From the NCBI GenBank assembly GCA_003224055.1, contig QHYE01000010.1:1-56531 (forward strand): a stretch of DNA of 56,531 bases. The letters are read 5' to 3'. Shown here in pieces: positions 1 through 56,531 of this stretch (positions are counted from its first letter, which is position 1; every line of letters starts with the position of its first letter). The stretch is from Acidobacteriota bacterium (GTDB lineage Bacteria; Acidobacteriota; Terriglobia; Acidiferrales; UBA7541). The position numbers and the translations under genes are program-made. The notes beneath the pieces were generated by a model that saw only the letters and a list, made by a program, of their open reading frames with translations, had not been told where the DNA came from and did not search any database.

Positions 1-183
1 AATCGCTCGCTAGGGTTAGATCAGCCGGAACACTACCCTGGCTAGGTTTTGACCGAGGACAGCCAAACAGATCACTTCTCCCGGGGAAGCATTGTCGAAT
101 CAACGCATTGGATGGTGTTGCATCGACCGGTTGAGCTGGCAGGCGGGTGGCACAAACACGCCCCGGTTGGACGAGTTCGGGTG

Positions 184-214
184 CCGTACCCTTCGGTTTT
201 AAGGGTACGGTTTT
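184..214 (+). terminator. Hairpin followed by T-run, terminator-like
   Basis: A perfect 10-bp inverted repeat (CCGTACCCTT at 184-193, AAGGGTACGG at 201-210) with a 7-base loop is followed directly by TTTT. This is the shape of a rho-independent terminator on the plus strand. No gene is visible upstream inside the window, so it would end a transcript entering from the left. It could instead be a mobile palindrome of the accessory region. Confidence 0.5.
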
Positions 215-261
215 GACCCTTCTGCAGATTTCCAAAGCTTTTTCAAAGGCCCAGGCCCCCG

Positions 262-568
262 CAAACCCTTCCCATTGCCCCACTTACGTCCCACTGTATC
301 CCCGCTACTACATCCCCATTCGAATCACTAAGTCGTTAGTAGTTGACATTCGGTACATTCCGTGCTACCCTCTCGTATGAACTCGGCCCTACAATCTGGT
401 TCCCGCCCTCACCGTTCACCAGCCACTGGTCACGGGCCCCTAACTCCTGTATTTGCCACTCTTACGAGTCGCCCGCAAATCACTGAAAATCCAACTACTT
501 TAAGTCCTTTCCTTGCCACTCATACAGACTCCCCCTCCCCTAACTCCTTTATTTGCCACTCATACGAA
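262..568 (+). repeat. Cluster of about 27-bp imperfect repeats
   Basis: Three clear copies of one motif start near 441, 501 and 541, and a weaker fourth lies at 262-289. The shared pattern is TAA-[CG]-TCCT, a variable stretch, TTGCCACTC, then a TACGA-like end. Spacing is irregular (60 and 40 bases), unlike a CRISPR array. The same motif recurs in mixed orientation near 26598-26693, so this is a dispersed family rather than a local tandem repeat. The cluster sits just before the Cys/His-rich gene at 636. Its function is unknown. Confidence 0.6.
343..371 (+). promoter_or_regulatory. Possible sigma70-like promoter
   Basis: TTGACA at 343-348 is followed after 17 bases by TACCCT at 366-371. The -35 is perfect and the spacing ideal, but the -10 is poor. 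It would drive transcription toward the Cys/His-rich gene at 636. It is a sequence match only. Confidence 0.25.
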
Positions 569-635
569 AACAACCGGGATGTATACCAACTCTTCCCAAA
601 ATGGAACGCGCCGGCTCCGCCGGAAAGGAACTGCC

Positions 636-1081
636 ATGAATCACAAAACCACCAGCATCGCCACTGCCTCGATTCAGCTTCATTGTCAGCATCGTTTCCC
701 AGCCAGCGATTCTGCCGTCTGCCCATCGCCGACCCCGAGTCTGGCCTCTGCTCCAAACACGCCGCCGAGCACCAGAAAGACCTCGACCAAGCCGACCTTG
801 CTGCCTCCCTCATCGGAGACGCCGAGGAATTCCGCTCTGCGGTCGTTATCAACCGCTCCCTCGGCGAACTCTATAAACTCCAAGCCAGGAACAAAATCAA
901 CCCCCGCCGCGCCGCCGTCATGGCCTACACCTGCAACCTGCTCCTCCGCACCCTCCCCGCCATCGAGCACGAACTCCATTCCGAACTCGAAGACCAATCC
1001 CAGATCATCATCGACCTCCCTCGCCCCAAGCGCGACCCGCTCCCCAGCGAATCGCCCGATCGACCTGGCCATACCTCATGA
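636..1081 (+). pseudogene. Cys/His-rich small protein gene, single-base frameshift
   Basis: An ATG at 636 opens a frame beginning MNHKTTSIATASIQLHC. After about 20 codons the coding signal moves to another frame that reads FPSQRFCRLPIADPES and then GLCSKHAAEHQ, running on to the TGA at 1079-1081. Adding one C to the C-run at 698-700 would join the two into one protein of about 148 residues. The joined protein has a C-x9-C-x11-C-x2-H arrangement that could bind zinc, then a helical region containing NPRRAAVMAYTCNLLLRTLPAIEHEL-type sequence. I recall similar short proteins as multi-copy and typical of Acidobacteria, but no function is known to me. The lesion may be real or a sequencing error. 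Confidence 0.55.
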
Positions 1082-1115
1082 TGCGCATCATCCAGGCGGG
1101 CACCCAGAAATGTAG

Positions 1116-1135
1116 GGGCGCACTTCAGTGCGCCC
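1116..1135. repeat. Perfect 8-bp hairpin before the BNR gene
   Basis: GGGCGCAC (1116-1123), loop TTCA, GTGCGCCC (1128-1135). It lies between the frameshifted gene ending at 1081 and the BNR protein starting at 1230. No T-run follows, so it is not a classic terminator. It looks like a REP-type palindrome. Confidence 0.45.
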
Positions 1136-1229
1136 TCGCCGTGGCACAGCCATTCTTGCCTGTGCGCCTCACACGCATTGCTCCGTTCCCGCAGGCAAGG
1201 TATCCTCTCCCATTTCGGGGAGGTGCCGG

Positions 1230-4200
1230 ATGCGTTGCCGAATGCGGGGTCACGCAGCAGGGAAGTGGTTCATCGCTGGAATCGCCGTCGCGACTATTTT
1301 TTGCGCTACAGCAAACGCCCAGCACTTCGATCAAAAACTTTTCTCCGAAATGCGCTGGCGCTGCATCGGGCCCTTCCGCGGAGGCCGCACCGTCGCCATC
1401 TCCGGCGTCCCGCACCAGCCCAATGTGTTTTACATGGCCGCCGTCAACGGCGGCGTCTGGAAAACCACGGACTTCGGCAACACCTGGAATCCCATTTTCG
1501 ACGATCAGCCCACCGGCTCCGTCGGCGCTCTCGCCGTCGCCCCGTCCGATCCGAACGTTATTTATGTCGGCAGCGGCGAAGGATTGCAACGCCCGGATCT
1601 CGCCACCGGCGACGGAATCTATAAATCCACCGACGCGGGTAAAACCTGGACGCACATGCAAAACCTTCGCGACGCCCAGCAGATCACGGCGATTCTCGTC
1701 GATCCGCAAGATCCAAACCGCCTCTTCGTCGCCGCCGAAGGCCATCCCTACGGCCCCAATGAAGAGCGCGGCGTCTTTCGTTCCACCGACGGCGGCCATA
1801 CCTTCGCCAAAGTTTTGTACAAAGACGAAAACACCGGCGCCGCCGATCTTGCCTTTGATCCATCAAACGCCCAAACCATCTACGCTGTTCTCTGGGCCGC
1901 CCGCGTCGCTCCGTGGGAAATTCGCAGCGGCGAATCGTTCATCGGCGCCGGCAGCGGACTTTTCAAATCCACCGACGGCGGAAACACCTGGCGCCCGCTC
2001 ACCAAGGGCCTCCCCACAGCCGACGACGGCCTCAGCCGCATCGGCATTGCCGTTGCGCAGAGCCAGCCGAATCGGGTCTACGCCACGGTGGAAGCGAAAA
2101 AAAATGGCGCCGGCGTCTACCGTTCCGACGACGCCGGCGAATCCTGGAACCTGGTAAATAGCGATCGTCGCATCGGCGGTCGCGGTCCCGGCGCGATGGG
2201 TATTGCCGTTGCCTCGGACAATCCGGACATCATCTACGTCGCGAACACTACGACGTGGAAATCGAAGGACGGCGGAAAAACTTTTGTTGGATTCAAGGGC
2301 GCGCCCGGCGGCGACGACTACCAGCGCATCTGGATCAGCAGCGAATATCCGCAGATCATCGCGCTCTCCTCCGATCAAGGCACGGTCATCAGCGTCAATG
2401 GCGGCGCGACCTGGAGCACTTGGTACAACCAGCCAACCGCGCAGTTTTATCACGTGACCACCGACAATCGTTTTCCGTATTGGGTCTACGGTTCGCAGCA
2501 GGAAAGCGGTTCCGTCGCGACGATGAGCCGCAGCGATTACGGCGAAATTACTTTCCGCGATTGGCGGTTGCCCGGCATTTTCGAGTACGGCTACATCGCC
2601 GTGGATCCGCTCGATCCGAACATTCTCTATGGCGACTGGCTCACTCGAACGAGACAGGATATTGGCGAGTACGCGAAGATTACGCCCGAACCCATTCGCC
2701 GCGGCGAGTATCGCTATGCGCGCACGCTGCCGGTCGTCTTTTCGCCGCTGGAACCGCACACCCTGTACTTCGCCGCAAATGTGCTTTTCAAAACGACCGA
2801 TGCGGGAAACAGTTGGCAGGTGATTAGTCCGGATCTCACTCGCGAAACTTACGAGATTTCAAAACATCTCGGCGTTTTCGCAGCGTCCGATCCGGAAAAA
2901 GGAAAACATCGCGGCGTGATTTACGCCGTCGCGCCTTCCTTCAAGGAGGCGGGAACAATTTGGGCGGGCACGGACGATGGATTGATGCATATCACGCGCG
3001 ACGGCGGAAAAACATGGAAAGACATTACGCCGCCGCAATTGAAGCCGTGGAGCAAAGTTTCGATAATCGAAGCGTCGCACTTCGATGCCGGTACGGCGTA
3101 CGCGGCGATCAATTCATTTCGTCTCGACGATTTGCGCGCGCACATTTATCGCACGCGCGATTATGGAAAAACGTGGACGGAAATTACCAGGGGCATTCCC
3201 GATGGCGGCGCGAGCAACGTGGTACGCGAAGATCCCGTGCGAAAAGGTTTGCTCTTCGCGGGAACGGAAGGATCCGTCTACGTTTCTTTCAACGACGGCG
3301 ACGACTGGCAGCCGCTGCAACTGAATCTGCCACACACCTCGATGCGTGACCTCAACATTCACGGCGATGACTTGATCGTTGCGACGCACGGCCGCTCGTT
3401 CTGGATTCTTGATGACTTCACGCCGCTGCGGCAGCTTAATGACGAGGTGGCAAAGTCCGCCGCGCATCTTTTCGCTCCGCAAAAAGCAATTCGTTTTCGC
3501 TGGAACCGCAACCCGGACACGCCGCTGCCTCCGGAATTCCCCGCCGGGAAAAATCCTCCCGATGGCGCGATCATCGACTACTACCTTGCGAGCGTTGCGA
3601 AAGACCCCGTCACGCTGGAAATCTTCGATAGTCAGAATCACCTCGTCCGCCGGTTCTCCAGCACCGATAAACCGATTCCCATGGAAAAACTTGCCGCGGA
3701 AAATCCCATTCCGATGTATTGGGCTCGCCCGGAACAAATACTTTCTCCGGAACCTGGGATGCATCGCTTCGTTTGGAATTTGCACTACGCCCCGCCGGAT
3801 GCTCTCGAACACGAATTTCCAATTTCCGCGATCTATCGCGATACGCCGCGCTATCCGCTCGGCGCGTGGGTCCTGCCCGGCGCTTACACAGCGAAGCTTT
3901 CCTCGGGCTCCTGGAGTTTTGCGAAAACGTTCAGCGCCGAAATAGACCCGCGCATCAAGACTCCCTCTATCGCTCTGCACAAGCAGTTCGAAATGGAGAC
4001 GGGAGCCGTCGCGGGAATGAACGAGAGCTTTGCTGCCCTTGCACACGTGAAATCGGTACGCTCGCAATTGAAAAATCTTGACGCGAAAGCAGGGAAGGGC
4101 GCGCTCGCCGATTCCATCGCCGTGCTGGACAAGAAGTGCGCGGAGCTGGAAGGCGCGGCGCAAAGCAATTTCTTCGGGGTTGCGCCGGGTGCCAAACCAC

Positions 4201-4472
4201 CGGAGAATTTTTCAACGCTGAATCAGCATTTTGGCGGAATTCTCGCCGTGGCCGACAGCGCCGACGCTGCGCCCACGACCCAAGCCAGTGCTGTTTACAA
4301 GGAACTGCAGCTCGCGTTGCAAGATCTAACCGGACGCTGGACAAAAATCCGCGAGCAGGACATCCCGGCGCTCAATGTGGAATTGAAGAAGGCCGGACTC
4401 GCGGCGATCGATCCCAGCAAAGTGCCGGATGCCGCTCCGTCCGCGGACGCAGACAGCGACGACGAGCCGTGA
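1230..4472 (+). CDS. Secreted BNR/VPS10 (sortilin-like) repeat protein
   Basis: A protein of about 1080 residues with an N-terminal signal peptide (hydrophobic stretch ending CATANAQ). The first two thirds carry many BNR/Asp-box-like repeats of the form S-T-D-G-G-x-T-W (KSTDAGKTW, RSTDGGHTF, KSTDGGNTW, RSDDAGESW, ITRDGGKTW), which build sortilin or exo-alpha-sialidase type beta-propellers. A C-terminal region of about 350 residues has no recognised motif. The family is commonly annotated as a glycosyl hydrolase or VPS10-domain protein, but I see no catalytic residues that would support an enzyme. The start at 1230 is chosen because GGGGAGGT at 1217-1224 lies at good distance and the signal peptide follows. 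An upstream in-frame ATG at 1128 would put about 34 unlikely residues in front. It is probably periplasmic or extracellular; substrate unknown. Confidence 0.88.
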   Translation: MRCRMRGHAAGKWFIAGIAVATIFCATANAQHFDQKLFSEMRWRCIGPFRGGRTVAISGVPHQPNVFYMAAVNGGVWKTTDFGNTWNPIFDDQPTGSVGALAVAPSDPNVIYVGSGEGLQRPDLATGDGIYKSTDAGKTWTHMQNLRDAQQITAILVDPQDPNRLFVAAEGHPYGPNEERGVFRSTDGGHTFAKVLYKDENTGAADLAFDPSNAQTIYAVLWAARVAPWEIRSGESFIGAGSGLFKSTDGGNTWRPLTKGLPTADDGLSRIGIAVAQSQPNRVYATVEAKKNGAGVYRSDDAGESWNLVNSDRRIGGRGPGAMGIAVASDNPDIIYVANTTTWKSKDGGKTFVGFKGAPGGDDYQRIWISSEYPQIIALSSDQGTVISVNGGATWSTWYNQPTAQFYHVTTDNRFPYWVYGSQQESGSVATMSRSDYGEITFRDWRLPGIFEYGYIAVDPLDPNILYGDWLTRTRQDIGEYAKITPEPIRRGEYRYARTLPVVFSPLEPHTLYFAANVLFKTTDAGNSWQVISPDLTRETYEISKHLGVFAASDPEKGKHRGVIYAVAPSFKEAGTIWAGTDDGLMHITRDGGKTWKDITPPQLKPWSKVSIIEASHFDAGTAYAAINSFRLDDLRAHIYRTRDYGKTWTEITRGIPDGGASNVVREDPVRKGLLFAGTEGSVYVSFNDGDDWQPLQLNLPHTSMRDLNIHGDDLIVATHGRSFWILDDFTPLRQLNDEVAKSAAHLFAPQKAIRFRWNRNPDTPLPPEFPAGKNPPDGAIIDYYLASVAKDPVTLEIFDSQNHLVRRFSSTDKPIPMEKLAAENPIPMYWARPEQILSPEPGMHRFVWNLHYAPPDALEHEFPISAIYRDTPRYPLGAWVLPGAYTAKLSSGSWSFAKTFSAEIDPRIKTPSIALHKQFEMETGAVAGMNESFAALAHVKSVRSQLKNLDAKAGKGALADSIAVLDKKCAELEGAAQSNFFGVAPGAKPPENFSTLNQHFGGILAVADSADAAPTTQASAVYKELQLALQDLTGRWTKIREQDIPALNVELKKAGLAAIDPSKVPDAAPSADADSDDEP

Positions 4473-4487
4473 TGGTGGCGTACGGCT

Positions 4488-5048
4488 TCAATTCTTCGCG
4501 GGTGCGGAACGCGGCTGGAGCTGCGCCAAATCGTTGAGAACTTCCGCGCTGTGCTGCCCGGCGTTGACGTTGAGATAGTTTTTGCGGACGACGCCGTCGG
4601 GATCGATGAGAAAGGTGTGGCGCGCGGAAAGTTTCCCGATGCCGAGATTCAGAAGCGAATCGTAGGCGGAAGAGACTTGATAATTTGTGTCCGCCAGGAG
4701 TTTGAAATGCAGTCCTTCTTTCGCGCAAAACTTCTGGTGTGAATTTTCGTCCTGGCCGCTGACGCCGAGGATGACGGCGTTTGTCAGTTCAAATTGAGAG
4801 AGGTCGCGCTGGAAATTGCGCGCTTCAACGGTGCAGCCGCTGGTGAAATCTTTGGGATAGAAATAGAGCACCACCCATTTGCCGCGAAGATCGCGGAGGC
4901 TGAGGGACTTGCCGTCTTGCGAGTTCAAAGTGAAATCGGGAGCGGGCATCCCTGAGGAAGGAGCTTTCGCGCCGATATGCCGCGCGCGAACGACCATAGC
5001 CGCAACGAGTACTGCAATGATGGCCGCAAAGATTGCAAGCATTTTCAT
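4488..5048 (-). CDS. Membrane-anchored peroxiredoxin (BCP/AhpC-TSA type)
   Basis: 186 residues: an N-terminal hydrophobic helix (residues 4-20), probably a membrane anchor or signal, then a thioredoxin-fold peroxiredoxin. The core reads APDFTLNSQDGKSLSL, then VVLYFYPKDFTSGCT. Cys72 in TSGCT is the peroxidatic cysteine; most family members have TPGCT, so Ser replaces Pro here. A second Cys in KFCAKEG could resolve the disulfide. The enzyme reduces hydrogen peroxide and organic peroxides with thioredoxin-like donors. The hydrophobic N-terminus suggests the active site faces the periplasm. It is convergent with the BNR gene (15 bases apart) and 29 bases downstream of the PagL-like gene on the same strand, so the two may be co-transcribed. 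Confidence 0.88.
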   Translation of the reverse strand: MKMLAIFAAIIAVLVAAMVVRARHIGAKAPSSGMPAPDFTLNSQDGKSLSLRDLRGKWVVLYFYPKDFTSGCTVEARNFQRDLSQFELTNAVILGVSGQDENSHQKFCAKEGLHFKLLADTNYQVSSAYDSLLNLGIGKLSARHTFLIDPDGVVRKNYLNVNAGQHSAEVLNDLAQLQPRSAPAKN

Positions 5049-5077
5049 CTCGTTTGCTCAGGGCAAGATATTCGCCG

Positions 5078-5662
5078 CTACTCCTTCTGGCTGAAGGCGC
5101 CGAAGCCCAGCCGGAATTGAATCGTATTGATTCCCGGATTCGGCGTCACAAGGCCTGCGTTCGAAATGTGCATGTAGCGGACCTCCGCGCAGATATTGTG
5201 CTTGGCGCGCAGAAAGTGCAAGCCCAGCGCGGCGCTGCTCGTGAAATTCACGCGGGACGTGCCTTCCGGAACTTTGGTGCTGGTGAAGAGCGTGCCGCCG
5301 CCGATTTCAAAATAAGGAGCCACGCTGTGCTTCGTGTCCAGCATCCATTTGAATGCGAACGGATTCAAGCCCGCGCCATAGGCCGTATTCGTTTTCTGAA
5401 AAACCCAGAAAACGGGGACTGCATCAACCGCGTACTCAAGTCGGCCGCGGAGAAATCCAGGGCCGTGCGGCGCAGTAAGAATCCATCCATAGCGCAGGCC
5501 GACATTCCAGATTCCGTCGCTCGACTGGCTGCCGCTGACGCCGTGGCCTCCGCCAGTCCAGACCTGCCATTCGTGGCCGCCTTCGACGGGGCCAGCCTGC
5601 GCGCGGATTGCCGGCGCACACAGAAACGCGGCGAAGAGGAAGGCCGCAAAAATGTATCTCAC
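5078..5662 (-). CDS. Acyloxyacyl hydrolase, PagL-like lipid A 3-O-deacylase
   Basis: 194 residues with a signal peptide (MRYIFAAFLFAAFLCAPAIRA) and an outer-membrane beta-barrel pattern. The PagL signature is visible near the C-terminus: RYMHISNAG, giving His165 and Ser167 at the positions of the catalytic His and Ser of PagL, followed by PNPGIN. In Pseudomonas PagL the residue 12 after the Ser is the third catalytic residue, a Glu; here it is Asn179, so activity may be reduced or use another acid. Known members remove an acyl chain from lipid A in the outer membrane. The start is a GTG at 5662 with AAGGAG seven to eight bases upstream. Confidence 0.8.
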   Translation of the reverse strand: MRYIFAAFLFAAFLCAPAIRAQAGPVEGGHEWQVWTGGGHGVSGSQSSDGIWNVGLRYGWILTAPHGPGFLRGRLEYAVDAVPVFWVFQKTNTAYGAGLNPFAFKWMLDTKHSVAPYFEIGGGTLFTSTKVPEGTSRVNFTSSAALGLHFLRAKHNICAEVRYMHISNAGLVTPNPGINTIQFRLGFGAFSQKE

Positions 5663-5862
5663 CGGGGAGTCTCCTTAAACTTTTTGGATGCTGGCATTGG
5701 ATTTCCGGTGCTGAGAAGATATAGAAAATCGGCGAGAAAGGCGAATTTCTGTCCAGCCACTGGAGCGTCGTTCATCATTCGTTCATCGAGTGCGATTTAG
5801 CCTGCACGATTCGAATTGCGAACCAGACCTTGGTGGAGCGAAAGGGAAGCTGGAAGTTGAAG

Positions 5863-7284
5863 ATGCGGCATTCGAATTTACATTTCGTTTTGACGCTTTG
5901 CGCCATGCTTGGTGCTTCTTCGCTCGTGGCTTCGGGCGCGCGCGCACAAGATTCGCCTCCGGCTGAATCGCCACGTTCGAACGAGGGTTCGACACCCGCG
6001 GCGGATCCCGTCCCGACGATGTTTCCGCACCCGGAGACGGACCGCTGGTGGATCTCCGGGCAGGCGAATTTCATCTCGCAGTGGCACCCGGCGTTTCACT
6101 CGCCCTACCAAGGACCGCGGAGCCTGCCTCCTCAAGCGCAAGATGCAACTTCGCGCGTCCTCACGCTGTTCACGGGCGTGCGCCTCACGAACACCATGGA
6201 ACTGCTCTGCGACGTTCAGGAAACCGGCGGCCACGGGATCGGCGAGGCGGTCGGCCTGGGCGGCGTCACGAATCTGGACATCGTGCGGAATCCCGATCTG
6301 AGCAAAGCGCCCTACATCGCGAGGCTCATGTGGCACCAGATCATTCCTCTTGGCCACCGCAAGATCGAGAATTCCCGTTCGCCGCTCTCACTTTTTTCTT
6401 CACTTCCGGAGCGCAGGCTGGAGATTCGCTTCGGGAAGTTCAGCATGGCGGACTTCTTCGACATGAATACGTATGGTACGGATACGAGTTTTCAGTTCAT
6501 GAACTGGACCGTGGACAACAACGGCGCGTACGACTACGCAGCGGATACACGCGGCTTCACTTTTGCGGCGATGATCGAATACCACGACCGGCGATGGGCC
6601 GCGCGATTCGCCGTGGCGCTGATGCCAAAAATTGCCAATGGGATCCATCTCGACGCGGACCTGAGCCGCGCGCACTCCGAAAACTTCGAGTTTGAATTGC
6701 ATGGGACGGTGATGCGTCATCAAGAGAGCGTTATCCGGTTTTTGGCCTTCGTCAATCACGCCAACATGGGGAGCTACCGTGAAGCAGTCGATCATTTCGT
6801 GGCAGGTCTGACACCCAAGCCAGACATCACCGCTCATCCACTCCGTACTACGCTCAAATACGGATTTGGCGTCAATTTCGAACAGCCACTGAATTCCTGG
6901 ATGGGTGTTTTCGGCAGGTGGGGCTGGGATGAAGGCCGGCACGAATCGTTTGCGTACACCGAGGTGGATCAGACGGTGGAGCTCGGAGCCGGGGCTAGCG
7001 GCCGGCGGTGGCAGAGAAAATTCGATCGCGCCGGATTTGTTTTTGTTTCGAACGGGATTTCGCGGGACCACCAGGAGTATTTAAAGTTGGGTGGAACGGG
7101 TTTTCTTCTGGGCGACGAGATTCTCAACTATGGCCGCGAGAATATTGTCGAGACCTATTACACACTGCATGCCTGGCGTGGAATCTATCCTTCGTTGGGG
7201 TTGCAACATATCAACAATCCCGGCTACAACTGGGACCGAGGCCCGGTGATTGTGCCGACACTTCGCCTCCACCTTGAGCTTTAG
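5863..7284 (+). CDS. Carbohydrate porin, OprB-like
   Basis: About 473 residues with a signal peptide (hydrophobic run to SLVASGARAQ) followed by a beta-rich outer-membrane sequence. The order of motifs, RWWISGQANFISQWHPAF, then FSMADFFDMNTYGTD, then QFMNWTVDNNGAYDYAADTRG and a closing segment ending in LRLHLEL, matches the acidobacterial branch of OprB-type sugar porins. These form passive channels for sugars across the outer membrane. The ATG at 5863 is preferred to an earlier one at 5830 because GGAAG sits just upstream and the signal peptide begins there. It is divergent from the PagL-like gene across about 200 bases. Confidence 0.8.
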   Translation: MRHSNLHFVLTLCAMLGASSLVASGARAQDSPPAESPRSNEGSTPAADPVPTMFPHPETDRWWISGQANFISQWHPAFHSPYQGPRSLPPQAQDATSRVLTLFTGVRLTNTMELLCDVQETGGHGIGEAVGLGGVTNLDIVRNPDLSKAPYIARLMWHQIIPLGHRKIENSRSPLSLFSSLPERRLEIRFGKFSMADFFDMNTYGTDTSFQFMNWTVDNNGAYDYAADTRGFTFAAMIEYHDRRWAARFAVALMPKIANGIHLDADLSRAHSENFEFELHGTVMRHQESVIRFLAFVNHANMGSYREAVDHFVAGLTPKPDITAHPLRTTLKYGFGVNFEQPLNSWMGVFGRWGWDEGRHESFAYTEVDQTVELGAGASGRRWQRKFDRAGFVFVSNGISRDHQEYLKLGGTGFLLGDEILNYGRENIVETYYTLHAWRGIYPSLGLQHINNPGYNWDRGPVIVPTLRLHLEL

Positions 7285-7353
7285 AGGTCAAGCGAGCGAG
7301 CCCGGGCAGAGTCAAGGCATTGCGTGCTGGAATTGATGCGGGTGGGCGTGCCG

Positions 7354-8097
7354 TCAGTCTGCTTTTCCGAGGAGCTGGCGAGCGTAGGCGGGCGCTTTGC
7401 CAGCGTCCTCGTGTTTGAAATAGGCGTACACGTCCACGCCCTGGGCGAGCCAGCCATCGAAACGTTTTTTCCAGGCGGTGATTTGCTTCGGAGTGTAGTT
7501 TTCGAGGCGCAGGCGGGCGTAGGTGAAGCCGGCCGTGAGCACGTCGGGAGGTGTTTGCTTGTCGGTCTCCGACAGGCAGAGCGCGGTCTTGTGCTGACGA
7601 AGAACGGAGTACGTTTCGTCGGCATACCAAGACGGATGGCGCACCTCGAAGGCGAAAGCGAAAGCTTCCGGGCGAAGAGCAAGAAAATCTTCCAGCAGCG
7701 GGCGATCGAATTTGAAGTTGGGCGGGAGCTGAACGAGGATGGGGCCGAGGTGGTCGCCGTCGTTGAGAACACTGGCGACTTCCAGAAAACGCTTCAGTGT
7801 GCTCTCGCAGTTGCGGAGCCTCTGAATATGGGTGATCTGCTGGTTGGCCTTCAAGGCGAAGCGAAAACCTTCCGGTACGCTCTTGGCCCAGTTCAGGAGC
7901 GCGCTCTCGGTGGGCATGCGATAGAAACTGTGATTGATTTCGACTGTCGAGAACTGCTTCGCGTAGAAGGAGAGCATTTCGCGGTCGGGAAGCTTCTCGG
8001 GGTAGAAGCTGCCCTTCCACTGTTTATAAGAGTACCCAGAAGTCCCAACAAGAAGCCGGCCTGCGCTAGGAATGGGTGCACCTCCGTGCCCTGGCAT
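7354..8097 (-). CDS. DUF72 family protein (YecE-like)
   Basis: 247 residues matching the DUF72/YecE family over full length: LLVGTSGYSYKQWKGSFYPEKLP near the N-terminus, FSTVEINHSFYRMP, PEGFRFALKANQQITH, LGPILVQLPPNFKFD, EVRHPSWY and the C-terminal DVYAYFKHEDAGKAPAYARQL. The family has a TIM-barrel-like fold; its biochemical role is not established. The gene starts 7 bases after the stop of the HigA-like antitoxin, so the two are probably co-transcribed. The exact start is uncertain because no strong ribosome binding site precedes the ATG and the first 14 residues are not conserved-looking. Confidence 0.88.
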   Translation of the reverse strand: MPGHGGAPIPSAGRLLVGTSGYSYKQWKGSFYPEKLPDREMLSFYAKQFSTVEINHSFYRMPTESALLNWAKSVPEGFRFALKANQQITHIQRLRNCESTLKRFLEVASVLNDGDHLGPILVQLPPNFKFDRPLLEDFLALRPEAFAFAFEVRHPSWYADETYSVLRQHKTALCLSETDKQTPPDVLTAGFTYARLRLENYTPKQITAWKKRFDGWLAQGVDVYAYFKHEDAGKAPAYARQLLGKAD

Positions 8098-8104
8098 TTA
8101 ACAG

Positions 8105-8446
8105 CTACGTCTCGATGTCGGCCAGCGCAAGTTCTTTCTCAACTACTTCTTTGTGAGTCTGCGCGAATTTGGCCTTTGCTTCGATGCCCAAGCGCCCAGC
8201 GTAGTGAAGCAGCTTGTCAACGGTCTTGTTGGCGATCTTCCCGTTGAGCAGTTCGCTCACGCGCGGCTGTGGTTCTCCGAGGATCACTTGCAGATCCTTT
8301 TGTGAATACTTTTGTGCGTACTTCAGGATTGCTTGATACAACTCCGCCTTAAACTTCAGAGCGGTTGCTTGCTCCGACGAAAAGCCAAGATCATCAAGCA
8401 CATTCCCCCGAGTTACATGCCTCGGCTTGTTAGCCGCGCTTTTCAT
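8105..8446 (-). CDS. HigA-like XRE-family antitoxin
   Basis: 113 residues with a helix-turn-helix at about residues 40-75 (YSQKDLQVILGEPQPRVSELLNGK), typical of the HigA2-like antitoxin group, which pairs with Gp49/HigB-type RNase toxins encoded upstream. It would bind the toxin and repress the operon. The ATG is preceded by GAGGAGA. In the unspliced DNA the long frame reading through the intron from the toxin ends in TGA overlapping this ATG (ATGA), as in many toxin-antitoxin pairs. The toxin gene upstream is broken by a group II intron, so this antitoxin may now be expressed from its own promoter or be an orphan. Confidence 0.8.
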   Translation of the reverse strand: MKSAANKPRHVTRGNVLDDLGFSSEQATALKFKAELYQAILKYAQKYSQKDLQVILGEPQPRVSELLNGKIANKTVDKLLHYAGRLGIEAKAKFAQTHKEVVEKELALADIET

Positions 8447-8462
8447 GTTTCTTCTCCTCGTG

Positions 8463-8480
8463 CGCCGGTTAAAACCGGCG
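8463..8480. promoter_or_regulatory. Palindrome before the antitoxin start
   Basis: CGCCGGTT at 8463-8470 and AACCGGCG at 8473-8480 form a perfect inverted repeat with a 2-base centre, 17 bases upstream of the antitoxin ATG. It is a good candidate operator for the XRE-family antitoxin. Confidence 0.4.
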
Positions 8481-8588
8481 AGGTGTAGTGAATGTAAAAG
8501 TCATACGAATGTGAAGTAGCGACCCACATCGGCCCCGAGTCATGCGGAGCTGCTCGCAAGAGCAGCGTCGAAGCGTTGACAGGGGAAC

Positions 8589-10332
8589 GTGCGGGCCGGG
8601 TATTCAGCCGCGTAAGTTCCTTCCTCCGGGACGCCGACGCTGTAAGGAGAAGCGGAAGGCCCCATCTGGAACGCCGATATCGCGAGGCGTTGCAGAGTCC
8701 CGCGCGGTCAGAGACCCCGAGCACGTACCGAGACACCTCGCGCGGGAACCGGGAGATCCCAAGTCCGCCCAGGGCTGCAGTAGCCCTGGGACGTGTCGGG
8801 AAGTCTAAGGACGTACGCCGATGACGGACGGACTTGGGAAGTCGGACAGACCTGTAGTACCTGAGAAGTCCCCGAACAAAGCCGGGCAACCGGTTGCGGA
8901 GGGGATGGAGGGAAGAGGACTGGCCAAAGGGAACCTGCCACAGCAAAACGCGTCCCGGACACCGAGCCGGAAAGACGCGCCTAGTGCGCTGGAGCGGGTA
9001 CGTCAAGCAGCAGGAAAGGATAAGAAGTTGCGGTTCACGGCGCTCCTGCACCACATCTACAACCTGGAAACGCTGCGCGGGGAGACGTGGCGGCACTACG
9101 GCGAGACGCTGGAGGGAAACCTCCAAGATCTTGCCGAAAGGCTGAAGCGAGGAGCGTACCGAGCGAAGCCGGTGCGTAGAGTGTTTATCCCGAAGGCCGA
9201 CGGGCGGCAAAGACCGCTCGGAGTCCCGACGCTGGAAGACAAGATCGTCCAGCGTGCGGCGGTCGAGGTGCTGAACGCCATCTACGAAACAGACTTTCTC
9301 GGTTTTTCGTACGGGTTCCGACCAGGGCGCAGCCAGCATCAAGCGCTGGATGCGCTCTACACCGGACTGCTGACGAGAAAAGTGAACTGGGTGCTCGACC
9401 TGGACATCAAAGGCTTTTTCGATGGCATTTCCCACGAATGGCTGGTGAAGTTCATTGAGCACCGAATCGCAGACCGGCGCGTCGTGCGGCTCATCCAGAA
9501 ATGGTTGAGGGCCGGCGTGCTGGAGGATGGGAAACGAATGCGGACGGAGGAAGGGACGCCCCAAGGCGGAAGTGCTTCGCCGCTTTTGGCCAACGTCTAT
9601 CTTCATTACGTATTCGATCTGTGGATCCAAGCATGGCGTCAGAAGCGCGCGCACGGCGATGTCATCGTGGTGCGTTTCGCGGACGACATCGTGGTGGGCT
9701 TCCACAGCAAAGCGGATGCCGATCAGTTTCGGGCGGAACTTACGGAACGAATGAGGAAGTTCAACCTGGAACTGCATCCCGAGAAAACGCGACTTCTGGA
9801 GTTTGGTCCGTATGCGATCGACCAACGGCAGTGGCGCGGAGAAGGGAAACCGGAGACGTTCAACTTTCTTAGCTTCACACACATCTGTGTGAAGAAGAGG
9901 AGCAACGGACGGTTCACGGTGCTGCGGCAAACGATCCGCAAAAGGTTGCAAACGAAACTGAACGAGGTGAAAGCCGAACTTCAGCGACGGATGCATGAAC
10001 CCATCCCCGAAGTAGGCAAGTGGTTGCAAGCAGTGGTGCGTGGACACATCCGCTACTACGGGGTGCCCATGAACCAACCGGCGCTGTATCTCTTTCGGTT
10101 CCAAGTGGGGCGGCTCTGGCATCGCGCGCTGTCGCGGCGCAGCCAAAAAGGCCACGTCCTTTGGGATCGCATGCGGCGCCTCATCACTCGCTGGCTTCCT
10201 GTGCCTACCCTCTGTCATCCCTATCCCCTGCGGCGCATGGGCGTCCTCACCTAAGGCAAGAGCCGGATGCGGGAATCCCGCTTGTCCGGATCCGTGGAGG
10301 GGGTTATGAGCGATCATGATTCCTACTCCGAC
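8589..10332 (+). mobile_element. Group II intron inserted in a toxin gene
   Basis: The element carries a reverse transcriptase/maturase gene and RNA ends typical of group II introns. A GTGCG start fits at 8589. After the coding region, 10259-10293 (GAGCCGGATGCGGG, then CCCGCTTGTCCGG) folds like domain V. The next bases fold as domain VI with a GCGA tetraloop and a bulged A at 10325, seven bases before the proposed 3' end ...CTCCGAC at 10332. It splits a HigB-like toxin gene but lies on the opposite strand, so it cannot be spliced from toxin mRNA. The 3' end is well supported; the 5' end is less certain. Confidence 0.75.
8821..10254 (+). CDS. Group II intron reverse transcriptase/maturase
   Basis: 477 residues. 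The reverse transcriptase palm is clear: RVFIPKADGRQRPLGVPTLEDK, YGFRPGRSQHQAL, VLDLDIKGFFDGISH, GTPQGGSASPLLANVYL and the catalytic FADD at residues 286-289 (Phe in place of the more usual Tyr). A thumb/maturase region with the GHIRYYGVP motif follows. The protein ends shortly after, in HPYPLRRMGVLT, with no HNH endonuclease motif visible, so the intron probably moves by an endonuclease-independent route. It assists splicing of its own intron and reverse-transcribes it at new sites. Confidence 0.92.
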   Translation: MTDGLGKSDRPVVPEKSPNKAGQPVAEGMEGRGLAKGNLPQQNASRTPSRKDAPSALERVRQAAGKDKKLRFTALLHHIYNLETLRGETWRHYGETLEGNLQDLAERLKRGAYRAKPVRRVFIPKADGRQRPLGVPTLEDKIVQRAAVEVLNAIYETDFLGFSYGFRPGRSQHQALDALYTGLLTRKVNWVLDLDIKGFFDGISHEWLVKFIEHRIADRRVVRLIQKWLRAGVLEDGKRMRTEEGTPQGGSASPLLANVYLHYVFDLWIQAWRQKRAHGDVIVVRFADDIVVGFHSKADADQFRAELTERMRKFNLELHPEKTRLLEFGPYAIDQRQWRGEGKPETFNFLSFTHICVKKRSNGRFTVLRQTIRKRLQTKLNEVKAELQRRMHEPIPEVGKWLQAVVRGHIRYYGVPMNQPALYLFRFQVGRLWHRALSRRSQKGHVLWDRMRRLITRWLPVPTLCHPYPLRRMGVLT

Positions 10333-10683
10333 TGCCAAACGTGCCTCCACTGCCTTGAGCCGCTGCTTCGCTTTCTCGAAATCCCTTCTCGGCATTTCCC
10401 GGCTCTTTTTCTCGAAGCAGTGAAGGACGTGGATCACGCCATTTATCCGCGATAAGTAAACGACGCGGTACCAGGCCCTTTCATCTTGGTCTCGCAGTTC
10501 AAAAACGCCCGTGCCAATCGAAGGCAACGGTCTGTAATCACTTGGTTTTTCCCCTTGCTGCAACTGCCACAGCTGAAATCCCAAGTTTTGCCTAACATCC
10601 TCCGGGAAAGACTGGAGAACCTCCCTGGAGTCGCCCTCCCAAACAACCGTCCCGTACTTAGGCCTTTCGGCTTGGTCGCTCAC
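10333..10683 (-). pseudogene. HigB/Gp49-like toxin gene, interrupted by group II intron
   Basis: The first 117 codons encode a RelE-superfamily toxin of the phage Gp49-like/HigB type: GTVVWEGDSREVLQSFPEDVR, VFELRDQDERAWYRVVYLS, VIHVLHCFEKKSREMPRRD, then FEKAKQRLKAVEARLA. These toxins cleave mRNA on ribosomes. The coding sequence runs straight into the antisense strand of the group II intron at 10332. The open frame happens to continue through the intron to 8443, giving a nominal 746-codon frame whose last 600 codons are antisense intron sequence. The start is a GTG at 10683. The order toxin then antitoxin matches HigBA. The original C-terminus cannot be fixed from this sequence. Confidence 0.7.
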
Positions 10684-10714
10684 GAGAGCGAATATGGCAG
10701 CAAAGCCACAGCCA

Positions 10715-10736
10715 AATATACATTCAAATGTATATT
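10715..10736. promoter_or_regulatory. Operator-like palindrome upstream of the toxin gene
   Basis: AATATACATT (10715-10724) and AATGTATATT (10727-10736) form a perfect 10-bp inverted repeat with a 2-base centre, about 30 bases upstream of the toxin start and rich in A/T unlike its surroundings. This fits an autoregulatory operator bound by the HigA-like antitoxin. Confidence 0.55.
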
Positions 10737-10874
10737 GCTGTCCAAGGCAAAATTAGGGCGAAGGGCCAATTAGCCCAACCTTGCAACACCTGACGGGCAA
10801 CTTCCTTCGGAACAGCCCACCGGGAAAAAGAGAACGATTTCATAGCAGAGGCAAGGCACGTGCCATTGTTGCGA

Positions 10875-13574
10875 TCAAGGCGCCTTGGTTCTCGACGGCA
10901 TGCGGCGGCTGAGCGATTCGATGGCATCCTCGAGTCGTTGGCGTCGTTTCCAGAAATCGCCCCAGAGATCGCCTTTTTCCTTCAGACGCGCAAAAACCGT
11001 TTTTATGTTCAAGGTTTCGGGACGCAAGCTGGGACGCAATTCGCGCGGTAATAAAGGAGTGGAAACAGGCGCTTGGGAAAAAGCCCTTACGGAGTAAGCG
11101 GCGGCCAGCGGACGCCCGTGAGCATTTTGCTGCACATCGATCAACACGCGGCCCGCCGGCCGCTTCGCAACGGTGCGTTCGCTGGTGACTAGATTGGGGT
11201 GCTCGGCAGTCACCGTTCGCGCAATAATCTCGCCGAAGGTACGCAACTGCTCGTAAGTGTAGACCGGCTCGACGGGTATATAAATGTGGATTCCTGTTGC
11301 GCCCGAAGTTTTCAGGAAGCTCGCCAAGCGCAATTCTTCCAACTTTTCATGGAGAGCGCGAGCGATGGTCACTACAACCGAAAATTCCGTGCCGTCCGAG
11401 GGATCCAAATCGAAGAAGAAGTAGTCAGGATGGTCAAGATCGGCATAGCGGTTGGACCAGGGATTGTGGTCGATGCAACCGAGGCCGGTCAAAAAGAGAA
11501 GGGAGGCGCGATCGTTCGCCGTGGCGTAGTGAATCTCCACGCCGCGATGCTCGGAGTCCACGGGAACCGTCTTAAACCACTCCGGCAAACCTTCCCGCAC
11601 GTCTTTTTGAAAAAAAGCTTGTCCCTTGATTCCGTCCGGGTAGCGGCGCAAAACCAAAGCCCGGTCGCGCAGAAAGGGCAAGATGAAATCAGCCATGCGG
11701 TAGTAGTAGGCCAATAGGTTTCGTTTCGTATGGCCGGACTCAGGGAAATAGACTTTGTTCAAGTTGCTTAGGCGCAGCCGTTTGCCGTCCAGCTCGATGA
11801 TCATCGTTTCGGCTCGGCCTTTGAACAACTCCGCTTCGATCTGCGCTTTTATGTTTAGCACGCGGCCTACAATCTCGGGTGAATGAACGACGGCCGGAGC
11901 AGAAACAGCAGGGGCTACTTCGTTTTCGAACTGGCAATCCGAGGGCCGCGCATCCTCGCGAAGCGCGAGGAAAACCGGGTGACGCAGGGAGTGCTCGTCT
12001 GTCCATCCGCTGAATTTCACGCGCGCGACCAGGCCGGGAGAAACCCAGGATGGTTTTTCGTTGGTTTCGGGCACAGCGTCGAACGGGCAAGCGGACGCAG
12101 CCAGTTCTTGCAACCTGCCGCTCAATTCCGTCAATTTTTTCTCGTCAAATCCGCTCCCGACGTGTCCAATAAATTGAAGCTTCTTGCCCTGATACAAGCC
12201 CAACAACAGCGAGCCGAAGGGAAGTGCTGGGGTGCGAGCCGCAGTCCAGCCACCGACCACGGCGTCCACTGTCTTGGTGCTCTTCAGCTTCACCCAGTAC
12301 GGGCTTCGATCCGAAACGTACGGGCTGTCGGTTCGCTTCGCGAGAATCCCTTCCAGGCCATTCTGTTCTGCCAGCGCGAACAGCTCTTTTCCCATTTCCA
12401 ATTGATGATCGGAGTAGCGGAACCGATCGGACGTATGCATCACTCGATTCAGCAACTGCTTGCGTTCGATGAGTGAGCTCTTGCGAAGGTCGTATCCATC
12501 GCAGTACAAGAGATCGAAGACGAAGTAAACGACCGGGATTTGCGCGACCAGATGTTCGCTGGGGGCGCGCACATGCATGCGTTCCTGCAAACGTTCGAAG
12601 CTGCCGTGACCGCGAGCGTCCAGAGCTACGATCTCACCGTCAAGGATGGCCTCACGGGCAGCCAGTGCATTGGGAAGAGAGGAAAGTTCGGGGTAGCGCT
12701 TCGTCATGTCCGTGCCCGTGCGGGAAAGAAGCGTCAAATCTCCATTCTCGATTCGGGCCATCGCGCGTACGCCGTCCCACTTAATTTCAAAGAGCCAGTT
12801 GGGATCGGAGAAAGGCCGATCAGAGAGCGTTGCCAGCATCGGCTCGATTTTTGACGGGATTGAGCTTCTGTGCGCGCCCTGCAACTCCTCCGGACGAATT
12901 GGGATCAGCGGGCGTTTGGGAGGCAGTTCTTCCTTGATCTCTTCCAACGTGCGTCCCGTCAGCGCAGAGCCATCATGCTCTTCGATGTTCCAGGAAGAAT
13001 CTTCGGCGGCATCCTTGTGCTTGATCATCAGCCACTCATTGCCTTTTTCGCTGTGCTTGAGTTTGACTAAAACGAAGCTGCCTCGAAGTTTTTCACCGTT
13101 CAGCTTGAACTTGATTTCTCCCTTCTCCAGCTGCTTAAGGGCGTCAAGATCTCCCTCCATTTGGAACGTCCCGCGATCCCACACCATTACCGTCCCGGCG
13201 CCGTAATTGCCCTCGGGAATTTTTCCTTCGAAATTGGCGTAGTCCAACGGGTGATCCTCGGTCATCACCGCCAGGCGCTTGTCGGCATGGCTCTGCGAAG
13301 GTCCTTTGGGGACCGCCCAGGATTTCAGCGTCCCATCGATCGCCAGCCGGAAATCGTAGTGCAGCCGCGTTGCCCGGTGCTTCTGCACCACGAACGTGTC
13401 GCCATGCTCGGCCCCGGGGCGAACTTCCAACTGTGGCAGTTTCGGCTTTGGCAGGCGCGTGTGTTTGGCGACCGGGGCGGGCTTGGCCTCGGCCTTGCCG
13501 GCGACGGGCTCGCCTGATGGTTCCGGCGTGCGGTCGAAGCGGCGTTTTCGCCGGTATTCTTCGAGCTTGGCCAT
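10875..13574 (-). CDS. ligD: ATP-dependent DNA ligase D (NHEJ)
   Basis: 899 residues with three modules in the order phosphoesterase, ligase, polymerase. The phosphoesterase (about residues 50-210) shows FVVQKHRATRLHYDFRL and DHPLDYANFEG. The ligase (about 245-545) has the nucleotidyl-transfer motif EIKWDGVR with Lys265, then DGEIVALD and GLEGILAKR. The primase-like polymerase (about 600-890) has DYFFFDLDPSDG with Asp722 and Asp724. LigD works with Ku to clean, fill and seal double-strand breaks. ku lies about 1 kb away on the other strand, divergently arranged with a VapBC pair between. No strong ribosome binding site precedes the start. Confidence 0.95.
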   Translation of the reverse strand: MAKLEEYRRKRRFDRTPEPSGEPVAGKAEAKPAPVAKHTRLPKPKLPQLEVRPGAEHGDTFVVQKHRATRLHYDFRLAIDGTLKSWAVPKGPSQSHADKRLAVMTEDHPLDYANFEGKIPEGNYGAGTVMVWDRGTFQMEGDLDALKQLEKGEIKFKLNGEKLRGSFVLVKLKHSEKGNEWLMIKHKDAAEDSSWNIEEHDGSALTGRTLEEIKEELPPKRPLIPIRPEELQGAHRSSIPSKIEPMLATLSDRPFSDPNWLFEIKWDGVRAMARIENGDLTLLSRTGTDMTKRYPELSSLPNALAAREAILDGEIVALDARGHGSFERLQERMHVRAPSEHLVAQIPVVYFVFDLLYCDGYDLRKSSLIERKQLLNRVMHTSDRFRYSDHQLEMGKELFALAEQNGLEGILAKRTDSPYVSDRSPYWVKLKSTKTVDAVVGGWTAARTPALPFGSLLLGLYQGKKLQFIGHVGSGFDEKKLTELSGRLQELAASACPFDAVPETNEKPSWVSPGLVARVKFSGWTDEHSLRHPVFLALREDARPSDCQFENEVAPAVSAPAVVHSPEIVGRVLNIKAQIEAELFKGRAETMIIELDGKRLRLSNLNKVYFPESGHTKRNLLAYYYRMADFILPFLRDRALVLRRYPDGIKGQAFFQKDVREGLPEWFKTVPVDSEHRGVEIHYATANDRASLLFLTGLGCIDHNPWSNRYADLDHPDYFFFDLDPSDGTEFSVVVTIARALHEKLEELRLASFLKTSGATGIHIYIPVEPVYTYEQLRTFGEIIARTVTAEHPNLVTSERTVAKRPAGRVLIDVQQNAHGRPLAAAYSVRAFSQAPVSTPLLPRELRPSLRPETLNIKTVFARLKEKGDLWGDFWKRRQRLEDAIESLSRRMPSRTKAP

Positions 13575-13678
13575 GCAGGGATTCTATCTCATGGCGTCGT
13601 GTGGGCCGCAGAGTTGCCATTGAGCTGCTGTTTTCTCCGAATGATTGCATTGCGCTCGCTTAGAACTGTCTCTATGTT

Positions 13679-13697
13679 CACAAAGCATAGTTTTGTG
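13679..13697. promoter_or_regulatory. Possible VapB operator
   Basis: CACAAA at 13679-13684 and TTTGTG at 13692-13697 form an inverted repeat about 40 bases before the VapB-like start, in the divergent gap between ligD and vapB. VapBC complexes usually bind such repeats to repress their own operon. This is a pattern match only. Confidence 0.35.
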
Positions 13698-13735
13698 TAC
13701 ATATACGTGTTATGCTTAGAAGGGAGGACAATCGA

Positions 13736-13963
13736 ATGGCGACTGGCAGAACCCGGTCACACAAGCACTTCCGATTGGACGCGGTGAAGATCAAGCGCGC
13801 CCAGAGGATGTTGCGCGCCGGTACCGAAACAGAGGCCATCGACCGCGCATTGGATTTGGTAATTTCCGAACACGAAAGGAACCGGTTGGCCGCTGAAGCC
13901 CACGAGCGCTTCATAACCAGCGGAGTTGACATCAAGGATGTGTACGGCGCCTTGGAGGAGTAG
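13736..13963 (+). CDS. VapB-like antitoxin
   Basis: 75 residues: a short basic N-terminus (MATGRTRSHKHFRLDAVKIKRAQ), then GTETEAIDRALDLVISEHERN, which resembles the ribbon-helix-helix type antitoxins that pair with PIN toxins, and an acidic helical tail that would wrap the toxin. The start at 13736 is chosen over one at 13712 because GGGAGG precedes it at good spacing. Its stop codon TAG is directly followed by the ATG of the PIN-domain gene, a translational coupling typical of VapBC operons. Confidence 0.75.
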   Translation: MATGRTRSHKHFRLDAVKIKRAQRMLRAGTETEAIDRALDLVISEHERNRLAAEAHERFITSGVDIKDVYGALEE

Positions 13964-14401
13964 ATGCAGCCGGTCCTTTTTGATGCATCGATCTACATCA
14001 CGGCCTTGCGGGCTAAAGACGAAGCGACGTTGAGTCTGAGACGGATTGCAGGCAGCGAACCGCTATGGCTGAGTGCGGTCGTACTTGAGGAGTTGTACGC
14101 CGGAGCGACGGCGCGCAATCGCCAGGTTGTGGAGCGGCTGGAGCGTGATTTTGATAGAGCAGGACGGATCCTGGTTCCCAATCTTAGTGATTGGACGCAA
14201 ACCGGGAAAGTGCTCGCTCGTCTGGCCGCAAAGTACGATTACGAGCAAATAGGAAAGGGGCGATTGACTAACGACGCCCTGATTGCGATGAGCGCAGGCC
14301 GCATGGGAATAACAGTCGTAACTGCTAATCTGCGGGATTTTAGTAAGCTTGCAGAATTCCGAACCTTCCGGTGGCAAGTAAGCCCTCCGCGAACCAGCTA
14401 A
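13964..14401 (+). CDS. VapC-like PIN-domain ribonuclease toxin
   Basis: 145 residues of a single PIN domain. The acidic metal-binding residues are present: Asp7 in VLFDASI, Glu43 in VLEELYAGA, Asp104 in RLTNDALIA and Asp125 in TANLRDFSKL. VapC toxins are endoribonucleases, often cutting initiator tRNA or rRNA loops. The gene begins immediately after the antitoxin stop codon. The pair sits in the space between the two NHEJ genes, ligD and ku, which is an unusual location. Confidence 0.85.
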   Translation: MQPVLFDASIYITALRAKDEATLSLRRIAGSEPLWLSAVVLEELYAGATARNRQVVERLERDFDRAGRILVPNLSDWTQTGKVLARLAAKYDYEQIGKGRLTNDALIAMSAGRMGITVVTANLRDFSKLAEFRTFRWQVSPPRTS

Positions 14402-14592
14402 AGTGGTTCCGGGCCACTGCATCAACACGCGAAACCGACTTACCGCCAGCGGAGTTTAGGAACATTGAGGACCCTGACTTCCTTGTAAAAATGAGCACTA
14501 GCGGGCATGGATGTATCTTGCTTCTTGTACGACGGGCGGCTAATCTTAAAAGCTCGTGCGCAGTCTAAGGCTTTTGTTGAAGGAGCGTCGAC

Positions 14593-15465
14593 ATGGCCAC
14601 GACCGTCTGGAAAGGCCACCTTACCTTTGGGTTGATTTCCATTCCCATGCGAATGTCCGCCGCAGCGCGCGGCGAGCGCGTCAGCTTCAACCAGCTCCAC
14701 AATGTGTGTCATTCGCGGCTCAAACAGCCCCTGTTTTGCCCGGTTTGCAACCGCAACGTGGAGCGCTCCGAAATCGTGAAGGGCCACGAGTATGAAAAAG
14801 ATCAGTACGTCCTCTTCAGCGAAGAGGAGCTCGACAAGATCGAGCCTTCCTCGGCGAAGGTCATGGAAATCCTGGAGTTCGTGAAGCTGGACGACATGGA
14901 CCCGCTGTACTTCGACTCCTCTTATTACGTTGCGCCGGAGGATGCCGGCGTGAAGGCGTACAAGCTGCTGATGAGCGCCATGAAAGAGTCCGGCTACGGG
15001 GCCATCGCCAAGCTCACCATGCATCAGCGGGAACACATCGTGATTCTCCGGCCGGGCAGCAGGGGAATGACGCTGCACACCATGTTCTATTCGAATGAGA
15101 TTCGCGCGGCGGAATCCGTTCCGACAGACAAGGTGGAATTGAAGGACCAGGAAAAAAAGCTTGCGAACCAGCTAATCGAGAGCCTTGCGGCTCCGTTCGC
15201 GCCAGAAAAATATCGCGACGAGTACCAGGAAAATGTGCGCGCCATGATCGCCGCGAAGCTCAAGGGCCAGGAAGTGACCGAAGTGGCCCAGCCGCACCTG
15301 GCTCCGGTGATTGATTTGATGGAAGCGCTCAAAAGGAGCCTAGCGGAAAAACAGGCTCCGCCTGCTGCCGCGCCGGGACCGGTGGCGGTGGGGAAGAAGC
15401 CTCCCGCTCGAGCGGTGGAAGCCGTTGCAACGGTGCAGAAGAAGGGAAAGAAGGTCGCCGGTTAA
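14593..15465 (+). CDS. ku: Ku, NHEJ DNA-end-binding protein
   Basis: 290 residues. The bacterial Ku core is complete: TVWKGHLTFGLISIPMRM, FNQLHNVCHSRLKQPLFCPVCNR with CPVC resembling a partial zinc knuckle, LEFVKLDDMDPLYFDSSYY, HIVILRPGSRGMTLHTM. A Lys/Ala/Pro-rich tail from about residue 250 (GKKPPARAVEA, KKGKKVAG) matches the basic C-terminal extensions that affect DNA binding and LigD recruitment. The homodimer rings broken DNA ends and brings in LigD. GAAGGAG lies about ten bases before the ATG. The MerR-TPR gene starts 20 bases downstream and may be in the same transcript. Confidence 0.95.
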   Translation: MATTVWKGHLTFGLISIPMRMSAAARGERVSFNQLHNVCHSRLKQPLFCPVCNRNVERSEIVKGHEYEKDQYVLFSEEELDKIEPSSAKVMEILEFVKLDDMDPLYFDSSYYVAPEDAGVKAYKLLMSAMKESGYGAIAKLTMHQREHIVILRPGSRGMTLHTMFYSNEIRAAESVPTDKVELKDQEKKLANQLIESLAAPFAPEKYRDEYQENVRAMIAAKLKGQEVTEVAQPHLAPVIDLMEALKRSLAEKQAPPAAAPGPVAVGKKPPARAVEAVATVQKKGKKVAG

Positions 15466-15484
15466 GTTCCGGCCACACGATTTG

Positions 15485-16363
15485 ATGGGCCCGACGGACA
15501 GATTCAGCCCCGACGAAGTCCAGCGCATTTTGGGTCTCACGGAAAAGCAGCTGGAATACTGGGAACGGTTGCGCCTCGTTTCTCCCCGAAAAGAAAAAGG
15601 GAATCGCTACTACGATTTTGGCGACCTGATCGGCCTGCGCACGGTGAAGCAGCTGGTCGAAAACGGCGTCCCGGCGAACCGCCTGCGGAGATCGCTTGCT
15701 GCGCTGCGGGAAAAACTTGCGCACGCGACGGCTCCGCTCTCGGAGTTGCGAGTGCTTTCCGACGGAGGAGCGGTGATCGTCGAACGCGGCGGAACGCGGC
15801 TGGAGCCGCTGTCCGGCCAGTTCGTGCTGAACTTCGAGACTCGCGAATTGAACGAATCCGTGCGCGTCATGACGGGACGCAGCGCCGACGAATGGCTTGC
15901 CGTGGCGCTCGAGTACGAAGCCGAAGGAAATAACAGGGCCCAAGCGATTGATGCGTATGAGCGAGCCTTTTGCGTGGACCCGGCGCGGCCCGACGCGCTG
16001 ATCAATTGCGGCACGCTTTACTACGAAGATGGAAACCTGGAAAAGGCTTCGGAGTATTTCCGCCAGGCCCTGGTGCTCGATCCGGAAAACGCCCTGGCGC
16101 ATTTCAATCTGGGCAGCGTCCTGGATGAAACCGGGTATATGGATGCGGCGCGCCAGCACCTGCGGCAGGCGGTCCGGCTGAATCCCATCTATCCGGACGC
16201 GCATTACAACCTGGCGTTCGTCTGCGAAAAACTGAAGGCCTATGCCGAAGCGAAGCAGCACTGGCAGGCCTATGTGAGATTGGACCCAACGGGTCCCTGG
16301 GCGAGTTATGCGCGCCAGCGCTGCACTACTTCCAAGGCGGCAAACTCGGCTGGCGCAACGTAA
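15485..16363 (+). CDS. MerR-type HTH and TPR repeat fusion protein
   Basis: 292 residues. An N-terminal MerR-like winged helix (residues about 1-75: RFSPDEVQRILGLTEKQLEYWERL, then GNRYYDFGDLIGLRTVKQLVENG) is joined to a linker and at least three tetratricopeptide repeats in the second half (AQAIDAYERAFCVDPARPDALINCGTLYYEDGN, EKASEYFRQALVLDPENALAHFNLG, and a third). It looks like a DNA-binding regulator with a protein-interaction tail rather than a classic metal sensor; no MerR-type effector Cys motif is seen. ATG 15485 is chosen because it opens the HTH. It follows ku by 20 bases. Confidence 0.8.
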   Translation: MGPTDRFSPDEVQRILGLTEKQLEYWERLRLVSPRKEKGNRYYDFGDLIGLRTVKQLVENGVPANRLRRSLAALREKLAHATAPLSELRVLSDGGAVIVERGGTRLEPLSGQFVLNFETRELNESVRVMTGRSADEWLAVALEYEAEGNNRAQAIDAYERAFCVDPARPDALINCGTLYYEDGNLEKASEYFRQALVLDPENALAHFNLGSVLDETGYMDAARQHLRQAVRLNPIYPDAHYNLAFVCEKLKAYAEAKQHWQAYVRLDPTGPWASYARQRCTTSKAANSAGAT

Positions 16364-16461
16364 GACCGGATTTTAGTCGCATCGAGCGAAACAAAAGCCA
16401 ATTCTCTGCCGTCAAAAGGGCGGTACAAAGGATTTAGCCAAGTCTGGCTGAGGTCAGAGGA

Positions 16462-16731
16462 ATGTGCAGGAATATCAAGACACTTTTCAACTTCGATCCG
16501 CCCGTCACCACCGAAGAAATTCAAGCCGCCTCACTCCAGTTCGTGAGAAAAATCAGCGGTTTTAACAAGCCATCGAGAGCCAATGAGGCCGCGTTCCTGG
16601 CCGCTGTCGATGAAATCGCTGAGGTTTCGACTCGCCTCATTCATTCTCTCGAAACGAACGCATCACCGAGGAATCGGGAGGGAGAGGCCGCAAAAGCGAA
16701 AGCTCGCGCCGTAGTGAGGTTTAGCGCTTGA
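16462..16731 (+). CDS. DUF2277 domain protein
   Basis: 89 residues beginning MCRNIKTLFNFDPPVTTEEI, which with the following ASLQFVRKISGFNKPSRANE and FLAAVDEIAEVSTRLIHSLE matches the small DUF2277 family over its length. The function is unknown; the conserved MCRNIK start is a hallmark. AGAGGA lies directly before the ATG. Confidence 0.85.
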   Translation: MCRNIKTLFNFDPPVTTEEIQAASLQFVRKISGFNKPSRANEAAFLAAVDEIAEVSTRLIHSLETNASPRNREGEAAKAKARAVVRFSA

Positions 16732-16850
16732 GTCCGCCAGGCGGGGCGTCTGATTAGCGTGCTTGCGTAAGAGTTGTGTAGAGGAAGAATCGCCGCGGAA
16801 ATGTCGCTATTGCCCTGGAATCCGCACGAGTTCATAATTGGGCCATTGCC

Positions 16851-17705
16851 ATGAAACATTTGGCTGATAACGCGCCCTTGAAACAACTCGACGAGTGGGA
16901 CGATTTTGTCGCCACCCGTTATCGGCAAGGCAAATCGGAAGAGGAGTTCCGGAACTACAAAACCGAAGCCAACCCCACCGTTACGGAGTTTTACCGTCAA
17001 AACCACGCGCAGCAGACGTTTGACTTCGTACTGGAAAAAAAGGCCGAATACTGCAGTTTGAGCCGGGACAAGAAAAGTATCTGGGAAATGGCTGAGTATT
17101 TGAACACGCTGGTGGACGACAGCGACCCCGATACCGATTTGACTCAGATCGAGCACCTGCTGCAGACCGCCGAAGCGATTCGCAAGGATGGTCATCCGCG
17201 CTGGTTCATTCTGACGGGCTTTTTGCACGACCTCGGGAAAGTTCTCTGCTTATATGGCGAGCCGCAGTGGGCAGTAGTGGGCGACACGTTCCCGGTCGGG
17301 TGCGAGTATTCCGACCAAGTGGTTTTCCCGGAATTCTTTGCCGCCAACCCCGATATCAAGATTCCTGCGTACCAGACCGAGTATGGCATTTACAAACCGC
17401 ACTGCGGGCTCGACAAGGTGCACCTCTCGTTTGGACACGACGAATACATCTATCAGGCAACGCGGAAGTATGTGCCAGAAGAGGCCCAGTACATGCTCCG
17501 GTATCATTCCTTTTACGCCGCACACCGCCACGGCGCTTACCGGCAGCTCATGAACGATCACGACGAGAGCCTGTTTGAGTGGGTTCGGAAGTTCAATGCC
17601 TACGACCTATACTCCAAGGGCCGCGAGCGCCCGAAGACCCAAGAGATTCTTCCTTACTACGAGGAGCTTGTCTCAGAATTCTTCCCAAGCAAAATTGATT
17701 GGTGA
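16851..17705 (+). CDS. myo-Inositol oxygenase (MIOX)
   Basis: 284 residues, almost the same length as animal MIOX. Landmarks are [88 protein letters not shown] and [11 protein letters not shown]. The six ligands of the mixed-valent di-iron centre can be placed as His102, His126, Asp127, His196, His219 and Asp252. The enzyme uses O2 to cleave myo-inositol to D-glucuronate in the cytoplasm. Best known from eukaryotes, it occurs sporadically in bacteria. No glucuronate pathway gene is adjacent. The Gfo/Idh/MocA oxidoreductase downstream belongs to a superfamily that includes inositol dehydrogenases, but a link is only inference. Confidence 0.92.
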
Positions 17706-17817
17706 TCGCTTAGCCGTCCTGTGAAGCGTGCGCTGGATTTTACGAGAATCAGTGTATTGCCGTGCTTACTCAAGTCACCTTGTTATTCCTGTGGCTGAAA
17801 TCCTTTATACTCTCTCC

Positions 17818-20628
17818 ATGAAAAATGACACCTGGCGCTGCCGCGCTCATCTTTTTCTCTTTCTTAGCTGCTTGGCCTCTTCTCTCTATGCGCAAGATAC
17901 GCCACATACCACTCAGCTTCCCAACGGCAAGCGCTTAGCCGAAGTTCCCGGCCATCCCCGCCAAGTCAATAATCTTCCCACCGCCGTCGCGCTTTCGCCG
18001 GACGACCGGTACGCTGTTCTGCTCCACAGCGGCTTTGGCTCCTACACCTCGGACCGAAAACAGTCTCTCTCGGTCCTCAATCTCGAAAACAATGAACTCA
18101 CTGATTTTCCCGACGATCGCCTCGCGCATGAAGCTCGCCAGACTTATTTTATCGGTCTGGCCTTTAGTCTGGACGGCAAGCACATCTTTGCCAGCATGGC
18201 CTCGCTGACCGATCCTCTAGGCAAGAAGAAAGGCAACACCGGCAACGGCATCGCCGTATACACCTTCGAGAATGGCCGCGTTGCTCCGGAACGATTCCTG
18301 CCATTGCCGCCGCGCAGCAAGCTCCCCGCTGGAAAAACTCGGCGCCCCGAACACGAAGACGTCACCTACCCCGCGGGCCTGAGTGTCGGCAAGAGTGGCG
18401 GTGAAGAGCGTCTGCTGGTCGCGAGTCATGGTTCCGACGAAGCCCTTCTGCTCAACACCAGCAATGGCAAAATCATTCACCGCTTCGATCTCTCCACGTT
18501 CAGACGCATCCCCGCCTCGCTGCCCTACACCGCAGTCATGACCAGCGACGGCAAGCGCGGCTTTGTCTCGCTCTGGAATGCTTCCTCCGTAGCCGAGCTC
18601 GATCTGGCCACTGGACGCGTCGTGCGTTTCATTGCACTCCGCAAACCCGCTTCGCCCCTTGCCGGTGGCTCTCACCCGACCGCTCTTCTTCTCGATCGCA
18701 GCAACACGCGGCTCTTTGTTGCGCTCACCAACCGCGACGAAATCGCGGTGCTCGACACTACTTCCGGAAAGCCGCTCTTCTACCTTTCGACCAAACTTCC
18801 CGGCCAAAAATACGGCGGCAGCGATCCCGAATACCTCGCCCTCTCTCCTGACGAGAAAACGCTCTTCTCCGCCAATGCGATTTCTGACTCGGTAGGCGTC
18901 TTTGACCTGACCAAACTTGTCTCCGGCCAGGTCGTTCATGCCGCGGGCTTCATTCCGACTGAGTTGTATCCTACCGTCGTCGCCGCCACCGCCAATGATC
19001 TGCTCATCGGCACCAACAAAGGGCGTGGCTCCGGGCCGAATCCAAAGCCCGTGGGCAAGACGTCGGACGGTCGGCCTCGATACCCTTACGGTCCCGCGCT
19101 GATTCATGGGTCGCTTGCGCGCATCCCGCCAGCTGAGTTGCGGGCAAATCTTTCCGCCTATACCCAGCAGGTTTCTGAAACTAACGCGCTGCGCGGCAAT
19201 GCCGATCGGATAGTCTTCCCGGGCGGCGGAAACAAAATCCGCCACGTCATCTACATCATCAAGGAGAATCGCACCTACGATCAGGTGTTCGGCGATCTGG
19301 GAGTCGGTGACGGCGATCCTTCGCTCACCATGTATGGCGAGGACATCACTCCGAACCAGCACAAGCTTGCTCGCCAATTCGGCATTCTCGATGATTTCTA
19401 TGACAGCGGCGACGTCTCCGGTGACGGCCACGTCTGGTCCAACTCCGCGTCAATCTCCGACTATATCGCCAAGACCTGGCCTATCGGCTACCGCGGTCAA
19501 GAGCACACCTACGATTCCGAAGGCACCTTGCTTGGAGGCATCTCCATCGAAGATGGAGTTCCCGATGCCGGCGAGCCAACCGGCGGCTATCTTTGGAAAA
19601 ATTTCGCCGAGCACGGAATTTCGTATCGCCACTATGGCGAATACATTGTCAGCCGTTGGTGCAACGCCGAGGGCGGAGCAGGCGTGCCGGCCTCGGGACC
19701 CCCCAAAGCGCAGGGAGCCGTTTGCTCGCGCACGGTTATCAACAAGGGTGAGCCACTGGAGAAAAATGTTGGTGATCCCCGGGGCGGTCCGAGTCCCTAT
19801 CCCTGGGCCATTCCGGTTCTGGCGAAAAACGTTGCGGCGGAAATCGAACTGCGAGGACACTTTGACCCGCTCTTTCCCGACTTCGAGGTGGCTTACCCCG
19901 ACCAGCTTCGCGCCGATGAATTTTTGAATGAATTCAATAAGTTCGTCGCGGCGCGCAAAGCCGGCAAAGACACCATGCCTCAGTTCGTTCTTCTTCGGTT
20001 ACCCGCTGACCACACGGCTGGCGGCCAAAAAGGTTTGCCCCGGCCGGCCGCGTCCGTCGCCGACAATGACCTCGCTGTCGGGCGCGTGGTTGACGCGGTC
20101 TCCCACAGCCCGTATTGGGACGATACCGCTTTCCTCATTCTTGAGGATGATGCACAGGATGGTCCCGACCATATTGACTCGCATCGCAGCATCGCCCTCG
20201 TCATCAGCAAGTACTCGCCCATGCCTGCAGCGCAACCCGATGGCGCTCCTGCTCCTTTCGTCGATCACTCTTTCTATACAACGATCAATATGGTCCGCAC
20301 GATCGAATCGCTCCTTGGCGTCCCGCCGATGAACGCCAACGATTCGCGGGCCGCGGTCATGACCCCCCTTTTCAGCGGCCCCGGCCAACAGCCCGCGTTC
20401 ACCGCCGACTATCGCAACCGCGACAACGGCCTCATTTATCAAGTGAACGCCGCGGAATGGAAAGAAGGCAAGGCCCTTGACTTCAGTCGTGCCGACGCCG
20501 TGGACACCGCCCTTCTCAACAAGTTCCTTTGGCAAGATCGCATGGGCAATGTCCCGATGCCCGCACCGCGGCACGACATCTTCCCTGAATCCGATCCCGC
20601 CAAGAAGCTAAAGAAGGATTTGGACTAG
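17818..20628 (+). CDS. Secreted YncE-like propeller with phosphoesterase domain
   Basis: About 936 residues: signal peptide (hydrophobic run ending SLYAQ), an N-terminal seven-bladed YVTN/YncE-type propeller (about residues 30-420, with SPDDRYAVLL, TSDGKRGFVSLWN, LSPDEKTLFSAN) and a C-terminal phosphoesterase of the PF04185/alkaline-phosphatase-like fold (about 470-930). The latter opens with HVIYIIKENRTYDQVFGDLG and carries later metal motifs such as LEDDAQDGPDHIDSHRS. Related enzymes hydrolyse phosphodiesters or phospholipids outside the cytoplasm; the substrate here is unknown. ATG 17818 is preferred because it starts the signal peptide. The next gene begins 42 bases downstream on the same strand. 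Confidence 0.85.
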   Translation: MKNDTWRCRAHLFLFLSCLASSLYAQDTPHTTQLPNGKRLAEVPGHPRQVNNLPTAVALSPDDRYAVLLHSGFGSYTSDRKQSLSVLNLENNELTDFPDDRLAHEARQTYFIGLAFSLDGKHIFASMASLTDPLGKKKGNTGNGIAVYTFENGRVAPERFLPLPPRSKLPAGKTRRPEHEDVTYPAGLSVGKSGGEERLLVASHGSDEALLLNTSNGKIIHRFDLSTFRRIPASLPYTAVMTSDGKRGFVSLWNASSVAELDLATGRVVRFIALRKPASPLAGGSHPTALLLDRSNTRLFVALTNRDEIAVLDTTSGKPLFYLSTKLPGQKYGGSDPEYLALSPDEKTLFSANAISDSVGVFDLTKLVSGQVVHAAGFIPTELYPTVVAATANDLLIGTNKGRGSGPNPKPVGKTSDGRPRYPYGPALIHGSLARIPPAELRANLSAYTQQVSETNALRGNADRIVFPGGGNKIRHVIYIIKENRTYDQVFGDLGVGDGDPSLTMYGEDITPNQHKLARQFGILDDFYDSGDVSGDGHVWSNSASISDYIAKTWPIGYRGQEHTYDSEGTLLGGISIEDGVPDAGEPTGGYLWKNFAEHGISYRHYGEYIVSRWCNAEGGAGVPASGPPKAQGAVCSRTVINKGEPLEKNVGDPRGGPSPYPWAIPVLAKNVAAEIELRGHFDPLFPDFEVAYPDQLRADEFLNEFNKFVAARKAGKDTMPQFVLLRLPADHTAGGQKGLPRPAASVADNDLAVGRVVDAVSHSPYWDDTAFLILEDDAQDGPDHIDSHRSIALVISKYSPMPAAQPDGAPAPFVDHSFYTTINMVRTIESLLGVPPMNANDSRAAVMTPLFSGPGQQPAFTADYRNRDNGLIYQVNAAEWKEGKALDFSRADAVDTALLNKFLWQDRMGNVPMPAPRHDIFPESDPAKKLKKDLD

Positions 20629-20670
20629 TCCCGCGGAGCGGGATATTGTCGGTGCCCACGGGAGATGCTC

Positions 20671-22215
20671 ATGAGCGAAAAAAAAGAAATATCTCGGCGC
20701 AAGTTTCTGACAGACGTGGCTGCGGGCGGCGCCGCGTTTTCCATCGTGCCGAGGCACGTGCTCGGGCGTGGATTCACTCCGCCGAGCGACAAGCTGAACA
20801 TCGGAGGTGTCGGAGTCGGCGGCATGGGCCGCAACAATCTGATCAATCTGGCCAACGAAAACATTGTCGCGCTCTGCGACGTGGACTGGGCCTATGCCGA
20901 TAAGGGATTCGCTCGTCTCGACACCGACATCCAGAACTTACAGAAACGCATGGACCAGCCGAGCCCAGAACCGATTCCTGGCGAGCCGCCAGTGGCATTC
21001 AATCGCGTAAGAGCCCAGGAACGGCTCGACAGGATGATCAAGTTGAAGACCGAGCATCTGCCGAAGGCCAAGCGCTATCACGACTATTCCGAAATGCTGG
21101 AGGGCCAGAAAGACATCGACGCCGTCCTGGTCGCGACCCCCGATCACATGCACGCTTCGATTGCCATGGCGGCCATGGATCTTGGCAAGCACGTGTACGT
21201 GCAGAAGCCTCTGAGCTGGTCAGTCGAAGAGGCTCGCCGGCTTGCACGCCGCGCCAAAGAAACCAAAGTCGCCACGCAGATGGGCAATCAGGGGCATTCC
21301 TCCGATGATGGGCGCACGGCCGTCGAATACGTTCGGGCCGGCGCCATCGGTGAAGTCCGCGAAGTGCACATCTGGACGAACCGGCCCCTCGGATATTGGC
21401 CCCAGGGCGTGCCGCGCCCGGAACCACTCAAGGAGCCAGCCGATTCTCTCCGCTGGAACGGTCGAGGCGTCAATGCCCGGATCGCCGCCGCCTTTGCCGG
21501 GAATTTTCCCCTTCCAGAAACGCTCGCTTGGAACCTCTTTCTTGGTGTAGCTCCGTACGTGGACTACCACCCGATCTATCAGCCGTTCAATTGGCGCGGC
21601 TGGGTGGATTGGGGGGTCGGCGCGATTGGGGACATGGGAGCGCACCTGATCGACCACACGATGTGGGCGCTTAACCTGGGACTGCCGACGAGCATCGAGA
21701 CCGTATCGACACCTTTCAACGGCGCTTCCTACCCGCAAGCCACTCTCACGTTTTATGAGTTTCCCGCGCGTGACAAGATGCCACCGGTAAAGCTGACGTG
21801 GTACGACGGTGGTCTCCTCCCCAAAAAACCGGACGAGCTCGGCGACGAAGAGTTGAAAAAGGAAGGCGGCGCACTGCTCATCGGGAGCAAAGGCAAGCTG
21901 CTTCACGAAACCTACGGCCTAAAGCCTCGGTTGCTGCCCAAGTCGCTCCACGAGTCGTTCGGGAAGCCCCCACAGAGGTTACCGCGGATTCAGAGAGAGG
22001 CCCATGAGATGAACTGGGTGGACGTAGCCAAGGGAAAGGCCGAAGCCTCCTGTCCTTTCGAGTACGCGGCGCGGCTCACCGAGGTCATGCTGCTTGGCAT
22101 CGTGGCGCTCCGCGCCGGAAGAAGGATCACCTACGACGGCGCTAACATGAGAGTCACCAACGTGCCGCAAGCGAACGACTACTTAAAGCGAGAGTATCGG
22201 CAGGGATGGCAATGA
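20671..22215 (+). CDS. Tat-exported Gfo/Idh/MocA family oxidoreductase
   Basis: 514 residues. The N-terminus has a twin-arginine signal, [20 protein letters not shown], so the folded enzyme is exported. A Rossmann domain follows ([50 protein letters not shown]), where EKP of classic members is QKP. A C-terminal alpha/beta domain contains [20 protein letters not shown]. Such secreted members act on sugars or glycans and often keep NAD(P) tightly bound. ATG 20671 is preferred to 20665 because GGAG at 20661-20664 abuts the first. It is probably in an operon with the phosphoesterase upstream. Confidence 0.88.
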
Positions 22216-22511
22216 AGCGGCGAAAGCCGGACGCCCTCTTCTCGCGGTACATGCCAGGTAGGCCCCAGCTAAATCGCAGTGAGACACCCGATGTCACAGC
22301 CACTGTGATTGTGTAAGTGTCCGGCGCAGCGTCCGCTATCCGCAAAATAGGTGGTTGTCATTTTGGAAACTGCGGATTATGCTACCCGCCATCCTGTTGG
22401 TGGAGATGCCCTGGACCAGAGTCCTCGATACACCATAGTTCCAAACCGAAGGAGAGCAGACGCTGGCCGCAAGGCAAAGACCAAATCCTAAGTAATCACA
22501 AGGAGTTCAAC
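22216..22511. other. Intergenic gap before the TonB receptor
   Basis: 296 bases with no convincing gene, RNA or strong repeat. AAGGAG at its right end is the ribosome binding site of the receptor gene. It presumably holds that gene's promoter, but I cannot pick one with confidence. Confidence 0.4.
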
Positions 22512-25500
22512 ATGAAGAACGCATCCCGTATGGCTGCCCTGGTGTTTTTCATGAGTCTAGCGAGTTCGGGAGCGTTGTTTGCGCAGTCGGATCTCGGAAC
22601 CATTTCGGGGTTTATCAAGGACCCGTCTGGAGCAACTGTTCCCAACGCCAAGGTCACGGTCCGAAACAATACCGCCGTCGAGCGCCAAGTCGTCACGAAT
22701 GACTCGGGCTATTATACAATCACCAATCTCCCGCCCGGCTTGTATACCTTGAGTGCAGAGGCGCCCGGTTTTCAGAAGTTCCAATCCACGGACAATAAGC
22801 TCGACCCGAGCGGACATCTGAGCATTGATGTGACGGTCTCAGTGGGCGCGGCGTCACAAACTGTAGAGGTGACGGCGTCCACTGCGACGCTGCAGACGGA
22901 ATCAACAACGGTGCAACAGCTCATCACCCGCCAGCAGATCGACTCGCTTGAGCTGAATGGCCGTAACCCGATCTGGCTTGCCGCACTCGTGCCCGGCGCT
23001 CGGGGGACGACACTCGCGAACCTTAACTTCGGTTTCACCCAAGGTCCGGCGAATTTTAACGGCTCCCGCAATCCGGAGAACTTGATCACTTTTGACGGAG
23101 CCCCGGCCACCCGCACGCGTTCAAACGGAACGAGCCTCGGCGCCGCGGATGTGGACTCCACGCAGGAGGTCCAGATTCTCACCGCGGATTACGCCGCTGA
23201 ATACGGGCGCTCGTCCGGTGCCCAGATCCGGGTCACGACCAAGACCGGGACGAATCAATTCCACGGCGCCGCCTACGAATACCTGCGCAACACGGCTTTG
23301 AACGCGAATACCTGGGCGCGCAACGCGAACCCAGTAACCGCTTTCACCGCGCCGGTCCACTACAACCAGTTTGGATACAACATCGGAGGGCCCTTCTACA
23401 TTCCCAACCACTTCAATACGAACAAGACCAAAGTTTTCTGGTATTGGGGGCAGGAATGGCTTAAGTACAACTTTGTGGAATCAGGATCGACCCTGCCGTC
23501 GGCAGGCCTGTTATTGGTTCCGTCAGCCAAAATGCGCGCTGGCGACTTTAGCGAGCTGCTTGATCCGAACAATCCCTATGTCACACGCACGATTAAGGAT
23601 CCAAATGACCCCACCAAAACTATAAAGACCCCTGTGTACATAAAGGATCCACAGTCGGCCTCTGCCTCGCAGTGCGGCACGGTCAGTTCCCCGGGCCCTC
23701 CTGTTGTCTTTAACCCAAATGGCTGCTTCCCCGGCAACATCATTCCGCCAACCCGGCTAAGCCCAAACGGAGTCGGAATCTTGAATGCGTGGCCGGTTCC
23801 CAACCTCTCTTCGTTCATTGGCGGCGGTAACTGGTTTGCCGCGAAGCGGCATACTTTCGACCAGCGTAAGGATACGGCAGCGGTCGATGTGAACGTGACG
23901 GAGAAGCACAGGCTGCGGTTCCGCGCGACGAATTACACCTATCTAGAGTACCAGCCGCTTGACGGCAATACGGACCGCACGCCGAAGTTTTTCGATCGCC
24001 CCAACAAGACCGGCTCGCTGGACTATGTATGGACCATCAGCCCGAGTAAGGTCAACGAGGTGCTGATCACCGCAAGCCAGGACATCGTAAGGATACCTGT
24101 CGACGCGGCGAACTTTTTCGACCGCACCAAGGCATGCGCGCAATCTACAGTACCTTGCAATCTCAATTATCCTTACATCTTCCCGCAAGGGAAGCTGATT
24201 CCGACGCGCATACCAACCGTGAATATGTCCAACTTCTCGGGGCTGAGTGGAGGACCCTATCCCTCTCACTCGTCAGGTCCCATCTATGGCCTGTCTGACA
24301 GCTTTACCTGGATCAGAGGGAACCACACGCTGAAGTTCGGCGCGCTGTTTGAGCGTTCCGGCGAGAACGACAATGACGAGATCAACGTGCAGGCTTGCCC
24401 AACTTGCACGAATAATCAGAACGGACAATTCTTGTTCACCGACTACTTAGCGGGTGGGACCGGGGTTGCCGTTGCCAATGCCGCTCTGGGGCTCTTCGAT
24501 ACTTATTCGGAAATCGGCCATCGCGCGTACACCATCTTCCGAGCCAACATGTGGGAGGGTTTTGCGCAGGACTCCTGGAAGGCCACGCCCAAGCTGCACA
24601 TTGACTTTGGAGTCCGGTATTCGATCATCGTTCCTTACCATGCGCTCTGGGGCAACATGATCGTCTTCGACCCCCGCTTTTACGATCAAAGCAAAGCAGT
24701 GACGATCGATCCCAAAACCGGTCTCATCACTGGGACACCCACGATCGATCAACTTTACAATGGCATGGTCATTCCGGGGAGCGCATTCCCGGCTTCCGCC
24801 AAGGGCCGAGTTCCCGAAGCCGATTCGGGGCAATACAATAGCCTTTTCCGCGGCGTTCCCGACCATTACTCGGACATCCAGTGGAGTGAGTTCCAGCCAC
24901 GCGTGGGCATCGCCTATGCGCTCAACAGCAAGACCGTAATTCGCGCTGGCGCGGGCCGCTACACTACACGCCTGGGCGTGAGCGACTCTGTATTTCTGGG
25001 CGGGAATCCACCGTTCCAACCCAACGCCAGTGTTTCCAATGGCTCGGCAGATAACCCTGGTGGTGGCGGCGCGGCCAACCTTCCTCTGGTGGTGACCACC
25101 CAGAGCAAAGCGTTTAAGCCACCGGAAGCGTGGGCTTGGAATTTCACATTCGAACGCGAGATGTTCTGGAAATCGCTGGTGAGCGTGGGATATGTAGGCC
25201 GCAGGGGCGTGCACTTGCAACGAGAGGCGGACATTAACCAGCCAACCACGGCCACGGTGGCTGCAAACCCGGGCGTCACTAGAGACGCCCTGCGACCATA
25301 TTTGGGGTTCGGCTCCATCCGACAAACTGATAATGTGGCCAATTCCATGTACAACGCACTCCAAGTGACGTGGAATCGGCGTTATTCAGGCGGGCTCATG
25401 TTCGGCGTGTCTTACACGTTGTCCAAGAGCATGGACAACGGCTCCAACCAACGTGATGTCGTTCCAAACACATACGACCCGCAAGCGCTGTGGGGCCCAT

Positions 25501-26129
25501 CGGAGTTCGATGCTCGCCACATTCTTGTATTCAACTATCTTTACGACCTGCCCTTCTTCAAGAACCATTCGAGTTTGAGCGGCAAACTTCTGGGGGGATG
25601 GCAGATCAGCGGCGTCACGCAATTCCAGACGGGCGTACCATGCGGTGTGGCAGGTGGCGCTGATTACACCGTAGTCAAGGGTGTCCATGACGGCGTGGGA
25701 CTAGACTCAAACTTCGGCTGCGGTGTCAACGGCCAATATTGGGTCGTAAACGGCACTCCCCGGATCATCGGGACTTTCGGCAGTAGCGGCCAGTGGTTTG
25801 CCACGAAAAACCCTGACGGAACCTCAATCTTTAGCATGCCCACGGCAGGGACTTTCAACACGCAGCGCGTCCGCGACCTGATCCACCAGCCGGGCTTCCA
25901 GAACTGGAACCTCGGACTGTTCAAAGCGTTCCCAGTTGACGAGCAGAGAGGGTTCCAGTTCCGCGCCGAGGCTTTCAATTTCATCAACCACCCGAACTGG
26001 GGTGGAGGCAGCGGAGGCGGCGTGAACTTCAACCCGACCAACGCAAACTTCGGAAAAGTAACTACAAAGGGCGGCGGCGTTGGTGGAGGCGAACGCAACT
26101 TACAGCTTTCGCTTCGCTTCTACTTCTAG
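22512..26129 (+). CDS. Oar-like TonB-dependent receptor with carboxypeptidase-regulatory domain
   Basis: About 1205 residues. A signal peptide (to GALFAQ) leads to a carboxypeptidase-regulatory-like Ig domain (about residues 25-110: LGTISGFIKDPSGATVPNAKVTVRN, SGYYTITNLPPGLYTLSAEAPGF), then a plug region (LELNGRNPIWLAALVPGA, and the STQEVQILTADYAAEYGRSSGAQI stretch) and a long 22-strand-type barrel ending in LSLRFYF with terminal Phe, the outer-membrane insertion signal. This architecture is greatly expanded in Acidobacteria and is thought to import oligosaccharides or other large substrates. The substrate is not predictable here. ATG 22512 is set by AAGGAG with 7-base spacing; earlier in-frame codons lack a signal peptide. 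Confidence 0.92.
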   Translation: MKNASRMAALVFFMSLASSGALFAQSDLGTISGFIKDPSGATVPNAKVTVRNNTAVERQVVTNDSGYYTITNLPPGLYTLSAEAPGFQKFQSTDNKLDPSGHLSIDVTVSVGAASQTVEVTASTATLQTESTTVQQLITRQQIDSLELNGRNPIWLAALVPGARGTTLANLNFGFTQGPANFNGSRNPENLITFDGAPATRTRSNGTSLGAADVDSTQEVQILTADYAAEYGRSSGAQIRVTTKTGTNQFHGAAYEYLRNTALNANTWARNANPVTAFTAPVHYNQFGYNIGGPFYIPNHFNTNKTKVFWYWGQEWLKYNFVESGSTLPSAGLLLVPSAKMRAGDFSELLDPNNPYVTRTIKDPNDPTKTIKTPVYIKDPQSASASQCGTVSSPGPPVVFNPNGCFPGNIIPPTRLSPNGVGILNAWPVPNLSSFIGGGNWFAAKRHTFDQRKDTAAVDVNVTEKHRLRFRATNYTYLEYQPLDGNTDRTPKFFDRPNKTGSLDYVWTISPSKVNEVLITASQDIVRIPVDAANFFDRTKACAQSTVPCNLNYPYIFPQGKLIPTRIPTVNMSNFSGLSGGPYPSHSSGPIYGLSDSFTWIRGNHTLKFGALFERSGENDNDEINVQACPTCTNNQNGQFLFTDYLAGGTGVAVANAALGLFDTYSEIGHRAYTIFRANMWEGFAQDSWKATPKLHIDFGVRYSIIVPYHALWGNMIVFDPRFYDQSKAVTIDPKTGLITGTPTIDQLYNGMVIPGSAFPASAKGRVPEADSGQYNSLFRGVPDHYSDIQWSEFQPRVGIAYALNSKTVIRAGAGRYTTRLGVSDSVFLGGNPPFQPNASVSNGSADNPGGGGAANLPLVVTTQSKAFKPPEAWAWNFTFEREMFWKSLVSVGYVGRRGVHLQREADINQPTTATVAANPGVTRDALRPYLGFGSIRQTDNVANSMYNALQVTWNRRYSGGLMFGVSYTLSKSMDNGSNQRDVVPNTYDPQALWGPSEFDARHILVFNYLYDLPFFKNHSSLSGKLLGGWQISGVTQFQTGVPCGVAGGADYTVVKGVHDGVGLDSNFGCGVNGQYWVVNGTPRIIGTFGSSGQWFATKNPDGTSIFSMPTAGTFNTQRVRDLIHQPGFQNWNLGLFKAFPVDEQRGFQFRAEAFNFINHPNWGGGSGGGVNFNPTNANFGKVTTKGGGVGGGERNLQLSLRFYF

Positions 26130-26142
26130 GTCGTTAGAATTT

Positions 26143-26520
26143 TGGAGGCGGGGGGAGTCGAACCCCCGTCCGAAAAGCGCTGCGACACGAAGCCTACATG
26201 CTTATCTCAATTCGGTGTGCGACCCGGTCCGTGAGGACCTGTCGCGCGTTCGCCCGCCGCGCTCAGAATGAGCAAGAAACGCGGCCGGCTAGTCCGATGG
26301 TTCTCGCCCGAGCCTTACGGACCGAAAGGCTCAGGCCAGCTCACTGTGTGACGCCTCTGACCGGGCCCATGAGCAAAGCCCGGGGAAGCGGCAACTTAAT
26401 TAATTAAGCTGCAAGTGCCAAGTTGTTGTTGGCATTTCTAGTTTTCCACCAAGTTACGGGCAGGTGGCTCCCGGCATGCCTTCGGGCCGCGACAGCTTCC
26501 GTCGAAACCGTGTCGCCCCC
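26143..26520 (-). ncRNA. ssrA: tmRNA (transfer-messenger RNA)
   Basis: The 5' end at 26520 reads GGGGGCGACACGGTTTCGAC and the 3' end GGGGGTTCGACTCCCCC, then GCCTCCA. The 6-bp acceptor stem GGGGGC/GCCTCC pairs with one G-U. The T-arm is perfect. The tag-coding segment at 26404-26433 reads GCC AAC AAC AAC TTG GCA CTT GCA GCT TAA, giving the tag ANNNLALAA, whose LAA end is the usual protease signal. A second in-frame TAA follows. CCA seems to be only partly encoded. The RNA rescues stalled ribosomes with SmpB. It is convergent with the receptor gene, 13 bases apart. Confidence 0.95.
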
Positions 26521-26597
26521 TCGGTACAACTCCATTTTAGCACTACGGCGCAACTTCCAGAGAAGCTGGTTAACCATAACACCCCCCCCTGTTTTTT

Positions 26598-26693
26598 CAT
26601 AAGTGTTGCATCTAAAAGACTTAGCGATCCTGCAAGTTCTTTGCTTGCAACACTTACGGGAGACTTCATAAGTGTTGATTCTAAATAGCTTAG
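26598..26693. repeat. Three copies of the 27-bp repeat family in alternating orientation
   Basis: CATAAGTGTTGCATCTAAAA begins a reverse copy at 26598-26624, a forward copy (AAGTTCTTTGCTTGCAACAC core) lies at 26633-26661, and another reverse copy at 26667-26693. Reverse-complementing the first and third gives CTAAGT-like starts and TGCAACACTTA-like ends that match the copies at 441-568. The first and second copies can also pair as arms of a long imperfect hairpin. The role is unknown. The cluster lies upstream of tmRNA, between it and the VWFA gene. Confidence 0.6.
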
Positions 26694-27041
26694 GGAGAAC
26701 TGGAAAATCGAAAAGGGAAAGTGGAAAATGGAAAGAACGGGAGGGTCGGCGGGGATTTTGATTGGCACTTCCCGACAAGGTCGGGACCGAGGGTCGAGGC
26801 GGAGTGCAAGCACTTGGAGGCTCAGTATAAGCAAACATGCAGAAGGATAGCAGGGAAGTATACTGCTTGTCAATTACTTTGTGGGCATCATTCGAACGGG
26901 GCGGTAAAGTGTTGAACGTCCCGCAGTTACGTCCGGGATGCGGAAGACGATGGGATTAAGTGCTCAAGAATTTCGATATTCTTATATCATGGCATGGTAC
27001 AAAGGCAGGAGCGGCAAGGTCCCCGGACGAGGAAAGCTGAA
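26694..27041. other. Intergenic gap before the VWFA gene
   Basis: 348 bases without a convincing gene. The first half is purine-rich, low-complexity sequence (runs of GGAAA and GGGA between 26700 and 26760). The right end supplies GAGGAAA as the ribosome binding site of the VWFA gene. No promoter or hairpin stands out. Confidence 0.4.
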
Positions 27042-29141
27042 ATGAAAGCTCTGCATTTTCCCATGACTCGCATAGCCATCCGATTTGTCTCCTTTGTAGC
27101 GATTGCCCTTCCCCTGTGCGCGCCGGGAGTCTCTCAGGAGAAAAATCAGGTCCAAACGCGACCTGCCCAGCAGGAACCCCCGGCGGTATTGAAAGTGACC
27201 ACACGCCTCATTACGGTGGACGTGGTGGCGAGAGATCGCCGCGGGAATCCCATACGGGATCTCCAAGCCGGCGATTTTCAAGTTGCGGAGCAGGGGAGAA
27301 CGGGCAAGGCCCAGCAACAAATCGCGTCCTTCCGCCTGCTGGATCGTGTACTGGCGAAGGTTGCGGATCCAGAAAGAGTGTCCCTGCAACTTCCTGCCGG
27401 CGTGTATACAAACCTGGTCACCACGAAGAGTTTGTCCGCGCCGCCAACCATCCTGCTGGTGGACGGATTGAATACAGACGCAAAAACGCAGCTGCAGGTG
27501 CGGCAGAAAATGGTTCGGCTGCTGGCGTCTGCTCCGAGCGACGTTCCCATGGCAGTATTCTTGCTCGGGAGAAACCTGAGCTTGCTCCAGAGTTTCACGA
27601 CGGATGCAAAGCTCCTGCGGGCGGCTGCGGAACGGGCGTTAACGCTGGAAGCGACGAACCTGCAGGCCAAGGACGCCCGCGACGATCTGTTCAGTCATTC
27701 CTCGCTCCTGGAGCAGATGGCGGGCGTGGAGGGCCAGAGCGACATACCGGGAGGACCGCCGGCCCCTCAACCAGGGAGCCAGGGCAGCACCGGAGGCGGG
27801 AACTCGAACGCGCTGCTGGCGATGCGGGCGCTGCAACTCCAGCGCTTTGAGAGAGAGCAATACGCTTCGTCCATGGACATCCGCGTAAAACTGACGCTCG
27901 ACGCCCTGCGCGTGATTGCACGGCACGTCAGCGGATACCCCGGAAGGAAAAACCTGATCTGGCTATCGTCCGCGTTTCCGCTGGCCATCACGCCGGACGC
28001 AAACCTGACCATGGTCGCGAAATTCAGCGGAATACGCAATTACAGCGACGACATGACGGCCGTGGCGAGCGCTCTGACAGACGCCCAGATCGCCGTTTAT
28101 CCGGTTGATCCACGGGGGATGGAAACGCAGGCGCTCTTCGACCCTGAGTCGCGTGGTAGGCTGAATCCTTTTTCGGAGGGAGCTACGTTGAACCGCGAGA
28201 GCAACGTGCGCTTCTCAAGCCAGGAGTCCATGCAAGACCTCGCGGAGCAAACGGGCGGGAAAGTCTGCCTGAACAACAATGATCTTTCAGCATGCGTGAA
28301 GCGGGCGATTGATGACTCGTCGTCTTACTATGAACTGACCTACTACCCCACGGACAAGGATTGGCGCGGAGAGTTCCGAAAAATTTCGGTCAAGACCACG
28401 AGGCCAGGAGTACAGCTCTCGTACCGCGAAGGCTATTTTGCGCGCGAATCGGATGCCACGGTTGCAGCCAAAGACGCGAAGGACACGGATACTCACCTTT
28501 CTCAGGCAGCGTGCAATGATTTTCTGACGGCGACCACGATTCTCCTGGAAGCCACGGCCTTGCCGCCAGATCAGCCCGGGCAGACAAAATATTTCATGAT
28601 CATTGATCCCAACGCCTTGTCCTTCGGCGCGCCTGAAGGTGGAGTGAGAAACTTGCAGATGGAGCTTGCTACCTGCATGTTCAATAAGCGGGGGCTGCCT
28701 CTGCAGTACAACCGACAAACTATCCATCAAAAATTCACGGAGGCTGAGTACGAATTCTCAAGAAAACACGGCATTTCGCACACCATCTCGTTTGTGCCTA
28801 AGCCGGAGACTGTGCGCGTTCGGGTGCTTGTCTGCGATACTCGGACGGGGATGATCGGGTCGGTGGAACTGCCACATCCGGCACAAATCATTTCAACCGC
28901 CAAACCGGAGGCGGGAGCGGGCGAGCCCGCTCAAGCGTCCAGCCAGGCTTCAACAACATCGCCGGCATCGCCGCGGCTCATTAAATCCGCGGGAGGGATG
29001 GGCGAGCTGGAATTCTGGAGTGGAACGCTGAGAGGATTAGCTATTCAGGAGACATGGAGCCGGAGGCGAGCGCGAAAGCCTTGTATGACTCGCTCTGGGC
29101 AAAGTCATATGGCTGCGAGAGCGGAAAGCTTTTGTCCCTGA
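27042..29141 (+). CDS. VWFA-related acidobacterial secreted protein
   Basis: About 699 residues with a signal peptide (MTRIAIRFVSFVAIALPLCA region). The pattern LKVTTRLITVDVVARDRRGNPIRDLQAGDFQVAEQG is the standard opening of VWFA-related proteins typical of Acidobacteria. A von Willebrand A-like domain follows (PPTILLVDGLNTD, LTLDALRVIARHVSGYPGRKNLIWLSSAFPL), then LAEQTGGKVCLNNNDLSACVKRAIDDSSSYYELTYYP and GYFARES. Its role is presumed to be adhesion or signalling in the periplasm or outside. The last 40 or so residues (WSRRRARKPCMTRSG) look like wrong-frame sequence; the true C-terminus seems to lie in the frame of the next entry. ATG 27042 is set by GAGGAAA six bases upstream. Confidence 0.85.
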   Translation: MKALHFPMTRIAIRFVSFVAIALPLCAPGVSQEKNQVQTRPAQQEPPAVLKVTTRLITVDVVARDRRGNPIRDLQAGDFQVAEQGRTGKAQQQIASFRLLDRVLAKVADPERVSLQLPAGVYTNLVTTKSLSAPPTILLVDGLNTDAKTQLQVRQKMVRLLASAPSDVPMAVFLLGRNLSLLQSFTTDAKLLRAAAERALTLEATNLQAKDARDDLFSHSSLLEQMAGVEGQSDIPGGPPAPQPGSQGSTGGGNSNALLAMRALQLQRFEREQYASSMDIRVKLTLDALRVIARHVSGYPGRKNLIWLSSAFPLAITPDANLTMVAKFSGIRNYSDDMTAVASALTDAQIAVYPVDPRGMETQALFDPESRGRLNPFSEGATLNRESNVRFSSQESMQDLAEQTGGKVCLNNNDLSACVKRAIDDSSSYYELTYYPTDKDWRGEFRKISVKTTRPGVQLSYREGYFARESDATVAAKDAKDTDTHLSQAACNDFLTATTILLEATALPPDQPGQTKYFMIIDPNALSFGAPEGGVRNLQMELATCMFNKRGLPLQYNRQTIHQKFTEAEYEFSRKHGISHTISFVPKPETVRVRVLVCDTRTGMIGSVELPHPAQIISTAKPEAGAGEPAQASSQASTTSPASPRLIKSAGGMGELEFWSGTLRGLAIQETWSRRRARKPCMTRSGQSHMAARAESFCP

Positions 29142-29341
29142 GCGACAAGTCCACCCCTGCTCCACAGCCGTTGCATTTCAAGTTTGACGATACTCACGGT
29201 ACGGATGTCTATCTGGACGCCCAGGACGGAGTGAGCTATTCAGGCAGCCTGTCTGTAGATTCAAGCGTCAAGCCATTCTTCGAGGCCGTTCGCTCGCTCT
29301 ACCAGTGTAAGAATCCAGCTGCAACGATCAACCCAAAATAA
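29054..29341 (+). pseudogene. Probable frameshifted C-terminal part of the VWFA protein
   Basis: 95 codons: MEPEASAKALYDSLWAKSYG, then HFKFDDTHGTDVYLDAQDG and YSGSLSVDSSVKPFFEAVRS. The frame is open upstream to 28985, where it reads AGILEWNAERISYSGDMEPE. The upstream VWFA frame reads GGMGELEF just there. Restoring one A in the GAATTC at 29010-29015 would fuse GELE to ILEWNAERISYSG and yield one continuous protein. The ATG at 29054 has AGGAG only two bases away, which is poor for initiation. So it is more likely a displaced C-terminus than a separate gene. Confidence 0.5.
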
Positions 29342-29473
29342 TCGGATTACTTCACTCGTTGCCTCCGAGACCGGGCTATCGCTCGTCTCAACTAAGCAAC
29401 AATTGGGCACACTGGTACGGCTGGGGCGTTGACTCCAAAGCACCTAGCTTCCAGAATGAAAAGACGGGGATTT

Positions 29474-30298
29474 ATGAGCAAAAGTACCCCGAAAACCGGT
29501 ATGGCACCAGAATCCAGCGCCATCGAACAGGCGATTGCACGCGCGCTTCGGGATAACCTCGAGCGCATCCAGCGCAGTTCGGAAGAGCTGCATCATTCCG
29601 TAAATGACGTGGTGGCCGCCTGCGGCAGCAACAAGCCTACTAACGCGCTCCCGTCGCTGCTCCGGGCGCAAACCTCGGCTGCAGCGCTCGCTGCTTCTTT
29701 GGAAGTGCTTTCGCGATTCATCACGGTATCCATGCAGTCGGGCCAGCGCTCGCCGTTCGAAGCGCAGATAACCGAGTTGGTTGGCAAAGTGGCCGCCCAA
29801 CCGCCTGCCGCGCCCCAACGCCCGCTGCCGCCACAGCCGGTGCCCATGGCTTCGAAGGTTCATTCCGAGCCAGAAGCAGAAGAGCCGGTTGAAACCGAGT
29901 TCGAGCTTCACCCCGAGCCTGGGCCGCTCCCGCCGATGGAGCCAACCGCCGCGGCGATCGCCGGCGAAACCGAGTTGGACGGGGACTTCAATGTCAGCCG
30001 TCTTTCACCGGAAGAACAGGAATTGCACCGGCGCGCCAACCGCGTGGCGAAAGTTTCGATGCAGGACATCAAAATGCTCCGACCGGAGCAGGTGCGGCTC
30101 GGCCGCGAAAAGAAAGATCTCTGCATCCGATTGAAAGACGACATTGAAAAAGCTCATCGAGAATACGACCGCCGCTTCAAACCCATCATGGATCACCCGG
30201 TGGACTACTTTTACCGCTGGATGGTGGAAATCCTCGCCGATGGCGATGCGCATGCCCTCGGCGACTACCCGTACGCCACGCCCGCACGCCATCACTAA
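29474..30298 (+). CDS. Conserved hypothetical protein, coiled-coil and acidic linker
   Basis: About 274 residues, not recognised. The first 100 residues are predicted helical (IEQAIARALRDNLERIQRSSEELHHSVNDVV, LLRAQTSAAALAASLEVLSRF). A Pro/Glu-rich linker follows (residues about 115-175). The C-terminal 95 residues are well ordered and basic (LSPEEQELHRRANRVAKVSMQDIKML, IRLKDDIEKAHREYDRRFKP, YFYRWMVEILADGD). There is no signal peptide or transmembrane segment, so it is probably cytoplasmic. The start is uncertain; two in-frame ATGs lie just upstream and ribosome binding sites are weak. It precedes the lytic transglycosylase by about 60 bases. Confidence 0.65.
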   Translation: MSKSTPKTGMAPESSAIEQAIARALRDNLERIQRSSEELHHSVNDVVAACGSNKPTNALPSLLRAQTSAAALAASLEVLSRFITVSMQSGQRSPFEAQITELVGKVAAQPPAAPQRPLPPQPVPMASKVHSEPEAEEPVETEFELHPEPGPLPPMEPTAAAIAGETELDGDFNVSRLSPEEQELHRRANRVAKVSMQDIKMLRPEQVRLGREKKDLCIRLKDDIEKAHREYDRRFKPIMDHPVDYFYRWMVEILADGDAHALGDYPYATPARHH

Positions 30299-30359
30299 TA
30301 GCACGCGAACGGCGCGGTTTTCTGGCTCTGCGGAAAATTCCGTATTATTCTGTACTTCT

Positions 30360-32657
30360 ATGCCGCGTTCACTGATTGCGCTGATTCTTGCTGCGAGTTT
30401 ATCGCTCGGCGGAGCTGCCGACGCGTTCGGGCAATCATCCCGGCAAAAGCGCAAAGCGAAAAAGCCCAAGGCTGCGCCATGCCAAACCGGCTGCAAGCCA
30501 GAGACCTCCGCGCCCAATGTCGCGGCGGATACGCCGGCGGATGAAGCGGCACAAAGAGAACTTTGGGATTTGGCGCGGGCGATGCGCAACGGCGTTCCCG
30601 GGGCGTACGAGAGGCTGTCGGCGTTCGCGGTGAAAAACACGACCATCGTCTGGGGCGCGCGCGCCGCGCTGGCGCTCGGATACGAAGACAATTCGAAAAA
30701 CCGCAACCCGCAATCCCTCGGATGGCTGCTCAAAGCGCAGAACGACACGCTGCTGCGCGAGTACGCGTTGTACTGGACGGCGCAGACGCAGCGCGCGCTG
30801 GGGCGGTACGCGGATGCTTACAAAGTTTTGCAAACAATTCAGAGAGACTATCCAAACACGGCGATGAGGGAGCCATTGCTCGAAGCGTTTGTGCCGACGG
30901 CCGTCCTGCTCGGTCACGCGCAGGAAGCGATTGATGCGCTGAACGCCTATCCTGCGACATCCTCGAAGCCGGGGCTGCTGCTCGAGCGTGGGCGCGCGTA
31001 TCAGGCGGCGCATCAACTCGCGCGCGCTGCAAAGGACTATCAAGCTATCTTCTACAAATCGCCGTTAGCCGACGAAGCCAAGCCCGCCGGCTCTGCGCAG
31101 TCGCAGGTGATGCACGCTCTCGGAAAGGAGTATCCCTATCCCGGCGTAGAAATGCAGGAGCAGCGCGCTCAGGCTTTTTATGATGCGCACAAGTGGAGAG
31201 AAGCGCGCACGGAATTTGAAAAACTGCTGACGATGCTCAAGGATCCCGAGAATCCCACGCGGCAGCGCGCGCAACTGCGCGTGGCGCAATGCCGCGTGCA
31301 ATCGAAAGGTTCGCCTTCCCTGATCGCAGCACTGAAGACGCCGGACCTGGAAGTGGACGCGGAGCGGCTGTACGCATTGTCCCAGGCGTACCGCAACGAT
31401 AAACGGGAAGCCGAGATGTTCACGGCCCTCAACACGCTTGCGCAGAAATATCCGGTAAGCAAATGGAACGAAGAAGGCTTGATGGCGGCAGGGAACTACC
31501 ACTGGGTGGATCTGAACCGCACCACGGCCGTCATTGATTATCAGCGCGTCTTGGATACCTTTCCGAGTGGAAAGTACGCTTACAACTGCGAATGGCGCAT
31601 CGCCTGGGTCGCTTATTTGAATCGTCAGCCCGATGCCGATGACCGACTGACGGCATTTCTATTGAAGTATCCAGTGTCCGCGAACGCCGTGGACGCGATT
31701 TACTGGCTGGGGCGCAATGCCGAGCGCGCGGGAAACGCCGCGAGTGCCCGCAGCTTATACGCGAAAGCGGTCGATCGCTTCCCCGAAACTTATTTCGGCA
31801 ACGCGGCGGCAGCGCGCCTGGCCAAGCTGGGTCCGGGTGAAGAAAATCCCGCGGAGTTTCTGGAGAAAATTCCGCCGCCGCCGGCGCTTCGTTCGTTTGA
31901 CGAGCCGATACCAGTTGCTACGGAGGACCGTTGGGCGCGCGCACAGGCGCTTCGCTCGATTGCGTTCGATGCTTCTGCGGAACAGGAACTGAAGAACGCT
32001 TACTTCGCAACCTCTTCGCCGCGTTTCCTGCTCGAAGCCGCGCAAGCTGCGTTCGACCAAGGCCACTACGGCGCAGGCATGGCGTACGGGCGCATCATTG
32101 TGCCGAATTTCGATTCGCGGAAATTTGCGGATGTTCCTGTGTCTGCATGGAAAGCGCTTTATCCGCTTCCCTACGAGGTTGCGCTGCGCCGCGAGGCGGC
32201 GAAGAATGATTTCGACCCCATGTTTGCCGCGGGATTGATCCGGCAGGAGTCGACGTTCCAAGCGGATGCCGTTTCGCACAAGAACGCCATTGGCTTGATG
32301 CAAGTTCTACCGAAGACCGGAAAGCTTCTTGCCAAACAGATGAGGGTTCGTTACACCAAGGACAAACTTTTCGAGCCGGACTTCAACCTTGCCGTGGGCA
32401 TGGTTTACATTGCCAATCTGGTGCGCCAGATGGGCGCTCCGGAGTACGCGGCTGCGGCCTACAACGCGGGCGAAGACCGTATCGCTGCGTGGAAAGGCGA
32501 GCGAAACTACGAAGAGATTCCCGAACTCGTCGAATCCATTCCGTTCACCGAGACACGCGAGTACGTGCAGGTCGTCTTGCGCAACACCGCGGTCTATCGG
32601 ATGATTTACGGCCAGCCGAGCGTGGCCACACAGGCCGCCGCCGAGCAGGCGCGCTGA
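30360..32657 (+). CDS. Soluble lytic murein transglycosylase, Slt70-like
   Basis: 765 residues with a signal peptide (MPRSLIALILAASLSLGGAADAFGQ). The long middle is a superhelix of TPR-like helices (SLGWLLKAQNDTLLREYALYWTAQTQRALGRY, and many similar). The C-terminal SLT lysozyme-like domain has FAAGLIRQESTFQADAVSHKNAIGLMQVLP with the catalytic Glu630 and then AYNAGEDRIAAWKGE. The enzyme cleaves peptidoglycan glycan strands to anhydromuropeptides in the periplasm. ATG 30360 is the start of the signal peptide; earlier in-frame codons overlap the previous gene. Confidence 0.92.
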   Translation: MPRSLIALILAASLSLGGAADAFGQSSRQKRKAKKPKAAPCQTGCKPETSAPNVAADTPADEAAQRELWDLARAMRNGVPGAYERLSAFAVKNTTIVWGARAALALGYEDNSKNRNPQSLGWLLKAQNDTLLREYALYWTAQTQRALGRYADAYKVLQTIQRDYPNTAMREPLLEAFVPTAVLLGHAQEAIDALNAYPATSSKPGLLLERGRAYQAAHQLARAAKDYQAIFYKSPLADEAKPAGSAQSQVMHALGKEYPYPGVEMQEQRAQAFYDAHKWREARTEFEKLLTMLKDPENPTRQRAQLRVAQCRVQSKGSPSLIAALKTPDLEVDAERLYALSQAYRNDKREAEMFTALNTLAQKYPVSKWNEEGLMAAGNYHWVDLNRTTAVIDYQRVLDTFPSGKYAYNCEWRIAWVAYLNRQPDADDRLTAFLLKYPVSANAVDAIYWLGRNAERAGNAASARSLYAKAVDRFPETYFGNAAAARLAKLGPGEENPAEFLEKIPPPPALRSFDEPIPVATEDRWARAQALRSIAFDASAEQELKNAYFATSSPRFLLEAAQAAFDQGHYGAGMAYGRIIVPNFDSRKFADVPVSAWKALYPLPYEVALRREAAKNDFDPMFAAGLIRQESTFQADAVSHKNAIGLMQVLPKTGKLLAKQMRVRYTKDKLFEPDFNLAVGMVYIANLVRQMGAPEYAAAAYNAGEDRIAAWKGERNYEEIPELVESIPFTETREYVQVVLRNTAVYRMIYGQPSVATQAAAEQAR

Positions 32658-32707
32658 CAGAGAAGCGCATGCCTGCCATGGAGCTTCCGAGTGATTGAGA
32701 TGGTGAG

Positions 32708-33928
32708 ATGAGTTCTCCCGACCCGACGATGGCGCAAATTTCCCGCCGCATGCTCTCCGCGAAAGCAGAACAATTCACGGAATCCGTCATTAGGGAAATG
32801 ACGCGCCTGGCCTTGAAACACGGCGCCGTCAATCTCTCGCAAGGCTTTCCAGATTTTGCCGCGCCCGAAGAGATCAAGGAAGCCGCGCGACAGGCCATCA
32901 GCGACAACATCAACCAGTACGCCATCACCTGGGGCGCCAAGCCGCTGCGCGACGCCATCGTTGAAAAGTTCGAGCGCACCCAGGGCGTCAAGTACGATCC
33001 GGAGCGCGAAGTCACCATTTGCTGCGGCTCGACGGAGGCGATGATGTCCGCGATGATGGCCATCATCAATCCGGGTGACGAAGTTGTCGTCTTCGAGCCG
33101 TTTTACGAAAACTACGGGCCGGATGCGATTTTGAGCGGGGCGACGCCGCGCTTCGTCAAGCTGCGCACACCTGATTGGTCCTTCGACGAAAGAGAGCTTA
33201 CTGCCGCGTTCGGGCCGCACACGAAAGCCATCATTCTCAACACCCCGAACAATCCGACAGGCAAGGTCTTCACACGGGCGGAGCTGGAATTCATCCGCGA
33301 CCTTTGTGTGCGCTGGAACGCCTACTGCATCACCGATGAAATTTACGAGCACATTCTTTACGACGGCGCGGAACATATCTCCATGGCGCGAATTGACGGC
33401 ATGCGCGACCGCACGATCGTAATCAACGGGCTCTCGAAAACGTACAGCGTGACGGGATGGCGCGTGGGCTGGGTGCTGGCTCCGCCGGAGCCCACGCAGC
33501 CGATTCGCAAGGTGCACGATTTCCTGACAGTGGGCGCGGCCGCTCCCTTGCAACAAGCCGGCGCCAGCGCGATGCATTTTCCGCAGAGCTACTACGACAA
33601 ACTCGCGGCGTCTTACTCGACCAAGCGCGAACGCTTGCTGAAAATTCTCACAAGCGCGGGATTCACGGTGTTTAAGCCGCGGGGCGCGTACTACATCATG
33701 ACGGATATTGCGCGCTTCGCGGATCCGGACCCGGTTCGCTTTCCAGCGGACTCCAAAGATGTGCGCTTTGCGAAGTTTCTCGTCGAAAAAATCGGCGTCG
33801 CCGTCGTTCCCGGCTCCAGCTTCTACAACGATGCCAAGGACGGCGCCTCGCAAGTGCGCTTCACATTTTGCAAGAAGGAAGAGACTCTTGCGGCTGCCGA
33901 GGAACGCCTTTCGAGGCTCCACGCCTAA
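32708..33928 (+). CDS. PLP-dependent class I/II aminotransferase
   Basis: 406 residues of fold-type I aminotransferase: VNLSQGFPDFAAPEEIKEAA, INQYAITWGAKPLRDAI, CCGSTEAMMSAMMAIINPGDEV, ILNTPNNPTGKVFTRAEL, ITDEIYEHILYDG, then the PLP lysine Lys244 in INGLSKTYSVTGWRVGW. The QGFPDF opening and INQY motif are closest to the kynurenine/glutamine transaminase and methionine aminotransferase group. The exact amino donor cannot be told from sequence. It follows the transglycosylase by 50 bases. Confidence 0.88.
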   Translation: MSSPDPTMAQISRRMLSAKAEQFTESVIREMTRLALKHGAVNLSQGFPDFAAPEEIKEAARQAISDNINQYAITWGAKPLRDAIVEKFERTQGVKYDPEREVTICCGSTEAMMSAMMAIINPGDEVVVFEPFYENYGPDAILSGATPRFVKLRTPDWSFDERELTAAFGPHTKAIILNTPNNPTGKVFTRAELEFIRDLCVRWNAYCITDEIYEHILYDGAEHISMARIDGMRDRTIVINGLSKTYSVTGWRVGWVLAPPEPTQPIRKVHDFLTVGAAAPLQQAGASAMHFPQSYYDKLAASYSTKRERLLKILTSAGFTVFKPRGAYYIMTDIARFADPDPVRFPADSKDVRFAKFLVEKIGVAVVPGSSFYNDAKDGASQVRFTFCKKEETLAAAEERLSRLHA

Positions 33929-33991
33929 ACCCATTCATTGGGGTGCGCTAGTTTGCAAACGCTGTGCTAGAATCCGGTCGCGAGAACTCCT

Positions 33992-34405
33992 ATGCCGATG
34001 CAATTACAGCTCATTCCCGCCGACACGCGCATGGAAGCCAGCGCGGACGGCGCCTCGTTCAACATCAGCGAGAGCGCGACTCGCACGTTTCTCTGCCGCC
34101 TTACCGTGAGCGATCAAATTGAGCAGGAATCACTGGACGTTTCGATCTGGGGTTCGGCCGACGGGGAAGTATGGCCGAAGAGGCCGCTGCTCAAACTGCC
34201 GCAGCAGTTCTATCGAGGCACGACGAAGCTGGTCCTCGATCTCTCGCTTCGTCCCGAAGTGAAGTTTATCCGCGCGCGCTGGGATCTGAACCGCTGGGGA
34301 AGAGTCGCGCCGACACCCATGTTCGTCGCGGGGATGGACCTGGCGGAAATTCCGCCGATGTCCCGCGAAACGCCCACGAAGCGGATGGTCCTCGCCGCAG
34401 GATAG
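33992..34405 (+). CDS. Conserved hypothetical protein, all-beta
   Basis: 137 residues with no signal peptide: LQLIPADTRMEASADGASFN, TFLCRLTVSDQIEQESLDVSIWGSADGEVW, LDLSLRPEVKFIRARWDLNRWGR, PTPMFVAGMDLAEIP. The alternation of polar and hydrophobic residues suggests a beta-sandwich. I do not recognise a function. It lies 64 bases after the aminotransferase and may be co-transcribed. Confidence 0.65.
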   Translation: MPMQLQLIPADTRMEASADGASFNISESATRTFLCRLTVSDQIEQESLDVSIWGSADGEVWPKRPLLKLPQQFYRGTTKLVLDLSLRPEVKFIRARWDLNRWGRVAPTPMFVAGMDLAEIPPMSRETPTKRMVLAAG

Positions 34406-34529
34406 AGTCCCCCACAAGGCAAGAATCCGTGGAGCGAGGAAAAAAGTTCCCTCGGAATTGTTTGAGACTGGAATTCCGGGCCTAAATTCTGCGTAAATTG
34501 TGCAATTTCAGGTGCTTCTGGGCTTTTTA

Positions 34530-34580
34530 GGGGTAGGAGACTGACGGTCGGTTGCCCTGTGGTGGTTAGCCTCCTACCCC
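34530..34580. repeat. Long-loop inverted repeat
   Basis: GGGGTAGGAG (34530-34539) and CTCCTACCCC (34571-34580) are a perfect 10-bp inverted repeat around a 31-base centre. It lies between convergent genes (hypothetical protein, MBL nuclease). No T-run follows on either strand, so it is more like a dispersed palindrome or small mobile element than a terminator. Confidence 0.45.
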
Positions 34581-34663
34581 GCGAGTGGTCTTGCATGTAT
34601 AGACGAGGGCAGCCCCCAATAAGTTTCCTGACCGGATGAAAATATTTCTTTGGCCGGCGGTCG

Positions 34664-36067
34664 CTATTCTCCGATCGGCACCGTATCCAAGTACCGAGCC
34701 ACGGCTGCTTTCCATTGAAATTTTTGCTGAATGGCCGCCTGCAAAGCTTGCGCGGCCGCCGGTTCGCCATGGGTGAGGTAGGTTTGCCTGGGCGGCGCAG
34801 GGAGGGCCGTCAACCAGCGCAGCAGCTCGCTCTTTCCAGCGTGGGCAGAGAATTGCCCCATCGGAATAATTTCGGCAAGCACCGGAACATCCTGCCCGTA
34901 GAGCTTCAGCGACTTCGCACCCTCTTGCAGGGCGCGCCCACGCGTCCCTTCGGCTTGGAATCCCGCCAGGATGACGGCATTGCGCGCATCGGGCAGCCGC
35001 TGCGCCAGGTGATGCAATACGCGCCCGCCGCTCACCATCCCGCTGGCCGAAATGATGATGCACGGGGTTTTCACGTTATTGATGGCTTTAGATTCTTCGA
35101 CGGACCGAGTCAGGTGGAATTCATGCACGTTCAAAGGATCGCCCTTGCCGTCGCTGCCTTCTTCCCGCGTGAATTCCAGGTCGTGGTCTTCGTTGTGCTT
35201 GACGTACAAATCCGTCGCGCTTATGGCCATCGGGCTGTCCACGTAGACCGGCACGATTCGAACGCGCTGCTGATCCTCGAGCTGCCGCAAATAATACATG
35301 AAGGTCTGCGTGCGTCCGATGGCGAAAGACGGAATCACAATGGAGCCGCCGCGCTTCACTACGCGATTCACAATTTGCGCCAGCAGTTCCGCCGCGTCGC
35401 CCTCGGGATGATCGCGGTCTCCGTAGGTCGATTCGCAAATTAGCACATCCGCTTTCGATGGCGGCGTGGCCGGATCCTTCAGAATCGGCTGGTTGTAGCG
35501 GCCGACGTCGCCGGAGAAAACCACAACGATTTTCTTGCCACCCTCTGTAATGGTTAGCTCCAGGCTCGATGAGCCGAGAATGTGCCCTGCATCATAGGAA
35601 GTTATGCGAAATTCCGGGCTGATATCGAACGCGCCGCTGCGCGGCATGCTCTTGATCAACTTCAGAGCCGGATCAACGTCTTCCGTGGTATAGAGCGGCT
35701 GAGGGTCCGCGTGGTGGCTGTCCTGATGAATCCGGGCATGCAGCAGGTCTTCTTCCTGCAAGTGGGCGGAGTCTTTCAGCAAGATGGTGGTCAGTTCGAT
35801 GGTCGCGGGATTGGCGTAGATCGGCCCGCGGTAGCCCGATTTCACGAGCACCGGCAGCCAACCGGAGTGGTCAAGATGTGCGTGGGTGAGCACCTGATAA
35901 TCGATCGTCTTTGGATCGACCGGCAATGGCTTGTAGTTGCGGTCCTGGAGCTCTTGTGTGCCCTGAAAGATGCCGCAATCCACGAGCAGCCGCTTGCCGG
36001 CTGCCTCCACAAGATATTTCGAGCCGGTAACGCAACCTGCAGCCCCAAAAAAAGTGAGTTTTGCCAT
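34664..36067 (-). CDS. Beta-CASP metallo-beta-lactamase-fold nuclease
   Basis: 467 residues. The MBL motifs are GAAGCVTGSKYLVE, the zinc motif THAHLDHSG, AGHILGSSSLEL, FSGDVGRYNQPIL and ICESTYGDRDH. The beta-CASP part includes VKRGGSIVIPSFAIGRTQTFMYYL, ISASGMVSGGRVLHHL and a final SAHAGKSELLRW. This is the CPSF-73/RNase J-like group found in bacteria, usually annotated as RNA-specific metallo-hydrolases. It is probably a cytoplasmic zinc-dependent RNA nuclease. It lies downstream of the catalase gene on the same strand, separated by a terminator-like hairpin. Confidence 0.9.
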   Translation of the reverse strand: MAKLTFFGAAGCVTGSKYLVEAAGKRLLVDCGIFQGTQELQDRNYKPLPVDPKTIDYQVLTHAHLDHSGWLPVLVKSGYRGPIYANPATIELTTILLKDSAHLQEEDLLHARIHQDSHHADPQPLYTTEDVDPALKLIKSMPRSGAFDISPEFRITSYDAGHILGSSSLELTITEGGKKIVVVFSGDVGRYNQPILKDPATPPSKADVLICESTYGDRDHPEGDAAELLAQIVNRVVKRGGSIVIPSFAIGRTQTFMYYLRQLEDQQRVRIVPVYVDSPMAISATDLYVKHNEDHDLEFTREEGSDGKGDPLNVHEFHLTRSVEESKAINNVKTPCIIISASGMVSGGRVLHHLAQRLPDARNAVILAGFQAEGTRGRALQEGAKSLKLYGQDVPVLAEIIPMGQFSAHAGKSELLRWLTALPAPPRQTYLTHGEPAAAQALQAAIQQKFQWKAAVARYLDTVPIGE

Positions 36068-36130
36068 AGAGCCGCCATTCTACCGAATTCAAGCCGTCCG
36101 AACACCTCAACCGCAGGCTGCCTGGAGGAA

Positions 36131-36161
36131 AGAAAACGGGGCGAATGAACCAACTCGCCCC
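36131..36161 (-). terminator. Rho-independent terminator after the catalase gene
   Basis: Read on the minus strand, GGGGCGA (36161-36155) pairs with TCGCCCC (36144-36138) across a 10-base loop and is followed by GTTTTCTTT. It lies about 45 bases past the catalase stop codon, and should separate catalase transcripts from the MBL nuclease gene downstream. Confidence 0.65.
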
Positions 36162-36206
36162 GCTCTACTATAATAATTCGACTTACGTAGAACTGAAAAA
36201 CTCAAA

Positions 36207-37703
36207 TCAGTCTGCGGCGCTGGCTTGTTTTGCCTTTGCGATAACCGATTCGATATTCAGGCCCAGCCCCTTCGCCACGCCCTTCCCATAAGCCGGATCG
36301 GCCTTGTAGAAATGCTGGAGCTGCAGCTCTTGAATGCGTTGCGGCACGCCATTGCCGAGGCTGGAGACGATATTGTCGATCAGCCGCTGCCTGGCGTCCG
36401 CGGGCATAAGCCGGAAGAGATTGCCCGGCTGCGTATAGTAATCACTGTCGAGGCGATGATCGTGCCGCGCTACGGTTCCGCTCAAGGCATGCGGCCGTTC
36501 GACGTAGGACCGGTCTTGCGTCGGGCCGCCGAAGCTGTTCGGCTCGTAGCTTACCGCCGAGCCGCCGTTTCCGTCAAAGCGCATCGCGCCGTCTTTGTTG
36601 TAGGTGTGGTACGGGCACTGCGGCTTGTTCACCGGAAGGGAATCGTAGTTGACGCCCAGCCGGTAGCGGTGCGCATCGGGATAGGAAATCAATCGCGCCT
36701 GCAACATTTTGTCCGGTGAAAAACCCATGCCGGGCACGACATTGCGAGGTTCAAACGCGGCTTGCTCGACTTCCGCGAAATAATTTTCCGGATTGCGGTT
36801 CAACTCCAGCTCGCCGACCTCATGCAGCGGGTAGTCCTTGTGCGGCCACACCTTCGTCAGGTCGAAAGGGTTGATGTGATAGGTTTCCGCCTCTTTTTCC
36901 GGCATGATCTGAACGCTCACGCGCCACTTGGGGAAGTCCCCTTTCGCGATGGCATGGAAAAGATCGCGCTGAGAGTAATCGGGATCGGTTCCCTCAAGTG
37001 CGCCGGCTTGCTCGCGAAAGAAGTTCTTGATCCCTTGCTTGGTCTTGCAGTGCCACTTCACGTAGAAGAGTTCATTTTTCGCATTGATCAGGCTGAACGT
37101 GTGGCTGCTGTAGCCGTTCATGTGACGGTAGCCGTCCGGGGTTCCGCGGTCGGAGAAGAGAATCGTGACCTGATGCAGCGACTCCGGCGAGAGCGACCAG
37201 AAATCCCACATCATCGTGGGAGATTTGAGATTGGTTTGAGGGTCGCGCTTCTGGGTGTGGATGAAATCCCCGAATTTCAGCGGGTCGCGAATAAAAAACA
37301 CCGGCGTGTTGTTGCCGGTCATGTCCCAGTTGCCTTCTTCCGTGTAAAACTTCAGCGCAAACCCGCGTGGGTCGCGCGCCGTGTCTGCCGAACCCTTTTC
37401 GCCGCCGACGGTCGAAAACCGGATGAAGGTCGGGGTCTTTTTGCCGACCGCGTTGAACAGTTTCGCCGTGGTGTACTTCGTGATTTCTGCGTTGGTACAG
37501 ACGAAATGCCCGTGAGCGCCCGAGCCCTTGGCATGCACCACGCGTTCCGGGATTCTCTCCCGGTTGAAGTGCGCCATCTTTTCGAACAGCAGAAAATCTT
37601 CGAAGACCACCGGCCCGCGCGGCCCCACGGTCAGCGAATTCTGGTTGTCGCCCACGGGACGGCCCGCATCCGTGGTCATGATTTTCTTTTTCTCTTCCGG
37701 CAT
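36207..37703 (-). CDS. Catalase, heme-dependent monofunctional
   Basis: 498 residues of the small-subunit (clade 3-type) catalase family. Visible motifs: [44 protein letters not shown] with the active-site His57, [32 protein letters not shown], the distal Asn in [12 protein letters not shown], and the proximal heme ligand region [16 protein letters not shown] with Tyr. It breaks hydrogen peroxide into water and oxygen in the cytoplasm. GAGGAGGATTC precedes the ATG. The gene diverges from an OxyR gene across 126 bases, which points to peroxide-controlled expression. Confidence 0.96.
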
Positions 37704-37783
37704 GAATCCTCCTCAGTTCGATCGCAGCGGACGCGCAAAGCGAGCCGACTCTGATCGCAACTGCAAGAGTAGAGGTCCTCGAC

Positions 37784-37831
37784 CTATACATCCAATATAT
37801 AGTTCGGATACGATGGATAGGCATAGCCTAT
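37784..37831. promoter_or_regulatory. OxyR/LysR-type binding sites
   Basis: Between catalase and oxyR are two palindromes. ATAG-N7-CTAT at 37817-37831 overlaps the oxyR start codon and matches the OxyR half-site pattern. CTATA (37784-37788) and TATAG (37798-37802) form a second inverted repeat about 30 bases to the left, on the catalase side. This arrangement fits autorepression of oxyR and peroxide activation of catalase. Confidence 0.5.
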
Positions 37832-38699
37832 GGAGCTCCATCAACTTCGCTACTTCTGCGCCGTCGCCGAAACCGGCAGCTTCAGCCGCGCCGCGGAGCA
37901 ATCTCATGTCGCTCAGCCGTCGCTTTCGCAGCAGATCATCAAGCTCGAGGAGGAACTGGGCGCCCGCCTTTTCGATCGCCTTGGCCGGTCGGTTCGGCTT
38001 ACCGAGCTCGGAAAGATCTTTCTTCCCCGCGCGCGCGCAGTCCTTCGCGAGCTGGAAGCCGCCAAGGGCGATGTCGTCGAGCGCAAGGATTTCGTTGGCG
38101 GCCCCGTGACGGTCGGAGTCATTCCCACGGTCGGCCCGTATTTCCTGCCGCGCGTCCTGACATCCTTCTCGCGCAAATTCCCGCAAGTTCGGTTTACCGT
38201 CGTTGAAGAAATCACGCCCGTACTTCTCGATCGGCTCCGCGCGGGAGCCATCGACGTTGCCATCCTCGCGCTTCCCATCCGGGGCCACGAATTCGAAACA
38301 AAGCCGTTGCTCACCGAGCGCCTCTTCGCCGCGCTTCCCAAAAATCACCGGCTCGCTAAGCGCACCGCACTCTCACTGAGAGACCTCCGCTCCGAACCTT
38401 TCCTGCTGCTGCGTGACGGCCATTGCTTCCGAGACACGGCCGTTGCCGCCTGCGACCGCGCGCGCCTTCATCCCCAGGTCATTTTCGAAAGCGGCCAATT
38501 CAGTAGTCTGCTCAGCATGGTCGGCGCCGGTATGGGGGTTTCCATCGTTCCGGAAATGGCCGTCGAACGGAAATCGCAGTGCCGTTACGTCCATATCGCG
38601 GATGAGCAAGCGACCCGCACCATCGGCACGGTCGTCCTCCGCGGTCGCTCCCTGACCCGCGCGCACCAAGCCTTTCTCTCTCATCTTCACAGAGATTGA
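37830..38699 (+). CDS. oxyR: OxyR, peroxide-sensing LysR-type regulator
   Basis: 289 residues. The LysR helix-turn-helix is at residues 1-60 (MELHQLRYFCAVAETGSFSRAAEQSHVAQPSLSQQI). The effector domain contains LLRDGHCFRDTAVAAC, placing Cys199 and Cys208 at exactly the positions of the redox cysteines of E. coli OxyR. This makes it a true peroxide sensor rather than another LysR regulator. Oxidation forms a disulfide and turns on genes such as the adjacent divergent catalase gene. The Kef-like antiporter starts 62 bases downstream on the same strand. Confidence 0.93.
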   Translation: MELHQLRYFCAVAETGSFSRAAEQSHVAQPSLSQQIIKLEEELGARLFDRLGRSVRLTELGKIFLPRARAVLRELEAAKGDVVERKDFVGGPVTVGVIPTVGPYFLPRVLTSFSRKFPQVRFTVVEEITPVLLDRLRAGAIDVAILALPIRGHEFETKPLLTERLFAALPKNHRLAKRTALSLRDLRSEPFLLLRDGHCFRDTAVAACDRARLHPQVIFESGQFSSLLSMVGAGMGVSIVPEMAVERKSQCRYVHIADEQATRTIGTVVLRGRSLTRAHQAFLSHLHRD

Positions 38700-38761
38700 C
38701 CGCCTTCTCGTCCCGGTGATGCTAGACTTCCATTTCGCTAAACGGACATGGAGTAAACCTG

Positions 38762-39940
38762 ATGGTCGCGCACACTCTGATTTTTCGCGACATCGCCATG
38801 GTATTTACCGCGGCGCTCATCTGCGGTCTTTTGGCGTGGCGGCTGCGCCAGCCGCTAATTCTCGGCTACGTTCTCGCCGGCCTCATTCTCAGTCCGTTTA
38901 CTCCCGGCCTGCGCGTGCACGACGTTCATACGTTTGAAATCATGGCCGAAATCGGCGTCATCTTGCTGATGTTTTCGGTCGGCATCGAATTCTCCATCCC
39001 TGATCTTCTTCGCGTGAAGTGGGTGGCGCTGGCCGGCGCTCCTCTGGGAATTCTTCTCTCCATCGCGCTCGGTGTGGGCGCAGGAATGCTCATGGGGTGG
39101 CCGCTCCTGCAGGGGATCGCGGTTGGCAGCATCATCTGCGTGGCCAGCACGATGGTGATGATGCGGCTGCTCATGGACCGCGGCGAACTCTCCACTGAAG
39201 CCGGCCGCGTGATGATCACGCTGACGCTCGTCGAAGATCTCGCCGTCATTATTCTGACCGTGATCCTGCCCGGTCTTGCCGCTTCAGATGGCGCGAACTA
39301 TGGTCAGGTCGCGTGGAAGATCGGAAAAGCGCTGCTCCTTCTTGTCCCCGTAGTGCTCGCGGGCTGGAAGCTGATTCCTGGTCTGCTCGCTCGATTCGCG
39401 AAAACTTGCAACGACGAAATCTCGCTGCTGCTCACGCTCACGATTTGCCTGACGATCGCCGCAATCACGGAAGCGATCGGCTTGTCGCTGGCCCTCGGGG
39501 CTTTCCTCGCGGGGCTACTGCTTGGCAGCTCCGAGTTCGCTCACAAGATGGCGCAGCAAACGCTTCCCATCCGCGACGCGTTCGTTGCCCTGTTTTTTGT
39601 CACGGTGGGGATGCTCATTGACCCAAGCACGTGGCTCGCCAGTTGGCGGGTGCTGGCTCTGCTTGTCGGGCTTATCCTCGTAGGGAAGTTCCTCATCTGG
39701 ACAGGTGTCGTGCGCATCTTCGCCTACTCCTGGCAGACCGCTGTGAAAGTCGGCATCGGGCTTACCCAGATCGGCGAGTTCTCTTTCATCCTCGCCCAGG
39801 TTGCGCTCCATGCGGGACTCATTACCTCGGAAATCTACAACGCCACGCTCGCTGCGTCGCTGGTTACCATCCTCGCGAACGCCACACTTTTCAAATTCGT
39901 TCCTCAAGCGGGACCTGCGAAAACACTCGCGGCCGCTTGA
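38762..39940 (+). CDS. Kef-type cation:proton antiporter (CPA2)
   Basis: 392 residues with about 12 hydrophobic membrane segments. CPA2 landmarks include GYVLAGLILSPFTPGL, EIGVILLMFSVGIEFS, LVEDLAVIILTVILPGL, LSLALGAFLAGLLLGSSEF and RDAFVALFFVTVGMLIDP. It is a monovalent cation (K+ or Na+)/H+ exchanger in the inner membrane. Unlike KefB/KefC it ends right after the transmembrane part and has no TrkA-N (RCK) nucleotide-binding domain, so it is not gated that way. Position right behind oxyR suggests shared transcription in oxidative stress, an inference from spacing only. Confidence 0.88.
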   Translation: MVAHTLIFRDIAMVFTAALICGLLAWRLRQPLILGYVLAGLILSPFTPGLRVHDVHTFEIMAEIGVILLMFSVGIEFSIPDLLRVKWVALAGAPLGILLSIALGVGAGMLMGWPLLQGIAVGSIICVASTMVMMRLLMDRGELSTEAGRVMITLTLVEDLAVIILTVILPGLAASDGANYGQVAWKIGKALLLLVPVVLAGWKLIPGLLARFAKTCNDEISLLLTLTICLTIAAITEAIGLSLALGAFLAGLLLGSSEFAHKMAQQTLPIRDAFVALFFVTVGMLIDPSTWLASWRVLALLVGLILVGKFLIWTGVVRIFAYSWQTAVKVGIGLTQIGEFSFILAQVALHAGLITSEIYNATLAASLVTILANATLFKFVPQAGPAKTLAAA

Positions 39941-40221
39941 CTGCCAGACAAACAAAATTACGAAATCTACAGAAAATCGGGAATCCTCGTTGCGAGCCAG
40001 CCATTTCAGCAGCGACTCTAAGGGGAGATGAACTTGGTGGAGTCGATGGGATTGGAATTCACCAGCGATATGGAAACAAAAGAGTTTTGCGGGGCAAGTC
40101 GGCCTTCTAAGAATGTTTTCTGCAACACGTCGGTCGAGAGTTTCTGTGAATGATCAGGACGACACCATATCGCAAGCAATTCAGAAACCAGAAGAACAAT
40201 CCTTGATGATAGCTAACGAGA

Positions 40222-41478
40222 TCACTGGTCTTTCTTCATCCTAGACTGCGCAGATTTCCCTTCGAGCAACACCACTTGCTGGTCCAAATACACGGCTGTG
40301 AACTTCTTGTCGCCGTCTATTTTCAGTGCGGATGGTTTACCACCATGGTAATAGCTGGACAGCATGCCAGTATCAATGAGCATCATTTTTCCGCCGACGC
40401 GGGGTCGGATGCGGGCCGTTCTTTGAACTGTGTGGCCCACGACAATGTTTGTGGCGTTGTAAGCCCCTAGGATTTTTTCCACCTTCGAGACACCCTCTTC
40501 TTCGCTCCATTGGTCATAAGCGCGATACCAAAGCGGACCATCCTCGCGTACGCAAAGCCAGCTGCCTAGTGCAAGAAATTGTTCGATCCTGGATTGGCGT
40601 GGCTCGTTCGACAGCGTACGCTGCTTGCGCTCAGCAATCAGTTCTGCTTGTGCAACTGCAATCGCTTCTTGTAGAGTGAAGAACGGCAAAAGCACGTTCT
40701 CGTCCGCCAGATATTGGCGGGCCTCATCGTATTGGTGAATCTCGCTGCGAATGCGGTCGTTGATCTGATCAAGTTTTAGCGAAGTCAGATCAGGGTTGAT
40801 TCCACCGTGCAAGAAGATGACCCCACCAATCTTGGCCAGTGCAGACCGCTGCCGCAGCCACTTCCCGTAAATTCCGTTAGGGCTAAAGGCATCGCGATGC
40901 TCGATGAATCCTAGCGGGTGCCTCGTCATCCACTCCGTTTCGGTTTCCGGTAGCACCGGCTGGTTTAGTTCCGCCAAGAGCTGCGGATGATCCTTACGCC
41001 AGGCCATGTATTTCTGAAAAGCATTTGTTTGGCGTTTTTCGGACTCGCTATCCACAAAACTTGCGTAATTCCCTGCAGAGACGTACCGAAGGTCACCCAT
41101 GAGATTCATCACTTCGTGGTTGCCCAACAGGCTCACGACCTGGCCGCCAGCCTTCGCCGCCTGGTCATCGAGCGATATCATCAAATCCAAAACTTCGCGC
41201 GGCTTTGGTCCGCGATCTATGAGATCTCCAAGTTGAACGAAGGTGGCTTTGCCGCCCGTCCAGTGGTGCTGCTCGTCGATGAGCTCTACTCTTTGCAAAA
41301 TGGCGCAGAAGTCGTCGAAGTCTCCGTGGACGTCCCCGATGGCCACCAGTAATGGGTCAGAGTTCGGCGGTGCCGTTGCTGCCGCGGGCAGCAGGTTAGT
41401 AAGGGCAAGCAGCACCACAGTTAGGAAATATGTATTTTGAAAAATACGAAATGCGAGGCGAGACAATCTCACCTTCAT
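40222..41478 (-). CDS. Secreted metallophosphoesterase (Shewanella-like phosphatase type)
   Basis: About 418 residues with a signal peptide (FRIFQNTYFLTVVLLALTNLLPAAATA). The calcineurin-like metal motifs are complete: GDVHGD, GDLIDRGP, GNHEVMN, a His in FLHGGINPD and VVGHTVQ. The sequence style is that of PPP-family Ser/Thr or Tyr phosphatases of the Shewanella-like group, acting in the periplasm. ATG 41478 is preferred as it starts the signal peptide; an in-frame ATG at 41520 would add a polar 14-residue prefix. The 281 bases between it and the antiporter hold nothing I can identify. Confidence 0.85.
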   Translation of the reverse strand: MKVRLSRLAFRIFQNTYFLTVVLLALTNLLPAAATAPPNSDPLLVAIGDVHGDFDDFCAILQRVELIDEQHHWTGGKATFVQLGDLIDRGPKPREVLDLMISLDDQAAKAGGQVVSLLGNHEVMNLMGDLRYVSAGNYASFVDSESEKRQTNAFQKYMAWRKDHPQLLAELNQPVLPETETEWMTRHPLGFIEHRDAFSPNGIYGKWLRQRSALAKIGGVIFLHGGINPDLTSLKLDQINDRIRSEIHQYDEARQYLADENVLLPFFTLQEAIAVAQAELIAERKQRTLSNEPRQSRIEQFLALGSWLCVREDGPLWYRAYDQWSEEEGVSKVEKILGAYNATNIVVGHTVQRTARIRPRVGGKMMLIDTGMLSSYYHGGKPSALKIDGDKKFTAVYLDQQVVLLEGKSAQSRMKKDQ

Positions 41479-41639
41479 GTGCTGGCAGCTCTCTGAGTTA
41501 ATTTTTTTGTTGTTTGTCAAAGGCCAAATGGGTGCCCCCCATATTGGGGCATCTTAGGCTTCCCGCAACGGGTAAGTCAACCAAGCCCGCGGCTCTCCAG
41601 AGGATCAAAAGATAGCCGAATATGGACGCCCTGGATAGA

Positions 41640-41740
41640 GAATAGACTCACCGGACAATTCGGTATCAGAGCTGGACCTCAAAGCACGCGGGAACGCACG
41701 TGATTTCTATCCCAACAAGCCCGCTCCGCGCCATCGCGCT
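41640..41740 (+). pseudogene. Decayed fragment of a TPR-VWA gene
   Basis: The bases around 41655-41705 read TCGGTATCAGAGCTGGACCT and on, encoding SVSELDLKARGNAR. This closely matches SVSKLDLKAPGNAR within the neighbouring TPR-VWA protein (DNA near 42075-42120), and similarity extends back over AGACTC-ACCGGACAATTCGG against AGTCTCCCGATATTTCAG. The fragment has no start or continuation and lies in the gap before that gene. It is a remnant of a duplication in the same orientation. Confidence 0.6.
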
Positions 41741-41859
41741 ACCCGACCGGCCCAGGCATTTCTACAAAGCGACTGTCCTGCCAAGCAATTCGGAGCTATA
41801 CTTCATTTCATAAGTTTCTCTGATCTCCTCCCAATATGACTCCTGTGAGGCGAAATTCC

Positions 41860-43692
41860 ATGTTTCGTCGTCGAGTGTGGCGGGCCTTGCTCCTTGCCGG
41901 ACTTACTTGGCTCATGGGTGCCGGTATTGCGGCTGCTCAACTATTTAGTGTGGCGTCCCAAGGCGATAAGTTTGGCGGCGGCCTCACTAGTTTGAGCGCG
42001 CTACAAACGGCGAAGATGGACTCCGCCATATTCCAATTCTATACTTCAGAGGCTTCTCCCTTAGAGTCTCCCGATATTTCAGTATCGAAGCTGGATCTCA
42101 AAGCACCCGGGAACGCGCGGAAAGAATACGGAAAAGGCTATCTGCAATTGTTGCGAAAGGACTTGCAAGGGGCCATCGATCATCTGGCGCGCGCAGTCTC
42201 TATTTATCCGAGTTTCGTGGCAGCGCATAACGCGCTGGGAATCGCGTATCTTAATCTCGGTCAGATCCAGCAGGCGCGTGACGAATTTGCAAGAGCGATC
42301 GCGCTCGACGACCACCTGCCCAACTCGTACTTGAATCTAGGATGCGCCCAGTTGGAGCTTCAACAGTACCCTGAGGCAGTAGAGTCCCTGAAGAAGGCCT
42401 CATCGATTGCGCCGCTTGATGTTCCGGTACTCACGGCTTTGACTTACGCAGAGTTTAAGAACCGTGACTATCCTGCTGTGATCGCGACCGCACGTCACGT
42501 GCATAACCATAAGCATCAAGACGCTGCCTTGGTGCATTTGCTTGCTGCTGGGGCGTGGGAAGCGCAACACAACCTAAACGAAGCGCAAGGTGAGATGGAC
42601 ATTTTGCTGGGTGAAGATCCAAAGTCGCCCTTATCCGGCCAGTTTCGACAAATTCTCGATCAGATCAAGGCAGAAAAAGTCAGCCTGGCGCAGGTCAAGC
42701 GGCATCCGGCTGATCCGTCCCCTTCATTGTCCAGTGCTCTGCCTCCCCTAAATGCAGAGGTGGTATCGCCGCAGATCCGGCAAGCTTCACAGGGCAACTC
42801 GCGGTCTGAGCAATCCGACGAGGATGTTGCCCACCAAGTTATCCGATTCCAAGTCCAAGAGGTTGCGATGTTGTTCGCCGCAACCGATCACGGAAAGTCC
42901 GTGACCAACCTCAGCCTTTCCGACATCGAAATTCGCGACGACAACCAGCCTCCGGAGACCATCCTCGGATTCCACAATGTCACTCAGCTTCCCTTGCGTA
43001 TCGGACTCATCATCGATATGAGCAACTCCATAATCGATCGATTTTCGTTTGAACAGGGCGCTGCCAGCAAGTTTTTGGAAACGGTGGTCACGGACAAGAG
43101 CGACCTTTCCTTTGTGATTGGCTTCAATAATTCTGTGTTCCTTGTGCAGGACTTCACGCCAGACCAAACGCTCACAGCTCGCGCAATTACACAACTTGCA
43201 CCCGGCGGTGGAACCGCTCTGTGGGACGCGGTTGCCTTCGCGGCGGACAAGCTGGCCCGTCCCGAATTACAACCCGTTGCCCGAATTCTCGTTGTGATCA
43301 GTGATGGCGATGACAACTCGAGCAGTGCTTCACTCCAAGAAGCCATCTGGGCAGCCCAGCGGGGCCAGGTCGCGATCTATGCAGTGAGCACCAAGGAAGG
43401 CTCCAACAACGAATCCAACCCATTGCTTGGAAATCGCGCGTTGAAAACATTGTCAGAACAGACGGGCGGCACCAGCTTTACACCTGGCTCCCTCGGCGGC
43501 CTCACTCGAAGTCTTGCCGACCTTCAGCAAGTCCTCCGCGGCCGCTATTTGGTCTACTACAGGCCCGCTTCCTCCAAGCCGGACGGACGATACCACGCCG
43601 TAGACATCAAGGCTGAAAAAGACGGCCACAAGCTGAAAGTCTACGCGCGCAAAGGCTACTATGCCTCGGCGCTGCTGGACGCTGGAATCTAG
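41860..43692 (+). CDS. TPR and VWFA-related secreted protein
   Basis: About 610 residues: signal peptide (FRRRVWRALLLAGLTWLMGAGIAAAQ), tetratricopeptide repeats in the first half (QGAIDHLARAVSIYPSFVAAHNALGIAYLNLG, QARDEFARAIALDDHLPNSYLNLG, PEAVESLKKASSIAPLD), then a VWA domain (about residues 350-560). The VWA metal site has IIDMSNSI (D-x-S-x-S), VVISDGDDN and AIYAVSTKE, and the family ending GRYLVYYRPAS, YHAVDIKAEKDGHKLKVYARKGYYA. It is probably periplasmic or surface-exposed, mediating protein contacts. ATG 41860 is chosen for GAGG nine bases upstream and for the signal peptide; 41836 is an alternative. Confidence 0.85.
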   Translation: MFRRRVWRALLLAGLTWLMGAGIAAAQLFSVASQGDKFGGGLTSLSALQTAKMDSAIFQFYTSEASPLESPDISVSKLDLKAPGNARKEYGKGYLQLLRKDLQGAIDHLARAVSIYPSFVAAHNALGIAYLNLGQIQQARDEFARAIALDDHLPNSYLNLGCAQLELQQYPEAVESLKKASSIAPLDVPVLTALTYAEFKNRDYPAVIATARHVHNHKHQDAALVHLLAAGAWEAQHNLNEAQGEMDILLGEDPKSPLSGQFRQILDQIKAEKVSLAQVKRHPADPSPSLSSALPPLNAEVVSPQIRQASQGNSRSEQSDEDVAHQVIRFQVQEVAMLFAATDHGKSVTNLSLSDIEIRDDNQPPETILGFHNVTQLPLRIGLIIDMSNSIIDRFSFEQGAASKFLETVVTDKSDLSFVIGFNNSVFLVQDFTPDQTLTARAITQLAPGGGTALWDAVAFAADKLARPELQPVARILVVISDGDDNSSSASLQEAIWAAQRGQVAIYAVSTKEGSNNESNPLLGNRALKTLSEQTGGTSFTPGSLGGLTRSLADLQQVLRGRYLVYYRPASSKPDGRYHAVDIKAEKDGHKLKVYARKGYYASALLDAGI

Positions 43693-43886
43693 TTCAACCG
43701 GAAAGCGCCTGCGCAGATAGGTGCGCGCCGCCGTCAGTCTCTCCTCCGAGCTCTCGCGCTCCAGTGGGGGCCAGATGTCTATCCCGGCGGGCAAAGATGA
43801 CAATTGCTTGACTATAAAAATGGGTATAAGACTACAGTCGTAGATCTTTTCGCACGCCTGAGTCAGGAGGCGGCGTAATTCCTACA

Positions 43887-44330
43887 ATGGACTACCACTC
43901 CATGCTCGCGGTTGCTCTTGCGGAAGCGTGCCGTGGCCTCAAAGAAGGCGGCATTCCCATCGGTGCTGCCATTTTCAATCAGACGGGCAAGTTGATCGGC
44001 GCTGGACACAATCGCCGCGTGCAGCAAGGAGATCCGTCCGTGCATGGGGAGACAGATGCGTTCCGAAACGCAGGCCGGCAAAAAAGCTACCGCAAGCTGA
44101 TCATGGTGACGACGCTCGCGCCCTGTTGGTATTGCAGTGGTTTGGTGCGCCAGTTTGGGTTTGGCACCGTGGTAGTTGGAGAGAGCAGGAACTTTCAGGG
44201 TGGGATCGATTGGTTGCGTTCCTTGGGAGTGCAGGTGATCGATCTCGACTCGCAGGAGTGCGTTTCGCTGCTTGCGGACTATATTCGCGCTTGTCCTACC
44301 GTGTGGAATGAAGACATCGGCGAAGAATAG
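43887..44330 (+). CDS. Cytosine deaminase-like nucleoside/base deaminase
   Basis: 147 residues of the cytidine-deaminase-like fold. Zinc and catalytic residues are His53 and Glu55 in VHGETDAFRNAG, and Cys80 and Cys83 in LAPCWYCSGLV. The spacing, the TDAFRNAG and TTLAPCWYCSGL sequences and the GESRNFQGGIDWLRSLGV tail resemble the yeast-type (FCY1) cytosine deaminase rather than the E. coli CodA amidohydrolase. It would convert cytosine to uracil in the cytoplasm and so feeds the reductive pathway encoded by the genes that follow in the same direction. Confidence 0.85.
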   Translation: MDYHSMLAVALAEACRGLKEGGIPIGAAIFNQTGKLIGAGHNRRVQQGDPSVHGETDAFRNAGRQKSYRKLIMVTTLAPCWYCSGLVRQFGFGTVVVGESRNFQGGIDWLRSLGVQVIDLDSQECVSLLADYIRACPTVWNEDIGEE

Positions 44331-44537
44331 AACTTTCTGCTGCGGGCGTTGACGCTGCCGCGTTTGGGGAATCGCGAAATTAGCCCGTTGATCTGGATCC
44401 TGAGGTGGCTCTTTTTTCTGTGCTACGCGTTTCTCTGCGGCGTTTGGCGCTCCCTTAGCGTCACCCTTTCCAACAGTGGAATTTCCGGAACGCTTGCTAT
44501 AGGCTGACGCCTCATTCCGATTTTCCAGGGACAGAGG

Positions 44538-45935
44538 ATGGAACTCACACGGGTCGACGCGTCTCTCTACAATCCTGATTTAGCCCCGATCCCCCCGGAC
44601 AAGCGCTCTTGGGGCACCTACAATTATGCGTCGCTATGGGTGGCCATGAGCGTTTGCATTCCCACGTACATGCTGGCGTCTGGCTTGATTGCGGGCGGCA
44701 TGAGTTGGATTCAAGCGGTACTCACTATTCTTCTGGGCAATCTGATTGTGTTGATTCCCATGCTGCTGAATGCACACGCGGGCACGCGTTACGGCATCCC
44801 GTTTCCCGTATTCGTGCGCGCATCGTTTGGGGTGCGTGGAGCAAATATTCCTGCAATCTTGCGCGCGCTCGTAGCTTGTGGCTGGTTCGGTATCCAGGCA
44901 TGGATTGGCGGGCAGGCCATCTACTCGATGTTGCGAATCGTATGGCCCGGCGCAGCAAATCTTTCCGGCAGCAACTGGATCTGCTTCTTTCTCTTCTGGG
45001 CCATCAACATGATGGTGATCTGGCGCGGGATCGAAACGATCAAATTCCTCGAAGGGATTGGGGCGCCGTTCATGCTCGTGGTGGGATTGCTTCTTCTTTT
45101 CTGGATTACACGCAAAGCGGGTGGATTCGGCCCTGTGTTACACACGCCGAGCAAGTTTCATGATACGCCGGAACTTGTGCGCTTCTTCATTCCAGCGCTG
45201 ACCGGGATGGTCGGTTTTTGGGCCACCGTGGCGCTCAATATTCCGGACTTCACGCGCTATGCCAAATCGCAACGCGCACAAATGGTTGGACAAGCGCTTG
45301 GATTGCCCGCAGCGATGACGTTGTATTCATTCATCGGCGTCGCGGTCACGTCCGCATCGGCTTTGATTTTTGGCGAAGCAATCTGGGATCCGGTCGTCTT
45401 GCTCGGACGATTCAATCAGCCACTCGTCGCTCTGATCGCGCTGGTTGCTTTGCTTCTTGCCACGCTGAACACCAACGTTGCCGCCAACGTCGTGTCTCCT
45501 TCCAACGATTTCTCCAATTTGCGGCCTAATCTCATTTCCTTCCGGACCGGCGGCCTCATTACCGGCGTGGTTGGCATTTTGATGATGCCGTGGAGACTGC
45601 TTCGCGATTTCAGTTCGTACATTTTTGGCTGGCTGGTGGGTTGTTCGGCGCTGCTCGGACCAATTGCAGGGATCATGATTTGCGATTACTACGTGGTGCG
45701 GCGCCGCCAACTCGCCGTGGAGGATTTGTATCTTCGCGGTGGAGCGTATGAGTATCTGCATGGGTTCAACCCCAAGGCTATCCTGGCCTTGGTCGCGGGC
45801 GTCGCGATCGCGTTGATCGGCCTCGCGGTTCCAGCCGTGCGCTGGCTTTTCGACTATGCGTGGTTTGTCGGATTCGTCGTTTCCGGAGGGTTGTATTTTC
45901 TGTTGATGCAGAAGCAAGTCTCCGAGTTGAAGTAG
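44538..45935 (+). CDS. NCS1 family nucleobase:cation symporter
   Basis: 465 residues with about 12 membrane helices. NCS1 markers: NPDLAPIPPDKRSWGTYNYASLWVAMSVCIPTYMLAS near the N-terminus, GIPFPVFVRASFGVRGANIPAILRALVACGWFGIQAWIGG, and NPDFTRYAKSQ-like text as NIPDFTRYAKSQ. The family imports uracil, cytosine, allantoin or hydantoins with Na+ or H+. Given its place between the cytosine deaminase and dihydropyrimidine dehydrogenase genes, a pyrimidine base is the likely cargo. Confidence 0.9.
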   Translation: MELTRVDASLYNPDLAPIPPDKRSWGTYNYASLWVAMSVCIPTYMLASGLIAGGMSWIQAVLTILLGNLIVLIPMLLNAHAGTRYGIPFPVFVRASFGVRGANIPAILRALVACGWFGIQAWIGGQAIYSMLRIVWPGAANLSGSNWICFFLFWAINMMVIWRGIETIKFLEGIGAPFMLVVGLLLLFWITRKAGGFGPVLHTPSKFHDTPELVRFFIPALTGMVGFWATVALNIPDFTRYAKSQRAQMVGQALGLPAAMTLYSFIGVAVTSASALIFGEAIWDPVVLLGRFNQPLVALIALVALLLATLNTNVAANVVSPSNDFSNLRPNLISFRTGGLITGVVGILMMPWRLLRDFSSYIFGWLVGCSALLGPIAGIMICDYYVVRRRQLAVEDLYLRGGAYEYLHGFNPKAILALVAGVAIALIGLAVPAVRWLFDYAWFVGFVVSGGLYFLLMQKQVSELK

Positions 45936-46039
45936 CCTTTGCTTGCGGAATGTCTCTTGAAAGAAGTTGCATTCGCTTCTAACCTTTCTTCATCTCGTGC
46001 GGTGCATCTTATTGTGCGATTGGCGATCAGGAGGATGCG

Positions 46040-47365
46040 TTGGCGGATATTGAGCAAAGAACGGCGCGTGCGGATGCGCTCGGCGAACTTCTGCCGCCGA
46101 TGACACGCAACGAAGCCGCTGTCGAAGCGGCACGATGTCTGATGTGCTACGACGCTCCTTGTACGCACGCCTGTCCTACACACATTGACATACCCAAGTT
46201 CATCAAGAAAATTGCAACCGAAAACTTGCGAGGCTCCGCGCGCACTATCCTGGAGTCCAATTTGCTGGGCGCCACCTGCGCGCGCGTGTGCCCGGTACAG
46301 GAATTGTGCGAAGGCGCCTGTGTTCTTGGCACGGAGCACAAGCCCATCGCCATCGGCCGGCTCCAGCGACATGCGATGGACTTCGTTTATGCCAAAGGAA
46401 CCGACCTGTTCCAACCCGGGGAAGCCACAGGCAAGAAAGTGGCGATCATTGGCGCGGGCCCCGCGGGTCTCTCCTGTGCGGGCGAACTCGCGAAACGCGG
46501 GCACAGTGTGACGCTGTTTGAAAAGCGCGATTTGGCGGGCGGTCTTTCCACATACGGCATTATCGGCCTTCGCGAACCAGCCGAAGTGGCGCGCGCTGAA
46601 GTGGCCATGGTCGAAAGACTTGGCGTGAAGCTGGAGACAGGCAAGGAACTGGGAACGGATTTCACCTTGGCCGACCTGCAAGCGAATTTTGGCGCTGTGT
46701 TTCTCGGTGTGGGTCTGGGTGCCACGCCAGGCTTGGGCATTCCCGGCGAAGAGTACATCATCGATGGGCTGGAATACATCGAGCAAAGCAAGCTGGATGC
46801 ACCCAACCTCGTTATCGGCCGCAATGTCGTGGTGATCGGCGCCGGCAACACGGCGATTGATTGCGCCACCATCGCCAAGCGCCTGGGCGCCAGCCAAGTC
46901 ACGATGGTCTACCGGCGCACGGAAAAAGAGATGACGGCGTATGCCCACGAGTACGACTTCATCAAGCGTGAGGGCGTGAGCTTCTGTTTCTTGACGCAGC
47001 CCGTGCGAGTCCATGCGGAAAATGGAATGGTGAATTCGCTCGAGTGCTTGCGAATGAGTTTAGGGCCGGCGGATGCTTCTGGACGTCCCTCGCCGCAACC
47101 TGTCGCGGGATCGGAATTCTTTCTCCCCGCAGACCAGGTGGTGAAGGCCATCGGGCAACAGAAACCCTCACTCGCTTCCCGGTTGAAACTCAAAACCGAA
47201 AAGGGATTTATCCAGGTGAATTCGAATTTCGAAACGAGTTTGCCGGGCATTTACGCTGGGGGAGACTGCATCCGCGCGCGGGGTGCTGCTTCCACCGTGA
47301 GGGCCGTGCAAGACGGAAAGCTGGCCGGGCATTCGATTCATGAAAGGTTGGTGGAGCATGGCTGA
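46040..47365 (+). CDS. preT: NAD(P)-dependent dihydropyrimidine dehydrogenase subunit PreT
   Basis: 441 residues of the GltD-like family. Eight N-terminal cysteines in two groups (CLMCYDAPCTHAC at 33-45; CARVCPVQELCEGAC at 80-94) hold two 4Fe-4S clusters. An FAD motif follows at 138-143 (GAGPAG) and an NAD(P) motif in VIGAGNTAID. The C-terminal GIYAGGD motif is present. With PreA it reduces uracil and thymine to their dihydro forms. The start is a TTG at 46040, preceded by a strong AGGAGG at 46029-46034 with 5-base spacing; an ATG at 46035 is out of frame. The stop overlaps the preA start by 8 bases. Confidence 0.93.
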   Translation: MADIEQRTARADALGELLPPMTRNEAAVEAARCLMCYDAPCTHACPTHIDIPKFIKKIATENLRGSARTILESNLLGATCARVCPVQELCEGACVLGTEHKPIAIGRLQRHAMDFVYAKGTDLFQPGEATGKKVAIIGAGPAGLSCAGELAKRGHSVTLFEKRDLAGGLSTYGIIGLREPAEVARAEVAMVERLGVKLETGKELGTDFTLADLQANFGAVFLGVGLGATPGLGIPGEEYIIDGLEYIEQSKLDAPNLVIGRNVVVIGAGNTAIDCATIAKRLGASQVTMVYRRTEKEMTAYAHEYDFIKREGVSFCFLTQPVRVHAENGMVNSLECLRMSLGPADASGRPSPQPVAGSEFFLPADQVVKAIGQQKPSLASRLKLKTEKGFIQVNSNFETSLPGIYAGGDCIRARGAASTVRAVQDGKLAGHSIHERLVEHG

Positions 47366-48743
47366 TCTGAGTATCAACTTTGCGGGCATTCGCTCGCCGA
47401 ATCCGTTTTGGCTGGCCTCCGCACCGCCGAGCAATTCCGGCATGCAGGTGCATCGCGCGTTTGAAGCAGGTTGAGGCGGTGCTGTGTGGAAAACCATTGG
47501 CGCTCCGGTGCTCAACGTTTCCAATCGCTACGGAGCGTGGCACTACGGCGGCCAGAAAATGGTAGCCATTAATAACGTTGAGCTCATCTCCGATCGGCCG
47601 CTGGAGGTGAATCTTCGCGAGATTGCGGAAGTAAAACGCGCGTGGCCCGACCGTGCCGTCGTCGTCTCGGCGATGGTGGAGTCCAAGCCGGAAACCTGGC
47701 ATGACATCATTCGCCGCATTCAGGATACCGGCGCCGACGGGATTGAATTGAACTACGGCTGTCCACACGGAATGAGCGAGCGCGGCATGGGCAGCGCCGT
47801 GGGACAGGTGCCGGAGTATTGCGAACAGATCACGCGGTGGGTCATGGAAGTGGCCAAAATTCCGGTGATCGTGAAGCTCACGCCAAATATCTCGGACATC
47901 GCCATGCCGGCGCGTGCAGCCGTGGCGGCCGGCGCGAACGCGGTTTCGCTCATCAATACGCTGAATTCCATCATCGGCGTCGATCTCGACACTCTCGAAA
48001 TCACGCCGAACATCGGCGGCAAGGGCGGCCACGGAGGCTATGCCGGTCCAGCCGTGAAACCCATCGCGCTAAATATGCTGGCGGCGCTTGGAAAGGATTC
48101 GGTCGTGGGTGGTTCCAAGCTGCCCATCTCGGGAATGGGAGGCATTTCTACGTGGCGCGATGCGGCGGAATTTCTGCTGCTCGGCGCCAGCACCCTGCAG
48201 GTCTGCACCGCGGTAATGCACTATGGTTTCCGCATTGTGGAAGACCTGTGCGATGGCTTGTCCAACTGGATGGACGAAAAAGGCTTCACAAGAGTCTCCG
48301 ACGTGGTGGGACGCAGCCTGCACCGCGTGTCCGATTTCAATCATCTTGACCTTTCGTTTCGTGCTGTCGCACGAATCGACCAGCAGAAATGCATCCGCTG
48401 CAATCTTTGCTACGTCGCCTGTAACGACACCGCCCACCAATGCATCGACCTTATCGCCAAGGACGGCCGCGTAGTCCAGCCTCAGTCTTATGACATTCAG
48501 ACGAACGGCAAGGAAGAAGCCGTGAACTCGCGTCCCAGCGTTTACGTGCGCGAGGAGGATTGTGTCGGCTGCCGCCTCTGCTATAACGTGTGTCCCGTAG
48601 AAGACTGTATTCGCATGATTGAAGAACCGTCCGGGCGGCCACCGGTTACCTGGGGCCAACTCTCTGAGTCGCAGCGCGAAGTAACCGAGGACTGGGAGAA
48701 GATGCAAGAATATCGCCAGAAGATGGGAATCCATATTCACTGA
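47358..48743 (+). pseudogene. preA: PreA, dihydropyrimidine dehydrogenase catalytic subunit, in-frame TGA
   Basis: A 461-codon gene interrupted by TGA at 47472-47474 (codon 39). Before it the frame reads MADLSINFAGIRSPNPFWLA and HRAFEAG; after it GGAVWKTIGAPVLNVSNRYG. PreA proteins have a Trp there (AFEAGWGG), so TGG has become TGA. The rest is intact: a TIM-barrel FMN domain (LNYGCPHGMSERGMG, GMGGISTWRDAAEFLLLGA) and a C-terminal ferredoxin module with two 4Fe-4S motifs (CIRCNLCYVAC from residue 345, CVGCRLCYNVC near 400). A GTG at 47484, 18 bases behind GAGGCGG-like bases, could restart translation but would lack the first barrel strand. Either a true nonsense mutation or a sequencing error. 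Confidence 0.85.
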
Positions 48744-48773
48744 GAATGATGTGACGCGTTGCGGAAGTGAAAG

Positions 48774-50153
48774 ATGGCCTTGCTGATCCGAAATGGCGAA
48801 ATTGTGACGGTGGGCTCGCGCGTCCAGGCGGATATCTACGTCGAAAACGAAACTATCACACGCATCGGCAAAGGTATTGAGGCTCCGCCGAACGCGGAAA
48901 TCATCGACGCCACCGGCAAACTCGTTTTTCCGGGTTTCATCGATCCCCATGTGCACATCTATCTTCCTTTCATGGCGACCTTTGCCAAAGACACGCACGA
49001 GAGCGGTAGCATCGCGGCGCTCATAGGTGGAACGACAACCTACATTGAAATGTGCTGCCCCAATCGCAACGATGATGCGCTGGCAGGCTATCAACTTTGG
49101 AAATCGAAGGCCGACGGAAAGAGCGCGTGTGACTATGCCTTTCACATGTCGGTCACCAAGTTTGTGAGGGAAACGGAATCGCAGTTGCGACAGATTGTTG
49201 CCGACGGCACGGCGTCGTTCAAACTCTTTCTCGCATATAAAAACTTTTTTGGCGTCGATGACGCCGAAATGTATCAGACCCTCGAGCTCGCCAAGCGCCT
49301 CGGAGTCATTGTCACCGCGCACTGTGAAAACGCGGAACTCGTAGCGCGTCTGCAGCAAAAGCTGCTCGCGGAAGGGAGGACCGGCCCCGAATGGCATGAA
49401 CCCAGCCGCCCTGCATCGGTCGAAGCTGACGGCACGGTCGACTTCGCAACGTTTCTGGAAAACACAGGAGCCACTGGCTATGTGGTGCATCTGTCGTGCG
49501 AGAAAGCTTTGCGTGCGGCGCTCGAGGCGAAATCGCGAAGCGTGAAGATTCATGTGGAATCCGTGCTGCCGCACTTCTTGCTCGACAAGACGTATGCTGA
49601 GAGGCCCGGGGTCCAGGGCATGAAGCACGTAATGTCGCCGCCGCTGCGCGCAAACCACAATCAAGCTGTACTGTGGAATGCGCTGGCACTCGGCTCAATC
49701 GATACCGTTGGAACGGATCATTGCCCGTTCGACACCGAGCAGAAACTTCTTGGCAAAGATTCTTTCGTCAATATTCCCAACGGGATTCCGGGAATCGAGG
49801 ATCGCGTCAATCTGCTGTATACGCACGGGGTAAAACGCGGGCGCCTGGATCTGGATCGCTTCGTCGACGCCGCTAGCACGCGCGCCGCGAAACTTTTTGG
49901 CCTTTTCCCGCGCAAGGGCACGATTGCCGTGGGCAGTGATGCCGACCTCGTCGTTTACGACCCGAAATACCGTGGCGTGGTCTCCGCGAAATTGCAGCAC
50001 GTGAACAACGATTACAATGCTTTCGAAGGAATGGAGATTGAGGGCCGCCCTTCGGTCGTGACCGTGCGAGGCAAAGTCCAGGTACGCGACGGAAAATTCG
50101 TCGGAGAGCGTGGCCGCGGCAAGATGCTGAAGCGCGAGCCGAGTCATTTCTAA
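48774..50153 (+). CDS. Dihydropyrimidinase / D-hydantoinase
   Basis: 459 residues of the amidohydrolase superfamily. Metal ligands are visible as His59 and His61 in FIDPHVHIY, the carbamylated lysine Lys156 in FLAYKNFFG, His182 in VTAHCENAE, a later His in GYVVHLSCEKA, and the Asp in DTVGTDHCPF. SFVNIPNGIPGIEDR and GTIAVGSDADLVVYDP are family hallmarks. It opens the ring of dihydrouracil to N-carbamoyl-beta-alanine in the cytoplasm. It is 30 bases behind preA and 8 bases before the amidohydrolase gene, a tight operon. Confidence 0.94.
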   Translation: MALLIRNGEIVTVGSRVQADIYVENETITRIGKGIEAPPNAEIIDATGKLVFPGFIDPHVHIYLPFMATFAKDTHESGSIAALIGGTTTYIEMCCPNRNDDALAGYQLWKSKADGKSACDYAFHMSVTKFVRETESQLRQIVADGTASFKLFLAYKNFFGVDDAEMYQTLELAKRLGVIVTAHCENAELVARLQQKLLAEGRTGPEWHEPSRPASVEADGTVDFATFLENTGATGYVVHLSCEKALRAALEAKSRSVKIHVESVLPHFLLDKTYAERPGVQGMKHVMSPPLRANHNQAVLWNALALGSIDTVGTDHCPFDTEQKLLGKDSFVNIPNGIPGIEDRVNLLYTHGVKRGRLDLDRFVDAASTRAAKLFGLFPRKGTIAVGSDADLVVYDPKYRGVVSAKLQHVNNDYNAFEGMEIEGRPSVVTVRGKVQVRDGKFVGERGRGKMLKREPSHF

Positions 50154-50161
50154 CCAAACCT

Positions 50162-51406
50162 ATGAGCCTGAACCCCAAACGTACGGTTGCCGAATTGAAG
50201 GAACTTCGCGCGCTTACATGCGACGAAAACGGCGCGCAGCGCGTGGCTTGGACGGACACCTGGGTGAAGGCGCGTGAGTGGTTCGCCTCAAAGATAAAGG
50301 AACTTCCCGTTGACCATCACTACGACTCGGCAGGAAACAATTGGGTCACACTGCCCGGCGCATCCGAAAAATCATTGCTGATCGGCGGGCATCTCGATTC
50401 TGTACCCAACGGCGGTTGGCTCGATGGTTCACTGAACGTGCTTGCAGGCCTCGAAGTGCTGCGCCGTATTGCTTCTGAGTTTCGCGGCCGTCCTCCGTTA
50501 ACCGTCCGCCTCGTGGATTGGGCCGATGAAGAAGGCGCACGCTTTGGCCGCAGCTTGCTCGGTTCCTCCGCATTTGCCGGAACACATTCCATCGAAGCAG
50601 ACCGGAGCCGCGCCGATCGCGACGGCGTGAAATTGGAAGACGCGTTGCGTCGTTGCGGCGTGGAAATCGACAAATTCCCCGATGCGCAGAAAGAACAAAA
50701 GAACGCAGCCGCATATCTCGAATTGCACATCGAGCAAGGACCTGTGCTTGAGCGCATGGGCTTGCCACTGGGCATTGTGCTGGGCACGAAAGGCGTGGAA
50801 CGGCACATCATCACGTTCCACGGACAGGAAGCGCACTCCGGTTCGACGCCCATGAACGCGCGACGCGACGCGCTCGCCGCCGCGTCAAAGCTGGCACTAG
50901 AAATCCGGACTATCGCCAGCAAGCACGAAGACGCCGTTTGCACCATAGGCAGTGTAAAGACGTTCCCTGGAATCGTCACGGCGGTCGTGGGCCGTTGCGA
51001 AGTCACGTTGGACCAGCGCGATCTGGATGCCAATGTCCTTGCCCAGATGTATCGCGAAGCCCAGGAAGCCAGTCGCCGCTTCGCCGCCGAAGAGAATTGT
51101 ACAGTGAACTGGTCGCGCCTCTGGAACATCGAACCCGTGCCGTTTCATCCGCACCTGTTGGATCTGTGTGAGCAGGCCGTTCGGGAAACCTCGGGCGCTT
51201 CGCATCGCATGCCTTCGGGCCCGCTGCATGACGCGGCCGAAGTATCGCGCGCGGGCATTCCCACCGTTATGATGTTCGTGCAATCGCTGAAAGGCATCAG
51301 CCATAATAAGATTGAAGACACAAAGGAAGAGCATCTCGAAATGTCCGTTGTGGCCCTCGATCGATTGGCGTGCAAAACGATGGACTGGATTCTGGAGCAG
51401 CGCTAA
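50162..51406 (+). CDS. N-carbamoyl amidohydrolase (beta-ureidopropionase type), M20 family
   Basis: 414 residues of the hydantoinase/carbamoylase group of M20 metallo-enzymes. Zinc or manganese ligands: His77 and Asp79 in GGHLDSVPNGG, Asp88, Glu123 or Glu124 in DWADEEGARFG, His189 in ELHIEQGPVLE and a C-terminal His in KGISHNKIEDTKEEH. It hydrolyses N-carbamoyl-beta-alanine to beta-alanine, CO2 and ammonia. Close relatives act on N-carbamoyl-L-amino acids or allantoate, so substrate choice rests on the neighbours, which all belong to pyrimidine breakdown. Confidence 0.9.
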   Translation: MSLNPKRTVAELKELRALTCDENGAQRVAWTDTWVKAREWFASKIKELPVDHHYDSAGNNWVTLPGASEKSLLIGGHLDSVPNGGWLDGSLNVLAGLEVLRRIASEFRGRPPLTVRLVDWADEEGARFGRSLLGSSAFAGTHSIEADRSRADRDGVKLEDALRRCGVEIDKFPDAQKEQKNAAAYLELHIEQGPVLERMGLPLGIVLGTKGVERHIITFHGQEAHSGSTPMNARRDALAAASKLALEIRTIASKHEDAVCTIGSVKTFPGIVTAVVGRCEVTLDQRDLDANVLAQMYREAQEASRRFAAEENCTVNWSRLWNIEPVPFHPHLLDLCEQAVRETSGASHRMPSGPLHDAAEVSRAGIPTVMMFVQSLKGISHNKIEDTKEEHLEMSVVALDRLACKTMDWILEQR

Positions 51407-51439
51407 AGCTCACAGGATTCAAGGAAGGACACGCAACTT

Positions 51440-52795
51440 ATGGATTCTCGCAAAGTAGTACAAGAAAATCGCGACTACACCATGTTCTCCTGGTCCGTTC
51501 AAGGGGCATCGAATCCGATTCACCTGAAGCGTGGTCAAGGCGTTTGGTTCTGGGACGGTGATGACAATCGCTGGCTGGACTTCAGCTCGCAGCTCATCAA
51601 CTTAAACGTTGGTCACCAACATCCCAAAATGCTGGAAGCCATCAAAAAGCAGGACGACGAGCTCTGCTTCGCAGGGCCGGGCTTCGCGACAGAGCCACGC
51701 GGCCAGCTCGGCAAAAAGCTCGCCGAGGTCACCGGCCTGGCGAAAGCCTTTTTCACACTGGGCGGTGCTGAAGCAAACGAAAACGCCATGAAAATGGCGA
51801 AACTCTTTACAAGCCGCGACAAAATCATTACGCGCTATCGTTCCTATCACGGCGCCACCATGGGTTCGATGACCGCTTCCGGCGATCCGCGGCGCTGGCC
51901 CGTCGAGCCGGGTGTTCCGGGAATTGTTCGCGTCTTCGATCCCTACTGCTATCGCTGCCCGTTCGGACAAAAGGTGGAGACATGCCATCGCGAATGCGTT
52001 TCACATATTGAAGAAATCATCCAGATGGAGGGCCCAAACACGATTGCGGCAATACTCGTGGAAGGCATCACCGGGTCAAACGGCTTGCTCGTTCCTCCGG
52101 ACGACTACTATCCCAAGCTCCGCGCGCTCTGTGACAAATACGGCATCCTGTTAGTAGACGACGAGGTCATGAGCGGATTCGCCCGAACCGGTAAATGGCT
52201 CGCTATGCAACATTACGGCATTCGTCCGGATATCGTGACTTGCGCCAAGGGCCTGACGAGCGGCTACCTTCCCCTTGGTGCCGTGATTGTTTCCGATGCC
52301 ATCGCGCAGCATTTTGAGACGAACATGCTTTGGGGCGGACTCACGTACAGCGGCCACCCCGTTTGTTGCGCGGCCGCCATCGCCAATCTGCAGATCTACG
52401 AAGAAGAGAAAATCTTTGCCAACGTCGAGCGCCAGGGGCGCTATCTAGCCTCTCGCCTCGAAGCCATGAAGCAGAAATATCGCTGCGTTGGCGACGTTCG
52501 CTACAAAGGGCTCTTCAGCGTCCTGGAACTCGTCAAGGACAAAGCAACACGCGAACCCTTGGCTCCGTTCAACGGCAACAGCCCAGAGATGACCAGGCTC
52601 GCCGAACACTTGAAGAGCAAGCATCTCTACGCTTTCAGCCGCTTCAATATGTTGTGGGTTTGCCCGCCGCTCATCATCAATGAAGAGGAACTCCGCCACG
52701 GTCTGGAGATCGTGGAGGAGGGGCTGGCCTTGGTGGATGACGCGCTCTTTCCGACATCCGCTACACAACCTGCGGAGGTTCTGGCGCGAAAGTAG
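51440..52795 (+). CDS. Class III aminotransferase, probably beta-alanine transaminase
   Basis: 451 residues of the class III PLP family. Motifs are GVWFWDGDDNRWLDFSSQLINLNVGH, FTLGGAEANENAMKMAKLFT, the SYHGATMGSM turn, ILLVDDEVMSGFARTGKW and the PLP-binding Lys270 in CAKGLTSGYLPLG. The sequence is of the omega-amino acid:pyruvate type. As last gene of the pyrimidine cluster, 33 bases after the amidohydrolase, the expected reaction is beta-alanine plus a keto acid to malonate semialdehyde plus an amino acid. A taurine or other omega-amino substrate cannot be excluded. Confidence 0.88.
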   Translation: MDSRKVVQENRDYTMFSWSVQGASNPIHLKRGQGVWFWDGDDNRWLDFSSQLINLNVGHQHPKMLEAIKKQDDELCFAGPGFATEPRGQLGKKLAEVTGLAKAFFTLGGAEANENAMKMAKLFTSRDKIITRYRSYHGATMGSMTASGDPRRWPVEPGVPGIVRVFDPYCYRCPFGQKVETCHRECVSHIEEIIQMEGPNTIAAILVEGITGSNGLLVPPDDYYPKLRALCDKYGILLVDDEVMSGFARTGKWLAMQHYGIRPDIVTCAKGLTSGYLPLGAVIVSDAIAQHFETNMLWGGLTYSGHPVCCAAAIANLQIYEEEKIFANVERQGRYLASRLEAMKQKYRCVGDVRYKGLFSVLELVKDKATREPLAPFNGNSPEMTRLAEHLKSKHLYAFSRFNMLWVCPPLIINEEELRHGLEIVEEGLALVDDALFPTSATQPAEVLARK

Positions 52796-53087
52796 GACCG
52801 CTGCGACTCATGGAGCGCCATCCCTGCGGAGAATCCCAAAAGATGGGCTGATGCTGGTGACGGCAACGCAATATGCCGATCACAAAGGAATCATCCGTAT
52901 AGGGTTGACAATGAACGACGCGGGCATGCGAGTAGAAATTGCCACGGATTGATCGAACCCAAAGCTGCTGATTCGGCCGCCAAATCTTCTTCGTCACAAC
53001 TCGGGCACCGTGACAACTTATGTCGATTGTGGGTGCGACTTCGAAGCTTCGATTATCTGGGCTATAAAGATTCACAAACATCTTCAT
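52761..53087 (-). CDS. Short PilZ-like domain protein
   Basis: 108 residues. The middle reads APTIDISCHGARVVTKKIWRPNQQLWVRSIRGN, then ARVVHCQPYTDDSFVIGI, which fits the beta-barrel part of a PilZ domain (D-x-S-x-x-G-A). The N-terminal RxxxR motif that binds cyclic di-GMP is not present in the frame, so c-di-GMP binding is doubtful. The C-terminal 30 residues overlap, on the opposite strand, the end of the aminotransferase gene by 35 bases. It could be a degenerate copy. Start and true length are uncertain. Confidence 0.55.
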   Translation of the reverse strand: MKMFVNLYSPDNRSFEVAPTIDISCHGARVVTKKIWRPNQQLWVRSIRGNFYSHARVVHCQPYTDDSFVIGILRCRHQHQPIFWDSPQGWRSMSRSGPTFAPEPPQVV

Positions 53088-53161
53088 AGGGATGCGAGCT
53101 TCCTTTCGGCCAAAAGAGGCGTCTCTTCCAACGCTTCTCCTTCGGTCCGGGAGGCCCCCCA

Positions 53162-53488
53162 GTGGAAATCCTACCTATGCCACCTTTGGAAGCAATGGTA
53201 CTGAGAGACAACGGCCCGTTGGGCTGGTCTGCGCATATCCTCAGCCGTGAGAATCCGACCAATGTAGAATGGCGGTACGAGGTGTTTCGTCCGATGCGAG
53301 AAGAGGAATACGAGAGCGCGGACCTTGAACGGTCATGTCAGGGCTCCTCACTTGGCCATGCGGCCTGCGCCTACCCGGCGACCGTACGCTGCCCGACTTG
53401 TAGCAATTGGTTCTGTGATGCCCACGCCGAGGATGAACTGTGGCATCCGTGCATGCTGCCGCTCGGTGATGGGGGCAGCGAGAAATAG
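53162..53488 (+). CDS. Hypothetical protein with a zinc-ribbon-like Cys/His motif
   Basis: 108 residues, not recognised. The N-terminal half (GWSAHILSRENPTNVEWRYEVFRPM) is followed by a cysteine-rich half: CAYPATVRCPTCSNWFCDAH and then HPCMLPLG, a Cys/His spacing that could bind zinc like a B-box or ribbon. It is divergent from the PilZ-like gene. The ribosome binding site is weak and no neighbour suggests a role. It may be a real small gene or part of accessory DNA next to the IS cluster. Confidence 0.45.
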   Translation: MEILPMPPLEAMVLRDNGPLGWSAHILSRENPTNVEWRYEVFRPMREEEYESADLERSCQGSSLGHAACAYPATVRCPTCSNWFCDAHAEDELWHPCMLPLGDGGSEK

Positions 53489-53658
53489 GAGCCATCGATT
53501 ATTTGGGCGGCGCCAGCGACATGCCCGTTGCGGCAATGTGCCCGAGTCCTGATTAACCCATCAATCGGAAAAGTGAAGTGTTATTCGAACAACCGGGGAA
53601 CTTCATTGTCTAACGAAGCGTACAGATGTGTATCTATGTAGCCGGTACGTTCTGTAAC

Positions 53659-55321
53659 GAAGCTGTGAAGAAACCTCGATTAGCGCGGGACTCAAGATCT
53701 AGTGAGTTCCGTGGAATCCTAATTTGCTACCTCGAGTGTCTTGGCCCTCCTCGCTACTTTCTTACTCCCTCAGGTGACAACTGGTGTTGCTCGGAGCTTG
53801 CTTAGGCGGATCCAGTTCTGCAGGTTATATGTGAGGCAAGCCCACAGCATTTCCATCTGTGCCTTTACCAGGCCCCGCACATGGAATTGCCGTAGGCCCA
53901 GCTTGGTCTTGATCCATGCGTGACAAAATTCCGCGATTCTTGCCCGGCAACGGTATCTCTGCTGGGCTTCCTCACTGGCCATTTTCTTGCGGAATGCGAT
54001 CACCAACGGGCTTTCTTCGAGCTGCACCACTGAACGGCCGTGGTTTTTGTTGTCTGGACAACATTCCGGTTTGCGAGTACAGGTTTGGCAATCCTCGAAC
54101 CGCGCTTCGTAGACGTGGTAAGTCATCCCGTGCCCCACTTTGCGTTGTCTCTGCCGATGCAGAATTTTGCCCTCCGGACAAACACAGCGATCCCTCTCCG
54201 GCTGATAGAGGAATGCGCTCGGTGGCAACCGGTTCGGTAGGTTGGCTCCGCGTGGTACATACCGCATGCTCCCTAGAAAATCGATCTGTCGCCCGGCCAT
54301 TTTCTCGATATTCTCTCGCGTGGTGTAGCCGCGATCGGCCACCATCTGTTGCGGTCTTTTATTCAGCCGCTGTTCCAGGCGATCCACTGCTGGCAATAAC
54401 TGCTCGCAGTCGTTGGCCTCCGCTGTCACGGCCACTCCCACAATCAGTCCATGCGCGGCATCCGTGGAAATCTGCGCGTTGTAACTGAGCGCAAAACCCT
54501 TGTCAGACTGCTTCATCACCCGTGCTTGCGGATCACTGGTGCTCACCCGCGCCTCACGCTTGACCTTTTCTCCGGCCCTGCGTGCCTGCAACTTCTGCAA
54601 CTCTTCGAGCGCACTTTCGAGCCGCTCTTGTTGCTGGCGTCGCGCACGGGCCTGCGCTTGCTTTGCCTTCGGACTACTCTCGTCGTTCCGGGGATCGCCC
54701 ATCGCCGCCACCCGCTGTCGCGCCTCTTCCAGATGCTCGCGAATCGTCTCCTCGTGGCGATAACTCCTGCTGCTCGCCAGCGCCTTAATCTTCGTGCCGT
54801 CTTGCGTCACTTGCTCCAGGGTTATCAGTCCTTCCTTGCTGAGCGCCGCCAACACCTGCGTGAACAGTTCATCCAGCTCCTGTTGTTTTTCCACACGGAA
54901 ATCCGCTAGGGTGTGGTAGTTCACTTCCGTTAACCCCGTCAGCCACTGGAACGCCGGATCATACTCACAGCGCCGGGCCACCTCTCGTGCCGAGCCAATC
55001 CCCTGGCTATAGTCGTACACCCACAAACTGATGAGCAGTTGCGGATCAAACGCTGGCCGCCCGCCTTCTTCCATGCTGCTCTCGATGGCTCGATAAAACG
55101 GACTCAAGTCCAAGCGCCCAACCAGTGTCCAAATGGCTCTCGCCGGATGGTCTTCGCTAATGAGTTTCTCTACATCCACGGCTCGCCAACTCATCTGCTG
55201 TCGGTTCACGTAGCGGATCAAGGGCTGCTTGTTGGTGATATTTTCTTCGCTCATGCCGCGAGCTTACGGCAGAGTTTTTATTTTGCAAGACGGAAATTCA
55301 GCGGGGTTTCTTCACAGCTTC
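53659..55321. mobile_element. IS1182-family insertion sequence, complete
   Basis: 1663 bp bounded by 20-bp terminal inverted repeats with one mismatch: GAAGCTGTGAAGAAACCTCG at 53659-53678 and the complement of GAAGCTGTGAAGAAACCCCG at 55302-55321. The size and single long transposase gene fit the IS1182 family. I see no convincing target-site duplication outside the repeats. Confidence 0.8.
53770..55254 (-). CDS. IS1182 family transposase
   Basis: 494 residues. The N-terminal region (WRAVDVEKLISEDHPARAIWTLVGRLDL, FDPQLLISLWVYDYSQGIGSAREVARRCEYDPAFQWLTG, NYHTLADFR) is the DUF772-type start of IS1182/IS5-like transposases. A charged coiled-coil insertion follows at about 185-235. The DDE core has TQDGTKIKALASSR, SYNAQISTDAAHGLIVGVAVT and VADRGYTTRENIE. 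A Cys-rich patch CQTCTRKPECCP precedes the C-terminal catalytic region with Glu. The gene is intact, so the element may be active. It fills nearly all of the element between the inverted repeats. Confidence 0.94.
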   Translation of the reverse strand: MSEENITNKQPLIRYVNRQQMSWRAVDVEKLISEDHPARAIWTLVGRLDLSPFYRAIESSMEEGGRPAFDPQLLISLWVYDYSQGIGSAREVARRCEYDPAFQWLTGLTEVNYHTLADFRVEKQQELDELFTQVLAALSKEGLITLEQVTQDGTKIKALASSRSYRHEETIREHLEEARQRVAAMGDPRNDESSPKAKQAQARARRQQQERLESALEELQKLQARRAGEKVKREARVSTSDPQARVMKQSDKGFALSYNAQISTDAAHGLIVGVAVTAEANDCEQLLPAVDRLEQRLNKRPQQMVADRGYTTRENIEKMAGRQIDFLGSMRYVPRGANLPNRLPPSAFLYQPERDRCVCPEGKILHRQRQRKVGHGMTYHVYEARFEDCQTCTRKPECCPDNKNHGRSVVQLEESPLVIAFRKKMASEEAQQRYRCRARIAEFCHAWIKTKLGLRQFHVRGLVKAQMEMLWACLTYNLQNWIRLSKLRATPVVT

Positions 55322-55424
55322 TAAAGGATCTCTCCGGACCGTACAGCTGAGCGGCCTGAGGCATAGGTAACACATCGTACCGGACACATGGGTGACACTT
55401 CCTCCTGTTTTTTGGGAGGGAGTG

Positions 55425-56531
55425 ATGCCTTGGAAGGAGTGTTCGGTGATGGATGAAAGGCTGCAGTTCGTGGCTCTCCGGCTAGCCGGCGAGGAAATGG
55501 CGGATCTCTGCAGGGAGTTTGGGATCTCGCGCAAGACCGGCTACAAAATCTTCGGTCGCTACCAGGAGTGTGGGGTGCAAGGGTTGACGGACCGAAGCCG
55601 ACGGCCCTACCGCTATGCGAATCAGCTTCCCTTCCAGGTGGAAAACTTCATCCTGAACGTGAAGCGCGAGCACGCGACCTGGGGTGCCCGCAAGATTCGC
55701 GAGCGCCTCCTGCGCAGATTCTCCGGAATTCCCATCCCGGCCAAGAGCACCATCCATGCGGTGCTCGATCGTCATGGCCTGGTCGAGCGCCGCGGCCGCG
55801 TGCGTCGTCGGGCCCAGGGAACCGCTCTATCCGTTGGCCAGCGTCCCAATGAATTGTGGTGTACCGATTACAAGGGCGAGTTCTTGCTCGCCAATCGTCA
55901 GTACTGCTATCCGCTGACGGTCACCGACCATGCCAGCCGTTTTCTCTTCACCTGTGAGGCTCTTTCTTCTACCCGGGAAGACTACGCTTTTACCGTGTTT
56001 GAGCGGCTTTTTAAGGAGCGCGGCCTGCCGGCCAATATCCGCAGCGACAACGGCGTGCCCTTCGCTTCCGCGCACGCTTTATTCAACTTGAGCAAGCTGG
56101 CGGTTTGGTGGTTGCGCCTAGGCATTGGCATCGAACGCATCAAGCCCGGTCATCCCCAGCAGAACGGCCGTCATGAACGCATGCACCTCACTTTGAAGAA
56201 AGAAGCCACCAAGCCAGCGGCAGCCAATTTTCTGCAACAGCAGGCTAGCTTCGACAAGTTCATCGAGGTCTTCAACAACGAGCGTCCTCACGAGGCCCTG
56301 GACATGAAGTGCCCGGCGGAGGTCTACCAACCTTCCCAGCGCGGGTACACCGGACTGCCGGACATCGACTATCCACTCCACGATAAAACCATCGTGGTCA
56401 CGCGTTGCGGCCGCATCTGTCTGGGCAAGAAAAAAATCAATTTCAGCACGGTCTTCGCCGGCCAAGCCGTGGGCATCAAAGAAGTCCACGACGACATTTG
56501 GCTGGTGAGCTTTATGGATTATGATCTGGGA
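55425..56531 (+). CDS. IS481-family transposase, cut by the window end
   Basis: 369 codons are open to the last base with no stop, so the gene continues beyond. An N-terminal helix-turn-helix (residues about 20-46: AGEEMADLCREFGISRKTGYKIF) is followed by a second HTH-like part (GLTDRSRRPYRY, then HATWGARKIRERL) and an integrase core with the DDE residues Asp148 in WCTDYKGEF, Asp208 in IRSDNGVPF and Glu251 in QQNGRHERMHLT. GGGAGGG lies 4-5 bases before the ATG at 55425. Two direct GGTRACAC copies at 55366-55373 and 55391-55398 probably belong to the element's left end. It abuts the IS1182 element. Confidence 0.9.
   Translation, partial: MPWKECSVMDERLQFVALRLAGEEMADLCREFGISRKTGYKIFGRYQECGVQGLTDRSRRPYRYANQLPFQVENFILNVKREHATWGARKIRERLLRRFSGIPIPAKSTIHAVLDRHGLVERRGRVRRRAQGTALSVGQRPNELWCTDYKGEFLLANRQYCYPLTVTDHASRFLFTCEALSSTREDYAFTVFERLFKERGLPANIRSDNGVPFASAHALFNLSKLAVWWLRLGIGIERIKPGHPQQNGRHERMHLTLKKEATKPAAANFLQQQASFDKFIEVFNNERPHEALDMKCPAEVYQPSQRGYTGLPDIDYPLHDKTIVVTRCGRICLGKKKINFSTVFAGQAVGIKEVHDDIWLVSFMDYDLG

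Follow-up and report, generated by a model that had tools for sequence, protein, structure and literature searches.

Short repeat arrays in dispersed, promoter-bearing elements of Acidobacteriota adjoin a zinc-finger-like gene family

A 56,531-nt stretch of DNA from an Acidobacteriota bacterium (contig QHYE01000010.1, analysed over its full length and called the window here) carries a short, imperfect motif repeated just ahead of a Cys/His-rich gene and again some 26 kb away beside the tmRNA gene. What are these repeats, and is their place beside that gene more than an accident? Our analysis locates them inside longer elements headed by promoters, and their adjacency to the gene family points to an uncharacterised partnership of repeat and protein.

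The repeat unit is about 29 bp long and formed by two conserved blocks, YGYAASYCCTTT-N4-GCMACWCWTACRA, between which our two-block model allows N4 or N5; across 149 distinct gap-4 units the ends are YGYAA and CRA. The original prediction had counted seven copies, four ahead of the gene and three near tmRNA, and as an observation it holds in part: the copies are real, with five strong, one weaker and one, its first copy, marginal (Table 1). Nothing in the reversed window scores 14 under the two-block model, against 36–38 for the three direct copies R1–R3 and 15.2 for the marginal unit, which is absent from the window matches of a covariance model. The second cluster alternates in orientation as predicted and forms a +−+ triad when read on the minus strand; its weaker unit, U1, does not appear in the genome-wide covariance-model match list. 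Both architectures of the family, one direct array and one triad, are present in the window. A strict 16-mer core (TTTGCCACTCATACGA) has three matches here at up to three mismatches, a number reached by 0/100 shuffles. A lone weak unit (42142–42167, minus strand, score 18.4, 1-nt gap) lies far from both clusters.

Table 1. Features of the two repeat elements and the adjoining genes in the window
Feature	Position	Strand	Score or basis
Marginal unit	260–289	+	15.2 (two-block model)
Element promoter, TTGACA, 17-bp spacer, TACCCT, after conserved ATTCGAAT box	343–371	+	read in sequence
Unit R1	439–467	+	35.9 (two-block model); 26.8 bits (covariance model)
Unit R2	499–527	+	35.9 (two-block model); 24.9 bits (covariance model)
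Unit R3	539–567	+	37.9 (two-block model); 29 bits (covariance model)
Conserved tail AAACAACCGGGATGTATACCAACTCTTCCCAAAATGGAAC, commonest 3' boundary of home-genome elements	568–607	+	element comparison
Ribosome-binding site AAAGGAA and ATG (636) of Cys/His gene	624–638	+	read in sequence
Cys/His-rich family gene (C-x9-C..C-x2-H), frameshifted	636–1081	+	ORF reading, profile matches
tmRNA gene ssrA, directly downstream of second element	26143–26520	−	Rfam match
Triad tail: A-run, G-run, GTTATGGTTAACCAG	26566–26596	−	read in sequence
Triad unit U3	26597–26625	−	28.1; 21 bits
Triad unit U2 (inverted middle)	26631–26659	+	30.3; 22.9 bits
Triad unit U1 (weaker)	26666–26694	−	21.0; 12 bits (covariance model), E 0.02 in window
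Promoter of second element, TTGACA-N18-TATCCT, with upstream TTCGAATGATG box	26844–26873	−	read in sequence

Genome-wide, copies stand far above control. The strict core occurs at 44 sites (up to two mismatches) in the 4.53-Mb home genome, against one in the reversed control. A sequence-only covariance model finds at least 122 units there at E ≤ 0.1 and at least 144 matches at E ≤ 5, both lower bounds since at most 150 first-look candidates were scored per genome; by our own grouping the matches fall into about 60 loci. With the two-block model, 77 loci (433 kb, for the most part picked for carrying the motif or the gene) yield 189 units and reversed sequence three.

These units are parts of longer elements of roughly 300–900 bp, each formed by a sigma70-type promoter, a leader, two to four units and a conserved tail; that the units sit inside promoter-bearing elements, most of them gene-less, had escaped the original prediction. 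Each of 30 home-genome elements, oriented by its units, matches the 29 others, and most are preceded by a ATTCGAAT-type box and a sigma70-type promoter. Homology ends 38–45 nt past the last unit, at ...TTCCCATTCTGGAACT, in 283 of 435 element pairs, and otherwise at 28–37 nt (86 pairs), earlier (5) or later (61). The spacing, first thought irregular, turns out to follow rules family-wide: direct arrays have a pitch of 39, 40 or 60 bp that recurs across loci and species, and triads keep a fixed 34/35-bp pitch, run +−+ and continue into an A-run, a G-run and often GTTATGGTTAACCAG. Modules of 160–500 bp have been copied within the home genome. The triad element of the window immediately precedes ssrA on their shared strand; the genes downstream of elements are varied. 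We call the elements intergenic on the basis of individually read loci, crude gene calls being too rough for counting; by eye on such calls, uncounted, arrays point more often to a same-strand gene start. Repeats translated as ORFs blurred a clustering of the families that neighbour 138 arrays. Five arrays (L082, L106, L188, L246 and L260) have an ECF-sigma-like ORF, assigned by eye and from a single cluster, at a distance of up to 600 bp.

Promoters were scored around 125 non-redundant arrays, each with 440 nt of flank on either side. A score of at least 12 within 420 nt was found upstream in the sense direction for 66 arrays, against 6 antisense and 6 downstream; the mean best score is 12.2 upstream in sense, 8.0 antisense, 7.1 downstream and 7.9 in shuffles, and none of the shuffle means (20 per array) reaches 12 (Wilcoxon 2e-16). 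TTGACA-N16-TATAAT is present in 10 of the best 30 promoter cases, and 59 of the 125 arrays lack an upstream sense promoter of score 12. Sense promoters upstream of the arrays place the units most probably within transcripts, and the elements are probably transcribed. Six direct arrays show no more folding than their shuffles (z −1.4 to 1.5), and a search for a hairpin within the unit revealed no complementary covariation at the dyad positions of the 149 distinct gap-4 units. RNA folding of six triads gives z values of −1.7 to −6.6; the pairings U1:U2 and U2:U3 both score above shuffles by most measures, each with a single column pair that co-varies strongly, a signal that can be explained by shared ancestry of two subfamilies.

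The Cys/His-rich ORF expected after the direct array is there, in a frameshifted state: the ATG at 636 is out of frame with the conserved part, which starts at about 698. A near-identical copy at a contig end (G000:C65, 99.7% over 392 nt) aligns gap-free over window 645–1036, so the frameshift is common to both as far as the contig reaches, and some further family copies are frameshifted or stop-containing. After each of the near-identical copies comes a 32-nt segment that contains an inverted repeat (GGGGCGCACTTCAGTGCGCC; window 1111–1142 and L307 3943–3974 in G000:C65). At E ≤ 1e-5 the family has members in 27 of the 36 genus genomes, with up to 14 copies. Its protein combines C-x9-C...C-x2-H with a helical part (predicted helices); searches gave no match over the curated cut-off in Pfam or NCBIfam and no convincing match in PHROGs or PADLOC. 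Pfam zf-primase (PF09329) picks up 3 of 21 members (E 0.0024 at best; one score of 12.1 bits, below the cut-off of 28.8), and a PDB search returned an MCM10 chain at E 0.56. Similarity to the MCM10/primase CCCH zinc finger is confined to the N-terminal C-C-C-H motif and a weak profile score; the remainder has no significant match in profile and structure searches. The predicted structure of the gene product is poor (mean pLDDT 67, pTM 0.37): Foldseek gave no match at E ≤ 0.001, and a second structure comparison with this poor model reached Z values up to 6.1, against unrelated helical parts. Judged by its motif, the family protein is zinc-finger-like, of the CCCH type.

The gene may follow the units or precede them. 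In the window, G007 and G009 it comes last, after promoter, units, tail and ribosome-binding site; in G000:C135, G000:C110 and G023:C1 it follows the promoter and stands ahead of the units and a G-rich tail. An element copy elsewhere (L005, G000:C29) matches window 537–635 and diverges at the ribosome-binding site and ATG of the gene. Of 42 family genes under a strong promoter, 14 have a promoter-proximal, terminator-like hairpin, its stems differing yet staying complementary (67 of 94 family copies were covered; truncated or partial ones and the window were left out). Gene-less loci, for example ppa of G013, also carry a promoter-proximal hairpin (21 pattern matches, several apparently accidental), so gene-less and gene-bearing copies form one family. 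Upstream of family genes at eight loci (L310, L311, L315, L349, L352, L353, L355 and L383) the hairpin has a similar leader (..ACTGCGCC in most) and a U-rich end; with this ACTGCGCC-type leader it looks like an attenuator or an RNA of roughly 40 nt.

Linkage was measured in the 20 genus genomes with at least ten units and any family copy, 94 copies in all (each of two overlapping pairs of pieces taken as one), using units of score ≥ 18 and flanks of up to 4 kb per side, many of them cut by contig ends. A unit lies within 500 bp of 34 of the 94 genes (19 upstream, 15 downstream), where 1.4 linked genes would be expected if arrays hold two units and 2.8 if each unit is its own array, on the assumption that a genome has 4,000 genes and an array two neighbours; at a stricter unit score of 22, 27 of 94 are linked. 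The nearest unit shares the orientation of the gene in 33 of the 34, one of which also has an inverted triad unit. Counted by distance, 27 units lie up to 500 bp upstream and 23 up to 500 bp downstream of family genes (50 in about 87 kb), against 6 at 500–1000 bp and 5 at 1–4 kb (about 456 kb), a contrast inflated because units avoid coding DNA; seven control slices of 18 kb hold one unit in 126 kb. Linked genes are partly orthologues across species, so the events are not independent. The units adjoin the Cys/His gene far more often than chance, and on this point the original prediction, which tied the repeats to the neighbouring family, was right; its interpretation as a whole is partly supported, with the REP-like assignment considered below and the irregular spacing falling away. 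No unit lies within 500 bp of 60 of the 94 genes (some flanks being cut by contig ends), and a family match is found within 600 bp of 10 of 138 arrays and of none of the other 128 (15 arrays are cut by a locus end). Per genome, unit number and gene number correlate with a Spearman coefficient of 0.61 over 36 genomes, kinship ignored; gene copies against units listed are 14 versus 8 in G003, 5 versus 0 in G002 and 0 versus 21 in G011.

The element family is found mainly in one GTDB genus of Acidobacteriota. Among 41 genomes scanned, the strict core is abundant only in some of the same genus, and 16 other genomes together hold four strict-core sites, fewer than the 18 of the reversed control. 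The unit model has matches in 29 of 36 genus genomes, with between none and at least 122 per genome among the matches listed. A pattern scan of a genome collection (84,980 species) returned 69 stretches, 66 titled Acidobacteria, Terriglobia, Acidiferrales or Acidoferrales and three others. The unit pattern occurs in three stretches of viral contigs (unit model 17.4 in two, nothing ≥ 14 in the third), where no relative of the Cys/His gene was confirmed. Window 220–620 has no match in phage or plasmid sequences, and we reject an origin from either.

Element positions vary between species. Three genes chosen because the home genome carries an element there have units upstream in a minority of genus loci: ppa (3 of 24), der (4 of 30) and ssrA (3 of 26, one of them with a single unit of score 16.8). 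A few other loci have a diverged element that is visible by eye and missed by the unit model, and at ppa of G013 and G048 the element type differs from that in G000. G007 and G010 share one intergenic site (flanks 91–95% identical), and the elements there differ and point in opposite directions: promoter, unit, unit, tail and gene in G007, and in G010 a different array with its own promoter, reversed relative to G007. This site is occupied in both genomes; for the elements generally, neither a clean empty site nor a readable target duplication was obtained. Arrays at larC (G000 and G008), xseA (three loci) and a ribA/B-type gene (two) are shared and seemingly vertically kept, the gene names being assigned by eye.

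Copy number, anatomy, sense promoters, gene linkage with orientation and variable positions are best accommodated if the units are arrays of dispersed, promoter-bearing, probably transcribed intergenic elements, a minority of which carry the zinc-finger-like gene, with protein and unit as partners; we give this reading a probability of roughly 0.45. From it we infer transcripts that display the units, binding by the zinc-finger-like protein and spreading by an enzyme. The promoter of an element would drive transcription and so display the units, unstructured in direct arrays, as linear sites to which the family protein would bind. Gene-bearing copies may then regulate themselves, and gene-less copies could serve as targets, decoys or outward promoters near host genes; copies would spread as non-autonomous repeats with the help of some enzyme. 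Possible, and more doubtful, is a fuller two-part system in which the multi-copy CCCH zinc-finger-like protein would bind tens of promoter-driven unit RNAs or DNAs in trans and the two would spread together as a novel family of repeat plus protein, selfish or regulatory in nature and lacking a known transposase; direct arrays would expose the linear unit, and inverted triads would switch between alternative hairpins.

Several features would suit double-stranded DNA operators at which a transcription factor binds downstream of strong promoters (by roadblock or looping, with 40/60-bp phasing), the Cys/His gene being a frequent regulon member: the 40/60-bp pitch recurs, there are two conserved blocks and no hairpin covariation, the units follow strong promoters, and the downstream genes are varied. 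A regulon, however, is expected at orthologous genes, which the low occupancy of ppa, der and ssrA contradicts; the copying of 160–500-bp modules within the genome and a sense orientation beside the gene (33/34) that an operator does not need also weigh against it, and we consider this reading unlikely, if a serious contender. The elements might instead be the ancestral promoter-leader of the Cys/His family, gene-less copies being functionless relics of gene loss and ectopic recombination. The match of L005 as far as the ribosome-binding site of the gene, the promoter-terminator module common to gene-bearing and gene-less loci and the frameshifted or stop-containing gene copies are all as such a history would leave them. 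Yet gene-less arrays outnumber gene-bearing ones by 128 to 10 of 138 and gene and units are found in both orders; moreover, units keep both blocks and their pitch across species and so do not look like relics, which makes this origin improbable. A CRISPR array or chance low-complexity repeat, suggested by repeated units with short spacers, has next to no probability: spacers are conserved between paralogous elements, the pitch is 40/60 bp, and neither the 44 sites against one control nor the 189 units against three reversed-control matches would be expected.

A further rival sees in the units REP/BIME-like palindromic repeats that a Y1 (RAYT/TIRYT) transposase has spread, and treats the link to the gene as secondary; the mosaic, dispersed organization and inverted triads recall such repeats. 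BIMEs are built from palindromic REPs and are not known to carry a promoter; they share with our elements an extragenic mosaic of units and conserved intervening modules in direct and inverted arrangements, whereas direct arrays here are unstructured and the elements bear promoters. In the passages of PMC3733652 that define them, REP/REPtron repeats carry a GTAG or CGTC tetranucleotide and are accompanied by a RAYT; the same passages describe acidobacterial TIRYTs/TIRtrons and a repeated TIR family in Koribacter, which favours this rival. REPs and REPtrons resemble our units in being short, many-copy, grouped, sometimes inverted, plausibly transcribed and attended by a dedicated gene family; our units differ in having neither terminal tetranucleotide nor stem-loop, in sitting in elements with a promoter of their own and in their zinc-finger-like partner. 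Terminal GTAG or CGTC was not found in the 149 distinct gap-4 units, and the home genome (assembly 95.58% complete) has just two partial Y1_Tnp (PF01797) matches, whose flanks hold no unit ≥ 18 and one of 15.1. With tag, internal hairpin and a RAYT with clear adjoining units all missing, the REP-like label of the original prediction is not supported in the sense of membership; we reject REP/RAYT membership and regard the transposase reading as quite improbable.

MITEs and Correia-type repeats are likewise dispersed, mostly non-coding and promoter-bearing, with a gene-bearing minority. Unlike them, 28 of 30 elements have no terminal inverted repeat that we could find, and no transposase relative was found: against the reverse-complemented 3' end, two elements have 4 mismatches of 19 and 28 have 7–10, where a reversed control gives 5–10 and the 5' end of the elements is only approximately mapped. 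We reject a MITE defined by terminal inverted repeats on these counts. A transposase-like ORF (by eye) stands beside only 3 of 138 arrays among the 25 largest neighbour clusters, and no recombinase for the elements was identified.

For dispersed repeats that come with a protein of their own, as REP does with RAYT, a transposase is the usual explanation. In the present family, statistics link the repeats to a small zinc-finger-like protein that no curated family covers, and near-consensus promoters stand ahead of the arrays. Should this protein bind the units, the pair would amount either to a new way of mobilising DNA or to a regulatory network built on repeats and rewiring gene starts, in a soil phylum that is common yet poorly studied; the unit model and gene profile make the system searchable. 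Six unit strings do not occur in the literature text searched, and keyword searches of titles and abstract openings found no description of this element. A known structured RNA is rejected, no Rfam match in the element region passing the cut-off (window 200–700 has two, far below gathering score). Across the whole window only tmRNA and a group II intron match Rfam; the intron spans 8497–10332 on the plus strand, with group-II-D1D4-6 at 8497–8717 and Intron_gpII at 10258–10332.
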